This document shows, one piece after another, positions 1-47,664 of a stretch of 47,664 nucleotides of DNA. The notes under the pieces were generated by a model. That model did no database searches. It saw nothing but the letters and a program-made list of their open reading frames with translations, and had not been told where the DNA came from. The translations under genes were made by a program, and so were the position numbers. Source of the stretch: Acidobacteriaceae bacterium (GTDB lineage Bacteria; Acidobacteriota; Terriglobia; Terriglobales; Acidobacteriaceae). The stretch covers positions 1 to 47,664 of the forward strand of contig PLXE01000079.1 of NCBI GenBank assembly GCA_003151335.1, read 5' to 3'. The number at the start of each line of letters is the position of its first letter. Positions within the stretch are counted from its first letter, which is position 1.

Positions 1-153
1 GGGCATGTTGCTGTTGCTGCGCCTGCTGCTTGTTCTGGTTCTGCTGCTGCTGGGCGTGCTGCTGTTGTTGCGCCTGCTGCTTGTTCTGGTTCTGCTGCTG
101 CTGGGCATGCTGCGGTTGCTGAGCCTGCTGCTTCTTCTGGTTCTGCTGTGCCT
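1..153. repeat. 51-bp tandem repeat coding for Q-rich units
   Basis: Two nearly identical 51-bp units followed by a diverged third, all within the Q-rich secreted protein. The period is a multiple of three, so the frame is kept. The array probably continues beyond the left edge. Confidence 0.8.
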
Positions 154-259
154 GCTGTCCGGGCTTGGCTTGCTGTTCCTGCTGCGCGTAGGCAAAAGCA
201 ATGCCTCCGAGAAGCAGGAACAACAGGAATGCTGTGCTGACAAGTGCCAATCGTTTCAT
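1..259 (-). CDS. Glutamine-rich secreted protein, C-terminus outside the window
   Basis: The minus strand reads from an ATG at 259 to the window edge without a stop (86 codons seen). It begins MKRLALVSTAFLLFLLLGG and a typical signal peptide follows, ending near AYAQQ. The mature part is almost only Gln, Ala, His, Asn and Lys, in 17-residue units of the type HAQQQQNQNKQQAQQQQ. The unit is a 51-bp tandem DNA repeat (about 1-51, 52-102 and a diverged copy 103-153). Such Q-rich exported proteins of unknown function are common in Acidobacteriota. The C-terminal domain is not visible, so no function is proposed. Short in-frame repeats make copy-number change likely. Confidence 0.75.
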   Translation of the reverse strand, partial: MKRLALVSTAFLLFLLLGGIAFAYAQQEQQAKPGQQAQQNQKKQQAQQPQHAQQQQNQNKQQAQQQQHAQQQQNQNKQQAQQQQHA

Positions 260-407
260 AAGCGTGCCTCGCATTTCAGCTTAGGCTTAGCCACGTTGAT
301 TGACTGTCTCGTTTTGACCAGTTCAGGAAAGGATGATCATGCGGCGTGTTCGGAGACTTTCTCATGAACAACGGGAATGACGGCTGCTCGACGATTAACC
401 TCCAGAA

Positions 408-656
408 TCAGTTCCCGCGCGGTAGCTGGCGGAACGACGCCAGATGCCAAGACCCATCAGGCGTCGATGTCTCCCGGCGCAGGATATAGAGGTTGCCGTC
501 ATCGGCGCGAACTTTGTAAAAGGCGTCCTGCGGGCCGTACCACTGGTCAAGTACCTCCTCGACCATGTACTGACGATCCTCAAGCCGAAATCGAACAGGC
601 CTTTCGTCGGCCGTTCGTCCGGAGTAGCAGTCCACTTCCAGCTTCATCTCTTCCAT
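408..656 (-). CDS. Small conserved hypothetical protein (82 aa)
   Basis: A soluble protein with no signal peptide or membrane segment. It contains CYSGRTADERPVRF, VEEVLDQWYGPQDAFYKV and RADDGNLYILR, a balanced, charged composition with several aromatic residues, as expected of a real small globular domain and unlike the shadow frames around it. I recognise this type of sequence as a conserved hypothetical of Acidobacteriota but know no function. The ATG at 656 is taken; an ATG three codons later (647, beginning MKLEV) has a purine-rich stretch just upstream and may be the true start. It stands alone between the Q-rich gene and the glycine-rich gene. Confidence 0.7.
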   Translation of the reverse strand: MEEMKLEVDCYSGRTADERPVRFRLEDRQYMVEEVLDQWYGPQDAFYKVRADDGNLYILRRETSTPDGSWHLASFRQLPRGN

Positions 657-891
657 TCTGACGCATGGGCGTTACATCCGCCACCGGAGCAACCGGTCCC
701 GCTTCACAGCGGATGGCCCCCTGTAATCGCGCGACTGATCAAAGTTCATCGCGGCTCGCAAACGGTTGATTCAGCGAGGATGGCTAAATTAAGCCACCCC
801 GAGCTTCGCAACTTTCTTTCTGATTCCGCGTTTGAATGAATTAGGTGTCTCCAGATTGATAGTGGTGGATCTGGGGCAGGGGGAAGAAGAA

Positions 892-1419
892 ATGCGTTGT
901 CTAAAGTATGTGGCCTTGCTGGCAGTTTTGATGATTCCGCTGGCCTACTCCCAAGCCCAGGTCAGTGTTGGGATCGGATTCGGGCCGGGATACGTTACCG
1001 GACCGCCAGTATGCGCCTACGGCTACTACGGATATTCACCATACGCCTGTGCGCCATACGGCTACTACGGGCCTAACTGGTTTGTCGGTGGAGTGTTCCT
1101 GGGCGCCGGGCCGTGGTATGGGGGATATTACGGCCGCGGCGCCTGGGGTCGGGGCTATTACGGGCGCGGAGGCTATGGTCCTGGAAATTACGCTCGCGGA
1201 GGCTATGGTCAGGGCTCTTACGGCCGCGGAGGCTATGGTCCTGGAAATTACGCTCGCGGAGGCCCGGGCTACGGGCGCGGCTCCTACCACGGGGCCTATG
1301 GTGGAAGCGGTTATGCAGGCGGTCCAGGTGGCGGCTACCGTGGCGGCACCGGCGGTGGATCTCACGGCGCAGCACGTGGTTTCAGCGGTGGTGGTGGGCA
1401 TGGCGGCGGACACCGCTAA
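892..1419 (+). CDS. Secreted Gly/Tyr-rich repeat protein
   Basis: The start is placed at the ATG at 892, preceded by a purine-rich ribosome-binding region (gggggaagaagaa). From there a clear signal peptide reads MRCLKYVALLAVLMIPLAYS. The mature protein is dominated by Gly, Tyr and Arg, with repeats such as YGRGGYGPGNYARGG and a Gly/His tail ending GGGHGGGHR. A 30-bp unit is repeated exactly at 1171-1200 and 1231-1260. There are no catalytic motifs; it is probably a disordered envelope or extracellular protein. The last 132 bp, including the stop codon and 19 bp beyond it, are duplicated at 13883-14014. Confidence 0.75.
   Translation: MRCLKYVALLAVLMIPLAYSQAQVSVGIGFGPGYVTGPPVCAYGYYGYSPYACAPYGYYGPNWFVGGVFLGAGPWYGGYYGRGAWGRGYYGRGGYGPGNYARGGYGQGSYGRGGYGPGNYARGGPGYGRGSYHGAYGGSGYAGGPGGGYRGGTGGGSHGAARGFSGGGGHGGGHR
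1171..1260 (+). repeat. Internal 30-bp direct repeats in glycine-rich gene
   Basis: The same 30-bp sequence occurs at 1171-1200 and 1231-1260, separated by a diverged 30-bp unit. It codes for GYGPGNYARG-type units. Confidence 0.85.
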
Positions 1420-1438
1420 CTAACCGAACGGCAAGCTA
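1307..1438 (+). repeat. 132-bp duplicated segment, copy A
   Basis: Aligns without gaps to 13883-14014 with about four mismatches. It covers the 3' end of the glycine-rich gene, its TAA stop and a short piece of 3' UTR. The terminator hairpin that follows here is absent from copy B. Confidence 0.9.
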
Positions 1439-1446
1439 AAAGGTGC

Positions 1447-1472
1447 AAGCCCACGACTCCGGTCGTGGGCTT
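1447..1472 (+). terminator. Hairpin terminator after glycine-rich gene
   Basis: A perfect 11-bp stem AAGCCCACGAC / GTCGTGGGCTT with loop TCCG, ending in three T residues, 28 bp after the stop codon at 1419. The T-run is short, so it is a weak intrinsic terminator by the usual criteria. Confidence 0.65.
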
Positions 1473-1585
1473 TGAGCCGAGCCGTTCCATCAGTGTCTCA
1501 AGTTCGGGCGGCGCTACCTTGGTAAGGCGAAATCGGGCAGGCCCCCCTGCGGTTAACTAGAAAGTAGGCTATACCGGAGATGGTG

Positions 1586-2317
1586 ATGAAGACTGAACTG
1601 AAGCGTCTTCCCTTTGTGCTTCTGCTGTTCGTGACCGCTGGTTCGCTAATTGGACAAACCAGGGGTTACCCTAACCACGATCCGGGAAGAACAGCCCGCT
1701 TGCAGTATATGTCGGGACAGGTGTCGCAAGCTCCGTGCGAAGGCAGCGACTGGGTTGCAGCCCAGGTTAATCAACCTCTGCAGCCCCCGGTTTGTATTTG
1801 GGCAGATAAAGACTCGCGAGCTGAACTGAACGTAGCAGGCGGATTCATCCGAATGAGTTCGGAGACGAGTGTCACCCTCGCTACGGTAAATCGAGGCACC
1901 GTCCAATTCGGGGTCAATCAAGGCGTCGCTAGTCTTACGGTTAGATACCTCCTGCCAGGGGAAATTTACGAAATTGATACTCCCAATGCCACGCTGACCG
2001 TAATGAAGCCGGGAGTTTACCGGGTCAATGTTATCCCCAATCAGGACCAAACATGGGTAACGGTGCGGCGAGGCGCGGTTGCCGCAACTGGTGCAGGCAA
2101 TTCCGTAACGGTAAATGCCGGCCAGCAGGTGCGGTTTCAAAACAAAACTTCAATGCAGCACACCACGGAGAAGGCGCCGGCGCCCGACGGATTTGATGAC
2201 TGGGCCAATGTTCGCGACCACCGGCTGGGGGTCCGGACTTCGCCGTTCGGCATAGTCTTCGGCTATCCCCCACCGCCCTATGGACCACCCGGGTTCTGGG
2301 TGCAGTATTCACACTGA
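1586..2317 (+). CDS. Exported FecR-domain (DUF6600-like) protein
   Basis: The start at 1586 (ATGAAGACTGAA) is preferred over the ATG at 1580 because GGAG at 1576-1579 gives a 6-nt spacing. An N-terminal hydrophobic signal (LPFVLLLFVTAGSLIG) is followed by a domain typical of acidobacterial FecR/DUF6600 proteins: RLQYMSGQVS, a segment on tryptophan-containing entry (DWVAAQVNQPL), DSRAELNVAGGFIRM and later EIYEIDTPNATLTVMKPGVY. FecR-like domains are beta-rich and sense or bind at the envelope; no FecI sigma partner is nearby. The C-terminus is Pro/Gly/Tyr-rich (GYPPPPYGPPGFW). At 244 aa it is shorter than the multi-domain relatives I know. The function is not established. Confidence 0.8.
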   Translation: MKTELKRLPFVLLLFVTAGSLIGQTRGYPNHDPGRTARLQYMSGQVSQAPCEGSDWVAAQVNQPLQPPVCIWADKDSRAELNVAGGFIRMSSETSVTLATVNRGTVQFGVNQGVASLTVRYLLPGEIYEIDTPNATLTVMKPGVYRVNVIPNQDQTWVTVRRGAVAATGAGNSVTVNAGQQVRFQNKTSMQHTTEKAPAPDGFDDWANVRDHRLGVRTSPFGIVFGYPPPPYGPPGFWVQYSH

Positions 2318-2499
2318 GGGTTCCGCAGCTTGGAAGAGCAGTGCTGCTCCACAGCTTCGCACTAGCGGTGGAGCTGAAGGAGCAGCTTAAAAGGAGCAGC
2401 TTAAGCAGAATCGCTGAATTGCGCCTGCTGTTAGTTTTCTCACGGTTCTTGGGTTTGTCTCAAGGTCCGCGTCGCTTGCATCCTGGTCCGAACCCGCAC

Positions 2500-3324
2500 T
2501 CATTTAGGACCAGAAGACTCTATCCTCGCGAGATGCTGCCCCTCACGACAGGCTTGTAGCCAGCGCGTCAGAAACTCCCGCAGGCCTTCTGGCGGCCTGA
2601 TCCACAGGGCAGCCGCAGTTGGGTGCCATTCGGGGCGAACCAACACGCTTAGGCCGGCGGTACCAAGAGCGAGGAAAGCCCGCTCGTCGGTCAAGTCATC
2701 CCCCAGGTAGGCGACGGGAACCTCCGGGCCGATTTCATTCAGGATGGTGCGGACTGCATCCCCTTTATCACGACCCGGCATGCGCATTTCAATGCCGCCA
2801 TCGAACTCCAGCAGTTCCATCGGCGTATTTTGAGCAATGGGGAGCCAGCCCAGCAGGACCTGGCTGCGGGCTTCCGCCGCCGTCGCTTCGTCGAGCCCCC
2901 GCAAATGGAGGGCGACGGCACCGGTCTTGAATTCAGCCCGGTTGTGCAGGCCCTGACACCTTAACCAACGATCGGCGTCAGCCAGGGCGTGCAGCACGGG
3001 CTCGTCCACGCGGGGTGTCTCATAGGTCCCATCCGGCCTCAACCGCTCCAACCCATGGCAGCCCCAGATCTCGGGAATGGGGTACACCGCAAGCAGGGGG
3101 CCCACTTCGTGGGCGTTCCGGCCTGTGACCATGACCACACGGGTGCGGCCATTGTCGATGATCTCCTGTAGGAGCGCGGTCATTCCCGGATAGGGGAAAG
3201 CGTACTGGCGATTGAGGCAGAAGGGCGCGAGAGTACCGTCATAGTCGAGCAGAAGAGAGGAGACCGGTGCTTGGGCCACCGCGTTCATTAACCGCTCGAC
3301 CACGATTGGGTTGACCGTGCGCAC
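2500..3324 (-). CDS. otsB: Trehalose-6-phosphate phosphatase
   Basis: A HAD-superfamily phosphatase that dephosphorylates trehalose-6-phosphate to trehalose in the cytoplasm. Visible are motif I DYDGTL (nucleophile Asp), MVTGR (motif II), a GRDKGDAV lysine motif and GDDLTDE (metal-binding motif). The length of 274 aa from a GTG at 3324 agrees with the family (about 260-270). That GTG follows the otsA stop by 7 nt and has GAGGAG just upstream, inside the end of otsA, which implies translational coupling. An ATG at 3288 is the alternative start. It is the last gene of the minus-strand compatible-solute operon. Confidence 0.93.
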   Translation of the reverse strand: MRTVNPIVVERLMNAVAQAPVSSLLLDYDGTLAPFCLNRQYAFPYPGMTALLQEIIDNGRTRVVMVTGRNAHEVGPLLAVYPIPEIWGCHGLERLRPDGTYETPRVDEPVLHALADADRWLRCQGLHNRAEFKTGAVALHLRGLDEATAAEARSQVLLGWLPIAQNTPMELLEFDGGIEMRMPGRDKGDAVRTILNEIGPEVPVAYLGDDLTDERAFLALGTAGLSVLVRPEWHPTAAALWIRPPEGLREFLTRWLQACREGQHLARIESSGPK

Positions 3325-3331
3325 ATGCTCC

Positions 3332-5620
3332 TCATTCCCGGGCAGCAGCACCCGCCCGGGGCTTATCCGTGCTTTTGTCCGACGCGTCCATGCGCAGCTC
3401 ACAGAGTTCCGCGATGAGGGTTGCGGCCCAGCGATAAACGTTGCGCTCCCTGACCGTCTTACGCATGCGCTGCATGCGCAATTTCTTTTCCTCCGGCTCC
3501 ATCTCAAGGGCGGTGCGAATGGCCTCAGCCGTCTGGTCGATGTCGTAGGGATTTATCTGCAAGGCGTCGTGCAACTCGTGGGCGGCGCCAGTAAAGCAAC
3601 TCAGGATTAGAACACCCGTTTCGTCGTGCCGGGCTGCCACGAATTCCTTCGCCACCAAATTCATGCCATCGTGCAAGGAAGTAACCAGACATACATCTGC
3701 GCCGCGGTAGTACCTTTGAATCTCCTGGTGATTATGCTGCCGGTTCAGAAAGACGATGGGCTTCCATTTCGCCGTCTGGAACCGCCCGTTTATGCGGGCG
3801 GCTTCCGCTTCCACCTCCACCATCAGATCGTGATAGCGTTTGAGATGGCTGCGACTGGGAGCGCCAATCTGCACGAATGTGAACTTGCCCTGATAGCGAG
3901 AATACTTGTCCAGAAAACGCTCAATGGCCAGAAAACGCTCTAGAATGCCCTTGGTGTAGTCAACCCGGTCTACGCCCACACCCATGAAGGTGGCCTCAAC
4001 CCCCAGGGCCTTGAACAAAGCGGAACGTTCGCCGTAGGAATCGGGCGCCGATTCCGGCTCTTGCACATCTGTGAAGTCCACGCTGATGGGGAAGCGCCGC
4101 ACCAGGGTGAGATGATCCAGACGTCTTACCGAAAAGTGTTCCCAATCGACGCGTGATTCCACCACGCGATCCACGGTATGCAGGAAGTTATTGCAGTGCG
4201 ACTGGATGTGAAACCCGATCAGATCGGCGCCGAGCAGGCCATCGACAACTTCGCGACGCCACGGGGAGATGTCGAAGGCCTCGGGGTTGGGCCACGGGAT
4301 GTGCCAGAAGATTGCCACCCTGGCCTCCGGCCTTTTTTCTTTAATCAGCCGGGGCAGCAGCGCGAAGTGGTAATCCTGCACCAGCACAATGGGCTTCTCC
4401 ACGTCCTTCATCTCTTCGAGCAGCGCATCCGCAAACTTGAGGTTTACGGCCTGATAGTATTTCCAGTCCTCCGCGCGAAAAATCGGGCGGGTGTGCGCGA
4501 TATGACATAGCGGCCAGATGCCCTCGTTGGCAAATCCGTAGTAATAGCCTTCTTCTTCCGCCTCGTTCAGCCAGACCCGGCGCAAGGTATAGTGAGGATC
4601 TTCCGGAGGCACGCGCAGCCGGTCGTGCTCATCAACCATTTCGAGGTCGGCATCGCCATTGCCATGGGCTACCCAGGTTCCGTCACAGGCGCGCAGTACT
4701 GGCTCGATCGCAGTGACCAGGCCGCTGGGCGGCACAATCACTTCCACCGATTTGCCGCGCCACATATGCACGTAAGGCTGGCGATTAGACACGACAAAAA
4801 GACGCCCATTATCCAATCGCGTGCGCACGTGCACGGCCAGCCGGTCGGCCGTCCACTGCGATTCACCCGTGTCCCGCAGGCGGGCTTCGGTCTCGGCCGC
4901 CGACCGCGCTTGGGTAAGGCTTTCCGCGAAGGCAGCGACCTCCTGCACCAGGGGGCGAAAGAGGTCCAGATCGGCGGCGTGTTGGCGGGAAGAGACTTGC
5001 CCCGTCCGCAAAGATCGCATCCACAGCGCCGTACGTGCGATGGGTGCGGCAATGCTCCAGCGAACAATCAACAGCGTGATCAGCACGATGAGAAATACAT
5101 AGGCCAGCACTCGCAGGAATGCTTGCCGCCAAATGCGAAGGCCGTCCGCCCGAATATAGCCGGCATCATGAACAATCACGAGGCCGCCGATGACTTCGTC
5201 GTGCAGGTGAAGGGGTAGAGCGTAGATGTGCAACGAGGCACCGCTCACCCGTTGAAACGCTCCTACTCCATGGTTCTCACGCAAGGCTTGAGACATTACG
5301 GAGGGAACCGTAGCCAGCGTGGATGCCAGCTCCGGGGTCACGGCCAGCAAATCGGCCTGCGGGCCGTAGACAGCCAGTCCCGAGAGATGTTCCCGGTTCC
5401 CGTAGTGCTCTACCATGCGCTGCAGATCCTGCAGCGAATCCTTCCCCAGGCCGGTTTCCACATTTCCCGCGAGGCTTTCGCCCAATATCTCGGCACGCCG
5501 CTCCAAGTCCTGGCGCAGGCCACGCTTCTCACCCCACGCCTCGTAATACGAGAACGAGAGCGAGACCAGGGTCATGCCCACGATGAGGAAAACAATGAGC
5601 CGGATGCTGAGTAGTCGCAT
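3332..5620 (-). CDS. otsA: Membrane-anchored trehalose-6-phosphate synthase (sensor/HAMP-GT20 fusion)
   Basis: The C-terminal part (about residues 270-740) is a GT20 synthase joining UDP- or other NDP-glucose to glucose-6-phosphate. Visible are VVSNR (276-280), QDYH (415-418), HIPWP (440-444), DRVDYTKG with the Arg and Lys of the active site (551-558) and HDGMNLVAKEF (650-660). The usual glycine loop (GGL in E. coli OtsA) is PSGL here. The first 270 residues are not found in ordinary OtsA: TM1 at about 7-23, an extracytoplasmic stretch of about 145 residues, TM2 at about 170-187, then a HAMP-like segment (WSIAAPIARTALWMRSLRTG) and a possible coiled coil to 250. At 762 aa it is about 290 aa longer than free OtsA. 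The architecture suggests trehalose synthesis at the membrane, possibly controlled by an external signal. Confidence 0.93.
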   Translation of the reverse strand: MRLLSIRLIVFLIVGMTLVSLSFSYYEAWGEKRGLRQDLERRAEILGESLAGNVETGLGKDSLQDLQRMVEHYGNREHLSGLAVYGPQADLLAVTPELASTLATVPSVMSQALRENHGVGAFQRVSGASLHIYALPLHLHDEVIGGLVIVHDAGYIRADGLRIWRQAFLRVLAYVFLIVLITLLIVRWSIAAPIARTALWMRSLRTGQVSSRQHAADLDLFRPLVQEVAAFAESLTQARSAAETEARLRDTGESQWTADRLAVHVRTRLDNGRLFVVSNRQPYVHMWRGKSVEVIVPPSGLVTAIEPVLRACDGTWVAHGNGDADLEMVDEHDRLRVPPEDPHYTLRRVWLNEAEEEGYYYGFANEGIWPLCHIAHTRPIFRAEDWKYYQAVNLKFADALLEEMKDVEKPIVLVQDYHFALLPRLIKEKRPEARVAIFWHIPWPNPEAFDISPWRREVVDGLLGADLIGFHIQSHCNNFLHTVDRVVESRVDWEHFSVRRLDHLTLVRRFPISVDFTDVQEPESAPDSYGERSALFKALGVEATFMGVGVDRVDYTKGILERFLAIERFLDKYSRYQGKFTFVQIGAPSRSHLKRYHDLMVEVEAEAARINGRFQTAKWKPIVFLNRQHNHQEIQRYYRGADVCLVTSLHDGMNLVAKEFVAARHDETGVLILSCFTGAAHELHDALQINPYDIDQTAEAIRTALEMEPEEKKLRMQRMRKTVRERNVYRWAATLIAELCELRMDASDKSTDKPRAGAAARE

Positions 5621-5705
5621 GGCAGTCGCCGCCCAGAATGGAGCAGGGAGGAAACTTCAATCCTACCGCAAGGGGCGGCTAGTTGGCATCATGCGCGTCG
5701 CTGCC

Positions 5706-6410
5706 CTAGAGCGGCGACAGTTCGTCTTCGTTCTCCTCCTTCTTCCCGCGAACGAACCTTCTCTCCAGGAAATGCTTGGCTAAGTCTCTGCCCCCCATGC
5801 CGAATGCGATGGCCAAGCCGAGCATCAGGGCCCCGAAAGCAATTCCGAAGGCGACCAGCATGGTCTGTTCTGCCAGACCGAGCTCTTCAAAAACGATAGA
5901 CAATACGAAAACAATGATGATGCTGCGGACAGCGAGACTTAAAACCCTGGGTGAAGGCACATTCGCATTTACCGCAGCCAACAGGGCAGCGCGAGAAAAG
6001 AAGCTAGCTGCCAGCAGTCCGAAAAACAAGATGAACATGGCTACGAATAGACGCGGCAGGAAAAGAAAGAACCTTGCGGTTTGCTCCTGCAGGCCCAAGA
6101 TCCCGAGCCCGCGCACACCCAGCAGAATGAAGCCGAGCCAGGTCACCCAGAAGACGAACCGGCTCACAATTTCCGTCGCCGAAGGCAGCGCGGCTTTGGT
6201 GAGCAGTTGCGAGGCGCCGGCGTTTTCTGAAAGCTTGTCGAACTTGATGAGCCGCAGGAAGCTGCGCACAACCACTTTGGCAAGGTACGCGATCACCCAG
6301 CCCACAACCGCAAGGATCAGCATCACGATGAGACGAGGAAGGAAGTGGGCGAAGCCTCTGGCAATCTCGTGCAGCGCCTGACTCAGTTCGCCGATAATCA
6401 TTTCCCGCAT
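5706..6410 (-). CDS. Small mechanosensitive-channel-type membrane protein (TM-helix repeat)
   Basis: 234 aa with about five hydrophobic helices (roughly 24-50, 84-108, 118-142, 158-178, 186-206). The last, GIAFGALMLGLAIAFGMGG, resembles the glycine/alanine-rich pore helix of MscS-type proteins and is followed by RDLAKHFLERR. The beta domain and C-terminal vestibule of full MscS proteins are missing, so it resembles the short conserved TM-helix family related to MscS. It lies 7 nt downstream of the glycosyltransferase and 85 nt upstream of otsA on the same strand. A role in releasing solutes or sensing tension together with compatible-solute synthesis is an inference from this context. Confidence 0.75.
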   Translation of the reverse strand: MREMIIGELSQALHEIARGFAHFLPRLIVMLILAVVGWVIAYLAKVVVRSFLRLIKFDKLSENAGASQLLTKAALPSATEIVSRFVFWVTWLGFILLGVRGLGILGLQEQTARFFLFLPRLFVAMFILFFGLLAASFFSRAALLAAVNANVPSPRVLSLAVRSIIIVFVLSIVFEELGLAEQTMLVAFGIAFGALMLGLAIAFGMGGRDLAKHFLERRFVRGKKEENEDELSPL

Positions 6411-6417
6411 AGTTGCC

Positions 6418-7692
6418 TCACTTTCTCGATTTCCACATCTGCAGCAAGTACGGTTTCAATTGCTCGAACTCAAGGCACAGGCCTTCGATATTGTTCTCGA
6501 CGTCGTCGGCAGAAGCGCTGCGGTTCTCGGTCACGAACGTGAACACTCTCCCGCGGAAAAGCGGTGCCAAGGCCTGGATGATATGGTCCCGGCTGATCAC
6601 AGACTTCCGATACGCGGCGGCAAACTCGTAAACCGTCCGGACCCACAATTCCGCAGGGTAACGAAACTCCGCTTCTTCCAGGCGGGCGATTCGCCGGAGT
6701 TCCGCCAGGGTCGAGGGGGAAAGAATTGACTGAAAGACGGAATCCAATTCGGCGACTCCGGTGGAGAACATCTCTCGCAGCCGTTTCCGATTTACTCGCA
6801 CTGGTTCCAGAAGCACTTTCTGGTCGGCCCCGGTAGTAGGGACCGGCTGGGAGCCGGCCACGCTACTCCAGACGGGAAAGTCTGCCTCTAATACGGAGAA
6901 CAGGGCCCCCACAGTTTGCCGCAGCGCCGGCACCAGGTCAGCCCCGCGTCGCTCGATGTGATCTTTCTCTCCAAGGAAGGATTGGCAGATACGGTATCCT
7001 CCCGTGATCGCCGCCAGCGTAAAGCGGAGCTCGACTCCGGCGCCGTCGGCCCCATCATTCCAGACATTCTGTCCAAGGAATTGGCTTCCGAGACGGCCGG
7101 AGAATCCGAACTCAGGCGAGTACGCCTCACGGATTCTTACCCCGTAGAGTGCGCGGACCATCGGGTACAGCAAGTTCGTTATGAGCAGCCCTTCAAACTT
7201 GTGCCGGCCATAGGTGGGGGTCACCAGATCGAAGCCGTCGCGATAAATGGGGCGCAGAAGCTTGGAGAGCCATTCGGATTCAATGTTCGCGGACTCGGGT
7301 GACATCACTACACAGGCCTTGGCGCGGAGCAGTTCGGCGGCAGCCAGAATCGTCCGCAACGCCACTCCGCTCGACGGGCTGGCCGCATACCTGGTGCTGA
7401 TTGAGTGCAGGGTGCGGAGCGCGTACGGATTGGAGGCCGGGCGCAGGTCATCAATCGAGACGCCCGTGACCAGTTCGGGAGTGCCATCACGTGACCCCCC
7501 ATCGGCATTAATGATTACGGCCCGCTCCCGGGGAAAGCAGCGTAGGATGTCACGCTGAATTGTGTGGACGATCGAGCCGATAGTCTTGGCGTCATTGTGA
7601 GTGGGCAACCCCACCAGGATGTCTACTTCGCCGACGTTGATCAGTTGGCGAAGGAAATCATCCGTAAGAAAACTCTCCTCTGCCAATTTCAT
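6418..7692 (-). CDS. GT-A fold glycosyltransferase, glucosylglycerate-synthase-like
   Basis: 424 aa, soluble. The N-terminal half is a GT-A nucleotide-sugar fold: DILVGLPTHNDAKTI (24-38), then INADGGSRDGTPE (61-73). The C-terminal half is helical (AELWVRTVYEFAAAYRKS). The overall pattern resembles the GT2/GT81-like enzymes that make glucosyl- or mannosylglycerate, which would suit a gene between treS and otsA. I cannot fix the acceptor. Odd: where a DxD metal motif would be expected there is SPESAN (131-136), so metal binding may differ or activity may be changed. It lies 75 nt downstream of treS and 7 nt before the next gene, so it is very probably in the operon. Confidence 0.7.
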   Translation of the reverse strand: MKLAEESFLTDDFLRQLINVGEVDILVGLPTHNDAKTIGSIVHTIQRDILRCFPRERAVIINADGGSRDGTPELVTGVSIDDLRPASNPYALRTLHSISTRYAASPSSGVALRTILAAAELLRAKACVVMSPESANIESEWLSKLLRPIYRDGFDLVTPTYGRHKFEGLLITNLLYPMVRALYGVRIREAYSPEFGFSGRLGSQFLGQNVWNDGADGAGVELRFTLAAITGGYRICQSFLGEKDHIERRGADLVPALRQTVGALFSVLEADFPVWSSVAGSQPVPTTGADQKVLLEPVRVNRKRLREMFSTGVAELDSVFQSILSPSTLAELRRIARLEEAEFRYPAELWVRTVYEFAAAYRKSVISRDHIIQALAPLFRGRVFTFVTENRSASADDVENNIEGLCLEFEQLKPYLLQMWKSRK

Positions 7693-7767
7693 CTCCGTTC
7701 GAAGTGCCGCCGCGTGCCCTTGTGGGGGCGCGCGTCATGTTACATCGTTTTCCTTGCCCGCATGGGC

Positions 7768-9408
7768 TCAGATTCGCCGCAGCCAAAACCAATAAAACTG
7801 GTAGGGCCCCATGGTCAGCAGATACGGCAGGTCGCTCACCCGGGGAAACATATTCTTGCCAGACATCTCGATCAGAATATTTCCCTTGTAGCGCCGCAGG
7901 TCCAGTTCGACCGCTTGCGCGGTGCTGGAAAGATTGTTGACCACCAGGACCGCCTCGCTTCCCAGCCGTCGCACATAGGCCAGTATTCTGTGACTGGCTG
8001 GATAGAGAAACTCAATCGATCCCCTGCCGAAGACCGCGGTCGATCTGCGGACCGTTATCATGCGCCGCATCCAATGGAGGAGCGAGTGTCCGGTTTCCGT
8101 TTGCCGCAAGACGTTCACCGCCGGATAACCATATACCGGGTCCTCGATAAGGGGCGCATACAGACGCTCCGGATCCACGGTAGAAAAGCCGCCGTTCCGT
8201 CCCCCGCTCCACTGCATCGGAGTCCTTACTCCGTTACGGTCACCTAAATTGATGTTATCGCCCATTCCGATTTCATCGCCGTAATAGATGATGGGAGTGC
8301 CCGGCAGCGACATCAGCATCCCGTTCATTAGCTCTATGCGCCTGCGGTCGTTGTCCAACAAAGGAGCGAGCCGCCGCCGAATTCCGAGGTTCAGCCGCAT
8401 CGTCTTGGTGCCGGCGTAGGTGTCGTACATGTAGTCGCGCTCCATGTCGGTCACCATTTCCAGGGTCAGTTCGTCATGGTTGCGCAGGAACAGGGACCAC
8501 TGGCATAAGGGCGGGATTTCCGGGGTCTGCTGCAAAATTTCAGTGATGGGCTTGCGGTCTTCCAACTTCACGCCCATGAACATCCTGGGCATCAACGGAA
8601 AATGAAACGCCATGTGGAATTCATCTCCGTCACCGAAGTATGGACGAAGGTCCGCGGGCCACTGATTGGCCTCCGCTAGAAGCATCCTGCCCGGGAATTG
8701 TTCATCGAGTTTTCGCCGCAACTCCTTTAGGACACCGTGGGTCTCCGGCAAGTTCTCGCAATTTGTGCCCTCCCGTTCTACCAGGTACGGCACCGCGTCG
8801 AGCCGGAAGGCGTCAACACCCATCTCCAGCCAGAACTTCATCACGTTCCACATCTGTTCTCGAACGGCAGGATTGTCGTAGTTGAGATCCGGCTGGTGAC
8901 TGAAGAAGCGATGCCAATAGTAGGATTTCGAAATCGGGTCCCACGCCCAGTTGGAGGTTTCCGTGTCAAGAAAAATGACGCGGGCGTCCTTGTACCGGGT
9001 GTTGGTATCGCTCCAGACGTACCAATCGCGGCGTGGATTGTCGCGAGAACTTCGCGACTCTTGAAACCACGGATGCTGATCGGACGTGTGGTTCAACACC
9101 ATTTCGATGATGACCCGGATTCCTCGGGCGTGGGCCGCCCCCAGAAACTTCCGAAAATCCTCCAAGGTTCCATAGCTTGAGTGGACGGAGACGTAATCCG
9201 AGATGTCGTAGCCATCGTCGCGCAGGGGCGAAGGGAAGAATGGCATGAGCCATATCGCGCTGATCCCCAGTTCCTGGAGGTAGTCGAGCTTCCCTTCAAG
9301 CCCTTGAAAATCACCGATGCCATCCCCGTTGCTGTCGTGGAAAGTGCGGACATGGACCTGATAGATGATCGCGTCCTTGTACCAAAGCACATCCCGGTTT
9401 AGTGGCAA
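7768..9408 (-). CDS. treS: Trehalose synthase (maltose alpha-D-glucosyltransferase)
   Basis: A GH13 enzyme that interconverts maltose and trehalose in the cytoplasm. It begins [16 protein letters not shown], the usual TreS N-terminus. Catalytic residues counted from the chosen start are Asp204 in [11 protein letters not shown], Glu246 in LLAEANQWP and Asp312 in [10 protein letters not shown]-terminal beta domain ends FYWFWLRRI. The TTG at 9408 is chosen because GGAGGA lies about 7 nt upstream; a TTG at 9447 would add 13 Gly-rich residues. At 546 aa it has the normal length, without a fused maltokinase. First gene of the minus-strand operon with a glycosyltransferase, otsA and otsB; a malQ remnant lies just upstream. 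Confidence 0.92.
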
Positions 9409-9594
9409 ACCGCTTCCTCCCTGGCCAATTTCAGTTCCTCCCTGCAAAGCAGGGCAACGCGTAAGTTTATATGAAATGACAACCGTAGAATCCTATTGTG
9501 CGCCTAACGCCAGGCCGGTGATCCGTTGCATTCAACCTGGGCCGGGCGCTCAGCTGCCGGGGTTGCTGACGACTGTTCCCTTCGAGGATTCTTC

Positions 9595-10010
9595 CTACCG
9601 ATCGTAGAGGGTGACCAAGGATCGAAGCCGCGCGCTCAACTCGCCGCTCAATGCGCCCGGACGAGAACCCCATTTCCAGTTTCCGCTGACCGTGCCGGGA
9701 AGATTCATGCGCGCCGTGCTGCCCAGGCCCAGCACATCCTGCAACGGGACAATCGCAACGTCAGCGACCGAAGCCAGCACCGCCCGGATCATGACCCAAT
9801 TGATCTCGGAATCGTCGTGGAAGTTGAGCTAAGCGCGCGCAAAGTCGTGTTCTTTGCGAACATCTTCGGGAGTGCGTCTACTGTCGCCAGCCCCGGAACT
9901 CGATCACCACCCCACCGTCGTGTCATTGTCGTGGCCGCCGGTGTAGGCAACCAGGTCCTGACGGTAATTGTGCGGACGAAACGACGGGACCCTGAACTCG
10001 GGGACAATCC
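9595..10010 (-). pseudogene. malQ: malQ (4-alpha-glucanotransferase) C-terminal remnant
   Basis: A single minus-strand frame shows unmistakable MalQ C-terminal sequence: PHNYRQDLVAYTGGHDNDTT, then EDVRKEHDFAR, then SEINWVMIRAVLASVADVA, IVPLQDVLGLG and ARMNLPGTVSGNWKW, ending at a stop at 9595-9597. The frame is broken by TGA at 9904-9906 (after GW, where MalQ has a second Trp) and by TAG at 9829-9831 (within FARA-LNF). Upstream of about 10010 the sequence loses clear similarity, and the N-terminal catalytic part is missing. It is therefore a decayed fragment. It lies just upstream of treS, as malQ often lies among glycogen/trehalose genes. Confidence 0.85.
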
Positions 10011-10335
10011 CGAGATGCGTTAAGTATATGGTGCCGAGGCGCAATCCTAACGCACCGTTGTCTTTTGCTACGCTGCCGGGTTTAGAAAAACAACGGCAAG
10101 CGAATGCACCTACCGAGAACAATCCTTGTCACAGCTCGAGCAGTCATCGTAGCCCTGATCGGCACGGTCCCCGCTGTGCCATCTAAGGCGACGACCGGAA
10201 TGAAAAATCGTTTTACGGTGTCGCGAACAGGACAGACGGATGTATTATGGTGCGGTTTCCGAGATCAAAAAGGAAATTCCGGATAAAGTAGCGCAATCAA
10301 ACTTGCCGCCTCGACACATCGAGTGGAGAAATTCG
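10011..10335. other. Non-coding stretch before the GloVer gene
   Basis: No convincing gene. The left part may be unrecognisable malQ debris. A TATTAT hexamer at 10241-10246 could be a -10 box for the gene starting at 10336, but no good -35 box is visible at the right distance. Confidence 0.4.
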
Positions 10336-11568
10336 ATGAAAAGATTTGTATCGACCTTCACGCACTGGCGGCCAGTGCTCGGTGCAGCGCTGGTTTGCTG
10401 GCTAGTGCTGCTGGCCATACCATCGGCCCAGGCGCAGACATTGACGGTGCTTCACAACTTTACTGGTGGAACCGATGGGGGCAATCCGGTGGCGGCGGTC
10501 ACGCTGGACCGCGCCGGGAACTTGTACGGTACCGCGCACGCTGGTGGCCTTGGCTATGGGACGGCCTTTAAGCTAGCGCGCCGCGGCCAGGGTTGGGTTT
10601 TCAATTTGTTGTATCGCTTTCAGAGCAGCGATGGGGCGCCCCCCTCTTCGCCCCTCGTCTTTGGCCCGAATGGGGTGCTATATGGTACGACAGCCACCTG
10701 CGGCGGTTGCGGTCCGCCCAACGGCACGGTCTTCACTCTCCGACCCCCGGCGACAATCTGCCCGGCGGTTTCCTGCCCCTGGATGGAAACCGTACTCTAC
10801 CGTTTCACGGGCGGTATGGATTCGCGGACGCCGGAAGGCCCTCTTGTCTTCGATCAATCGGGCAATCTGTACGGTACGACTTTTGGTATTTACGTTCGTG
10901 GTGAGCGCCCTCAGGGGGGTTACAGTAATGGCGCCGTTTGGGAGTTGGTCCACTCAGGTGGCTCTTGGACCATCAACGTGCTTTACGGATTTATGGGCGG
11001 AGGTGACGGGGCCAATCCCTCGGGAGGAGTCATCTTTGACCGCGCCGGTAATCTTTACGGTACGACCACGTTTGGAGGCGAGCGGAATTGGGGGACCGTA
11101 TTCCAGTTGACGCCATCCGGTTCTGGCTGGTCCGAGCAAACACTGCATAGCTTTCAGTCTGGTCAGGAAGGTATGCCACAAGCGGGGCTGATTGCTGACC
11201 AGGCCGGCAACCTGTATGGGGCCACGTTCCTGGGCGGTTGGGTCTTCGAGCTGACACCATCCGGGAGTGGCTGGAACTTCAACAATATCTATCAAGTTCC
11301 CGGCGAACCTCAATCAAGTCTGACAATCGACGGCCAAGGGAACCTGTACGGGGTGAACCCCGGTAGTGGGTATCAGTCCGGCAATATATTTGAACTGAGC
11401 CAGTCGAATGGGGTCTGGACCTACACAGATCTTTACGACTTTACCGGCGGAAGCGACGGCAGCCAGCCTTTCGGCAGTGTCGTCTTAGACGCCAGCGGCA
11501 ACATTTACGGCACTGCTTCGGAAGGCGGACAGTACGGTTACGGTACGGTATGGATGCTGACACCATGA
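10336..11568 (+). CDS. Secreted GloVer tandem-repeat protein
   Basis: The start is the ATG at 10336 (MKRFVSTFTHWRP) with GGAGA about 6 nt upstream; it gives a signal peptide through WLVLLAIPSAQAQ. The mature protein has at least seven repeats of about 50 residues, each with a core such as DRAGNLYGTTTFGG, DQSGNLYGTTFG or DASGNIYGTASEGG, alternating with tryptophan-containing strands (GSGWSEQTLHSF). This is the choice-of-anchor tandem-repeat GloVer type, abundant in Acidobacteriota and probably a beta-propeller-like exported protein. No C-terminal sorting signal is visible: it ends YGTVWMLTP. Its function is unknown. A terminator follows about 125 bp later. Confidence 0.88.
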   Translation: MKRFVSTFTHWRPVLGAALVCWLVLLAIPSAQAQTLTVLHNFTGGTDGGNPVAAVTLDRAGNLYGTAHAGGLGYGTAFKLARRGQGWVFNLLYRFQSSDGAPPSSPLVFGPNGVLYGTTATCGGCGPPNGTVFTLRPPATICPAVSCPWMETVLYRFTGGMDSRTPEGPLVFDQSGNLYGTTFGIYVRGERPQGGYSNGAVWELVHSGGSWTINVLYGFMGGGDGANPSGGVIFDRAGNLYGTTTFGGERNWGTVFQLTPSGSGWSEQTLHSFQSGQEGMPQAGLIADQAGNLYGATFLGGWVFELTPSGSGWNFNNIYQVPGEPQSSLTIDGQGNLYGVNPGSGYQSGNIFELSQSNGVWTYTDLYDFTGGSDGSQPFGSVVLDASGNIYGTASEGGQYGYGTVWMLTP

Positions 11569-11693
11569 GTTAGTCGGTGTGCAGAATAGGTTCTGCCTGG
11601 GTTACGCGCTTTTTCGCATGCTTGTGCTCTCAACCGTGTTGCCGATCACTATCAGTACGCGTCCAGCCGAGCGATAAGCGGGTGTTTTGAAGG

Positions 11694-11731
11694 GGCGCAC
11701 CTTTAGGTGCGCCGTTAAGCTCTTTATTTTT
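11694..11731 (+). terminator. Intrinsic terminator for the GloVer gene
   Basis: Perfect 8-bp stem GGCGCACC / GGTGCGCC with loop TTTA at 11694-11713, followed within 12 nt by a T-rich run (tctttattttt). It lies 126 bp after the stop codon of the plus-strand gene. Confidence 0.7.
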
Positions 11732-11775
11732 GTCATCCCGAGCGGGCTTCAGCCCGCCGAGGGATCTGCGGTTCG
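11731..11775. repeat. Family B palindromic repeat, short copy
   Basis: Begins TGTCATCCCGAGCG, carries a GCGGGC-TTCA-GCCCGC hairpin at 11742-11757 and ends with a GGGATCTGCGG motif. The same opening and closing motifs recur at 25.5, 27.5, 31.5, 44.1 and 45.3 kb. Confidence 0.7.
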
Positions 11776-11897
11776 GACTTTTTCAGCAGCCTCCGAAGTC
11801 GTACCCTGATACAAGCCAACTCTCTTGCAAGGTACACCTTCGCTGGAACTGCTATAGCCCCCAGAGGGATCAAGACGAGGATAAACCCGCTGCCGCC

Positions 11898-13631
11898 TCA
11901 ATGGCGATGTTTGCCGCCGCCGTGGCCGCTAGAATGACCGCCTCCACCGGAGTGCGAGTGCCCGCCGCTGAAACCCTTGCCGCCGCTAAAGCCTTTCGGG
12001 GCATGGCCGCCTCCAAAGCTCTTCGGCGCGTGCCCGCCGCCAAACATAGGGCCGCTCGAGCGCGGCGGCTTGCCCGAAGATCCCGCGAAGCCCCGGCCGA
12101 AAGAAGCCCTGTAAGACTGCTGCCCGAAGTTACCTCGCGGGTAGCCTGCGGTCTGCGCGCGATAGCTGGGCTGCTGCCTGCCAAATGGCGACTGCAGCCG
12201 GTTATGCGCCTCCAGCGGGGCGACGCTGGCGGTCTGGTACCCGCGGCTGAAGCCGCCTCCTGGCCGGTTCGTGGCATAGCTGTGCGGTGGCCGGTGGACG
12301 AATCCGCTTCCACGTGTCGCGTTGTATCCGCCGCCAGTCCGATCGTAGCTGTTCGGCGGCCGGTGGACGAAGCCGTTGCCAAGCCGCCCATAACTGTTCG
12401 GAGGCTGGTGGACGAACCCGTTTCCACGTGTCGCGTTGTATCCGCCGCCAGTCCGACCGTAGGTGTACGGTGGCCGGTGGACGAATCCGTTGCCACGTGT
12501 CGCGTTATATCCACCGCCTGGTCGACCATAGCTGTTCGACAGCCCGGCAAACTCTCCCCCTCCCGAAAAAGCGCGTGGTCCGCCGTTCGGGAAGCCCCAA
12601 TCGGCCACCGAAGTGCTTTGCGAATAGTAGTTCTCATGATTGAACAGCACGGACTGGGTCAGCCAGCTCAGGCCCCAGGCCAGCCAGCCCCAGGGCGTGC
12701 TGCTGAAGGCCGCCATCGCGGTCCCAAGCCCATAACTTACGGGCGACGAACCGAAAAATGACCCCAGCGCACCTAGCAGCGAAAACCCCGGGTAAGGCGA
12801 GACCTGATCCCCGTAAACGGACCAGGGGTTATATGCCGGCACATAAACCAGCTGCGGATTCACCGGGGCCAGCTCGATGTTGCCCTGGTCGTAGCTCACC
12901 GCTTCCTGCGGAGTGCTTTGCAGGTTTCCGGCCGCCTGGGCGCGCTGGCGCATCACCTGCACCGCCTCCAGTACGTCCTGCGGCTGGTTGTAGTAGGCAT
13001 TGCCCAAGTCGGTGGTCCACTGCAGGTTCCGGTCCATCTGCGCCAGTACCTGCGGAAACGCCGTCAACGCCTTCAGGCTCGGGTCCCAGGTCTCCGCGTC
13101 GGCTCCGGCCGCAAGCTGCTCGGGAGACGCATAGCCCTGCGCCTGCCGCCAATGGTCGGTGTCCACCACCTGCGCGGGGTATGTGGACGCGGCCAGCACC
13201 TGCGCCACCAGCGTGTCCGGATAGAGCGCGATCGGCGCCACCAGTTGCTCCAGTTGCTCCGCATTGCGCGGCTGTGCCAGCGGTTGCGCCTGTCCATAAC
13301 CCTGCTGCGCATACACCTGGCCGGAGGCCGGGTAACGCTGTTGCGCGTAAGGCTGCTGTCCATAGCCCGATTGCTGGTCAGGCGCGTACTGCCCGTTGTA
13401 CGGATCGTTCTGCGGCCATTCCTGTCCCGGTGGCGGCGCCTGCTGCGCGAACAGCTCTCCCTGCCCCAGCGGCAGCAGAAGCAACGCCATCGCCAGTGCG
13501 ACCAGACGTGTAAACACCTGCGCCACGCCTCTGGTGGCGCCCGTGTCGGGAGAGGAATCTTGGGGTGAATCAAGCCGCAGGCAAGAAAATTTGGCAGTGT
13601 GCGATGTGTGCAGGAACGTTCGGGGTCTCAT
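11898..13631 (-). CDS. DUF3300 exported protein with Gly/His-rich repeat tail
   Basis: The start at 13631 (ATGAGACCC) has GGAGGGAAG directly upstream; it gives 577 aa. A hydrophobic signal, FTRLVALAMALLLLPLGQG, follows about 40 N-terminal residues, so the N-terminus may be shorter. A Gln/Tyr-rich linker precedes the DUF3300 domain (EQLEQLVAPIALYPDTLVAQ, VLAASTYPAQVVDTDHW, ALTAFPQVLAQMDRNLQWT, VYVPAYNPWSVYG). The C-terminal half is low complexity, with repeats of the form GGGYNATRGNGFVHRPP and a tail GGGHSSGHGGGKHRH. DUF3300 proteins are envelope-associated and of unknown function. The His-rich tail could bind metal; that is a guess from composition. Confidence 0.85.
   Translation of the reverse strand: MRPRTFLHTSHTAKFSCLRLDSPQDSSPDTGATRGVAQVFTRLVALAMALLLLPLGQGELFAQQAPPPGQEWPQNDPYNGQYAPDQQSGYGQQPYAQQRYPASGQVYAQQGYGQAQPLAQPRNAEQLEQLVAPIALYPDTLVAQVLAASTYPAQVVDTDHWRQAQGYASPEQLAAGADAETWDPSLKALTAFPQVLAQMDRNLQWTTDLGNAYYNQPQDVLEAVQVMRQRAQAAGNLQSTPQEAVSYDQGNIELAPVNPQLVYVPAYNPWSVYGDQVSPYPGFSLLGALGSFFGSSPVSYGLGTAMAAFSSTPWGWLAWGLSWLTQSVLFNHENYYSQSTSVADWGFPNGGPRAFSGGGEFAGLSNSYGRPGGGYNATRGNGFVHRPPYTYGRTGGGYNATRGNGFVHQPPNSYGRLGNGFVHRPPNSYDRTGGGYNATRGSGFVHRPPHSYATNRPGGGFSRGYQTASVAPLEAHNRLQSPFGRQQPSYRAQTAGYPRGNFGQQSYRASFGRGFAGSSGKPPRSSGPMFGGGHAPKSFGGGHAPKGFSGGKGFSGGHSHSGGGGHSSGHGGGKHRH
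12270..12535 (-). repeat. Tandem repeats coding for GGGYNATRGNGFVHRPP units
   Basis: About four imperfect copies of a roughly 60-bp unit inside the DUF3300 gene, one of them shortened (YGRLGNGFVHRPP). The frame is kept throughout. Confidence 0.75.
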
Positions 13632-13882
13632 CTTCCCTCCGACTGGCACACATAGGCTCGCCCCGAGGTGAGACCTACGTTCCAAGCCGCCGTAGGCTGC
13701 TCTTTCGGCCCGCGGGCAATACACCGTACGCTTTGTCGTGCTCCGGTCCGTCCGGTGCCAAAGCAAGCCCGGTTCGCGGAAGAACAACGCTTGCTGACCA
13801 TGAACCCGGAATTCTGGTGTTAGTTGCGGAGATAATGAGGTCTGAGCAATCACGCTCACAAGTCATCCGGACCGCGGTGGAC
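13632..13882. other. Intergenic stretch upstream of the DUF3300 gene
   Basis: About 250 bp without a supported gene. The DUF3300 frame stays open upstream to 13859, but the sequence there (Arg/Ser/His-rich) does not look coding and the ribosome-binding site favours 13631. Confidence 0.5.
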
Positions 13883-13995
13883 GCGGTTATGGAAGCGGCC
13901 CAGGTGGCGGCTACCGTGGCGGCACCGGCGGTGGATCTCACGGCGCAGCACGTGGTTTCAGCGGTGGTGGTGGGCATGGCGGCGGACGCCGCTAA
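13883..13995 (+). pseudogene. Detached tail of a glycine-rich protein gene
   Basis: In the frame ending at TAA 13993-13995 the sequence reads GYGSGPGGGYRGGTGGGSHG and on to GGGGHGGGRR, nearly identical to the end of the gene at 892-1419. Upstream this frame meets TGA with no usable start, so only the last 37 codons remain. The repeat continues past the stop to 14014, where it ends at the edge of a palindromic element. Confidence 0.85.
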
Positions 13996-14014
13996 CTAAC
14001 CGAACGGCAAGCTA
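13883..14014 (+). repeat. 132-bp duplicated segment, copy B
   Basis: Ungapped match to 1307-1438 with about four mismatches (three near the 5' end, one at the penultimate codon, CAC to CGC). Its right boundary coincides with the left end of the family A element. Confidence 0.9.
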
Positions 14015-14148
14015 GTGCGGTTCCGGAGTTCCTGTATCCGGTGTTGGGTGGAGCACGCCTTTCAGGCGTGCATATCAAGGCTGCAGAAAGGGACAAGGCT
14101 AGGCCCGCACTACCCGTAGGCGGATACAGTAATCCCGGAACTGCTCTA
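14012..14148. repeat. Family A palindromic element, copy 1
   Basis: The ends are inverted repeats: TAGTGCGGTTCCGG at the left pairs with CCGGAACTGCTCTA at the right (imperfect over about 24 bp per side). Inside are a GCACGCC-TTTC-GGCGTGC hairpin and the family core GGCCCGCACTACCCGTA. The right terminus supplies the TAG stop codon of glcF on the minus strand. Confidence 0.75.
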
Positions 14149-15489
14149 AGCCGGGCCACCCGGCAGGTGTGTGCCGGAGATGGACGCGTCCAGCAATTCC
14201 ATGTAATGCATCACCGGCAACGGATGTCCCGCTTCATTCAGCATGGCCCTGAGTTGCAACTGGCATCCAGGATTGCCGGTCGCCACCGCCTGAGCCGGCG
14301 TCGCGATAATCCTCTCCGCCTTGCGCTGGCCCAGTTGGTGGGCCGTCTCCTGCTGCACCAGACCGTACAGACCGGCCGAGCCACAGCAGAGGGCGCCCTC
14401 GGAGAGCTCCAGCAATTCCAGTCCGGGGATGGTCCGCAGCATGGCGCGCGGCTGTTCGCGCAGTCCCTGGGCATGCTGCAGGTGACAGGGATCATGGAAA
14501 GCGACCCGTAAGGCGATCGGGTGCCGCGGGGCGCGCGGCTTCAACTCCGCCAGCACCTCGGATACGTCTTTACATTTGGCGGAAAACGCAATGGCGCGGT
14601 CGCGATACTGGGGATCGTCGCGCAGCAGATATCCGTAGTCCTTGAGCGCGGCCCCGCAACCGGCGGCGTTGAGCACGATGGTATCGACCGCCAACGGCGC
14701 GAACTGGTCGATCAACCTGCGCGCGCTGTCCAGGGCCTCTTGTTCCTGGCCCAAGTCCATCATCAGGGCGCCGCAACAGCCCTGCTCCGGCGGTACCAGC
14801 ACTTCGCAACCCTCGGCCGCCAGGACGCGCGCCGTCGCCGCATTGACCTGGCCCATGAAGACACTCTGCACGCAGCCGGTCAGCAAGACGACGGAGCGGC
14901 GCTTCTCCCCCTGCGGAGCGATGCGCGATGGCAGGACCGCCGAGGTTTCGCGGTGCGACAAATCCGGCAACAACTGCTCCATGGCCCGCAAGCTCCGGGG
15001 CAGCAGTGCGGTCAGGCCCAGGGCCCGCGCGAGCCGCTGCAATCCCAGCCGCTGATAAGCGCGCAGTGGCGCCATTAGCTTACGCATACGCGCCGGCCGG
15101 CTGAAGACCGCGGCGACCATCCGCCGCAGTACACGCTGGTGTAGTGGCCGCAGATAGTGCCGCTCCACCTGTCCGCGCATGGCTTCAATCAGCTTGCCGT
15201 ACTTGACCCCGGATGGACAGGCGCTGACACACGCCAGGCATCCCAGGCAATGATCGAAGTGCGAGACGTACAGCTCCGTCAATCCCACCTCGCCCTCGAT
15301 CGCCATATTGATCAGTTGAATGCGGCCGCGCGGGGAGTCCTGTTCCTTGCCCCACAAGGTGTAGGTGGGGCAGGTTTGCAGGCAAAAGCCGCAATGGACG
15401 CAGGCATTCAGAAGCTCCGCGGCTGGGGGATGGTAGTCATCGAAAATTTTTGGGTTGCCGGTCACCGGCGTTGCGAGTTGCTCCATCAT
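14146..15489 (-). CDS. glcF: Glycolate oxidase iron-sulfur subunit
   Basis: The Fe-S electron-transfer subunit of the GlcDEF glycolate oxidase, which oxidises glycolate to glyoxylate at the membrane. Two ferredoxin-type clusters are visible near the N-terminus: CVHCGFCLQTCPTY and CLGCLACVSACPSGV. Two Cys-rich CCG domains follow, with GCCGALMMDLGQE and CCGSAGLYGLVQQE. The ATG at 15489 overlaps the glcE stop codon (ATGA), a typical coupling; a second ATG follows at 15486. At 447 aa the length is a little above E. coli GlcF. Its TAG stop at 14146-14148 lies in the terminus of a family A element. Confidence 0.92.
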   Translation of the reverse strand: MMEQLATPVTGNPKIFDDYHPPAAELLNACVHCGFCLQTCPTYTLWGKEQDSPRGRIQLINMAIEGEVGLTELYVSHFDHCLGCLACVSACPSGVKYGKLIEAMRGQVERHYLRPLHQRVLRRMVAAVFSRPARMRKLMAPLRAYQRLGLQRLARALGLTALLPRSLRAMEQLLPDLSHRETSAVLPSRIAPQGEKRRSVVLLTGCVQSVFMGQVNAATARVLAAEGCEVLVPPEQGCCGALMMDLGQEQEALDSARRLIDQFAPLAVDTIVLNAAGCGAALKDYGYLLRDDPQYRDRAIAFSAKCKDVSEVLAELKPRAPRHPIALRVAFHDPCHLQHAQGLREQPRAMLRTIPGLELLELSEGALCCGSAGLYGLVQQETAHQLGQRKAERIIATPAQAVATGNPGCQLQLRAMLNEAGHPLPVMHYMELLDASISGTHLPGGPA

Positions 15490-16763
15490 ATGCCCCCCAC
15501 GAAACGGCCCGGATTCAGGGTCTGCCCCGGGTCGAATTTCTGCTTGATTCGTTGCATCAGCGGCAGCGCATCTTTCAGAGTGCCCCACACGTCCAGTTCA
15601 TCCTTCATGGCTACCGGGCACTGTGACACGGTCATGGTCCCTTCCAGGCGATCCACCTCACTGCGCAGGGCGCGCAGCACCGTCATCAGCAGCTGCTGGC
15701 CGGCGGCATCCAAGCGCACTTCGGCCAGTCCGGTGCCTTGCGCTACCAGTGTCACCGCAACCTCGGCCGGCGCCGCCTGCTGGAAAAGAGCATGGCAAAG
15801 CGATCCAATCTGCGAAGGCAGTACGCAGCATTTGCAGATCACGGCGCTGCCGGGATTGACAAACAGCTTCTGCCGCGCGGTCCAGACGTCGCCAGCACAC
15901 TCCACAAATTTGTGTTCGCCCGCGATCCGGACCAACTTCACATACTGGTCCTGCAGCGATTCGGGGATGCCCTCGAACCGAACGTGGACAAAAATCTGGT
16001 CCGCCCGCCGCGCGTGAATCTGCAGCCCGGTGTAAACCAGGTGTGAATCCAGAATGGCGAGTACCAGCTTGGACGCCTCCGACGCTGTGGGCAGAGTCGC
16101 GACGTAGCTTGCGGTGGCCACCGGAACGGGGTGCAGGCGGAACACGGCCCGGGTGATGACGCCCAGCGTTCCCAGGGAACCGATAGCAAGTTTGGTGAGG
16201 TCATAGCCGGCAACGTTCTTGACGACCTTGCCTCCCGCTTTAATCACGCTGCCGTCGGGCAGGGCCATCTCCACGCCGAGGACCAGGTCGCGAATGGCGC
16301 CATAGCGAATACGCAAGGTCCCGCTCTCCGCCGTGGCCAGCACGCCGCCAACGGTGGCGCGTTCCGGTTGCATGGGATCGGCGGCCAACTGCTGACCATG
16401 CTCGCGGAGCACACCCTGCAGCTTGTCGATGGTGCAGCCCGCTTCCACCGTGACTGTCATGTCGCCCCAGGCATGTTCGATGACGCGGTTGAGCCGCTCC
16501 AGCGAGAGGATAAAATCCGCCCGGCTCGGGCGATTTCCCAACCCCAACTGGGTGCCTCCACCCCGCGGAATAATGGTGAGGCCGGCGGAATTGCAGTAAC
16601 GCAGCACCTGCGCCACTTCCTGCGCCGTGCCGGGCGCAATCACGCCGGTGGGTTGCACCGCTTCCACGGCATCCTCGGGCGTCGCCGGGCGCAGGTGTTC
16701 CGGACCGACGACCGCACTTAGTTCGATCCACGCTTCGTTGTTTTGCACTAGAGCTTGGCTCAT
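15486..16763 (-). CDS. glcE: Glycolate oxidase FAD-binding subunit GlcE
   Basis: The second FAD-binding subunit of glycolate oxidase. The PCMH-type FAD domain shows IIPRGGGTQLGLGN, a segment LNRVIEHAWGDMTVTVEAG and KVVKNVAGYDLTKLAIGSLG. At 425 aa it is the expected short form without a full Fe-S or substrate cap. It begins MSQALVQNNEAW and overlaps glcF by 4 nt. It is separated from glcD by a 99-bp gap filled mostly by a family A palindrome, unlike the tight coupling with glcF. Confidence 0.9.
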   Translation of the reverse strand: MSQALVQNNEAWIELSAVVGPEHLRPATPEDAVEAVQPTGVIAPGTAQEVAQVLRYCNSAGLTIIPRGGGTQLGLGNRPSRADFILSLERLNRVIEHAWGDMTVTVEAGCTIDKLQGVLREHGQQLAADPMQPERATVGGVLATAESGTLRIRYGAIRDLVLGVEMALPDGSVIKAGGKVVKNVAGYDLTKLAIGSLGTLGVITRAVFRLHPVPVATASYVATLPTASEASKLVLAILDSHLVYTGLQIHARRADQIFVHVRFEGIPESLQDQYVKLVRIAGEHKFVECAGDVWTARQKLFVNPGSAVICKCCVLPSQIGSLCHALFQQAAPAEVAVTLVAQGTGLAEVRLDAAGQQLLMTVLRALRSEVDRLEGTMTVSQCPVAMKDELDVWGTLKDALPLMQRIKQKFDPGQTLNPGRFVGGI

Positions 16764-16800
16764 AAATTTGGCTCCCGTGGCCTTCCTCGACCAAGATCGG

Positions 16801-16865
16801 GGTAGTGCGGGCCTTCAGGCCCGCACTACCGTACCGGTGAGTACACCAAGTCTGAAACCGCCTTA
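16801..16865. repeat. Family A palindromic element, copy 2 (between glcD and glcE)
   Basis: A perfect 13-bp stem GGTAGTGCGGGCC / GGCCCGCACTACC with loop TTCA at 16801-16830, then a terminal arm. Read on the minus strand the arm begins TAAGGCGGTTTCAGAC, and its TAA is the glcD stop codon. Confidence 0.8.
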
Positions 16866-18311
16866 ATACCGCTGCGCCAATCCCGCTATCTCGATCGGGT
16901 GTGGTTCATAAGCCACCGGCCTTTGTAATTTGGCGTCGGTGCCCGGAAACATCTTGGTCGGATTGCACAGGTCATAGGGATCGAAGGCCGAACGCAGGCG
17001 CTGCATCGCATCCAGGTCGGCTGCGGAAAACATCACCGGCATGAACTGCTTCTTTTCCTCCCCAATCCCATGTTCCCCGGTAATGGAGCCGCCGGCTTCC
17101 ACGCACAGCCGCAAAATATCTTCGGCCAGCTCCATCGCTCGTTCCTCCTGGCCGGCAATGCGGCGGTCATACAGCACCAGGGGGTGAAGGTTGCCATCTC
17201 CGGCATGGAAGACGTTGGCCACGCGCAGCCCCTTCTCGGCGCTGCGCCGGTCAATCTCTCCCAGCACCCGGGGCAACGCGGTACGCGGAATAACGCCGTC
17301 CTGCACCAGATAATTCGGCGAGATCCGCCCCACCGCCGCAAAGGCCGCTTTGCGTCCTTTCCAAACCGCCATACGTTCCGCTTCGGATTTCGCCAGGCGC
17401 AGCTCCCAAGCCCCGCACGATTGGCAGATCGGACCCACCTTCTCCATCAGCAGCTCGACCTCGCGGGTGGACCCGTCCAATTCCACCAGCAGCAGCGACT
17501 GGCAGTTGGGATAATTGGGATGAACGGCCGCTTCGGCGGCCTCCAGGGCCAGCCGGTCCATAATCTCCAGGGCCGCGGGAAACATGCCCGCAGCAATGAT
17601 GGCGCTAACGGCAGCACCCGCCTCGCTGCTCGAATTGAAGGCGGCCATCAACGTCTGCGTGGTTTCAGGTTTCTTGATGACTCGCAGCGTGATCTTGGTA
17701 ACGATCCCGAACGTGCCTTCCGAACCGACGAACGGGCCCACCAGGTCGTAGCCCGGCTGGTCCAAACTCGCGCCGCCCAGGCGAAGCAGTGAACCGTCGG
17801 AGACCACAACTTCGAGTCCCAGGATGTAGGTTGTAGTTACTCCGTACTTGAAGCAGTGCGCGCCGCCGGAGTTCTCGGCCACATTGCCGGCTACGGTGCA
17901 GACCACCTGGGAGGACGGGTCGGGGGCATAAAAGTAGCCGTGAGGGGAAACCGCCGCGGTGATGGCGGAATTGGTCACGCCCGGCTCGACCACCACGCGC
18001 GCGTTGGGCACATCCACCTCGAGGATGCGATTCATCCTGGAGACGCCGATCACAATGCCGCCCTTTACCGGCAGCGCTCCCCCGCTGAGCCCGGTGCCCG
18101 AGCCCCGCGCCACAAATGGGATTCGCTCTCGGTGGCACAGCTTCACGATGGCCTGCACTTCTTGCGCTGTGGCCGGCAGCAGGACCAGCTCGGGGACCAC
18201 CCGGAACAAGGTCAAGCCGTCGCATTCATAAGTCCGGAGCTGCTCGGGGCCACTTACCAGGCCGGCATCTCCAACGATCGAACGAAATTCACTTACCAGC
18301 CGAGCGTTCAT
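16863..18311 (-). CDS. glcD: Glycolate oxidase FAD-linked subunit GlcD
   Basis: The catalytic FAD subunit of glycolate oxidase, 482 aa, in the FAD-linked oxidase/VAO family. Visible are PFVARGSGTGLSGGALP (FAD PP-loop), TVAGNVAENSGGAHCFKYG, GSEGTFGIVTKITLRV, and in the C-terminal cap HAGDGNLHPLVLYD and GEHGIGEEKK. The ATG at 18311 has GAGGTG 6 nt upstream. D-lactate dehydrogenase is a close relative, but the glcE and glcF partners favour glycolate. First gene of glcDEF. Confidence 0.92.
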   Translation of the reverse strand: MNARLVSEFRSIVGDAGLVSGPEQLRTYECDGLTLFRVVPELVLLPATAQEVQAIVKLCHRERIPFVARGSGTGLSGGALPVKGGIVIGVSRMNRILEVDVPNARVVVEPGVTNSAITAAVSPHGYFYAPDPSSQVVCTVAGNVAENSGGAHCFKYGVTTTYILGLEVVVSDGSLLRLGGASLDQPGYDLVGPFVGSEGTFGIVTKITLRVIKKPETTQTLMAAFNSSSEAGAAVSAIIAAGMFPAALEIMDRLALEAAEAAVHPNYPNCQSLLLVELDGSTREVELLMEKVGPICQSCGAWELRLAKSEAERMAVWKGRKAAFAAVGRISPNYLVQDGVIPRTALPRVLGEIDRRSAEKGLRVANVFHAGDGNLHPLVLYDRRIAGQEERAMELAEDILRLCVEAGGSITGEHGIGEEKKQFMPVMFSAADLDAMQRLRSAFDPYDLCNPTKMFPGTDAKLQRPVAYEPHPIEIAGLAQRY

Positions 18312-18585
18312 TCAACACCTCGAGGATGGCGCCACGCGGGCCTTAAGAAGGAAAGATCAACCCACCCAATGGGTCCTCCCGGAAAAAGGTGACCGTCACC
18401 CGGGAGAGGTGATCGTGCAATTCGTAGCATGAACAGAATTGAGAAGCGGTGATGTCTGCCACAGGTTAGCGTGACGGCTGTACAGGGTGAAAACTGCGTA
18501 GGCAGAGCGGGGATCGGCTTGAAGGCAAAGCGAACTCTCTGGTGTTCCTTTGCCTCAGCAGTTCTTGGAAGATGAGCGCGAACCC
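18312..18585. other. Intergenic region between glcD and the RND pump
   Basis: No gene seen. An inverted repeat AGGCAAAG / CTTTGCCT (18523-18530 and 18548-18555) with a second inner 4-bp match could terminate the minus-strand pump transcript, though no T-run follows. Confidence 0.45.
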
Positions 18586-21500
18586 TTAGTGATTCTGTCC
18601 TACCAACACAACCTCGTTGAGCCGCTCCTCGGCCTCGGCTTCAGCTTTTCGTCCACCGGGCCGCTTCTGGAACTTGGCCTGCAGCTTATCGAGGTACACG
18701 TAGTAAACCGGCGTGATGTAGAGCGTGACGATCTGCGAAAACAGCAGACCGCCCACCACCGCCAGGCCCAAACCTCGTCGCGATTCTGCGCCCGCGCCAA
18801 AGCCGATCGCAATGGGCAGGGTCCCCATCAGGGCCGCCATGGTGGTCATCATAATGGGACGGAAGCGCACGAGCGCGCCCTGATAAATGGCTTCCTCCGG
18901 GCTCTTGCCCTCGCTCCGCTCCGCCTCCAGGGCGAAGTCAATCATCATGATGGCATTCTTCTTGACGATACCGATCAGCATGATGATCCCCACGAACGAG
19001 TAGAGATTCAGTTCCTGGTGGAAGAGGTTGAGAGTGAGCAGCGCGCCGACGCCGGCTGAAGGTAACCCGGAGAGAATGGTCAGGGGATGAATGAAGCTCT
19101 CATACAGAATTCCCAGAATGATGTAGATCACCAGAATCGCTCCCAGCAGCAACAGGCCCATGCCGGTGAACGAGTTTTGGAAAGCTTGCGCGGTCCCCTG
19201 GAAGGTGCGCTGGATGCCTACAGGGAGCACTCGATTGGCCTCGCGCTCGACCAGTTTTGTGGCGTCGCCCAGCGCGGTCCCGGGCTTGAGGTTGAAGCTG
19301 ATGGTTGCCGCCGGCAACTGGCCCAGGTGATTCACCGTCAGGGGGCCGATGGAAGGCACCAGCTTGGCGACGGTGTCGAGCGAAATCATTTTCCCTGCGC
19401 TGGAGCGGACGTAGAGCAGCGAAAGCTTGTCGGGATTGTTCTGGAATTCGGGCAACAATTCGATGATGACGTAGTACTCATTGTTGGGCGTGTAGATGGT
19501 GCTGATCTGGCGGGTGCCGTAGGCGGAATAGAGGGCATCGGAAACCTGGGCCGGCGTCACGCCCAGTGCGTAGGCTTTATCGTGGTCGACTTCTACGCTG
19601 AGCTGCGGGTTCTGCACCTGCAGGTCGCTGGTAACGTCTTGCAATTGCGGAAGGGCGCGGAGCGCTCTCTCCAGTTTGGGCGCATCCTGGTAGAGTTCCG
19701 TGGTGTCGGGCGATTGCATGGTGTACTGGTATTGCGACTTGGTCAGCGTTCCGCCGATGCGGATGGTGGGCGGAATCTGCATGAACACGTTCAGGCCGGG
19801 AATCTGCGATACCTTGGGACGAAGCTCCTGAATGACCTGCATCGCGCTCATGTGGTTGACGCGGTCCTTCTTGTCTTTCAGCCGAAAGAACATGCGGCCC
19901 TGATTGGTGGGACTGCCGAGCGAAGACATGGTGTTCATAACGTTGGGATCGAAGCGCACAACATCGGCCACCCTTTGCTGTAATTGCATCATGTCCTGAA
20001 ATGCAATCCCCTGCTGCGCTTCGGTGAAGGCGAACACCAGGCCCTGATCTTCGTCGGGAATAAATCCCGTCTTCGAGATGGTGTACAGATAAAACGTCAG
20101 CCCGATCAGGCCGAACGACACCATCAGGGTCGCGAACTTGTGCCGCAGGACCCCCTTGAGGCTGCGGTTATAACCGCGCAACCAGGCATTGAAAATCCGC
20201 TCACCCAAATTGAACAGCCGTCCATGCTCCGACCGCTCCTGGTGACGGAGGAAGCGGCTGCACAGCATCGGAGTCAGGGTCAGCGATACGAATCCCGAAA
20301 CCAGGATCGCGGCCCCGATGGTGACCGCGAATTCATGCAGCAAACGTCCGATGATTCCGCCCATGAACAACAGCGGAATAAAGACCGCGGCCAGCGACAG
20401 CGTCATGGAGAGAATGGTGAAGCCAATCTCGCCGGCGCCATCCCGCGCGGCCTGCAGCGGCCGTTTCCCCGTCTCCATGTGGCGAACAATGTTCTCCAAC
20501 ATGACGATGGCGTCGTCCACCACAAATCCCACCGACAGCGTCAGTGCCATCAAGGAAAGGTTGTCCAGACTGTAGCCCAGCAGGTACATGATCGAAAACG
20601 TCCCAACGATGGACATGGGCAAAGCCAGCGACGGAATGATGGTGGCGGATATGTTTCGCAGGAAGACGAAGATCACCATGATGACCAGAGCGATGGTCAG
20701 CAGCAGGGTGAACTTTACGTCGTTGACCGAGGCGCGAATGGAGACCGAGCGGTCATACAGCGTGTCGACTTTGACCGCCGCAGGAATATGCTCTTCCAGT
20801 CTGGGCAGCAGCTTGTGGATGCTGTTTACGACGGCAACCGTGTTGGTCCCTGGCTGCTTTTGAATCGCCAAAACGATGGCCCGAGTCCCGTTAAACCAAC
20901 TCGCGGTCTTGTCGTTCTGCACGCTGTCAATCACCCGGCCGAGATCGCTCAGGCGGACCGGGGAACCGTTCCGATAGGCCACCACCATGGGCGCGAACTG
21001 CAGAGCATTCATGCGCTGCCCGTTGGACAGAATGGTGAACGTATGGTTCTGTCCATAGAGGGTGCCGGTGGGAAGGTTGGTATTTCCCGATTGCAGCGCG
21101 GCGCTGACTTCGTCGATGCCGATCTGGCGCGAAGCCAGGGCGCTGGGATCGATCTGCGCCCGCATGGCATATTTCTGCGCTCCATACACCATCACCTGCG
21201 CCACGCCGTTCACCATGGAAACGTTCTGGGCAATGGTGGTCTCGGCCGCCTCGTCGATGTCAGACAGCCGCATCGTGGGTGAACTCAGAGCCAGATACAG
21301 GATGGGCGAATCGGCAGGATTCACCTTCTGGAAAGTCGGCGGCGTCGGCATCTGGGGAGGCAATTGACCCCCCGCCGCGGTGATGGCTGCCTGGACATCC
21401 AAGGCGGCGCCATCGAGGCCCCGGCTAAGGTTGAACTGAATGGTGATGCTGGTTTGCCCGAGAGAATTCGCGGACGTCATCGAGTCAATGCCGGCGATCG

Positions 21501-21717
21501 TCGAGAATTGCTTTTCCAGCGGGGTGGCGACGGAAGAAGCCATCGTGTCCGGACTCGCGCCAGGAAGAGAAGCGCTCACCAAAATGGTGGGAAAGTCCAC
21601 GTTCGGTAGGTCGCTGACGGGCAACAGTTGATAAGCGAAGACCCCGAAGATCAAAATCGCGGCCATGACCAGCGTGGTCATAATGGGCCGCTTGATGAAG
21701 ATCTCGGAGATGCTCAC
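18586..21717 (-). CDS. RND multidrug efflux transporter (MdtB/AcrB type)
   Basis: The inner-membrane proton-driven pump of a tripartite efflux system, 1043 aa, full length. It opens MSISEIFIKRPIMTTLVMAA, with two large periplasmic loops and twelve expected helices. The proton-relay motif GFVVDDAIVMLENIVRH near residue 405 carries the two Asp residues. FIKRPIM and GFVDD-type TM4 features match the MdtB/MdtC and MexF-like branch. The start is a GTG overlapping the stop of the membrane-fusion gene (GTGA). No outer-membrane TolC-type gene is nearby, so the exit duct must be coded elsewhere. Substrate cannot be read from the sequence. Confidence 0.93.
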   Translation of the reverse strand: MSISEIFIKRPIMTTLVMAAILIFGVFAYQLLPVSDLPNVDFPTILVSASLPGASPDTMASSVATPLEKQFSTIAGIDSMTSANSLGQTSITIQFNLSRGLDGAALDVQAAITAAGGQLPPQMPTPPTFQKVNPADSPILYLALSSPTMRLSDIDEAAETTIAQNVSMVNGVAQVMVYGAQKYAMRAQIDPSALASRQIGIDEVSAALQSGNTNLPTGTLYGQNHTFTILSNGQRMNALQFAPMVVAYRNGSPVRLSDLGRVIDSVQNDKTASWFNGTRAIVLAIQKQPGTNTVAVVNSIHKLLPRLEEHIPAAVKVDTLYDRSVSIRASVNDVKFTLLLTIALVIMVIFVFLRNISATIIPSLALPMSIVGTFSIMYLLGYSLDNLSLMALTLSVGFVVDDAIVMLENIVRHMETGKRPLQAARDGAGEIGFTILSMTLSLAAVFIPLLFMGGIIGRLLHEFAVTIGAAILVSGFVSLTLTPMLCSRFLRHQERSEHGRLFNLGERIFNAWLRGYNRSLKGVLRHKFATLMVSFGLIGLTFYLYTISKTGFIPDEDQGLVFAFTEAQQGIAFQDMMQLQQRVADVVRFDPNVMNTMSSLGSPTNQGRMFFRLKDKKDRVNHMSAMQVIQELRPKVSQIPGLNVFMQIPPTIRIGGTLTKSQYQYTMQSPDTTELYQDAPKLERALRALPQLQDVTSDLQVQNPQLSVEVDHDKAYALGVTPAQVSDALYSAYGTRQISTIYTPNNEYYVIIELLPEFQNNPDKLSLLYVRSSAGKMISLDTVAKLVPSIGPLTVNHLGQLPAATISFNLKPGTALGDATKLVEREANRVLPVGIQRTFQGTAQAFQNSFTGMGLLLLGAILVIYIILGILYESFIHPLTILSGLPSAGVGALLTLNLFHQELNLYSFVGIIMLIGIVKKNAIMMIDFALEAERSEGKSPEEAIYQGALVRFRPIMMTTMAALMGTLPIAIGFGAGAESRRGLGLAVVGGLLFSQIVTLYITPVYYVYLDKLQAKFQKRPGGRKAEAEAEERLNEVVLVGQNH

Positions 21718-22901
21718 AGTCCGCCTCCGGCTGGATCCTTGGCGGCAGGCGAATCCGTCTGGGTTGCGGGCAAGCGGCTCTGCACAACCACTGTTGCATT
21801 AGGGGCCACACGCAACTGGCCGTCCACAATCACCTGTTCGCCGGCGTTCAATCCGTCCGAAATCACGGTCAGATTCTGATACACCCCTACCGTTTTTACG
21901 GGGCGCGATTCAGCCGTGCTGTCGGCTCTGACCACATACACGTATTCGCCTTGTTGTCCGGTTTGAATCGCCTTGGTCGGGACCACGACGGCATTCTTCT
22001 GCATCGAGAGCCGCAACGCCACATCCACGAATTGGCCTGGCCACAGTCGCCGGTCCTTGTTCTGAAACGTGGCCTTCAGCTTGAACATGCCGGTCGTTGT
22101 GTCCACTCCGTTGTCGATGAACGTCAACTGGCCCTCTACCGGACCGTCGGATTGTCCCTTGGGATAAGCCAGAACTTTGAGCTGTCCCGCGGAGTAGCGC
22201 TGTCGCACCCGGTCGAGATTGCCTTCGGGCACAAAAAAGGTGACGTAGATCGGAGTGACTTGGTTCAACTGCACCAGATAAGGGGTATCGTTCGCCTTCA
22301 CCAGATTCCCCAGATTGATCAGTAACGCTCCCGCGCGCGCGCTGATGGGAGCGACGATATCGGTGTACTGCAGTTGCACGCGGGCCGCATTGACGGCGGC
22401 CTTGTCTGCGTCCACCGCAGACGCATCGGCCTTGGCCTGGGAGGTCAGCAAGCCGCCCTGTTCATGGGAGACAATGCCTTCTTTTTCCAGACTGGAGTAG
22501 CGCTCTACCTGCATCCGGGAATTCTCCGCCGTCGCCTGATCGTGCTTCATCTGGCCAATGGCTTTCTCAAGGTCCGCCTGGAAAGGCCGTTTGTCCAGTT
22601 GAAACAGCGGCTGGCCCTGACGAACGTCCTCTCCTTCTTTGAAAAAGATTTTCTGGATTTGACCATTGACTTGCGACCTGATCTGCACCGTCTGGTAGGC
22701 TTCAACGTTGCCGATGGCGTTGATCTGAAGTGGAATGTCTCGCTGCTCGACACTGGCCACCACCACGGGCGCCGGTGGACGACGCCCGGCACCGCCTCCC
22801 GCCGCAACCTGTTGTTTGTTCGTACACCCGGATACCAGGAGGACAGCAGCCAGAGGGAACAATAAAATCGACAATCGCATTCGCTTGCCGGCGTGCCGCA
22901 T
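21714..22901 (-). CDS. RND membrane-fusion lipoprotein (HlyD/MdtA family)
   Basis: The periplasmic adaptor of the pump that follows. The signal ends with a lipobox, LLVSGC, so it is a lipoprotein. Then come GNVEAYQTVQIRSQVNGQI and KEGEDVRQGQPLFQLD (lipoyl half), a helical hairpin around MKHDQATAENSRMQVERYSS, the second lipoyl half IVAPISARAGALLINLGN and the beta-barrel (LWPGQFVDVALRL). The ATG at 22901 is chosen with a possible GAGAG upstream; ATGs at 22934 and 22880 are alternatives. It overlaps the pump gene by 4 nt, so both are one operon. Confidence 0.9.
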   Translation of the reverse strand: MRHAGKRMRLSILLFPLAAVLLVSGCTNKQQVAAGGGAGRRPPAPVVVASVEQRDIPLQINAIGNVEAYQTVQIRSQVNGQIQKIFFKEGEDVRQGQPLFQLDKRPFQADLEKAIGQMKHDQATAENSRMQVERYSSLEKEGIVSHEQGGLLTSQAKADASAVDADKAAVNAARVQLQYTDIVAPISARAGALLINLGNLVKANDTPYLVQLNQVTPIYVTFFVPEGNLDRVRQRYSAGQLKVLAYPKGQSDGPVEGQLTFIDNGVDTTTGMFKLKATFQNKDRRLWPGQFVDVALRLSMQKNAVVVPTKAIQTGQQGEYVYVVRADSTAESRPVKTVGVYQNLTVISDGLNAGEQVIVDGQLRVAPNATVVVQSRLPATQTDSPAAKDPAGGGL

Positions 22902-22968
22902 TACGCTAGACTCTCGGAGGTTTGAGACATACATGAATTCTATATTGACGGGCGGGACCGGGTTTCGT

Positions 22969-22986
22969 CAGTGACTGCTATCACTG
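22969..22986. promoter_or_regulatory. Possible operator palindrome between pump operon and lptFG
   Basis: CAGTGACTGCTATCACTG, a perfect 6-bp inverted repeat with a 6-bp spacer, in the divergent intergenic region. Position and size would fit a repressor dimer site for the pump operon. No regulator gene is adjacent. A further inverted repeat, AGCGCTT / AAGCGCT, spans 23036-23060 in the leader of the plus-strand gene. Confidence 0.35.
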
Positions 22987-23096
22987 CGAATCCCGTGGCT
23001 GAATTCTGACGATGCCACAGGTCCGCCCATAGTCCAGCGCTTCAGTGCTGGGTAAGCGCTGTTCGCTTCGCCGCCCTTCCGCTAAACTAGAGTTCC

Positions 23097-25478
23097 GTGC
23101 GCATCCTGACCCGCTACATTCTGAAGGAAGTGGGCTCGCACGCCTTGCTGGGCGTCGGGTTATTCACCTTCATTATCTTCATGCGGGACCTGGGGCGGCT
23201 GCTGGAACTGATTGTCCGCAACAGCGCTCCCGTGCCCAGTGTGGGGCAGATTTTTCTCTACACCTTGCCGACTACCTTCACTCTGACCTTGCCCATGGGT
23301 GTGCTGGTGGGCATTCTGGTGGGACTCAGCCGGCTGGCGGCCGACAGCGAAGTCACTGCCATGCGTGCCAGTGGCATGGGTGTGGGGATGTTTGTCCGCG
23401 CCATCGCGATTTTCGTCCTGGGCGCCTGGATACTGGGCATGGTCAACAACATCTACGTGGCGCCCAAGTCGGCGGTGGCGCTGAATCGTTTGCAGGACAA
23501 ACTGAAGTCGTCGCAAGCATCGTTTGAAATTCAACCGCACGTCTTCTACGAAGAGTTCAAGAACGTTGTCCTTTATGTGCAGGACGCGGTTCCCTTCCGT
23601 GGCCGGTCGTTGTGGCAGGGCATCTTCCTGGCCGATATCAGCGACCCGTCCTCTCCCAGAGTCACTCTGGCCAAGCGCGGCGCGCTGTTGAGCGACTCGC
23701 CTGACAAGTTACGCTTGCATCTCGAGGACGGCACTCAGCAGGAGAGCATACCGAAGGCCAGGGACCAGTACTCCATCACCACCTTTGACAGCACCGAGAT
23801 CCCGATCCAACTGCCCAGCAGCGCGCAGCATGCCCACGATTTGCTTCCGGTCGCCGAATTGGGACTGCAAGCCCTGTTGCGCAACGCCGCGCGCGAACGC
23901 CACGCCGCCGCGTCGCTGAAGAATATCGATCCCGGGGCCTGGAATTACGACCTGAGCAAAGCCCGCTACTACGAGATTGAATTCCATCGCAGGTTTGCGC
24001 TCCCGGCCGCCTGCCTGGTGCTGGCCATGGTCGGCATCCCGCTGGGACTCTCGGCCCGCAAGGGCGGCAAGAGCACCGGCTTCGTGCTCACCATTCTGCT
24101 GGTGTGCGTGTATTACCTCTTCTCGCTGACCGGCGTCTCCATGGCGCGGCAGGGGAAGATGCCTCCGTGGGAAGGCGTCTGGATGGCCAACATCTTCTTC
24201 TTCCTGTGCGGACTGTTCCTGTTATGGCGCGTGGATAGGATGCCGCTTGAGATCGGCACCTTGGGCGCGCACTGGAAAGGGACGTGGGAGAAGCTGCAAG
24301 AATTGTGGGTACGCCGGCGCCACCTTTCCACCAGCGCCCATGCATTGCAAGATTCCTTGCCTCACCGAAAACGCTTCCGCGCAAGGTTCCCGCTCATTCT
24401 GGACGACATGATCCTGCGCGACTTCGCTTTGTATCTGGGGATGGTGCTGGCAACGTTCCTGATTTTGGCGCTGGTATTCACCTTCTTCGAACTGTTGACC
24501 GACATCGTCCGCAACAAAGTGCCGGTAATCATGCTGGCGGAGTACCTGCTGAACCTGAGCCCATCTCTGCTTTACGTGATGGCGCCTATCGCGGTACTGC
24601 TGGCCGTGCTGATCACCTTCGGCCTGCTGGAGAAATCCAGCGAGCTGACGGCCATGAAGGCCACCGGCATCAGCATCTATCGCGCCGCGCTTCCGGTGAT
24701 TGTGGTGTGCGCCATTTTTGCCGCGGCCATGTTTGTTTTTGATCAGCTCTACATCCCGCGCACCAACCGGGAACAGGAAATCCTGCGCAACCAGATCAAG
24801 GGTAAACCGCCGCAAACCTACCTGCAGGCTGACCGCAAGTGGATTTTCGGGCAAAACAACGACATTTTCTACTACCAGGTTTTCGATCCCGACACCAACC
24901 AGCTCGGCGGGGTCTCTATCTTCGAGTTTGACCCGAACACCTTCCAGCTCACGCGCCGCATCTTCGCCGCCCACGCCCATTGGGACGAGGGGCTGAACAA
25001 GTGGATCTTCAAGCAGGGTTGGGTGCGCATTCTGTCGGGCACTTCCATCCAGGATTATCGGACCTTCGAGGTGGCAACCTTCGATGAACTGCACGAGGAC
25101 CCCAGCTACTTCAAGAAAGAAGTCAAGCAGTCCTCGGAAATGAATTATGAAGAGCTGCAGCGCTACATCGGAGACCTGGAGCAGAGTGGTTTTACCACCG
25201 TGCGGCTGAAGGTGCAGTTGCAGAAGAAACTCGCCTTTCCGCTGATCACTCTGGTAATGGCTGTGCTGGCGGTTCCCTTCGCAGCGTCCGGCCGCAAGGG
25301 CGGAGCCCTGGGCAGTGTGGTGATTGCGATCGCCATCGCTGTGGTGTATTGGGTCACCGCAGGATTGTTCGAGGCCATGGGCAATGCCAATCAACTGCCC
25401 GCCATGCTGGCCGCCTGGGCGCCCGATTTTATTTTTGCTCTTGCCGGAGGTTACTTTCTGTTGCGGGTGCCGACCTAG
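23097..25478 (+). CDS. LptF-LptG fusion, lipopolysaccharide export permease
   Basis: 793 aa containing two YjgP/YjgQ permease modules in one chain. The first (about 1-370) opens ILTRYILKEVGSHALLGVG with PTTFTLTLPMGVLVGILVGL; the second (about 415-793) opens LILDDMILRDFALYLGMVLA with SPSLLYVMAPIAVLLAVLIT. Each has about six helices and a periplasmic jellyroll between helices 3 and 4. In E. coli LptF and LptG are separate and form the LptB2FG transporter that extracts LPS. The fusion would fix a 1:1 dimer. The GTG at 23097 is the only start that keeps the first helix; its ribosome-binding site is weak. A linker of about 45 residues joins the halves. Confidence 0.88.
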   Translation: MRILTRYILKEVGSHALLGVGLFTFIIFMRDLGRLLELIVRNSAPVPSVGQIFLYTLPTTFTLTLPMGVLVGILVGLSRLAADSEVTAMRASGMGVGMFVRAIAIFVLGAWILGMVNNIYVAPKSAVALNRLQDKLKSSQASFEIQPHVFYEEFKNVVLYVQDAVPFRGRSLWQGIFLADISDPSSPRVTLAKRGALLSDSPDKLRLHLEDGTQQESIPKARDQYSITTFDSTEIPIQLPSSAQHAHDLLPVAELGLQALLRNAARERHAAASLKNIDPGAWNYDLSKARYYEIEFHRRFALPAACLVLAMVGIPLGLSARKGGKSTGFVLTILLVCVYYLFSLTGVSMARQGKMPPWEGVWMANIFFFLCGLFLLWRVDRMPLEIGTLGAHWKGTWEKLQELWVRRRHLSTSAHALQDSLPHRKRFRARFPLILDDMILRDFALYLGMVLATFLILALVFTFFELLTDIVRNKVPVIMLAEYLLNLSPSLLYVMAPIAVLLAVLITFGLLEKSSELTAMKATGISIYRAALPVIVVCAIFAAAMFVFDQLYIPRTNREQEILRNQIKGKPPQTYLQADRKWIFGQNNDIFYYQVFDPDTNQLGGVSIFEFDPNTFQLTRRIFAAHAHWDEGLNKWIFKQGWVRILSGTSIQDYRTFEVATFDELHEDPSYFKKEVKQSSEMNYEELQRYIGDLEQSGFTTVRLKVQLQKKLAFPLITLVMAVLAVPFAASGRKGGALGSVVIAIAIAVVYWVTAGLFEAMGNANQLPAMLAAWAPDFIFALAGGYFLLRVPT

Positions 25479-25499
25479 TCGTGACGACCCACCTTTGAA

Positions 25500-25603
25500 A
25501 TTGTCATTACGAGCGCAGCGAGGAATCTGCTTTTGTTGAGGCTGGAACGAAGGCTGAGGAACAGCATATCCCTCACGGCCAAGGCCGTTCGTCATGACAA
25601 CTC
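25500..25603. repeat. Family B palindromic repeat (long arms)
   Basis: Opens TTGTCATTACGAGCGCAGCG with GAGGAATCTGC following and closes with GCCGTTCGTCATGACAA, an inverted form of the opening motif. It fills most of the gap between lptFG and the ABC exporter. Confidence 0.75.
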
Positions 25604-25648
25604 GATAGGTCTAAACTTCAGCCACCAACATCTAACGTCTGTCCACAC

Positions 25649-27445
25649 ATGTTCAAGAACCTAAGGCCGCTGTTCCCCTATCTCCGCAAGTACCAGCTGA
25701 CCTTCTGGATCGGCGCTCTGTTCGTCGTGTGCAACAACGGGATCTGGATTCTCTTCCCGCTGGTCATCCGCCGCGCCATTGACGACCTTAACCTTGGGGT
25801 CACCCGCCACAAATTGCTCACCTACTCGGCCCTGCTGCTGGCGGTCGCCGGGACCAAAGCCATTTTCCAATTCCTTACCCGCTGGATCCTGATCGGGGTC
25901 TCGCGCGAAATTGAATTCGATCTGCGCAACGACCTGTTCACCCATCTGGAGCGGCTGTCTTACAGCTTTTATCAACGTACCCGCACCGGCGACATCATGG
26001 CCCGCGCCACCAACGACCTCAACGCGGTGCGCATGCTGGCAGGGCCTGGCATCATGTACAGCGCCAACACCGTGGTGTTCACCGCGGGCGCTCTGGTGTT
26101 CATGCTGAGCATCAGCCCCCGGCTTACCCTGTTCGCCTTTCTGCCATTGCCCGTGGTCAGCATCGTGGTGCAGCACTTCGGCCGCAAGATTCACGAGCGT
26201 TTCGAACGCATCCAGGCGATGTTCTCCAACATCTCGGCCAAGGCGCAGGAGAACTTTTCCGGAGCGCGGCTGATTCGCGCTTATGTGCAGGAGCAAGCCG
26301 AGATCGAAAGCTTCGAACGCGAGAACACCGAATACATCGCACGCAGTCTCAAGCTGGTCCGCCTGATGGGCATGCTGTGGCCGACGCTGGAAACCCTGCT
26401 TGGCGTCGCCATTGTGATCGTGCTGTGGATCGGCGGCCGCGAAGTCCTGCTGCATCGCATTTCAGTCGGCAGCTTCGTGGCCTTCAACACCTACATGGTG
26501 CAGCTCACCTGGCCCATCATTTCCCTGGGCTGGGTCATTAACATCTTCCAGCGCGGCACCGCATCTATGGGTCGTATCCAGAACCTGCTCGCTGAACAGC
26601 CCGAGGTCACCGATGCCGCCGTGCCCGCCACTGGCGCCCCCACCGAAGTTGGCGGAGAGATTGAGCTCCGCAATCTGAGCTTTCACTACGGCCACACGTT
26701 GATCGCAGCCGAGCGCGGCATGGGTCAAGTGCACGGTGATGAAGCGGTGCTGAAAAACATCAACCTGCGCGTTCCCGAAGGCACCAGCCTGGCGATCGTC
26801 GGCCCTACCGGATCGGGTAAGTCCACACTGGTGTCGCTCATCCCGCGCATCTACGATGCGCCTGAAGGCGCGGTGCTGATCGATGGGCGGCCCATTCGCG
26901 AGTTCCCGCTCGCGGTGTTGCGCAAGAACATCGGCTTTGTTCCGCAGGAGACATTCTTGTTCAGCGACACCATTCGCGAGAACATCGCCTTCGGGGCCGA
27001 GCACGCCACCGATGCGGACGTTCGCCGTGCCGCCGAGGCCGCCAACATCGCCGATGAGATCGAGAGTTTTCCCGATGGCTACAACACCTTGGTCGGAGAG
27101 CGCGGCCTCACGCTTTCCGGCGGGCAGAAACAACGCACCGCCATTGCGCGAGCCTTGATCCGCAGCCCGCGCATCCTGGTGCTCGACGACGCGCTCGCCA
27201 GCGTGGACATCCAGACCGAAGATCGCATCCTGAATCATCTCCGCGAGATCATGCAGGGGCGTACCACCATCTTCATCTCGCACCGGGTTTCCACGGTGCG
27301 CAACGCCGACCGCATCGCCGTGCTGCATGACGGCCAGATCGTGGAGTATGGTACCCACGAAGAGCTGATCGAACGCAACGGCTACTACACCGAGCTGTAC
27401 AACAAGCAACTGTTGGAAGAAGAGCTGGAAACGGAAACGGTGTAG
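25649..27445 (+). CDS. ABC exporter, fused membrane and ATPase domains (MsbA/MdlA-like)
   Basis: 598 aa with six helices (1-310) and one nucleotide-binding domain. Walker A is GPTGSGKST (385-393), the signature is LSGGQKQR and Walker B is ILVLDDALASVD. The residue after the Walker B Asp is Asp514 in place of the usual catalytic Glu, as in the degenerate halves of heterodimeric exporters such as MdlA. About 15 extra residues (LIAAERGMGQVHGDEA) lie between the FHYG A-loop and the Walker A. It follows lptFG in the same direction with about 170 bp between. Lipid or drug export is possible; I cannot tell which. The TAG stop lies in the end of a family A element. Confidence 0.88.
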   Translation: MFKNLRPLFPYLRKYQLTFWIGALFVVCNNGIWILFPLVIRRAIDDLNLGVTRHKLLTYSALLLAVAGTKAIFQFLTRWILIGVSREIEFDLRNDLFTHLERLSYSFYQRTRTGDIMARATNDLNAVRMLAGPGIMYSANTVVFTAGALVFMLSISPRLTLFAFLPLPVVSIVVQHFGRKIHERFERIQAMFSNISAKAQENFSGARLIRAYVQEQAEIESFERENTEYIARSLKLVRLMGMLWPTLETLLGVAIVIVLWIGGREVLLHRISVGSFVAFNTYMVQLTWPIISLGWVINIFQRGTASMGRIQNLLAEQPEVTDAAVPATGAPTEVGGEIELRNLSFHYGHTLIAAERGMGQVHGDEAVLKNINLRVPEGTSLAIVGPTGSGKSTLVSLIPRIYDAPEGAVLIDGRPIREFPLAVLRKNIGFVPQETFLFSDTIRENIAFGAEHATDADVRRAAEAANIADEIESFPDGYNTLVGERGLTLSGGQKQRTAIARALIRSPRILVLDDALASVDIQTEDRILNHLREIMQGRTTIFISHRVSTVRNADRIAVLHDGQIVEYGTHEELIERNGYYTELYNKQLLEEELETETV

Positions 27446-27490
27446 AGCGGTCTAAGTGTTATTCGGTTTGCACGGGTAGAGCGGATCTTC
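27443..27490. repeat. Family A element, partial copy 3
   Basis: Begins TAGAGCGGTCTAAGTG and continues TTCGGTTTGCACGGGTAGAG, matching the left arm of the copy at 29491. Its TAG is the stop codon of the ABC exporter. The right arm is missing; family B sequence follows. Confidence 0.7.
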
Positions 27491-27537
27491 AGGGCCTGCC
27501 CTGAGCACAGCCGAAAGGTCCGCGCCCACGCCCTTTA

Positions 27538-27717
27538 CTTTTGTCATCCTGAGCGGAGTGCTCGCAAGCAATTTCCGGCCCGCTTCTTTCGCGAGTCGGG
27601 CGGGCGCGTAGTCGAAGGATCTGCGTTTCTGTCTGTCATCCTGAGCGAGCGTAGCGAGTCGAAGGACCCCTATACTGGCCACTCACTCTCGCCTGGCACG
27701 ACGCCCAGAATGACAGC
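27538..27717. repeat. Family B palindromic repeats, composite of two or three copies
   Basis: TTTGTCATCCTGAGCGGAG at about 27540 and CTGTCATCCTGAGCGAGCG at about 27632 are two openings in the same direction, each followed by a GTCGAAGGA motif; CCAGAATGACAG near 27706 is an inverted terminus. A GCCCGC / GCGGGC inner match occurs in the first unit. Confidence 0.75.
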
Positions 27718-27724
27718 CACATGC

Positions 27725-28132
27725 TCACCTAATCTTCTTCAGCGCTTCTCGTAGAGCATCAACCGCCAATTGCGCTGCATGACCCGACGCTGGCGGCACA
27801 CCTCCCACCGCACTCAGGACCTCTGCTTTGCCGATTGCAATCGCCTCTTGCCGGGACCTACCCTTTGCCAGCTCCGTCATCGCCGAGGCACAGGCCATGG
27901 CGGGCACGCAACCTTTGGCACGAAAGCGAATCTCGCCAATCCGTCCCGCGTCCATCTTGATCGCAAGCTCCAGGATGTCGCCACAAGCCGGATTCTCGAT
28001 GCGAACCTGAGCATCGGCGTCGGGCAACTCTCCGGAGTTGCGAGGTCGCTCGAAGTGATCGAGAAGCTGGGGAGAATACATAGACGCAGAATCCGTCCCC
28101 AGTAGCTTACCGCGCCAGGCGTTGCCGGTCAT
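27725..28132 (-). CDS. NifU/IscU-like Fe-S scaffold protein lacking the third cysteine
   Basis: 135 aa, NifU-N family, which assembles Fe-S clusters for transfer to apoproteins. The family start YSPQLLDHFERPRN appears at residues 19-32, and C50 (NPACGD) and C75 (KGCVPAMACASAM) are in place, with an extra C81. Where IscU has HC, this protein has H118-A119 (GVPPASGHAAQLA), so one of three canonical ligands is missing. The true start may be the ATG at 28081 (MYSPQ), as in most homologues; the upstream ATG at 28132 has GGAG 9 nt before it. It lies 29 nt from, and divergent to, the next gene. No isc or suf genes are nearby. Confidence 0.82.
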   Translation of the reverse strand: MTGNAWRGKLLGTDSASMYSPQLLDHFERPRNSGELPDADAQVRIENPACGDILELAIKMDAGRIGEIRFRAKGCVPAMACASAMTELAKGRSRQEAIAIGKAEVLSAVGGVPPASGHAAQLAVDALREALKKIR

Positions 28133-28152
28133 GGGACCGCGCTCCGTATAAT
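28122..28152 (+). promoter_or_regulatory. Possible promoter for the BtuF-like gene
   Basis: TATAAT at 28147-28152 is a perfect -10 hexamer; TTGCCG at 28122-28127 is a 4/6 match to a -35 box with a 19-bp spacer. Transcription would begin only a few bases before the TTG at 28162, implying an almost leaderless mRNA. Confidence 0.4.
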
Positions 28153-28161
28153 CGAACAGCC

Positions 28162-28974
28162 TTGAACACCAATCACACTCCGCAGCGAGTGGCCTCTCTG
28201 CAGCCCAGCGCCACAGTCACGTTGCGCGATCTGGGGCTGCTCGATCGCCTGGTTGCTTGCACCAAATATTGCGCCGACGTCTGCCCCGAGGTGGCAAACG
28301 GTTCGCGCCTGATTGTCTCCGATTCCTGGACCGCCCAGACGGAACAGATTCTCGCGGCCCGTCCCGACCTGGTGCTGGCGTCAGTGCCCTATCAACTGGA
28401 AGCTGTGGCCGCCATCCTGAGAGCTGGCATACGATTTCTCGGGCTGGCGCCGCGCAGGCTCGCCGACATCTACACCGACATGGCTGCGATTGCAGGCGTG
28501 ATGGGCGCATGGGAAAGTGGTCAAAGTGTGATCTCCGCTATGCAAAATGAAATCGAGGCGGTTCGCGAACGCGCCGCTTCTGCATCCAAGCCTAAGGTTT
28601 TTTGCGAGGAATGGGGAAAGCCCATCATCGCGTCGCAGCCGTGGGTGGCCGAGCTGGTGGAAGCCGCAGGCGGCGCGTTCATCGCCGCGCCCGGCAAGAT
28701 GCTTACACCTGAGGAAGTCGCATCGGCGCAGCCGGACATCATTGTGGCGGCCTGGTGCGGAGCGGGAGATCGCGTCCCGCTGGAGAAGATCGTAGAGCAA
28801 CGCGGCTGGACTGATCTGCCGGCGGTCCGCCAAGAGCGCGTGTTCTGTATCGACGATGAACTGCTGAACACCCCGGCGACGGGCCTGCTCGGCGGACTGC
28901 GTGCCCTGGCTTGGGCCCTGCATCCGGAGCTGTTTCCTCGGTCTGCCGGGATTCGCCAGCTTCACGGCGTGTGA
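28162..28974 (+). CDS. BtuF-like helical-backbone binding protein without signal peptide
   Basis: 270 aa of the periplasmic-binding-protein type that binds cobalamin or other metal complexes. Visible are RVASLQPSATVTLRDLGLLD, DSWTAQTEQILAARPDLVLA, VFCEEWGKPIIASQPWVAEL and PDIIVAAWCGAG. In contrast to true BtuF there is no signal peptide or lipobox: the TTG start at 28162 is followed directly by NTNHTPQRVASL. No btuC or btuD gene is adjacent. A cytoplasmic role in corrinoid or metal handling is possible but unproven. It is followed 15 nt later by the GAF-domain gene. Confidence 0.78.
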   Translation: MNTNHTPQRVASLQPSATVTLRDLGLLDRLVACTKYCADVCPEVANGSRLIVSDSWTAQTEQILAARPDLVLASVPYQLEAVAAILRAGIRFLGLAPRRLADIYTDMAAIAGVMGAWESGQSVISAMQNEIEAVRERAASASKPKVFCEEWGKPIIASQPWVAELVEAAGGAFIAAPGKMLTPEEVASAQPDIIVAAWCGAGDRVPLEKIVEQRGWTDLPAVRQERVFCIDDELLNTPATGLLGGLRALAWALHPELFPRSAGIRQLHGV

Positions 28975-28989
28975 TATGAATGGAGGACG

Positions 28990-29472
28990 ATGGAGACGAA
29001 CTATCAGCACCTCGCCGACGAACTCACTGTGTTGGCCGACGCCGCCGGCAGCGTCGAAGACCTGATGAGCGTGTTCGTGGGCCGGCTGCAGGAACGGCTG
29101 CGCCACTTCGATTGGGTCGGCTTTTACATGATCGAGAAGGGGCCGCCGGGCGAAGGTCCCCTACTGGTGCTGGGTCCCTATGTCGGCGCAGATACGCCAC
29201 ACAAGCGCATTCCCCTGAATCAGGGTATCTGTGGAGCGGCGGCCTCGTCGGGACAAACCCTGGTAGTGGACGACGTTCGGGCCGATCCGCGTTACCTCGC
29301 GTGTTCCGTCGCAACTCGCTCCGAGATTGTCGTGCCTGTGACGGTGAAGGGCAAAGTAGTGGGCGAGCTTGACGTTGACAGCCACACACCGGCGGCCTTC
29401 GGTGATGAGGACCGCAAGCTGGTCGAGCACTGCGCCGATCTAGTCGGCCGCTACCTGGAAAGGATTTCGTGA
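28990..29472 (+). CDS. GAF-domain protein, free methionine-(R)-sulfoxide reductase-like
   Basis: 160 aa, one GAF domain. It matches the fRMsr family, which reduces free methionine-R-sulfoxide in the cytoplasm: DWVGFYMIEKG, RIPLNQGICGAAASSGQTLV, YLACSVATRSEIVVP and GELDVDSHTPAAF. Of three Cys residues used by E. coli-type enzymes, two are present (C81 in GICG and C105 in LACS); the first is His71 (TPHKRIP). A two-Cys mechanism would still be possible. The ATG at 28990 has GGAGG at 28981-28985, a strong site. It lies 15 nt after the BtuF-like gene. Confidence 0.85.
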   Translation: METNYQHLADELTVLADAAGSVEDLMSVFVGRLQERLRHFDWVGFYMIEKGPPGEGPLLVLGPYVGADTPHKRIPLNQGICGAAASSGQTLVVDDVRADPRYLACSVATRSEIVVPVTVKGKVVGELDVDSHTPAAFGDEDRKLVEHCADLVGRYLERIS

Positions 29473-29490
29473 TCGTCCGGCAAGAGGCGT

Positions 29491-29694
29491 TAGAGCGGCT
29501 CCACAATACATGTGTTCGGTTTGTACGGGTAGTGCGGCGCTTCAGCGCCGCGTTCGCCGCGGCCAAACCCCCGCTAAAGCCGCTGAGGTCGTCGACCTCA
29601 GCGGCTTTAGCGATTCCTATTCCTGCCCTATACGCGGGCCTGAAGGCCCGCACTACCCGTACGGGCGGATGCAGTAACCCTGGAACCGCTGTAG
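29491..29694. repeat. Family A palindromic element, full copy 4 with 19-bp inner hairpin
   Basis: Outer arms: TAGAGCGGCTCC with a GTACGGGTAGTGCGG segment on the left, and the inverted CCGCACTACCCGTACGGGCG with GGAACCGCTGTA on the right. In the centre lies a perfect 19-bp stem (29572-29590 and 29594-29612) with loop GTC. It fills the whole gap between the GAF-domain gene and the Nudix gene. Confidence 0.85.
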
Positions 29695-29710
29695 AAGCGA
29701 GGCTTGCGCC

Positions 29711-30106
29711 TTGATCAAGCAGGTGGTTGCCGCCTTGTTCGTGCGCGGAGATGAAATCCTGTGTTGCCAGCGGACGGAATATCAGGCGCTGCCGCTCAAG
29801 TGGGAATTTCCCGGCGGCAAGATTGAGGCTGGCGAAGAGCCTCCCGAGGCCTTAGCGCGCGAGCTTGAGGAAGAGTTGGGCGTCCACGCCGAGATCGGCC
29901 GCAAAGTTGCGCAACTACAGCACACCTACCTGAACGGCAACGCCGTGGAGCTGCATTTCTTCAAGGTCGAACATTACGAGGGGGAGCTGCAGAACCGCAT
30001 TTTCCGCGAGATCCGCTGGGTCCATCGGCGCGACTTGCCGGCGCTGGACTTCCTCGATGCCGACCGCTCTCTGGTGCAACAGCTCGCCGCGGGCAACCTG
30101 CTCTAG
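29711..30106 (+). CDS. Nudix hydrolase, MutT-like
   Basis: 131 aa, a MutT-type enzyme, probably 8-oxo-dGTP pyrophosphatase or a related nucleotide-cleaning enzyme. The Nudix box is complete: GGKIEAGEEPPEALARELEE followed by ELG. The preceding CCQRTEYQALPLKWEFPGG is typical of bacterial MutT. The start is a TTG at 29711 with GAGG about 9 nt upstream; no in-frame ATG keeps the first strand (IKQVVAALFV). It is convergent with the Nramp gene, the two overlapping by 4 bp at the 3' ends. Confidence 0.9.
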   Translation: MIKQVVAALFVRGDEILCCQRTEYQALPLKWEFPGGKIEAGEEPPEALARELEEELGVHAEIGRKVAQLQHTYLNGNAVELHFFKVEHYEGELQNRIFREIRWVHRRDLPALDFLDADRSLVQQLAAGNLL

Positions 30107-31365
30107 CTTCCCGCCCGGCCGGTCACGAACCAGGCGATCGTCAGCCCGATCATGATGATGGTTGTGGCCCACGCGATCAGGTTGAACCACGTGCCGTTGA
30201 CGTGCTTGCCCATTAGTTCGCTCTTGTTCACCAGCAGCAGCATGAAGATGAGAACGAACGGCAGCACGACGCCGTTCACCACCTGCGACAAAATGCTGAT
30301 TTTCACCAGCGGGATGTTGGGCAGCAGAATGACTCCGCCGCCGGCGATGAGCAGCAGCGTATACAGCCAGTAGAAAACCTTGGCCTCGCTGAACTTATGT
30401 CCTACACCCGATTCAAAACCCAGGCCTTCGCACACCGTGTAGGCTGTTGAGATGGGCAAAATAGAAGCGGCGAAGAGCGAAGCGTTGAACAGGCCCGCGG
30501 CAAACAGAATGTAGGCATAATCGCCCGCCAGAGGGCGCAAGGCCTGCGCCGCATCGGCGCCGTCGCGGATCTGCCGTACACCATGCGCATAAAGCGTCGC
30601 GGCGCACGCCACCACGATGAACCACGCGACGATATCGGTGAATAAGCAACCCAGGATCACATCCCAGCGCGAGGCGCGATATTGGCGCGGCGTGATTCCC
30701 TTCTCTACGATCGACGACTGCAGGTAAAACTGCATCCACGGAGCGATCGTGGTCCCCACCACGGCGATGACCATGTAAATGTATGCCGATTGATGGAAGG
30801 CCGCACTGTGCGGCGGTTTGAACGTGGCGACGAAAGCTTCCTTCCAACTCGGACCCGCCAGCACCCCTGCAATGATGTAGGCGAAGTAGAAAAACGACGC
30901 CGCCAGGAACACTTTCTCCACGCTCTTGTAGGTGCCTTTTACCACCAGTAACCACACCACCACCGCGGCAACCGGCACACTCACATAGCGGGAAATGTGG
31001 AACAGCTCCAGGCTGCTGGCGATTCCGGCGAACTCCGCGACCACGTTGCCGAAGTTGGTGATGACCAGCCCCAGCATCATGAAAAACGTAATCCGCAGGC
31101 CGTATTCCTCGCGGATCAGATCGCTCAGCCCCTTGCCGGTGGCCGCGCCCATGCGCGCCGACATCTCCTGCACCACGACCAGCGCGACCGTCATGGGGAT
31201 CATGACCCAGAGCAGGAGGTAGCCGAACTGCGCTCCGGCGGCGGAGTAGGTATAGATACCGCCGGCGTCATTGTCCACGTTCGCGGTGATGAACCCGGGA
31301 CCGATGACGGCCAGGAACATCAACAGGCGGATTCTCCAGACTTTCAGCCGTCGCTTATCGGACAT
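30103..31365 (-). CDS. Nramp-family divalent metal transporter with altered site motifs
   Basis: 420 aa, about eleven helices. It is recognisable as Nramp (SLC11) by FLAVIGPGFITANVDNDAGG near the N-terminus and by helix order. In classical Mn2+/Fe2+ Nramps helix 1 carries DPGN and helix 6 carries MPH, whose Met selects soft metals. Here helix 1 has DNDAGG (31-36) and helix 6 has TTIAPWMQFY (APW at 208-210), so the Met and His are absent. Such changes are known in the Mg2+-transporting Nramp-related branch; assignment to Mg2+ is my inference, helped by the upstream MgtE-type gene. About 310 bp of repeats separate the two genes. Confidence 0.85.
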   Translation of the reverse strand: MSDKRRLKVWRIRLLMFLAVIGPGFITANVDNDAGGIYTYSAAGAQFGYLLLWVMIPMTVALVVVQEMSARMGAATGKGLSDLIREEYGLRITFFMMLGLVITNFGNVVAEFAGIASSLELFHISRYVSVPVAAVVVWLLVVKGTYKSVEKVFLAASFFYFAYIIAGVLAGPSWKEAFVATFKPPHSAAFHQSAYIYMVIAVVGTTIAPWMQFYLQSSIVEKGITPRQYRASRWDVILGCLFTDIVAWFIVVACAATLYAHGVRQIRDGADAAQALRPLAGDYAYILFAAGLFNASLFAASILPISTAYTVCEGLGFESGVGHKFSEAKVFYWLYTLLLIAGGGVILLPNIPLVKISILSQVVNGVVLPFVLIFMLLLVNKSELMGKHVNGTWFNLIAWATTIIMIGLTIAWFVTGRAGS

Positions 31366-31399
31366 GACACTGGGAGTTACGGTGAGATGTTAAAGACCT

Positions 31400-31440
31400 C
31401 CCAGAATACAGTAGCCAGTAGCCAGTCGTCAGTAGTCAGT
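31400..31440. repeat. Degenerate CAGTAGCCAGT repeat (family C)
   Basis: Runs of short units such as CAGTAGCCAGT and GTCAGTAGTCAGT. The same vocabulary recurs on either strand at 31645-31676, 33390-33425 and 34500-34535, always next to gene ends or starts. Confidence 0.65.
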
Positions 31441-31458
31441 GTCGAGCAGCCCTTTATC

Positions 31459-31643
31459 GCTGTCATCCTGAGCGCAGCACGCGTCCGCCACTGGCGGACG
31501 CGTGCGGAGTCGAAGGACCTACGGTTCACCGGGTCAGTCACGTCGTCGAAAACAACCGCAGATCCTTCGCCTTCGCACCCGCCCGACCCGCAGCAGAAGC
31601 GGGTCGGAACCTCTTTGCGGGTGTTCCGCTCAGGATGACAATC
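31459..31643. repeat. Family B palindromic repeat with 14-bp inner palindrome
   Basis: Opens TGTCATCCTGAGCGCAG and closes CCGCTCAGGATGACAATC, its inverted form. Directly inside is GCACGCGTCCGCCA / TGGCGGACGCGTGC with one unpaired C (31477-31505). AGTCGAAGGACC and its inverted form GATCCTTCG also occur. Confidence 0.8.
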
Positions 31644-31674
31644 TGGAAACTGGCGACTGGCGACTGGCTACTGC

Positions 31675-32916
31675 TCACAGCTTGGCGCGCAGCATGTTGA
31701 TGACGTCGTCAGCGGTGATGACGCCGGTCAGCGCGCCGTCATCATCGATCACCGCCAGAGTGAGCAGGTTGTACTTGTCGAAGAGTTCGGCAACGGTTTT
31801 CTCGTCGGCGCCGGGATGCACGGTGGTAAGGTGTCCGGTGCTCAACATCATCAGCGGCGTGCCGGAGGGCGCCAGCACAATCTTGGCTAGCGGAACCGCG
31901 CCCAGCAGTTTGTCCTTGTCACCGACAATGTAGATGGTGCTGATGCTCTCCACCCCGCCCTCAAAGTTGCGCAGCATCTCGATGGCGTCTTCCACCTTGG
32001 CATTGGGTCCCAGGGCCATGTAGTCGGTGGTCATGCGCCCGGCCGCCGTGTCCTCCTCGAAGTTCATCAACTCGGCGACTTCGGCGCGCTCCTCCGGCTC
32101 CATCTCGGTGAGGATTTCCTGCGAGTCATCGGGATGCATGTCGCCCAGCAGGTCGGCGGCGGCATCGGGATCCATTTCTTCCACGATGTCGGCGGCGCGG
32201 TCGGAGTCGAGCGAGCTGAGAATCGAAACCTGCATCCGGGGACTGATCTCCTCCAGGGTCTCGGCGGCGACCTCCTCGTCCAGCGTCTCGAAGATGGCTT
32301 CGCGATCGGCCGGCGCCAGGTTTTCCACGATGTCGGCAATGTCGGCCGGGTGCAGCTTGGCCAGCCGATCGAGGGAAATCTTCAGCTTGACGCGGCGGGC
32401 GGGATCAGTCTCGATGAGGTCAACAAATTCCCACGGGATCATGCGCGGTGGGATCTTGGCGAGCAGCAAGTTCAGTACCGCGGCCGGGACTACGCCCTTC
32501 AGCAGCCGGCGCACCGCTCCCCGCGCGCCCACGTCCACCGCGCCCACCTTGAGCACAATGTGGTCGTGCCCAGCCTCCTCGTGGATGTCAATGTCATTGA
32601 CCCGCACAACCTTGCGCCCATGGACGTCAATGATCTGCTGATCAAGCAGGTCGCGCTCCAGCAAGAGCATGCCTTCACCGCCCGCGAAAGGACTCCACTC
32701 CGACGCGGGGGTGGCAATCCGCAGGCCGCCATTGATCAGGCTGAGCAACTTAGTGGGCAGCAGACGGTCGCCGTGACGGGTTTTCACCACGAAACCGGCG
32801 ATTTGACTGGAATTCTCTTGCGGCACCAGCGTGACTTCGCGCACCTTGCCGACGCTGACGCCGGTGTTGTCGATGACCGGCGCGCCAATCAGGTCCGAAA
32901 GTGCGAGAGTAGGCAT
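31675..32916 (-). CDS. PRC-barrel, MgtE-N and CBS-domain protein (soluble Mg2+ sensor-like)
   Basis: 413 aa, no membrane helices. Order of domains: PRC-barrel-like segment (LSDLIGAPVIDNTGVSVGKV, about residues 5-70), a second such segment (DLLDQQIIDVHGRKVVRVND, about 87-145), MgtE-N superhelix rich in Asp/Glu (LHPADIADIVENLAPADREA; DMHPDDSQEILTEMEPEERA) and paired CBS domains. In MgtE channels the N and CBS domains bind Mg2+ and close the pore; here the channel is missing. The start ATG at 32916 is chosen (MPTLALSDL); a TTG at 32925 would add three residues. It is transcribed before the atypical Nramp gene, which may be its transporter partner. Confidence 0.85.
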   Translation of the reverse strand: MPTLALSDLIGAPVIDNTGVSVGKVREVTLVPQENSSQIAGFVVKTRHGDRLLPTKLLSLINGGLRIATPASEWSPFAGGEGMLLLERDLLDQQIIDVHGRKVVRVNDIDIHEEAGHDHIVLKVGAVDVGARGAVRRLLKGVVPAAVLNLLLAKIPPRMIPWEFVDLIETDPARRVKLKISLDRLAKLHPADIADIVENLAPADREAIFETLDEEVAAETLEEISPRMQVSILSSLDSDRAADIVEEMDPDAAADLLGDMHPDDSQEILTEMEPEERAEVAELMNFEEDTAAGRMTTDYMALGPNAKVEDAIEMLRNFEGGVESISTIYIVGDKDKLLGAVPLAKIVLAPSGTPLMMLSTGHLTTVHPGADEKTVAELFDKYNLLTLAVIDDDGALTGVITADDVINMLRAKL

Positions 32917-32925
32917 TGCAGTCAA

Positions 32926-33238
32926 TATATTCGATACGTGCGGAAATGTTCAGCGAATTCGCACTGGCGACGAAGGCGGGTGGCATAGATTTAGCCAAGG
33001 CTGTTCCTCTGCCGGTCGATGAAAATCAGCAAGGCCCTGGTGACCTCGTCCGTCTCGAGTACGGAACGGGACCTTGCTGTGCCCGCCGCGCAGCAGCCCT
33101 CTGCGCGGACGGGGCCCCGGCGCGATTGCCCCTAATATTTCGGTTTTCAAATATCGTGCGTCAGGCGCGGGCACTCGGCCAGCCTGTTTTGTTCCAGCCG
33201 CCGGCGCACACATCGAGTTTCTCAGCGGCAAAACAAAA
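32926..33238. other. Non-coding leader region upstream of the MgtE-type gene
   Basis: About 310 bp with no supported gene. It contains a CCGCGCAG / CTGCGCGG inverted repeat (read on the minus strand, near 33088-33112) and a GGGGCCCCG stretch. A long structured leader before a putative Mg2+-sensing gene could hold a riboswitch, but I see no match to the M-box or to the yybP-ykoY consensus. Confidence 0.35.
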
Positions 33239-33276
33239 GGCACCGAAAAAAGGTACGTCTACCTTGTTTCGGTGCC
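33229..33276 (-). terminator. Intrinsic terminator for the DapA-family gene
   Basis: On the minus strand GGCACCGAAA and TTTCGGTGCC pair around an inner AAGGTA / TACCTT stem (33239-33276), followed by TTTTGTTTTG. Strong stem plus T-run, about 140 bp after the stop codon at 33418. Confidence 0.8.
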
Positions 33277-33417
33277 AACTTCAAGCTAGCACATAGGAGC
33301 CGAACCTCATAGCACTTTCGGGAGATATTTGCAGACCATTCCCAAAAGCGGAACTGCCCAGCGGTGGCGTCGCAGGGCTTGTCCCGCGACAACTGACAAC
33401 TGGCAACTGACTACTGG

Positions 33418-34497
33418 CTACTGACGAATGTTCTCCAGCAACCGCTCTACTTCGGCCTTTTTTTCCGCGGTGAGCGGCAGCAGCGGCAGGCGCGGGATTC
33501 CACCGAAGCAGCCGTTGTAGTCCATGGCATACTTCACGCCGGGGATGCTTAGGCCGCCCACAATGCGCTCGGCGGCTTTGGCGATGCGCTCCTGTTTCTC
33601 GCGAGCCAGGGCCGCGTCGCCTTCTTTCCACGCCGCGTAAATTTCATAGCAGGCAGTCGGAGCGCAATCGGCAAATGCCAGGATCGCGCCCACGGCGCCG
33701 GCCTCGAGCGAAGGATGCAACTTCTGGGCGGCGCCCACCAGCACCTGGAAGCCGACTTCCTTCTGTCGAGTCTTCAGGCCGCCCACGACCGTGACCGCGG
33801 CTGACGACGATTTCTGCGCTCCCGTTCCGGCTAGCGCGCCCACCGTCACCAAGGCTCCTCCCTCGGCGCTCGCCGACGCAGCGTTGGCTGCATCCAGCAT
33901 TCGCCCAGTCACGGCAGCGAAGGTCTCCGTTACCGTCGCGCTGCGCTTGAGGTGGCGAGTGGCTTCGGCCATCTTCTGCACCTTCTCGATCGAGCCCGAC
34001 GACTCCTTGATACCGATCAAGTTAGGGTGCTCTGCAAGTTCAACTACTACTTCAGCAGGAATGTCGTATCCAGTGGCCTGCGGGAAGTTATAGATAACGA
34101 CCGGCAGCGGCGAACGGTCAGCCACAAAGCGATAAAAGGCCAGCATATTGGCCGGCGTCATCTGCGATTTGTAGTAATGCGGCGTGCGTACCATCGCGAT
34201 ATCGTAGCCCAGTTCCGCGGCGTATTCGGTCAGCCGCAGAGTTTCGATGGCCGACTCGATTCCGGTGCCGGCGATCAACACTTTTTCGTTGGCCGCCGAT
34301 TCGCGGGCGCACTTCAACACGTCGCGGCGCTCTTCGTCGCTGAGCAGGATCGCCTCGCCGGTCGAGCCGAGCACGACGATGCCAACAACCGGCGCACGCG
34401 AGTAGTGCTCGACATTCTGTTCCAGCTTGCGGAAATAGATCTTGCCGTCAGGATAAAACGGCGTGGTAATGGGAGGAAAGATTCCGTGTAGGAGCAT
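33418..34497 (-). CDS. DapA-family aldolase (dihydrodipicolinate synthase-like) with insertion
   Basis: 359 aa, TIM-barrel class I aldolase. It begins GIFPPITTPFYPDGKI; GSTGEAILLSDEER, YNFPQATGYD (Tyr136) and GIKESSGSI (Schiff-base Lys164) are all present. Typical DapA proteins have 290-310 aa; the excess is a segment at about 187-248, rich in Ala, Gly, Ser and Val (DAANAASASAEGG, VTVGALAGTGAQ), before the usual VLVGAAQKLHPSLEAGAVGA. With several such relatives (DapA, NanA, KDG/KDPG aldolases) the substrate is uncertain, and no lysine genes are nearby. It ends with a terminator and is divergent to the next plus-strand gene. Confidence 0.85.
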   Translation of the reverse strand: MLLHGIFPPITTPFYPDGKIYFRKLEQNVEHYSRAPVVGIVVLGSTGEAILLSDEERRDVLKCARESAANEKVLIAGTGIESAIETLRLTEYAAELGYDIAMVRTPHYYKSQMTPANMLAFYRFVADRSPLPVVIYNFPQATGYDIPAEVVVELAEHPNLIGIKESSGSIEKVQKMAEATRHLKRSATVTETFAAVTGRMLDAANAASASAEGGALVTVGALAGTGAQKSSSAAVTVVGGLKTRQKEVGFQVLVGAAQKLHPSLEAGAVGAILAFADCAPTACYEIYAAWKEGDAALAREKQERIAKAAERIVGGLSIPGVKYAMDYNGCFGGIPRLPLLPLTAEKKAEVERLLENIRQ

Positions 34498-34711
34498 GAT
34501 CAGTTGCCAGTAGTCAGTTGCCAGTTGTCAGTTCCTATTCTATCGCGCCGGCGATGGAGTAGGCCCCCCGGCGAGACGTTCTCAATGTAGTTTCTTAAAT
34601 CGAGGTTGGCTAATTGCTATTTGCTTCCTCTCATCGCCATCACGGCTTGCGCATACTTCTTTGCTTTTGCCCGGAGTTCTGTGACAATCTGGCAAGTCCC
34701 AGCGGGGTGCT

Positions 34712-35425
34712 ATGTCGAACTTCTCCAATGCTGCAAAAGATGGCATCGAGGCGAGCAAGAACGTCGCGGTCCTGGTGCGCGAAGTGGTTCTAGTCGTGGT
34801 GATCGTGTTGGCGGTTTCGAGCCCCGCGCGAGTAGCGAAAATCATGACGTCGCTGGGAGTGACCGAGTGGAATGTTTTCGGCGTGAAGGGCAACTTCACA
34901 CAGGCCTCGCAGGCCAGCGACACCGTGCATCAGCTACAGGATACGATCACGCAACTCACGAGTCAGGTGGGAGCGTTACAGTCGAAAACCGGCCTCTCGC
35001 CCACAACCCAAGAAGACGTGCAGCAGATCGCGCAAACTCTCGACTCGGCCAAAGTGAACGTAGATGCAGCACAACAACAGATCCAAAATGATGTGGTCCG
35101 CCAACAACAGAAACTGGTGGCCGCGGGATTTGTGGCCCCGAATGAAGGCTGGCTCTATGTCGGCCGGGTTTCCGAGGACAAGACCACATGGGTTGACGGC
35201 CCCAAGAACGTGCGGGGGCTTCCGCCCAATCCCACCCCGCCAATCTCGGTCACCACTACGAACGCCATAGCGCTTCGAGATCCTAATTCAGCTCCAGGCA
35301 AGCGGGCGGCTGGGGAAATTGTTGCCGGAGTCGAAGCGAATGTGACCTTGCAAGTGCTGGACACGGACTTCAGCCATGCCAAAGGCGGGGGAAACTTCCT
35401 TTGGCTCAAGGTAAAGACGAAATGA
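34712..35425 (+). CDS. Unrecognised membrane-anchored coiled-coil protein
   Basis: 237 aa, not recognised. One hydrophobic helix at about 20-40 (VAVLVREVVLVVVIVLAVSS), then a Gln/Thr/Ser-rich predicted coiled coil (DTVHQLQDTITQLTSQVGAL; LDSAKVNVDAAQQQIQNDVV) to about residue 130. A C-terminal small beta domain follows, with NEGWLYVGRVSEDKTTW and ANVTLQVLDTDFSHAKGGGN ending FLWLKVKTK, like an SH3-type fold exported or facing the cytoplasm. GGGG lies about 5 nt before the ATG at 34712. It stands alone between the aldolase (divergent) and carB (convergent). Confidence 0.75.
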   Translation: MSNFSNAAKDGIEASKNVAVLVREVVLVVVIVLAVSSPARVAKIMTSLGVTEWNVFGVKGNFTQASQASDTVHQLQDTITQLTSQVGALQSKTGLSPTTQEDVQQIAQTLDSAKVNVDAAQQQIQNDVVRQQQKLVAAGFVAPNEGWLYVGRVSEDKTTWVDGPKNVRGLPPNPTPPISVTTTNAIALRDPNSAPGKRAAGEIVAGVEANVTLQVLDTDFSHAKGGGNFLWLKVKTK

Positions 35426-35443
35426 TCTAACGGCCATGCGAAG

Positions 35444-38400
35444 TTACTTCGCCGCCGCTACGCGTTCCGCGTGCAGATGTTGCAGCGCGTACACCTTGGC
35501 TTCGCCGCGTTGCAGGGCGGCGATTCCTTCGCAGGCGGCGCGCGCGGCCGACAGCGTCGTGATGGTGGGAATCCGGGCGATCACGGCGGCGCGGCGAATC
35601 GCCTTTTCGTCGAACCAGGGCTCGACGCCATGCGGCGTGTTGAAGATCAAGTGAATGCGCTCGCCCTTGATCAGATCGACCACGTTGGGCCGGCCTTCCT
35701 TGACTTTGTAAACGCGCTCGACGCGCAGGCCCGCCTGTTCCAGCACGCGCGCCGTCCCGTGGGTGGCGACGAGGCTGAAGCCCAGCTCGACAAAGCGCCG
35801 CGCCACCTCGGGTATGAAGGGCTTATCGCGGTCATTGGCGCTGATGAACACCGTGCCGCTGATCGGCAGCACTTGTCCGGCGGCGATTTGCGCTTTGGCG
35901 AAAGCCTCGCCGAAGTTGTCGGCCACGCCCATGACTTCGCCGGTGGACTTCATCTCCGGCCCCAGCACGGTGTCAACGCCCGGGAATTTGCCCCAAGGGA
36001 AAACGGGCGACTTCACAAAATAAAAGTTGCCGGTGTCGAGATCGGCGCCGCGCTCGATATTCTCCGGCAGAAACTCCCTCAACTTGCGACCGGTCATTAA
36101 GCGCGCGGCAATCTTGGCCAGAGGCACGCCCGTGGCTTTCGAAACATAGGGCACAGTGCGGGAAGCGCGCGGGTTCACCTCAATCACAAATACCTTGTCG
36201 CGTTGGATGGCATACTGCACGTTCATCAGGCCGACGACCTTCAACGCACGCGCCAGGCGGAAGGTGTAATCGCGGATCGTGTTCAGCAGTGGCTCGGGGA
36301 TATCTACCGCCGGCAGCACGCACGATGAGTCGCCGGAGTGAATACCGGCCTCCTCGATGTGCTGCATGATGCCGCCGATCACAACGTCGTCGCCATCGGA
36401 GAGCGCATCCACGTCAATCTCGGTTGCCGACTCCAGGAAGTGGTCGATCAGCACTGGCCGCTCCTGCGAATATTCGACCGCTTCTTTCATGTAGCCGACG
36501 AGCGACTCGTCATCGTAGGCCAGGACCATGGCGCGCCCGCCCAGCACGTAGGACGGCCGCACCAGCACCGGATAGCCGATGCGGTTGGCGTTGGCGACGG
36601 CTTCCTCAACGCTGGCGGCGGTTGCGCCACGCGGTTGTGGAATCGACAGCTCGTCAAGCAGCTTGCCAAAGCGCCGCCGGTCTTCCGCCAGATCGATACT
36701 CTCGGGCGAAGTGCCGATGATGGGCACACCCGCTGCCTTCAGGGGCAGCGCGAGATTGAGCGGGGTTTGTCCGCCGAACTGCACGATCACTCCGACCGAC
36801 GCACCGCCTTCTGCCTCGTGCTCATACACCGCCATGACATCTTCGTAGGTCAGGGGCTCGAAGTACAGGCGGTCGCTGGTGTCGTAGTCGGTGGAGACAG
36901 TCTCGGGATTGCAGTTGATCATGATCGTCTCGAACCCGTCATCGCGCAGCGCGAATGCGGCGTGGCAGCAGCAGTAGTCGAACTCAATTCCCTGCCCGAT
37001 GCGGTTGGGCCCGCTGCCCAGAATGATGACCTTCTTGCGATCGGTGGGCGCCGCTTCGTCCTCTTCCTCGTAGGTCGAGTAGAGGTACGGCGTGTAGCTT
37101 TCAAATTCCGCGGCGCAGGTGTCCACCCGCTTGAATACCGGGCGGACGTTGTGCTGCTGGCGCAGTTGATAAATTTTCTCGCTGGCGGTCCGGCCGTTCT
37201 TCAACTGCAAGGACTCGCCCAAGCGGGCGTCGGAGAATCCCATGCGTTTGATCTCGCGCAAACGCTCGGCATCGAGGGGCTCCGTGCCCAGCTTCGCCTG
37301 CATGTCGGAGATCTCTTTTAGCTGGTGCAGGAACCAGGGATCGATGTTGGTCATCTGCGCGATCTCGCGCACCGTCATGCCTTGCGCAAGCGCGTAACGA
37401 ATGTACTGCAGCCGCTCCGGATGAGGCGTGACTAGGCGCTTGGTCAGAATGCGTGGCTCGATGTCCTCCGCGGTCGCCCTGCGTCCGGTTTCAAGCGAGC
37501 GCACCGCCTTCAGCAGCGCCTGCTTAAAGGTGCGGCCGATAGCCATGACTTCGCCCACCGACTTCATCTGCGGGCCAAGCGACTCGTCGGCGCCGGGAAA
37601 TTTCTCGAACTGCCACTTCGGAATCTTAACCACGACGTAGTCGAGCGTGGGCTCGAAGCACGCCGGCGTTTTGCGCGTGATGTCGTTGGTGATTTCGTCG
37701 AGGGTGTACCCGACTGCTAGCTTGGCGGCAATTTTCGCGATGGGAAATCCAGTGGCCTTCGACGCCAGCGCCGACGAGCGCGAGACGCGCGGATTCATCT
37801 CGATGACGACCATGCGCCCGTTATGAGGATCGACGGCAAACTGGATGTTCGAGCCTCCGGTCTCGACGCCGATCTCGCGAATGACGGCAATGGCGGCGTC
37901 GCGCATGGCCTGGTATTCGCGGTCGGTAAGCGTCTGCGCCGGAGCGACGGTGATGGAGTCGCCGGTGTGCGTGCCCATGGGATCGAAGTTCTCGATGGAG
38001 CAGATGACGATGACGTTGTCGGCGAGATCGCGCATCACCTCCAGTTCGTATTCCTTCCAGCCGAGCACCGACTCCTCGATCAGCACCTCGTGGACCGGTG
38101 ACAGATCGAGACCGCGCGCGAGCAGTTCCAGCAGCTCTTCGCGGTTGTAAGCAATGCCACCGCCCGTGCCGCCCAGCGTGAACGAGGGCCGCAGAATGAC
38201 CGGGAAACCGATCTTGCTGCTGAAGTCGATTCCATCTTTCAGATTGTTGACCAGCGATGACTTGGGCACGTCGAGACCGATGGCCGTCATCGCGTCTTTG
38301 AACAGCAGCCGGTCTTCGGCCTTCTTGATGGCGCCAAGCTGCGCGCCGATGAGCTGCACGCCACACTTTTCCAGCACACCGCTGTCGGCAAGCTCGACCG

Positions 38401-38725
38401 CAAGGTTCAAAGCGGTCTGTCCGCCAACCGTCGGCAGAAGCGCAAAGATGCCAGACTTTCCGCTGGCCACCAGCATCTCAGTCTCAATTCGGATGATCTC
38501 TTCGAGATAGGTGCGCGTGAGGGGTTCGATGTAGGTGCGGTCGGCCATCTCCGGGTCGGTCATGATGGTGGCCGGATTGGAGTTGGCCAGCACCACCTCA
38601 TAGCCTTCGGACTTGAGCGCCTTGCAGGCCTGCGCGCCGGAGTAGTCGAACTCGGCCGACTGGCCAATGACGATGGGCCCCGAGCCGATGATGAGCACCT
38701 TCGCGATGTCGTTGCGGCGTGGCAT
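35444..38725 (-). CDS. carB: Carbamoyl-phosphate synthase large subunit
   Basis: 1093 aa, full length. It makes carbamoyl phosphate from bicarbonate, ATP and ammonia delivered by CarA, for arginine and pyrimidines. Two homologous halves are seen: the first begins [20 protein letters not shown] with the ATP-grasp [18 protein letters not shown]; the second begins [20 protein letters not shown] with [20 protein letters not shown]. The C-terminal MGS-like allosteric domain contains [17 protein letters not shown]. The ATG at 38725 lies 6 nt after the stop of the restriction-enzyme gene. No separate promoter is obvious in so short a gap, so expression probably depends on read-through from carA across the restriction-modification genes. 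Confidence 0.97.
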
Positions 38726-38731
38726 GTGGTC

Positions 38732-39472
38732 TTAGGAACTCTTCTTACAAGCAATGGCCCTTGCCATCAAGGAAGTGATGAAATTCTCGAAGGTAAGTTC
38801 TGGCGCTGGTTCACGGTATTGACCGGAAGGGCCGCTGTCGCGACTTGACGTTAGAAAGCATGCCGAATCGTAAAGGCGCTCTCGCACCAGCTTGGTGAGT
38901 AAGATTTCATACCGCTTCGCATACGAAGCACTCTTAAATTCCGCGAACACTTTGAAATGGGGTTCCTGAGCACGAACCGGACGAGTGGAATCTGGCGCCT
39001 CTTCCAGCAGCATCAGGTACCCGAGCCAGGGTCTGGTTGATGGTTTGAAAGCGCCCTCCCGGTAAGCCGCCCAAATATCCGTAGCGCTGCCTAATGCTTC
39101 ATCAGTTCTGTTGTTGTAGTTGTTGCCAAACGACCCAACCTGGGACTTGAACTCAATCGCGGCAATTAAGCAGTTATCAACTACGACTAGGAGGTCCCAT
39201 TTTTTCTCGGGCCTGAACCATCCAGGAAGCTCCACAGAACGCTCCGTAAAAATAACTGGCTTCCCAATGCCACTTTCCTCGAGCAGATCTCGGATTACGG
39301 AAATGAACCCATTCATCTGTGCTCCGCCCGTAACCGCGGTCCGAAAGCCGGCATCGCGAATTCCACTCCTTGCACCCTGTTTGCCGGCTTGAGATTCACG
39401 CGTGGTCCAAAATGCTTGGATCGCTGATCGAAGCCTTTGGTCCAGGCTGGGGCTAAACTCCATTTTCCGCAT
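38732..39472 (-). CDS. Type II restriction endonuclease, PaeR7I/XhoI family
   Basis: 246 aa. I recognise a PaeR7I-type enzyme (isoschizomer of XhoI; expected site CTCGAG) by KKWDLLVVVDN, AAIEFKSQVGSFGNNYNNRT, DEALGSATDIWAAYREGAF, RPWLGYLMLLEEAPDSTRPV and SYAKRYEILLTKLVRERLYD. The PD-(D/E)xK nuclease core is Asp93 with Glu107-x-Lys109. The chosen start at 39472 lies within the end of the methyltransferase gene (20-bp overlap); an ATG at 39463 is a near alternative. It ends 6 nt before carB. Base composition is clearly less GC-rich than carA and carB, a sign of transfer. Confidence 0.92.
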   Translation of the reverse strand: MRKMEFSPSLDQRLRSAIQAFWTTRESQAGKQGARSGIRDAGFRTAVTGGAQMNGFISVIRDLLEESGIGKPVIFTERSVELPGWFRPEKKWDLLVVVDNCLIAAIEFKSQVGSFGNNYNNRTDEALGSATDIWAAYREGAFKPSTRPWLGYLMLLEEAPDSTRPVRAQEPHFKVFAEFKSASYAKRYEILLTKLVRERLYDSACFLTSSRDSGPSGQYREPAPELTFENFITSLMARAIACKKSS

Positions 39473-40481
39473 TCTCCTTAGCTTCGATCTTGACCTGGTG
39501 AAACAGAGATGTTGTTTCCTGCCTAATTCGAGTTACTGCCCCATGGAGATAGTGTGGGTCAATTTCGATGCCGATACTGTTACGCCCTGCCAAGGCTGCT
39601 GCTACAACCGTGGTCCCTGTTCCCAAGAACGGGTCGAGCACCGTGTCGCCAACAAAACTGAACATTCGAACCAGTCGATCGGCCAATTCGAGGGGGTACG
39701 GTGCAGGATGGTGACGGGTCGACGCGCCCGTAACTCCTGTCCAGATCTGTTGAAACCAAAGTTTGTGATCTTCGGAACCGATCACGCTTAGAATTCGTGT
39801 GGCAGGCTCCGGAGTTCTGTATCCTCCGGACTTCCGCTCCATTAAAATGAACTCGATGTCGTTCTTAATCACTGCATTTGGCTCATAGGGTTTCCCCAAA
39901 AACCCGGCTCCCCCGTTTTCCACTTCATGTACGGCGTTTGCGATTTTGTGCCAAATAATTGGGGCCAGGTTGTCAAACCCGATTTTGCGACAACTTTCCT
40001 GAATGGAGGCGTGCAGAGGAACAACAGTATGTCGGCCGTCGTTTTTCCTACGAGAGAGACACACATCGCCGACTACACATATCAGCCTTCCCCCTGGCAC
40101 TAGTGAACGGTAGCATCTCCGCCATACCCGATCGAGCTGTTCGACAAATTCATCATATTGTGAAATGTGGCCCATCTGTCCGCTGGTGTCCCGATATTCT
40201 TTCAAGGTCCAGTAAGGTGGCGACGTGAGAACCAATTGCACACTGTTGTCTGGTAGATCCATCTCACGGGCGTCGCCAAGCAGCAATTTGTGTCGTATCG
40301 GTATCTTTCTTACCGACCTCGCAATCGCGGCGACGAGTTGCTGGTCTCTCGCGATCCTAGGAATTGCGGTTTGAAGATCGTCGATGTGGGTCAGTTCTGC
40401 CGGAAGGAACTCTTCGAAGGTTCCATGAACCGCTTTTGCCACACCGTTCATACCCACGGCACGAGGACTCACTTCTTCCAC
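39453..40481 (-). CDS. DNA methyltransferase (beta-class, N6-adenine or N4-cytosine)
   Basis: 342 aa. The catalytic motif IV TSPPY (86-90) precedes the AdoMet-binding motif I DPFLGTGTT (283-291), which is the beta-class order. IEIDPHYLHGAVTRI closes the fold. The middle contains GFLGKPYEPNAVIKNDIEFI, seen in related methylases. It should protect the site of the adjoining PaeR7I-like enzyme; TSPPY is compatible with m4C as well as m6A. The GTG at 40481 lies inside the last codons of carA (13-bp overlap) with GGAGGA directly upstream; GTG at 40472 or ATG at 40451 are alternatives. Composition is AT-richer than the flanking car genes. Confidence 0.9.
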   Translation of the reverse strand: MEEVSPRAVGMNGVAKAVHGTFEEFLPAELTHIDDLQTAIPRIARDQQLVAAIARSVRKIPIRHKLLLGDAREMDLPDNSVQLVLTSPPYWTLKEYRDTSGQMGHISQYDEFVEQLDRVWRRCYRSLVPGGRLICVVGDVCLSRRKNDGRHTVVPLHASIQESCRKIGFDNLAPIIWHKIANAVHEVENGGAGFLGKPYEPNAVIKNDIEFILMERKSGGYRTPEPATRILSVIGSEDHKLWFQQIWTGVTGASTRHHPAPYPLELADRLVRMFSFVGDTVLDPFLGTGTTVVAAALAGRNSIGIEIDPHYLHGAVTRIRQETTSLFHQVKIEAKENAENGV

Positions 40482-41599
40482 TCCTCCATCATCTTCACAA
40501 AATCCTTGAACAGGTAGTGCGAGTCGTGGGGGCCGGGCGCAGCCTCGGGGTGGTACTGCACGCTGAACAGCGGGAGCGAACGATGGCGCAGGCCCTCCAG
40601 AGTGTTGTCGTTCAGATCGATGTGGGTCAGGTCCACTTCGCTTTGCTTGAGCGAATCGGGATCGACCGCGAAGTTGTGGTTATGCGCGGTAATCTCGATC
40701 TTGCCGGTCTTCATCTGCTTCACCGGATGATTGCCGCCATGGTGCCCAAATCGCAGCTTGTAAGTCTTTCCGCCCAGCGCGATGCCGATCAATTGATGTC
40801 CGAGACAGATGCCGAAGATGGGCACGCGCCCCATCATCCTGCGAATGCTCTCCTGGGCGTAGGTCACCGGCTCGGGATCGCCCGGGCCGTTCGACAGGAA
40901 GACGCCGTCAGGCTTGAGCGCGAGTACGTCCTCAGCACTGGTGGTGGCGGGAACCACGGTCACGCGACAGCACTCGCCCACCAGGCGTCGCATGATGTTG
41001 TGCTTGATTCCATAGTCGTAGGCGACAACGTGATGCCTCGGCGGCCCGTTCTTCACGCCGACCACTTCTGTCGGCTCATGCGAGCGTACGCCTTCGTCCC
41101 ACTGATAGACGTGGCGAGTAGTGACTTCTTTCGCAAGGTCGGTGCCATCCATCTTCGGAATGGAGCGCGCCTTGGCGACAAGCTTGTCGGTGTCGGCCTC
41201 TAGAGAGGAAATAACGCCGCGCATAACGCCGTTGGTGCGCAAATGGCGAACCAGAGCGCGAGTGTCGATCTCGCCCAGCACGGGAACCTTGTAGCGCTCG
41301 AGATAGCTTTCCGCAACCTCCTGCGACCGCCAGTTGGAGCTGACGCGCGAGAACTCGCGCACGATCAATCCCTCGATGTAGGGACGCGTGGCCTCGTTAT
41401 CGTCGGAGTTGGTGCCGTAATTGCCGATTTCGGGGTTGGTGAGAACTACAATCTGCCCGGCGTAGGAGGGATCGGTGAAGATTTCCTGGTAGCCGGTGAT
41501 GGAGGTGTTAAAAACAACTTCCCCGTAGCATTCGCCTTTTGCGCCGTAGCCTTTGCCGTGGAAGATCCGTCCATCTTCCAGCGCAAGGATTGCCTGCAT
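40469..41599 (-). CDS. carA: Carbamoyl-phosphate synthase small (glutaminase) subunit
   Basis: 376 aa, full length. It hydrolyses glutamine and passes ammonia to CarB. The class I amidotransferase domain has nucleophile Cys in PIFGICLGHQLIGIALGG, and His and Glu in FSVQYHPEAAPGPHDS; the N-terminal domain opens AILALEDGRIFHGKGYG. The ATG at 41599 has GGAG at the usual distance. Normally carA is followed directly by carB; here two restriction-modification genes lie between, and the last codons of carA hold the start of the methyltransferase gene. lepB lies upstream on the same strand with 98 bp between. Confidence 0.97.
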   Translation of the reverse strand: MQAILALEDGRIFHGKGYGAKGECYGEVVFNTSITGYQEIFTDPSYAGQIVVLTNPEIGNYGTNSDDNEATRPYIEGLIVREFSRVSSNWRSQEVAESYLERYKVPVLGEIDTRALVRHLRTNGVMRGVISSLEADTDKLVAKARSIPKMDGTDLAKEVTTRHVYQWDEGVRSHEPTEVVGVKNGPPRHHVVAYDYGIKHNIMRRLVGECCRVTVVPATTSAEDVLALKPDGVFLSNGPGDPEPVTYAQESIRRMMGRVPIFGICLGHQLIGIALGGKTYKLRFGHHGGNHPVKQMKTGKIEITAHNHNFAVDPDSLKQSEVDLTHIDLNDNTLEGLRHRSLPLFSVQYHPEAAPGPHDSHYLFKDFVKMMEEWKK

Positions 41600-41697
41600 T
41601 GCATCTCCGGGGTTTGGATTTTGTTGATTTTATCAGGGAATGCGCGGCAGCATAAGAGGGCAAGCCGCAGAATTTGTTGTGCACACGATGTGAGGCA

Positions 41698-42306
41698 TTA
41701 CCGGAGCTTGCCCAGTTTGGCTACCGGCCAATATCCGAAGACGGCTTTGCCGTAGATGAAGCCTTCGTCCACCGGACCGAAGTCGCGGCTGTCGTTGGAG
41801 AGATTGCGATGGTCGCCCAGCACGAAGTAGCAATGTGTCGGCACTGTGGTCTCCGGATACGAGCGCACGTCTTCATAGGCGTCAGGCACGTACGGCTCGC
41901 GCAAGCGATGCCCGTTCACGAAGACCACGCCGTCTTCGATCTTCACACGGTCTCCGGCGACGGCCACCACGCGCTTGATGTAGCTCTTGGCAGTATCGCG
42001 AGGATAGTGAAACACGACTACATCGCCGGGTTCGATCGGCTCCAGCTTGTAAACAAACTTGTTGATGAAGACGCGTTCCTGATCGTCAAGCGTAGGCATC
42101 ATGCTGGTGCCTTCCACTTTGACCGGCTGATAGAGGAAGATGATGAAGAAGGCCGAGACCGCAAGCGAGATCAGCATGTCGCGCAGCCAGCCCGAAATTG
42201 CCGCCTTCATCCGCTTGGGCCCGGCAGGCGGGGCGACGGACGACGCCGCGGCATCGGATGAGGGAGGCAGAACAGTGGCGTTGTCTTCGTGGGGCACAGA
42301 GTTCAT
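41698..42306 (-). CDS. lepB: Signal peptidase I
   Basis: 202 aa. It cleaves signal peptides of exported proteins at the outer face of the inner membrane. An N-terminal cytoplasmic segment of about 42 residues is followed by one TM helix (MLISLAVSAFFIIFLYQPVK), then the catalytic serine in VEGTSMMPTL (Ser68) and the lysine in SYIKRVVAVAGDRV (Lys111). Further conserved boxes are YCVLGD-type FVLGDHRNLSNDSRDFG and GKAVFGYWP. The length is typical of the short single-TM form. It may be the first gene of a lepB-carA transcript. Confidence 0.95.
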   Translation of the reverse strand: MNSVPHEDNATVLPPSSDAAASSVAPPAGPKRMKAAISGWLRDMLISLAVSAFFIIFLYQPVKVEGTSMMPTLDDQERVFINKFVYKLEPIEPGDVVVFHYPRDTAKSYIKRVVAVAGDRVKIEDGVVFVNGHRLREPYVPDAYEDVRSYPETTVPTHCYFVLGDHRNLSNDSRDFGPVDEGFIYGKAVFGYWPVAKLGKLR

Positions 42307-42425
42307 CTTAGTCGTTTAGACGGCACAGCATCAGTATAGCTTCGGTCGCGCGGCCCTCGACATGCGCAACGGCGCGCCCAAGTCGTTTGCAATTGAGCCT
42401 TCGCTCCCGAAATTGGGGGCCCCGG

Positions 42426-43403
42426 TTAGGCCGTTCGTGATGACAACTCAGTGGCCTCCGCGTCGTTCACCGGCGCTCCGGTAAGCGGGAAACCGAGGCG
42501 TTTCCACTCAAAGAATCCACCCAGCAGCGGACGCACCGGGCGGATGCCGTGCTTGCGTAATTGCAGCGCCACCCGGGCGCTGGTCGCTTCGTTGGGTCAA
42601 GTGCAGAACAGCACGATCTCCACACCGCGAGTGATCTCTCCCTGCCGCGCCTCCAGTTCTTCCGGCGAGATCTGCAGCGCATGAGGCAATGTCCTGGGAT
42701 CGGTGAGCCGATCGAGCGGATGCCGCAGGTCGATGATGGTCAGCGGCTCGCCCGATTCCAGCTTGTGCTTCAATTCGTCAGGAGTGATGCGGTCCCCCTT
42801 GACCTGTTCGATGAAGCGCCGGCGCTCATTCCATCGGTAGAATACGTACGCAATCACGACTGCGACGAACAGCAGGAGCAGCGATCCCCCGAAGCGCGAG
42901 GCAGCGGCGGCAATAAGGTCAAGTTGCTTGCTGAACAGAAAGCCAAGTCCGGCGTACGCGCCGGTCCACAGCAGCGCTCCCAGAAAATCGAAGAGCACGA
43001 AGCGCGGAAAATCCACGCCCACCATTCCAGAAAGCGTGGGGGCTGCGGTGTTGAGGCCAGGAACAAACTTGCAGATGAGCAGGGTCCGCGCGCCGTATCG
43101 GGTAAAAGTGGTTTCCGTCTTGCGGACGCAGGAGTTGGGTTCCAGCGCGATGCGGCAAAGCAGGTTCAGCACCACCGCGCCGCGCCGCTTGCCAAAGAAG
43201 TACCAGAAGGCATCGCTGCACAGCGAAGCCAATGCCGGAACCAGCATGGCCAGCGCAAGATGCATGCGGCCCTGCCCGGCCAAGGCCCCGGCGGCCAGCA
43301 ACAGCGGCGTCGCCGGAATCGGCAGTCCAGCCTGCTCGATCAAGACCCACACGAACAGCAGGGCATAACCGTAATGGACTACGAACTCGAGCATCTCGGT
43401 CAT
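42426..43403 (-). CDS. DedA membrane protein fused to a rhodanese domain, interrupted by in-frame UGA
   Basis: Residues 1-200 are a DedA/SNARE-associated membrane domain (FVWVLIEQAGLPIPATPLLL; CKFVPGLNTAAPTLSGMVG). Residues about 215-320 form a rhodanese-like domain (LTIIDLRHPLDRL). The chain meets TGA at 42597-42599, after VEIVLFCT, but the same frame continues PNEATSARVALQLRKHGIRP, then LLGGFFEWKRLGFPLTG, to TAA at 42426. That continuation is the normal end of the domain, where relatives read C-x-CPNE. The UGA thus replaces one Cys codon, at residue 269 of 325. Either it is selenocysteine, or the gene is a very recent nonsense mutant; a truncated 268-aa product would lack the last third of the rhodanese. 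DedA-rhodanese fusions are common in Acidobacteriota. Confidence 0.8.
42564..42582 (-). promoter_or_regulatory. Candidate SECIS-like hairpin 3' of the in-frame UGA
   Basis: On the minus strand CAGCGCC / GGCGCTG form a perfect 7-bp stem with the 5-nt loop CGGGT. The stem begins 15 nt after the UGA and the loop 21 nt after it. From memory, bacterial SECIS elements have an apical loop about 16-37 nt after UGA with a G among its first two bases, and this one agrees. It is also in coding sequence, so chance GC-rich pairing cannot be excluded. Confidence 0.45.
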
Positions 43404-43529
43404 CGGGTTGGGAAGGAGTACGGACGAAGCAATACAGATTTGGTTGGATGCGGGCCAGCCGGAAAGGTTCCGGGCCGCTAACCCTTTGGGCGGGCCGCAA
43501 GCCCATGAGCACTCCGTCGAAAGTCATTC

Positions 43530-43594
43530 ACCACGGAGACACGGAGTTTTTGATTTTCATCAAACTTTCTCCGTGATCTCCGTGCCTCCGTGGT
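43530..43594. repeat. Inverted repeat CCACGGAGACACGGAG
   Basis: ACCACGGAGACACGGAG at 43530-43546 pairs with CTCCGTGCCTCCGTGGT at 43578-43594 (one mismatch) around a 31-nt AT-richer loop. This motif type is scattered in many bacterial genomes. It lies between the PNPOx-fold gene and the DedA gene, where it may terminate or stabilise transcripts. Confidence 0.75.
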
Positions 43595-43672
43595 TAATTT
43601 TCATTTCCATGGGTGGGCCGCTGGTCCATGTGAAACTCGTAATGACAACTTCTCAGAACCACTTCAGCCCTG

Positions 43673-44125
43673 CTAGCCAGCAATGCCTGCCTTAGCGAAA
43701 CCCGGCAGCTGCACCATGCGGTCTTCCGGCACATGCCAGTACTCAGCGTCCTGCACGTGTACCTTCAGCAGGATGAGATTGGGATCATCGAGCCCTTTGG
43801 GAAACCACGTGCGGTACAGAGGACTCCATAGCTGCTTTGCCTTGCCAACATCGCGCACCAGTTCACAGCGGCCGGCGATGGAGACATAACGTTGGCTGCC
43901 GACATCGGAATAGGCAAGATTGACGCGATTGTCCTTGCGTATAGCTTCCACCTTCTGAGCAGTGCTATCGCTGAAAAACCAAATTACGCCATCGCGATCC
44001 ACTTCCTGGGTCGCCATCGGGCGGCAGTGCAAACTGCCATCGCTGCGGATGGTGGTCAGCATGGCAAAATCGATGCCTTTGATCAACTCGTTCAGCTTGG
44101 CCACTGGGTCGTAGGTCTGCGCCAT
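43673..44125 (-). CDS. Pyridoxamine 5'-phosphate oxidase-fold protein (general stress protein 26 type)
   Basis: 150 aa from the ATG at 44125, which has GGAGC 4 nt upstream; the frame is open further but the upstream part lies in a repeat element. The split-barrel flavin-binding fold is seen in FAMLTTIRSDGSLHCRPMAT, GVIWFFSDSTAQKVEAIRKD and VNLAYSDVGSQRYVSIAG. Such proteins bind FMN, FAD or F420 and are often stress-induced; the true substrate is unknown. Not a PdxH, which is longer and has other conserved residues. It stands between two repeat-filled gaps. Confidence 0.88.
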   Translation of the reverse strand: MAQTYDPVAKLNELIKGIDFAMLTTIRSDGSLHCRPMATQEVDRDGVIWFFSDSTAQKVEAIRKDNRVNLAYSDVGSQRYVSIAGRCELVRDVGKAKQLWSPLYRTWFPKGLDDPNLILLKVHVQDAEYWHVPEDRMVQLPGFAKAGIAG

Positions 44126-44147
44126 GTCAGCTCCTTTATTAACATTT

Positions 44148-44286
44148 GTCATCACGAGCGTAACCGGGGTCCCCAGCGAGGGCCGCTTTTGCCCTCGCTG
44201 GGGTGGAGGAGCGAGGGATCTGCTTTTTGCCAGCTTCACCAAACAGCAGATTCCTCGCGCCCAAACCCAGGGCGCTCGTAATGACA
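44148..44286. repeat. Family B palindromic repeat with 13-bp inner hairpin
   Basis: Opens GTCATCACGAGCG (44148-44160) and closes with the inverted CGCTCGTAATGAC (44273-44285). Inside is a perfect 13-bp stem CCCCAGCGAGGGC / GCCCTCGCTGGGG (44171-44203, 7-nt loop) and the motif pair GAGGGATCTGC / GCAGATTCCTC. It fills the gap between the PNPOx-fold and Sco1 genes. Confidence 0.85.
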
Positions 44287-44305
44287 ACTCTTGAATGGGT
44301 ACCGC

Positions 44306-45190
44306 CTACCCGCCCGCGGCAGCGATGAAGTCGGCGGCCACGTCGTCGGGCTTCCAATCGTTTCCAGAATATACCTTGGCGATTTTTCCGTCGTTGCCGA
44401 TCAGCACCGTGCGCAGCCCGTGAACGATCTGCCCGTCCTTCTGGTTATAAGCCAGTCCGAAGAAGTCGGCGGCCTGGCGCACCTGTTGCGGCGAACCGGA
44501 GGCAAACTCCCAATGGGCAAAGCTGGGATCGACACGTCCCACGTAATGCTCGCCGTAGCTGCGCAGGACCGCGGGCTTGTCGTTCTCCGGATCGATGCTG
44601 ATGCTGAGCAATTGCGCCTCGCTGAATGCCTTCGGATTTTTCTGCATTTGCTGCATGACCTGGCTGAAGTTGTTGCTCGTGCGCACGCAATACTCCGGGA
44701 AGGGACAACGCGTGTAGATGAAGGTGAGCAACAGCGGTTTGCCGCGGAACTGATGGAAGTGGATGATCTTGCCACTCTGGTTGACCAGCGCGAAGTCGGG
44801 CACCTCGTCGCCGGGTTGCGGAATACGCAGCGCTGAGGTGCCGTCGCTTTCGGTGTCGCTGTGCTGGGTGAAGCTGATGTCCTGTAATTCGGCGTGATCG
44901 CTGAGCACCAGGGTCGCGTGGATGTGATCGCCGGGCGCGATGGCCTTAAAGACCCAGCTACTGTCCTTGCTCACGGTGAACGGCATGGTCATGCCTTTCA
45001 TCAGGCCGGGAATGTCCTGGTGAGCGATGGTCAACTGGCGAGCTGCGGGATCGACCGCTACCACACGGCCCTCCAACTCATAGCGCTTGGTCGCAGGGGC
45101 CTTGGAGCAGAAAGTCAGGGGAAGCACTAAAAGCAGCGCGAAGAGGCTGCTACCGTAAAGGAGATGACGGGAGCTTACCGGAAAATTCAT
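44306..45190 (-). CDS. Copper protein: CusF-like domain fused to Sco1/SenC
   Basis: 294 aa from the ATG at 45190. An N-terminal signal or lipoprotein-like segment (LLYGSSLFALLLVLPLTFC) is followed by a copper-binding CusF-type domain (about 40-115; RYELEGRVVAVDPAARQLTI, HQDIPGLMKGMTMPF) and by an Sco1-type thioredoxin fold (about 130-290). The metal motif reads TRCPFPEYC, that is C-x5-C, where classical Sco1 has C-x3-C; the distal His occurs in IVHGLRTVLIGNDG. The role is likely to be copper delivery to cytochrome oxidase or copper handling in the periplasm. AGGA about 8 nt before the start comes from a family B repeat (CTCAGGATGACAACC). Confidence 0.88.
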   Translation of the reverse strand: MNFPVSSRHLLYGSSLFALLLVLPLTFCSKAPATKRYELEGRVVAVDPAARQLTIAHQDIPGLMKGMTMPFTVSKDSSWVFKAIAPGDHIHATLVLSDHAELQDISFTQHSDTESDGTSALRIPQPGDEVPDFALVNQSGKIIHFHQFRGKPLLLTFIYTRCPFPEYCVRTSNNFSQVMQQMQKNPKAFSEAQLLSISIDPENDKPAVLRSYGEHYVGRVDPSFAHWEFASGSPQQVRQAADFFGLAYNQKDGQIVHGLRTVLIGNDGKIAKVYSGNDWKPDDVAADFIAAAGG

Positions 45191-45255
45191 GGTTGTCATC
45201 CTGAGTGCCACATGGGCCTGCGACCCACCCATAGGGATGAAAAACCTTTATAGCG

Positions 45256-45403
45256 TGTCATCCTGAGCGACGAGCGCAGCGAGGAGTCGAAGGACCCCTA
45301 TTGCCGCCAATAATGTCCGATTTGTTGCTGCCCCAGGGCGCATTATGATTTCTCGCAACTATAGGGGTCCTTCGACTCCTCGCTGCGCTCGCTCAGGATG
45401 ACA
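45256..45403. repeat. Family B long inverted repeat (about 42-bp arms)
   Basis: Left arm 45257-45301 (GTCATCCTGAGCGACGAGCG and on to GTCGAAGGACCCCTAT) and right arm 45361-45402 (its inverted form) match almost perfectly; the left has three extra bases (ACG). The spacer is about 60 bp. A transcript would form a very long stem, probably ending marC on the minus strand. Confidence 0.9.
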
Positions 45404-45435
45404 GACAGAAGTGCTTTCATTGTATGTAAGCTCCG

Positions 45436-46101
45436 CTACTTCGCCACCTCGTGGACCACGTCGTAGAAGTCATGTAGCCCGTTGAACATGATTTGTATGC
45501 CGATACAGACCAGGATGAAGGCCGACAAGCGGATAACGATGCTGCTACCCAGCTGCCCGAACAAGCGCTGCAATTTGTCGGAGAAGCGGTAACACAGAAA
45601 AATCGTGATCCCAATCAGCAGAATTCCAATCACTGCGGCCAGCGCGCTGACGATCAGTTGCAGGTGCCTCTCCTCATGTATGTTGCTGCCCAGCGTGAGG
45701 GCCACGGCGATCGATCCCGGTCCGACCGTCAGCGGCATGGTGAGCGGATAAAAAGCTTGCGACAGGATTCGTTCGCGGCTGGGCGGTGCTTTCAGTTGGC
45801 CGCCGTTCGGCTCGCCCGGGCGATTCAGAATTTGCCAGCCGGCCACCGTCACGACCAGTCCACCGCCCACTTGAACCGCCGCCAGGCTGATGCCGAAGAA
45901 CTGCAGAATGTAGGAGCCGATGAACAGCGACGCGACCAGCAGCACCACGCCGTTGACCGCGACCCGCATCGCCACAGTGCGACGAATGCTGGTGTCATAG
46001 CCCAGGGTTATTTCCGCGAAGATGGGCGCCATGCCGAGCGGGTTCACGATGGGCAGCAGCGCGGCAAAAACCAGCAGCACGTTTCGTATGATGGCGTCCA
46101 T
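45436..46101 (-). CDS. MarC-family integral membrane protein
   Basis: 221 aa, six predicted helices. The family (formerly UPF0056) shows VNPLGMAPIFAEITLGYD near the N-terminus, VQVGGGLVVTVAGWQIL, and PLTMPLTVGPGSIAVALTLG in helix 4. MarC was once linked with multiple antibiotic resistance in E. coli but this is no longer accepted; some relatives move amino acids such as threonine. A function here cannot be assigned. The start is the ATG at 46101 (MDAIIRNVLLVF). It is divergent to nhaA with 94 bp between. Confidence 0.92.
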   Translation of the reverse strand: MDAIIRNVLLVFAALLPIVNPLGMAPIFAEITLGYDTSIRRTVAMRVAVNGVVLLVASLFIGSYILQFFGISLAAVQVGGGLVVTVAGWQILNRPGEPNGGQLKAPPSRERILSQAFYPLTMPLTVGPGSIAVALTLGSNIHEERHLQLIVSALAAVIGILLIGITIFLCYRFSDKLQRLFGQLGSSIVIRLSAFILVCIGIQIMFNGLHDFYDVVHEVAK

Positions 46102-46195
46102 GCGAGACCCACAGCATAACCCAACAGCGTCACCCGGCGCTTGCCGGCATTGACCGCATTACGTTTTCGAGCTTGAATGTTAAAGCGCGCCAGAC

Positions 46196-47545
46196 GTGCG
46201 CCTGCGATCACAGCTTATGGGAATCCCACCCCGCACATACGGCGCCCTTCAAGTCAGGCTGCGCGAATCGCTGGTGACGCGCGCCCTGGTCCTGCCCATC
46301 CAGCAATTCATCCACATTCAAGGCATCAGCAGCATCTTGTTGCTGGGCGCGGCCATCACCGCGCTGCTGTGGGCCAATTCGCCGTGGCAGGATTCCTACC
46401 ACCGTGTTTGGGAGATGGAGCTGACCCTCTCTCGTCTGCGCTTGCCCGTACACGCCTGGATCAACGACGCCTTGATGGCCATCTTCTTTTTCCTGGTCGG
46501 CATGGAGATCAAGCACGAGATCGTGCATGGTGAACTCGCCGACATGCGCCGGGCCGCGCTGCCGATTTTCGGCGCCTTGGGCGGCATGATTGTTCCTGCG
46601 CTTCTCTATACGGCCCTGAACGTTGGACATGCAGGCCAGCACGGCTGGGGCGTGCCCATGGCAACCGACATCGCGTTTTCGCTGGGCGTGTTGGGCATGG
46701 TGAAAGGAGTTCCCCAGGACCTGAAAATTTTTCTGCTGACGCTGGCGATTGCCGACGACATCGGCGCCATTGCAGTGATTGCGATTTTCTATAGCGACTC
46801 CTTGCATGTGGAATCGCTGGTCATCGGCCTGCTTCTGCTGGCGGTTATTTTCCTTTTGCGGAAAGTGGGCATCTCGCAGCCAGTCTTGTATTTCATGCTG
46901 GGAGTGGGCTTCTGGGTGGCGATTCTGCGGTCCGGCATTCACGCCACCATCGCGGGCGTGGTGTTGGGGTTTATGGTTCCCACCACCGCAACCTTGTCGT
47001 TGCGCGAGTTTCAGGAGATTGGTAATGAAATCGTGGAACGGTTCCGCAGAGCGCTGGCTGAGGGCGACGAGAAAACGGCCAAGAATTTACTGGGCTCCAT
47101 CGAGCAGTTGGTGCAGGGGACGGAATCGCCATCCGAGCTTTTGACTCGTAAGCTGAATGACTGGGTTTCGTTTCTGGTATTACCCTTGTTCGCGCTGGCC
47201 AACGCCGGAGTGACCTTTTCCGGAGGCGCGTGGCACGAGTTGCTGCCCAGCCGAATCGCCTGGGGCATTCTGCTCGGACTTGTCCTGGGAAAGCCGCTGG
47301 GGATCATCGCATTTGCCAGTCTGGCGGTCCGCACGGGTCTGGCTCAACTCCCCAACGGCGTCACCTGGCGCCAATTGAGCGCGGTCGGAATTCTCGCGGG
47401 CATCGGTTTCACGGTCTCCATTTTTATCAGCTCGCTGGCGTTCGATGATGCTTCTCATATTTTGCAAGCGAAGACAGCAGTGCTGACGGCTTCCCTGTTG
47501 GCGGGAGTGCTGGGGTATTTCGCCATGCGTGATGGCGGAGGTTAA
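46196..47545 (+). CDS. nhaA: Na+/H+ antiporter NhaA
   Basis: 449 aa, about twelve helices. It exports Na+ for 2 H+ and regulates pH and sodium. Conserved are WINDALMAIFFFLVGMEIK, MATDIAFSLGVLGMVKGVP and the ion-binding aspartate pair in LTLAIADDIGAIAVIAIFY; ILAGIGFTVSIFISSLAF is near the end. It is about 60 residues longer than E. coli NhaA: extra N-terminal residues and a central cytoplasmic loop of helical character (RFRRALAEGDEKTAKNLLGS). Start: GTG at 46196, with ATG at 46217 as an alternative; neither has a clear ribosome-binding site. Confidence 0.93.
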   Translation: MRLRSQLMGIPPRTYGALQVRLRESLVTRALVLPIQQFIHIQGISSILLLGAAITALLWANSPWQDSYHRVWEMELTLSRLRLPVHAWINDALMAIFFFLVGMEIKHEIVHGELADMRRAALPIFGALGGMIVPALLYTALNVGHAGQHGWGVPMATDIAFSLGVLGMVKGVPQDLKIFLLTLAIADDIGAIAVIAIFYSDSLHVESLVIGLLLLAVIFLLRKVGISQPVLYFMLGVGFWVAILRSGIHATIAGVVLGFMVPTTATLSLREFQEIGNEIVERFRRALAEGDEKTAKNLLGSIEQLVQGTESPSELLTRKLNDWVSFLVLPLFALANAGVTFSGGAWHELLPSRIAWGILLGLVLGKPLGIIAFASLAVRTGLAQLPNGVTWRQLSAVGILAGIGFTVSIFISSLAFDDASHILQAKTAVLTASLLAGVLGYFAMRDGGG

Positions 47546-47664
47546 GCCAGCCATCGAATGCAGGTGAACCTCACCTTAACCTGGATCATTCATTTGTTTC
47601 GGCAGCTAAGGACAGCAAATTTTGAAGGGGCACGGCTGAAGTGAGTGCGTGAGAACGGCGCCGC
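47546..47664. other. Tail of window after nhaA
   Basis: No gene seen. AGGTGA / TCACCT (47562-47576, 3-nt loop) may be a weak hairpin just after nhaA. Confidence 0.4.

What the first reader, a model, noticed from the sequence alone, without database searches (positions are those of the whole stretch)
42426..43403. Candidate selenocysteine: in-frame UGA at a conserved Cys of the rhodanese loop in a DedA-rhodanese protein
The frame stops at TGA (42597-42599) right after VLFCT but continues for 56 well-conserved codons (PNEATSARVALQL... GGFFEWKRLGFPLTG) to TAA. In relatives this place reads C-x-C-PNE, so the UGA stands exactly for the second Cys. A single change TGC/TGT to TGA would also explain it, yet no other damage is visible and a perfect 7-bp hairpin with a G-containing loop begins 15 nt later, in the range expected for bacterial SECIS. 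A Sec in a rhodanese active-site loop attached to a DedA membrane domain would be unusual redox or sulfur/selenium chemistry.
Basis: partly seen in the sequence, partly recalled or inferred. Interest (0 to 1): 0.82.

Follow-up and report, generated by a model that had tools for sequence, protein, structure and literature searches.

The report
Selenocysteine in a DedA-rhodanese membrane protein
An apparent stop codon in a soil bacterium's membrane protein is almost certainly read as the rare amino acid selenocysteine, placed next to the reactive cysteine of a sulfur-handling domain, and the same selenium site recurs in related proteins of several bacterial phyla.

Summary
Observation confirmed. 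The UGA at window 42597-42599 lies at the same codon in 69 of 107 DedA-rhodanese homologues with a readable motif; 38 have Cys. The genome has SelA, SelB, tRNA-Sec and a SelD with its own in-frame UGA. Sec machinery is seen in 65 of 67 genomes with the UGA form and 11 of 34 with Cys forms only. A hairpin follows the UGA: both stem pairs made of two third codon positions, plus loop G[G/U], occur in 69 of 69 UGA genes and 1 of 38 Cys genes. Codons after the UGA are under purifying selection. This is a selenoprotein; Sec stands two residues after the rhodanese catalytic Cys (CxU). C83 and C92 of the DedA domain are both Cys in 145 of 146 rhodanese-fused rows and 2 of 20 DedA-only rows. The CxU rhodanese is also fused to Na+/H+ antiporters with a CxC of their own. 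Most likely the CxU centre is a redox relay acting on its own transporter domain; that step is inferred. A stand-alone CxU rhodanese selenoprotein is catalogued (NF041203); transporter-fused forms were not found in the papers searched.

The parts
42426..43403 (-). DedA-rhodanese selenoprotein gene, 325 codons with UGA read as Sec, stop TAA
42597..42599 (-). in-frame UGA, residue 269 (Sec), two residues after the rhodanese catalytic Cys
   Evidence: catalytic Cys by alignment to 3tp9
42564..42582 (-). bacterial SECIS hairpin: 7 bp in the window, apical loop CGGGU (42571-42575), 21 nt after the UGA; the five inner pairs are the conserved core
   Evidence: model limits from PMC13188914 passage
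42603..42605 (-). C267, catalytic rhodanese Cys, first residue of the C-x-U motif
42498..42785 (-). rhodanese domain PF00581 (residues 207-302)
42942..43319 (-). DedA / VTT domain PF09335 (residues 29-154)
43155..43157 (-). C83 of the CX8C pair found in rhodanese-fused DedAs
43128..43130 (-). C92 of the CX8C pair
41698..42306 (-). downstream neighbour, signal peptidase I (PF10502); a relative lies downstream in 5 of the loci clustered (4 subfamily-A UGA loci, 1 named locus); not claimed as functional partner

Best explanation
SHOWN by comparison: the UGA is decoded as selenocysteine by the genome's own SelA/SelB/SelC/SelD system under a SECIS hairpin in the coding region. [quoted passage not shown] INFERRED: C267 and U269 form a redox pair. 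C267 takes up an oxidant or a sulfane sulfur (persulfide), U269 attacks it to make a selenenylsulfide, and this is resolved by the Cys pair C83/C92 of the DedA domain, or by a thioredoxin. The selenium centre would then read cytosolic redox or sulfane-sulfur state and act on its own lipid-transporting domain. Subjective probabilities: Sec decoding 0.97; CxU as redox pair 0.75; relay to C83/C92 0.40 (lowered from 0.45 on checking, because of L274, see evidence against). The single confidence below is for the whole statement.
For: Decoding. tRNA-Sec 66.6 bits, ARAGORN anticodon TCA; SelB 398 bits over 578 of 581 positions; SelA 559 bits; SelD 370 bits with its own in-frame UGA, reading G-U-ASK. 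UGA at one codon in 69 of 107 homologues, Cys in 38. UGA goes with Sec machinery: 65 of 67 genomes against 11 of 34 Cys-only, Fisher p 2e-12 without correction for relatedness. The quick tree needs 12 changes between UGA and Cys over 143 labelled rows, active-site columns left out. SECIS: both third-position pairs and loop G[G/U] in 69 of 69 UGA genes against 1 of 38 Cys genes. All seven pairs in 23 of 35 subfamily-A UGA genes where synonymous shuffling expects 0.6. Of the 68 UGA genes with Arg at 277 none uses CGC, although CGC is 672 of 1306 upstream Arg codons. dN/dS 0.08 for 38 codons after the UGA (25 usable pairs), 0.136 for 150 codons before (28 pairs). Mechanism. C267 aligns with the catalytic rhodanese Cys. 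C83 and C92 are both Cys in 145 of 146 rhodanese-fused rows against 2 of 20 DedA-only rows. In CPA1 antiporters a CxC is in 11 of 11 members of one clade, 10 of which carry the CTU rhodanese, and in 0 of 26 readable distant homologues without a rhodanese match. The C83/C92 loop and the segment leading to the rhodanese are Lys/Arg-rich while the other loops have none or one, so both probably face the cytosol (positive-inside rule, recalled). AlphaFold model: pLDDT 90.2, pTM 0.81, C83 and C92 lie on either side of one short turn between two helices.
Against: No protein-level proof of Sec. Two UGA genomes (G032, 75% complete; G065, 85%) show neither SelB nor tRNA-Sec, which may be incompleteness. 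Eleven Cys-only genomes have Sec machinery, so Cys also serves. The loose bSECIS test alone is not specific: at 40 nt, 20 of 38 Cys genes pass it against 127 of 149 UGA genes. The two outer stem pairs are not conserved: 41 and 35 of 69 UGA genes, 20 and 33 of 38 Cys genes. Against the relay: three homologues (L082, L083, L086) lack the CxC/CxU motif but keep C83/C92; one antiporter, L274 (55% identical), has the CxC but no rhodanese match in any frame of the 2746 bases held; the DedA-only and antiporter comparison rows are distant, so the Cys pairs may mark clades and not the fusion. The 20 DedA-only rows were picked from the list, not at random. I had no model coordinates, so no distance between the Cys pair and C267/U269 was measured. 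The window gene's own neighbours (lepB, carA) give no functional hint.
Confidence: 0.6

Rival explanations
1. Sec is inserted, but the domain works as a sulfur- or selenium-transferase (rhodanese chemistry at the membrane, for example linked to thiosulfate or selenite handling), with U269 tuning persulfide or selenopersulfide transfer, and no redox gating of the DedA domain.
For: Rhodanese domain and catalytic Cys. The 50 Foldseek rows shown of 225 are led by rhodaneses and include persulfide-handling fusions such as CoA-persulfide reductase and persulfide dioxygenase-rhodanese. A DedA protein has been linked to selenite resistance (Ledgham 2005, seen only as a reference-list entry of PMC10127716).
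Against: It does not explain why C83/C92 go with the rhodanese-fused DedAs or the CxC in the fused CPA1 antiporters. The loop is two residues longer than in 3tp9.
Confidence: 0.25
2. UGA is a true stop or a recent nonsense mutation; the protein ends after FCT and the C-terminal 56 codons are relics.
For: Mechanically the frame does stop there. UGA is a normal stop elsewhere in the window (carA ends in TGA). A truncated product may be made when selenium is short (inference).
Against: Same UGA in 69 of 107 homologues, purifying selection after it, SECIS constraint on third codon positions, Cys elsewhere.
Confidence: 0.01
3. UGA is read as another amino acid (for example Cys or Trp by a variant tRNA).
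For: Variant UGA-reading tRNAs are known in some bacteria (recalled).
Against: A complete Sec set with a tRNA-Sec over the Rfam cut-off; among the tRNAs in the eight loci scanned, the only UCA anticodon is that of tRNA-Sec, and the tRNA-Cys seen has GCA. The SECIS hairpin goes with the UGA and not with Cys codons. Not every tRNA of the genome was listed.
Confidence: 0.02
4. The CxU rhodanese is merely tethered to the membrane by DedA and acts as a general peroxide or persulfide reductase on outside substrates, with C83/C92 as structural or metal-binding residues.
For: CxU also exists as a stand-alone protein, so it can act alone. Three homologues without CxU/CxC keep C83/C92, and the antiporter L274 keeps its CxC without a rhodanese. 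In two DedA-only relatives both Cys positions are His (L242, L261), which could hint at metal binding.
Against: Fusion to two unrelated transporter families, each with a Cys pair that the distant relatives without the fusion mostly or wholly lack, favours coupling.
Confidence: 0.22

Closest known systems
NF041203 rhodanese_LYCAU, 'rhodanese-related (seleno)protein' (rhodanese form 3, CxU, in PMC13188914 Table 1)
   Same: Rhodanese domain with C-x-U motif
   Different: Model is 126 positions, a single rhodanese domain; the window protein scores 68.2 bits against a cut-off of 115 and adds an N-terminal DedA domain
DedA COG0586 undecaprenyl-phosphate flippases (UptA, YghB/YqjA); DedA-rhodanese fusions such as P. 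aeruginosa PA1209
   Same: VTT/DedA domain; PF09335-PF00581 fusions are reported (PMC10127716 and PMC12893004, passages)
   Different: By motif alignment lacks one acidic and one basic residue of the reported substrate site; a Sec form is not mentioned in the passages seen
TsoB, rhodanese/DsbD fusion-like selenoprotein (NF045694)
   Same: Sec rhodanese in a fusion protein
   Different: Two Sec, motif UxxxxU (PMC13188914 passage). 4 of 6 CxU relatives scanned score 18-27 bits against a cut-off of 805; the window protein did not list it at E up to 1
Persulfide reductases and persulfide dioxygenase with rhodanese domains (3nt6, 8a56, 3icr, 5ve3)
   Same: Rhodanese domain fused to a redox enzyme; Foldseek hits. 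That the rhodanese Cys hands sulfane sulfur to the partner is recalled
   Different: Other partner domains, no Sec and no DedA in the entries' titles

Membership tests
Bacterial selenoprotein | In-frame UGA with conserved coding sequence on both sides | tested here: met
   dN/dS 0.08 downstream
Bacterial selenoprotein | Cys in homologues at the UGA place | tested here: met
   38 of 107
Bacterial selenoprotein | SelA, SelB, SelC, SelD in the genome | tested here: met
Bacterial selenoprotein | bSECIS: loop 3-9 nt, stem 4-16 bp, G in first two loop positions, spacing 16-37 nt, MFE <= -7.5 | tested here: met
   window: loop 5 nt CGGGU, stem 7 bp, spacing 21 nt, -12.5 kcal/mol for 40 nt from the UGA; limits
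Bacterial selenoprotein | Selenium in the protein | not testable with these tools
   needs mass spectrometry or 75Se
NF041203 rhodanese_LYCAU | Score over curated cut-off 115 bits | tested here: not met
   68.2 bits
NF041203 rhodanese_LYCAU | C-x-U in rhodanese loop | tested here: met
   LFC-T-U
Rhodanese PF00581 | Pfam gathering score and catalytic Cys | tested here: met
   32.8 over 22.2 bits; C267 aligned
Rhodanese PF00581 | Usual length of active-site loop | tested here: not met
   two extra residues against 3tp9 and 5ve3 in the printed alignments
DedA (PF09335) | Pfam gathering score | tested here: met
   57 over 33.9 bits
COG0586 UndP flippase | Two acidic residues at first and two basic at second reentrant helix | tested here: not met
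   Window: E23 and K112 kept; T32 and N118 where DedA-only rows have E (16 of 20) and R (17 of 20). Over 143 fused rows: acid at 32 in 1, R or K at 118 in 0. YghB itself was not aligned; the mapping is by motif.
COG0586 UndP flippase | NCBIfam UptA cut-off 250 bits | tested here: not met
   60.7 bits

The most novel reading that the evidence does not exclude
The CxU rhodanese is a portable selenium redox switch that has been fused independently to unrelated membrane transporters (DedA-type and CPA1 cation-proton antiporters). In each case it works with a Cys pair in the transporter domain, so that transport is gated by cytosolic redox or sulfane-sulfur state through selenium chemistry.
Probability: 0.3. 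Interest if true: 0.87.

Novelty: new variant of a known kind. Interest (0 to 1): 0.73.

Why it matters
A gene caller that stops at UGA ends this protein inside its rhodanese domain, so a recurrent set of membrane selenoproteins may be filed as truncated DedA or antiporter genes (inference). The connection of rhodanese domains fused to DedA is called unclear in print (PMC10127716 passage). A Sec redox centre next to the catalytic Cys, with a Cys pair in the transporter domain, turns that into a testable question: does selenium control lipid-carrier or ion transport?

Tried and rejected
Pseudogene, sequencing error and plain stop: rejected by recurrence in separate genomes, Cys homologues, purifying selection and the SECIS constraint. 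Reassigned code: carA in the window ends in TGA, so UGA is also a normal stop. L047 (G041) first looked like a UGA gene without Sec machinery; its TGA lies towards the C-terminal end and its motif codon is Cys. UndP flippase as the ready function: not filed, because two of four reported substrate-site residues are missing by motif alignment. Gene neighbourhood of the window gene: lepB and carA, no help; subfamily B lies beside a polyprenyl synthetase and a CYTH gene, a lipid hint that does not reach the window's subfamily. Loose bSECIS criteria alone: not used as proof, since 20 of 38 Cys genes also pass them at 40 nt. pdb_via could not be used.

Counting notes. tRNA-Sec was counted at 55 bits or more, chosen by me after seeing the scores. 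Seven lower matches of the own genome (38.7-45.3 bits) are tRNA-Ser, -Arg, -Cys and -Met by ARAGORN; that the 47-53-bit matches elsewhere are also other tRNAs is assumed. I copied 109 SelB genomes from the listing while its tally says 110. Subfamily labels were given by locus number and agree with the tree. Rows dropped: L082, L083, L086 (no motif) from the 110 loci; L009 (same as window), L027 (gap in the assembly) and L119 (short) from the alignment. The list was capped. Its pattern fixed part of the hairpin sequence, so SECIS counts rest on the 69 protein-found genes.

Full report
THE OBSERVATION. The minus-strand frame 43403-42426 encodes 325 residues with one TGA at 42597-42599, residue 269, followed by 56 codons to TAA. 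Pfam finds a VTT/DedA domain (residues 29-154, 57 bits) and a rhodanese domain (207-302, 32.8 bits), both over cut-off. The TGA falls inside the rhodanese domain, so a stop there cuts a domain in two.

SEC MACHINERY. The same genome holds tRNA-Sec (66.6 bits, ARAGORN anticodon TCA), SelB (398 bits), SelA (559 bits) and SelD (370 bits). SelD itself carries an in-frame UGA, reading G-U-ASK, with a hairpin after it; that this is SelD's catalytic place is recalled. carA in the window ends in TGA, so UGA is also a normal stop.

RECURRENCE. A search of 150 related genomes with the read-through protein matched all 150, but many matches are weak or partial. I read 110 loci from its capped list. 107 have a readable motif: 69 have TGA and 38 have TGC (27) or TGT (11) at the same codon; 3 have neither. 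The genes fall into two subfamilies, A (35 UGA, 35 Cys; the window gene is here) and B (34 UGA, 3 Cys), separated on a quick tree with SH-aLRT 100. The UGA/Cys label needs 12 changes on that tree, from which the active-site columns had been taken out. In the same genomes, 65 of 67 with a UGA form have SelB over cut-off or a tRNA-Sec of 55 bits or more, against 11 of 34 with Cys forms only (Fisher p 2e-12, relatedness not corrected). With SelB alone it is 59 of 67 against 11 of 34 (p 2e-8). The two exceptions without either are draft genomes of 75% and 85% completeness.

SELECTION. Among eight same-genus genes, 38 codons after the UGA have mean dN/dS 0.08 (25 usable pairs), the 150 before it 0.136 (28 pairs), the 38 just before it 0.128 (26 pairs). 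The tail beyond those 38 codons is variable.

SECIS. In the window mRNA a 7-bp stem with loop CGGGU begins 14 nt after the UGA; 21 nt separate UGA and loop; -12.5 kcal/mol for the 40 nt from the UGA. These values meet the limits of the bacterial model quoted in PMC13188914 (passage). Such limits alone are not specific: in 40-nt folds 127 of 149 UGA sequences and 20 of 38 Cys sequences pass a similar test. The specific test is on two pairs that join third codon positions (Ser275-Ala279 and Ala276-Val278), which the protein does not fix. Both are paired in 69 of 69 UGA genes and 5 of 38 Cys genes; adding G[G/U] at loop positions 2-3 gives 69 of 69 against 1 of 38. Synonymous shuffling expects all seven pairs in 0.6 of 35 subfamily-A UGA genes and 0.3 of 34 subfamily-B; 23 and 7 are seen; Cys genes show 2 of 38 against 0.4. 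Of the 68 UGA genes with Arg at 277 none uses CGC, though CGC is 672 of 1306 Arg codons upstream in them. Against the seven-pair stem as the unit: the two outer pairs form in only 41 and 35 of 69 UGA genes, and in 20 and 33 of 38 Cys genes, so the conserved core is five pairs. In longer stretches (60 or 75 nt) the minimum-energy fold of the window sequence is a different one.

REACH. All 80 sit in a frame with a rhodanese match, 45 of 80 also with a DedA match. DedA-type UGA genes occur in MAGs labelled Acidobacteria/Acidobacteriota, Gammaproteobacteria, Rokubacteria, SAR324 and Eremiobacterota. Others are short, stand-alone rhodaneses, frames cut by a contig end, and frames of 486-623 residues. 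Of the long ones, one representative is a trypsin-like protein and one a Na+/H+ exchanger by Pfam (L127, L162); L140, L150, L181, L184, L197 resemble the first by eye, and L134, L136, L151, L179, L194 match the antiporter query. In the window's own genome a slightly looser form of the pattern matches once, here. The organism is placed in Acidobacteriota by its nearest named relatives (L198; L159).

HOW IT MAY WORK. C267 aligns with the catalytic rhodanese Cys, with two extra loop residues after it. In 39 UGA-type DedA-rhodanese proteins, C83, C92, C267 and residue 269 are invariant. Over 146 rhodanese-fused rows C83 and C92 are both Cys in 145; over 20 DedA-only rows in 2. In the CPA1 case the antiporter domain has CxC in 11 of 11 clade members, 10 of which carry the CTU rhodanese; of 27 other, distant homologues 26 are readable there and none has it, and none has a rhodanese match. 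This parallel in two unrelated transporters is the main reason to prefer a relay between the CxU centre and a Cys pair of the transporter. Against it: the eleventh antiporter, L274, has the CxC and no rhodanese match in the 2746 bases held; three DedA-rhodaneses keep C83/C92 without a CxC/CxU motif; and the comparison rows are distant and not a random sample, so the Cys pairs may mark clades. The C83/C92 turn and the segment leading to the rhodanese are both Lys/Arg-rich, so both probably face the cytosol. The AlphaFold model is confident (pLDDT 90.2, pTM 0.81). Foldseek gives 225 PDB matches, of which the 50 shown are led by rhodaneses, among them persulfide-handling fusions. No coordinates were available to measure distances.

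WHAT DEDA MAY MOVE. DedA COG0586 proteins are held to be undecaprenyl-phosphate flippases needing two acidic and two basic residues (PMC10127716 passages). The fused proteins keep one acid (E or D at 23 in 136 of 143) and one base (K112 in 143 of 143), but have an acid at 32 in 1 of 143 and no R or K at 118 (0 of 143), against E in 16 and R in 17 of 20 DedA-only rows (mapping by motif). The substrate may therefore differ. A polyprenyl synthetase relative lies upstream of subfamily-B type genes in 31 loci and a CYTH relative downstream in 25, and a UbiD relative lies downstream of Cys-type A genes in 9 (one representative of each annotated; named and unnamed loci overlap). This keeps an isoprenoid lipid in play.

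WHAT IS KNOWN. The 2026 review PMC13188914 speaks of 119 selenoprotein families/subfamilies; its Table 1 has rhodanese form 3, NF041203, motif CxU (first of three parts of section 7 read; passages). 'DedA' does not occur in its held text. No held paper has DedA, rhodanese and selenoprotein together. DedA with selenocysteine gives 22 papers, 20 listed, none on this by title; rhodanese, selenocysteine and antiporter gives 4, none on this by title or start of abstract; DedA with rhodanese gives 7, of which passages of two were seen. DedA-rhodanese fusions as such are in print (PMC10127716, PMC12893004; passages). The deep-Sep paper reports 3 known and 0 new selenoprotein genes in one Acidobacteriota genome, Occallatibacter riparius (PMC12013277, passage); whether that genome has this gene was not tested. 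Two papers by Haft and co-workers were not held, so a mention there cannot be excluded.

VERDICT. Sec decoding is as well supported as sequence can make it. The protein is a transporter-fused variant of a catalogued Sec rhodanese. Its coupling to the transporter domain is a specific, testable inference.

Noticed in passing
L134, L136, L151, L162, L179, L194 (same genes as L262-L267), and L271-L273, L275: CPA1 Na+/H+-antiporter proteins of Chloroflexi and other MAGs end in a rhodanese with C-T-U; their antiporter domain has a CxC absent in distant relatives. L274 has the CxC but no rhodanese match in the DNA held.
   Followed up: partly
L127, L140, L150, L181, L184, L197: Rokubacteria proteins, trypsin-like by Pfam for L127 and by eye for the others, with a C-terminal C-T-U rhodanese and two Cys at matching places in the protease part.
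   Followed up: partly
L084, L085, L087-L121 (subfamily B) and named relatives such as L133, L146, L200: Second DedA-rhodanese subfamily, mostly UGA form, often beside DUF520/YajQ, polyprenyl synthetase and CYTH genes.
   Followed up: partly
L123 (G000:C41:49821-50753): The genome's SelD is itself a UGA-containing gene with a hairpin after the UGA.
   Followed up: partly
L060 (G048): A Cys-form gene that keeps both third-position pairs and the G[G/U] loop in a genome with SelB and tRNA-Sec; may be a recent Sec-to-Cys change.
   Followed up: no
L242, L261: Two DedA-only relatives have His at both positions of the C83/C92 pair.
   Followed up: no
window 44306-45232 (-): SCO1/SenC protein with a CusF-like copper-binding domain at its N-terminal side (Pfam).
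   Followed up: no
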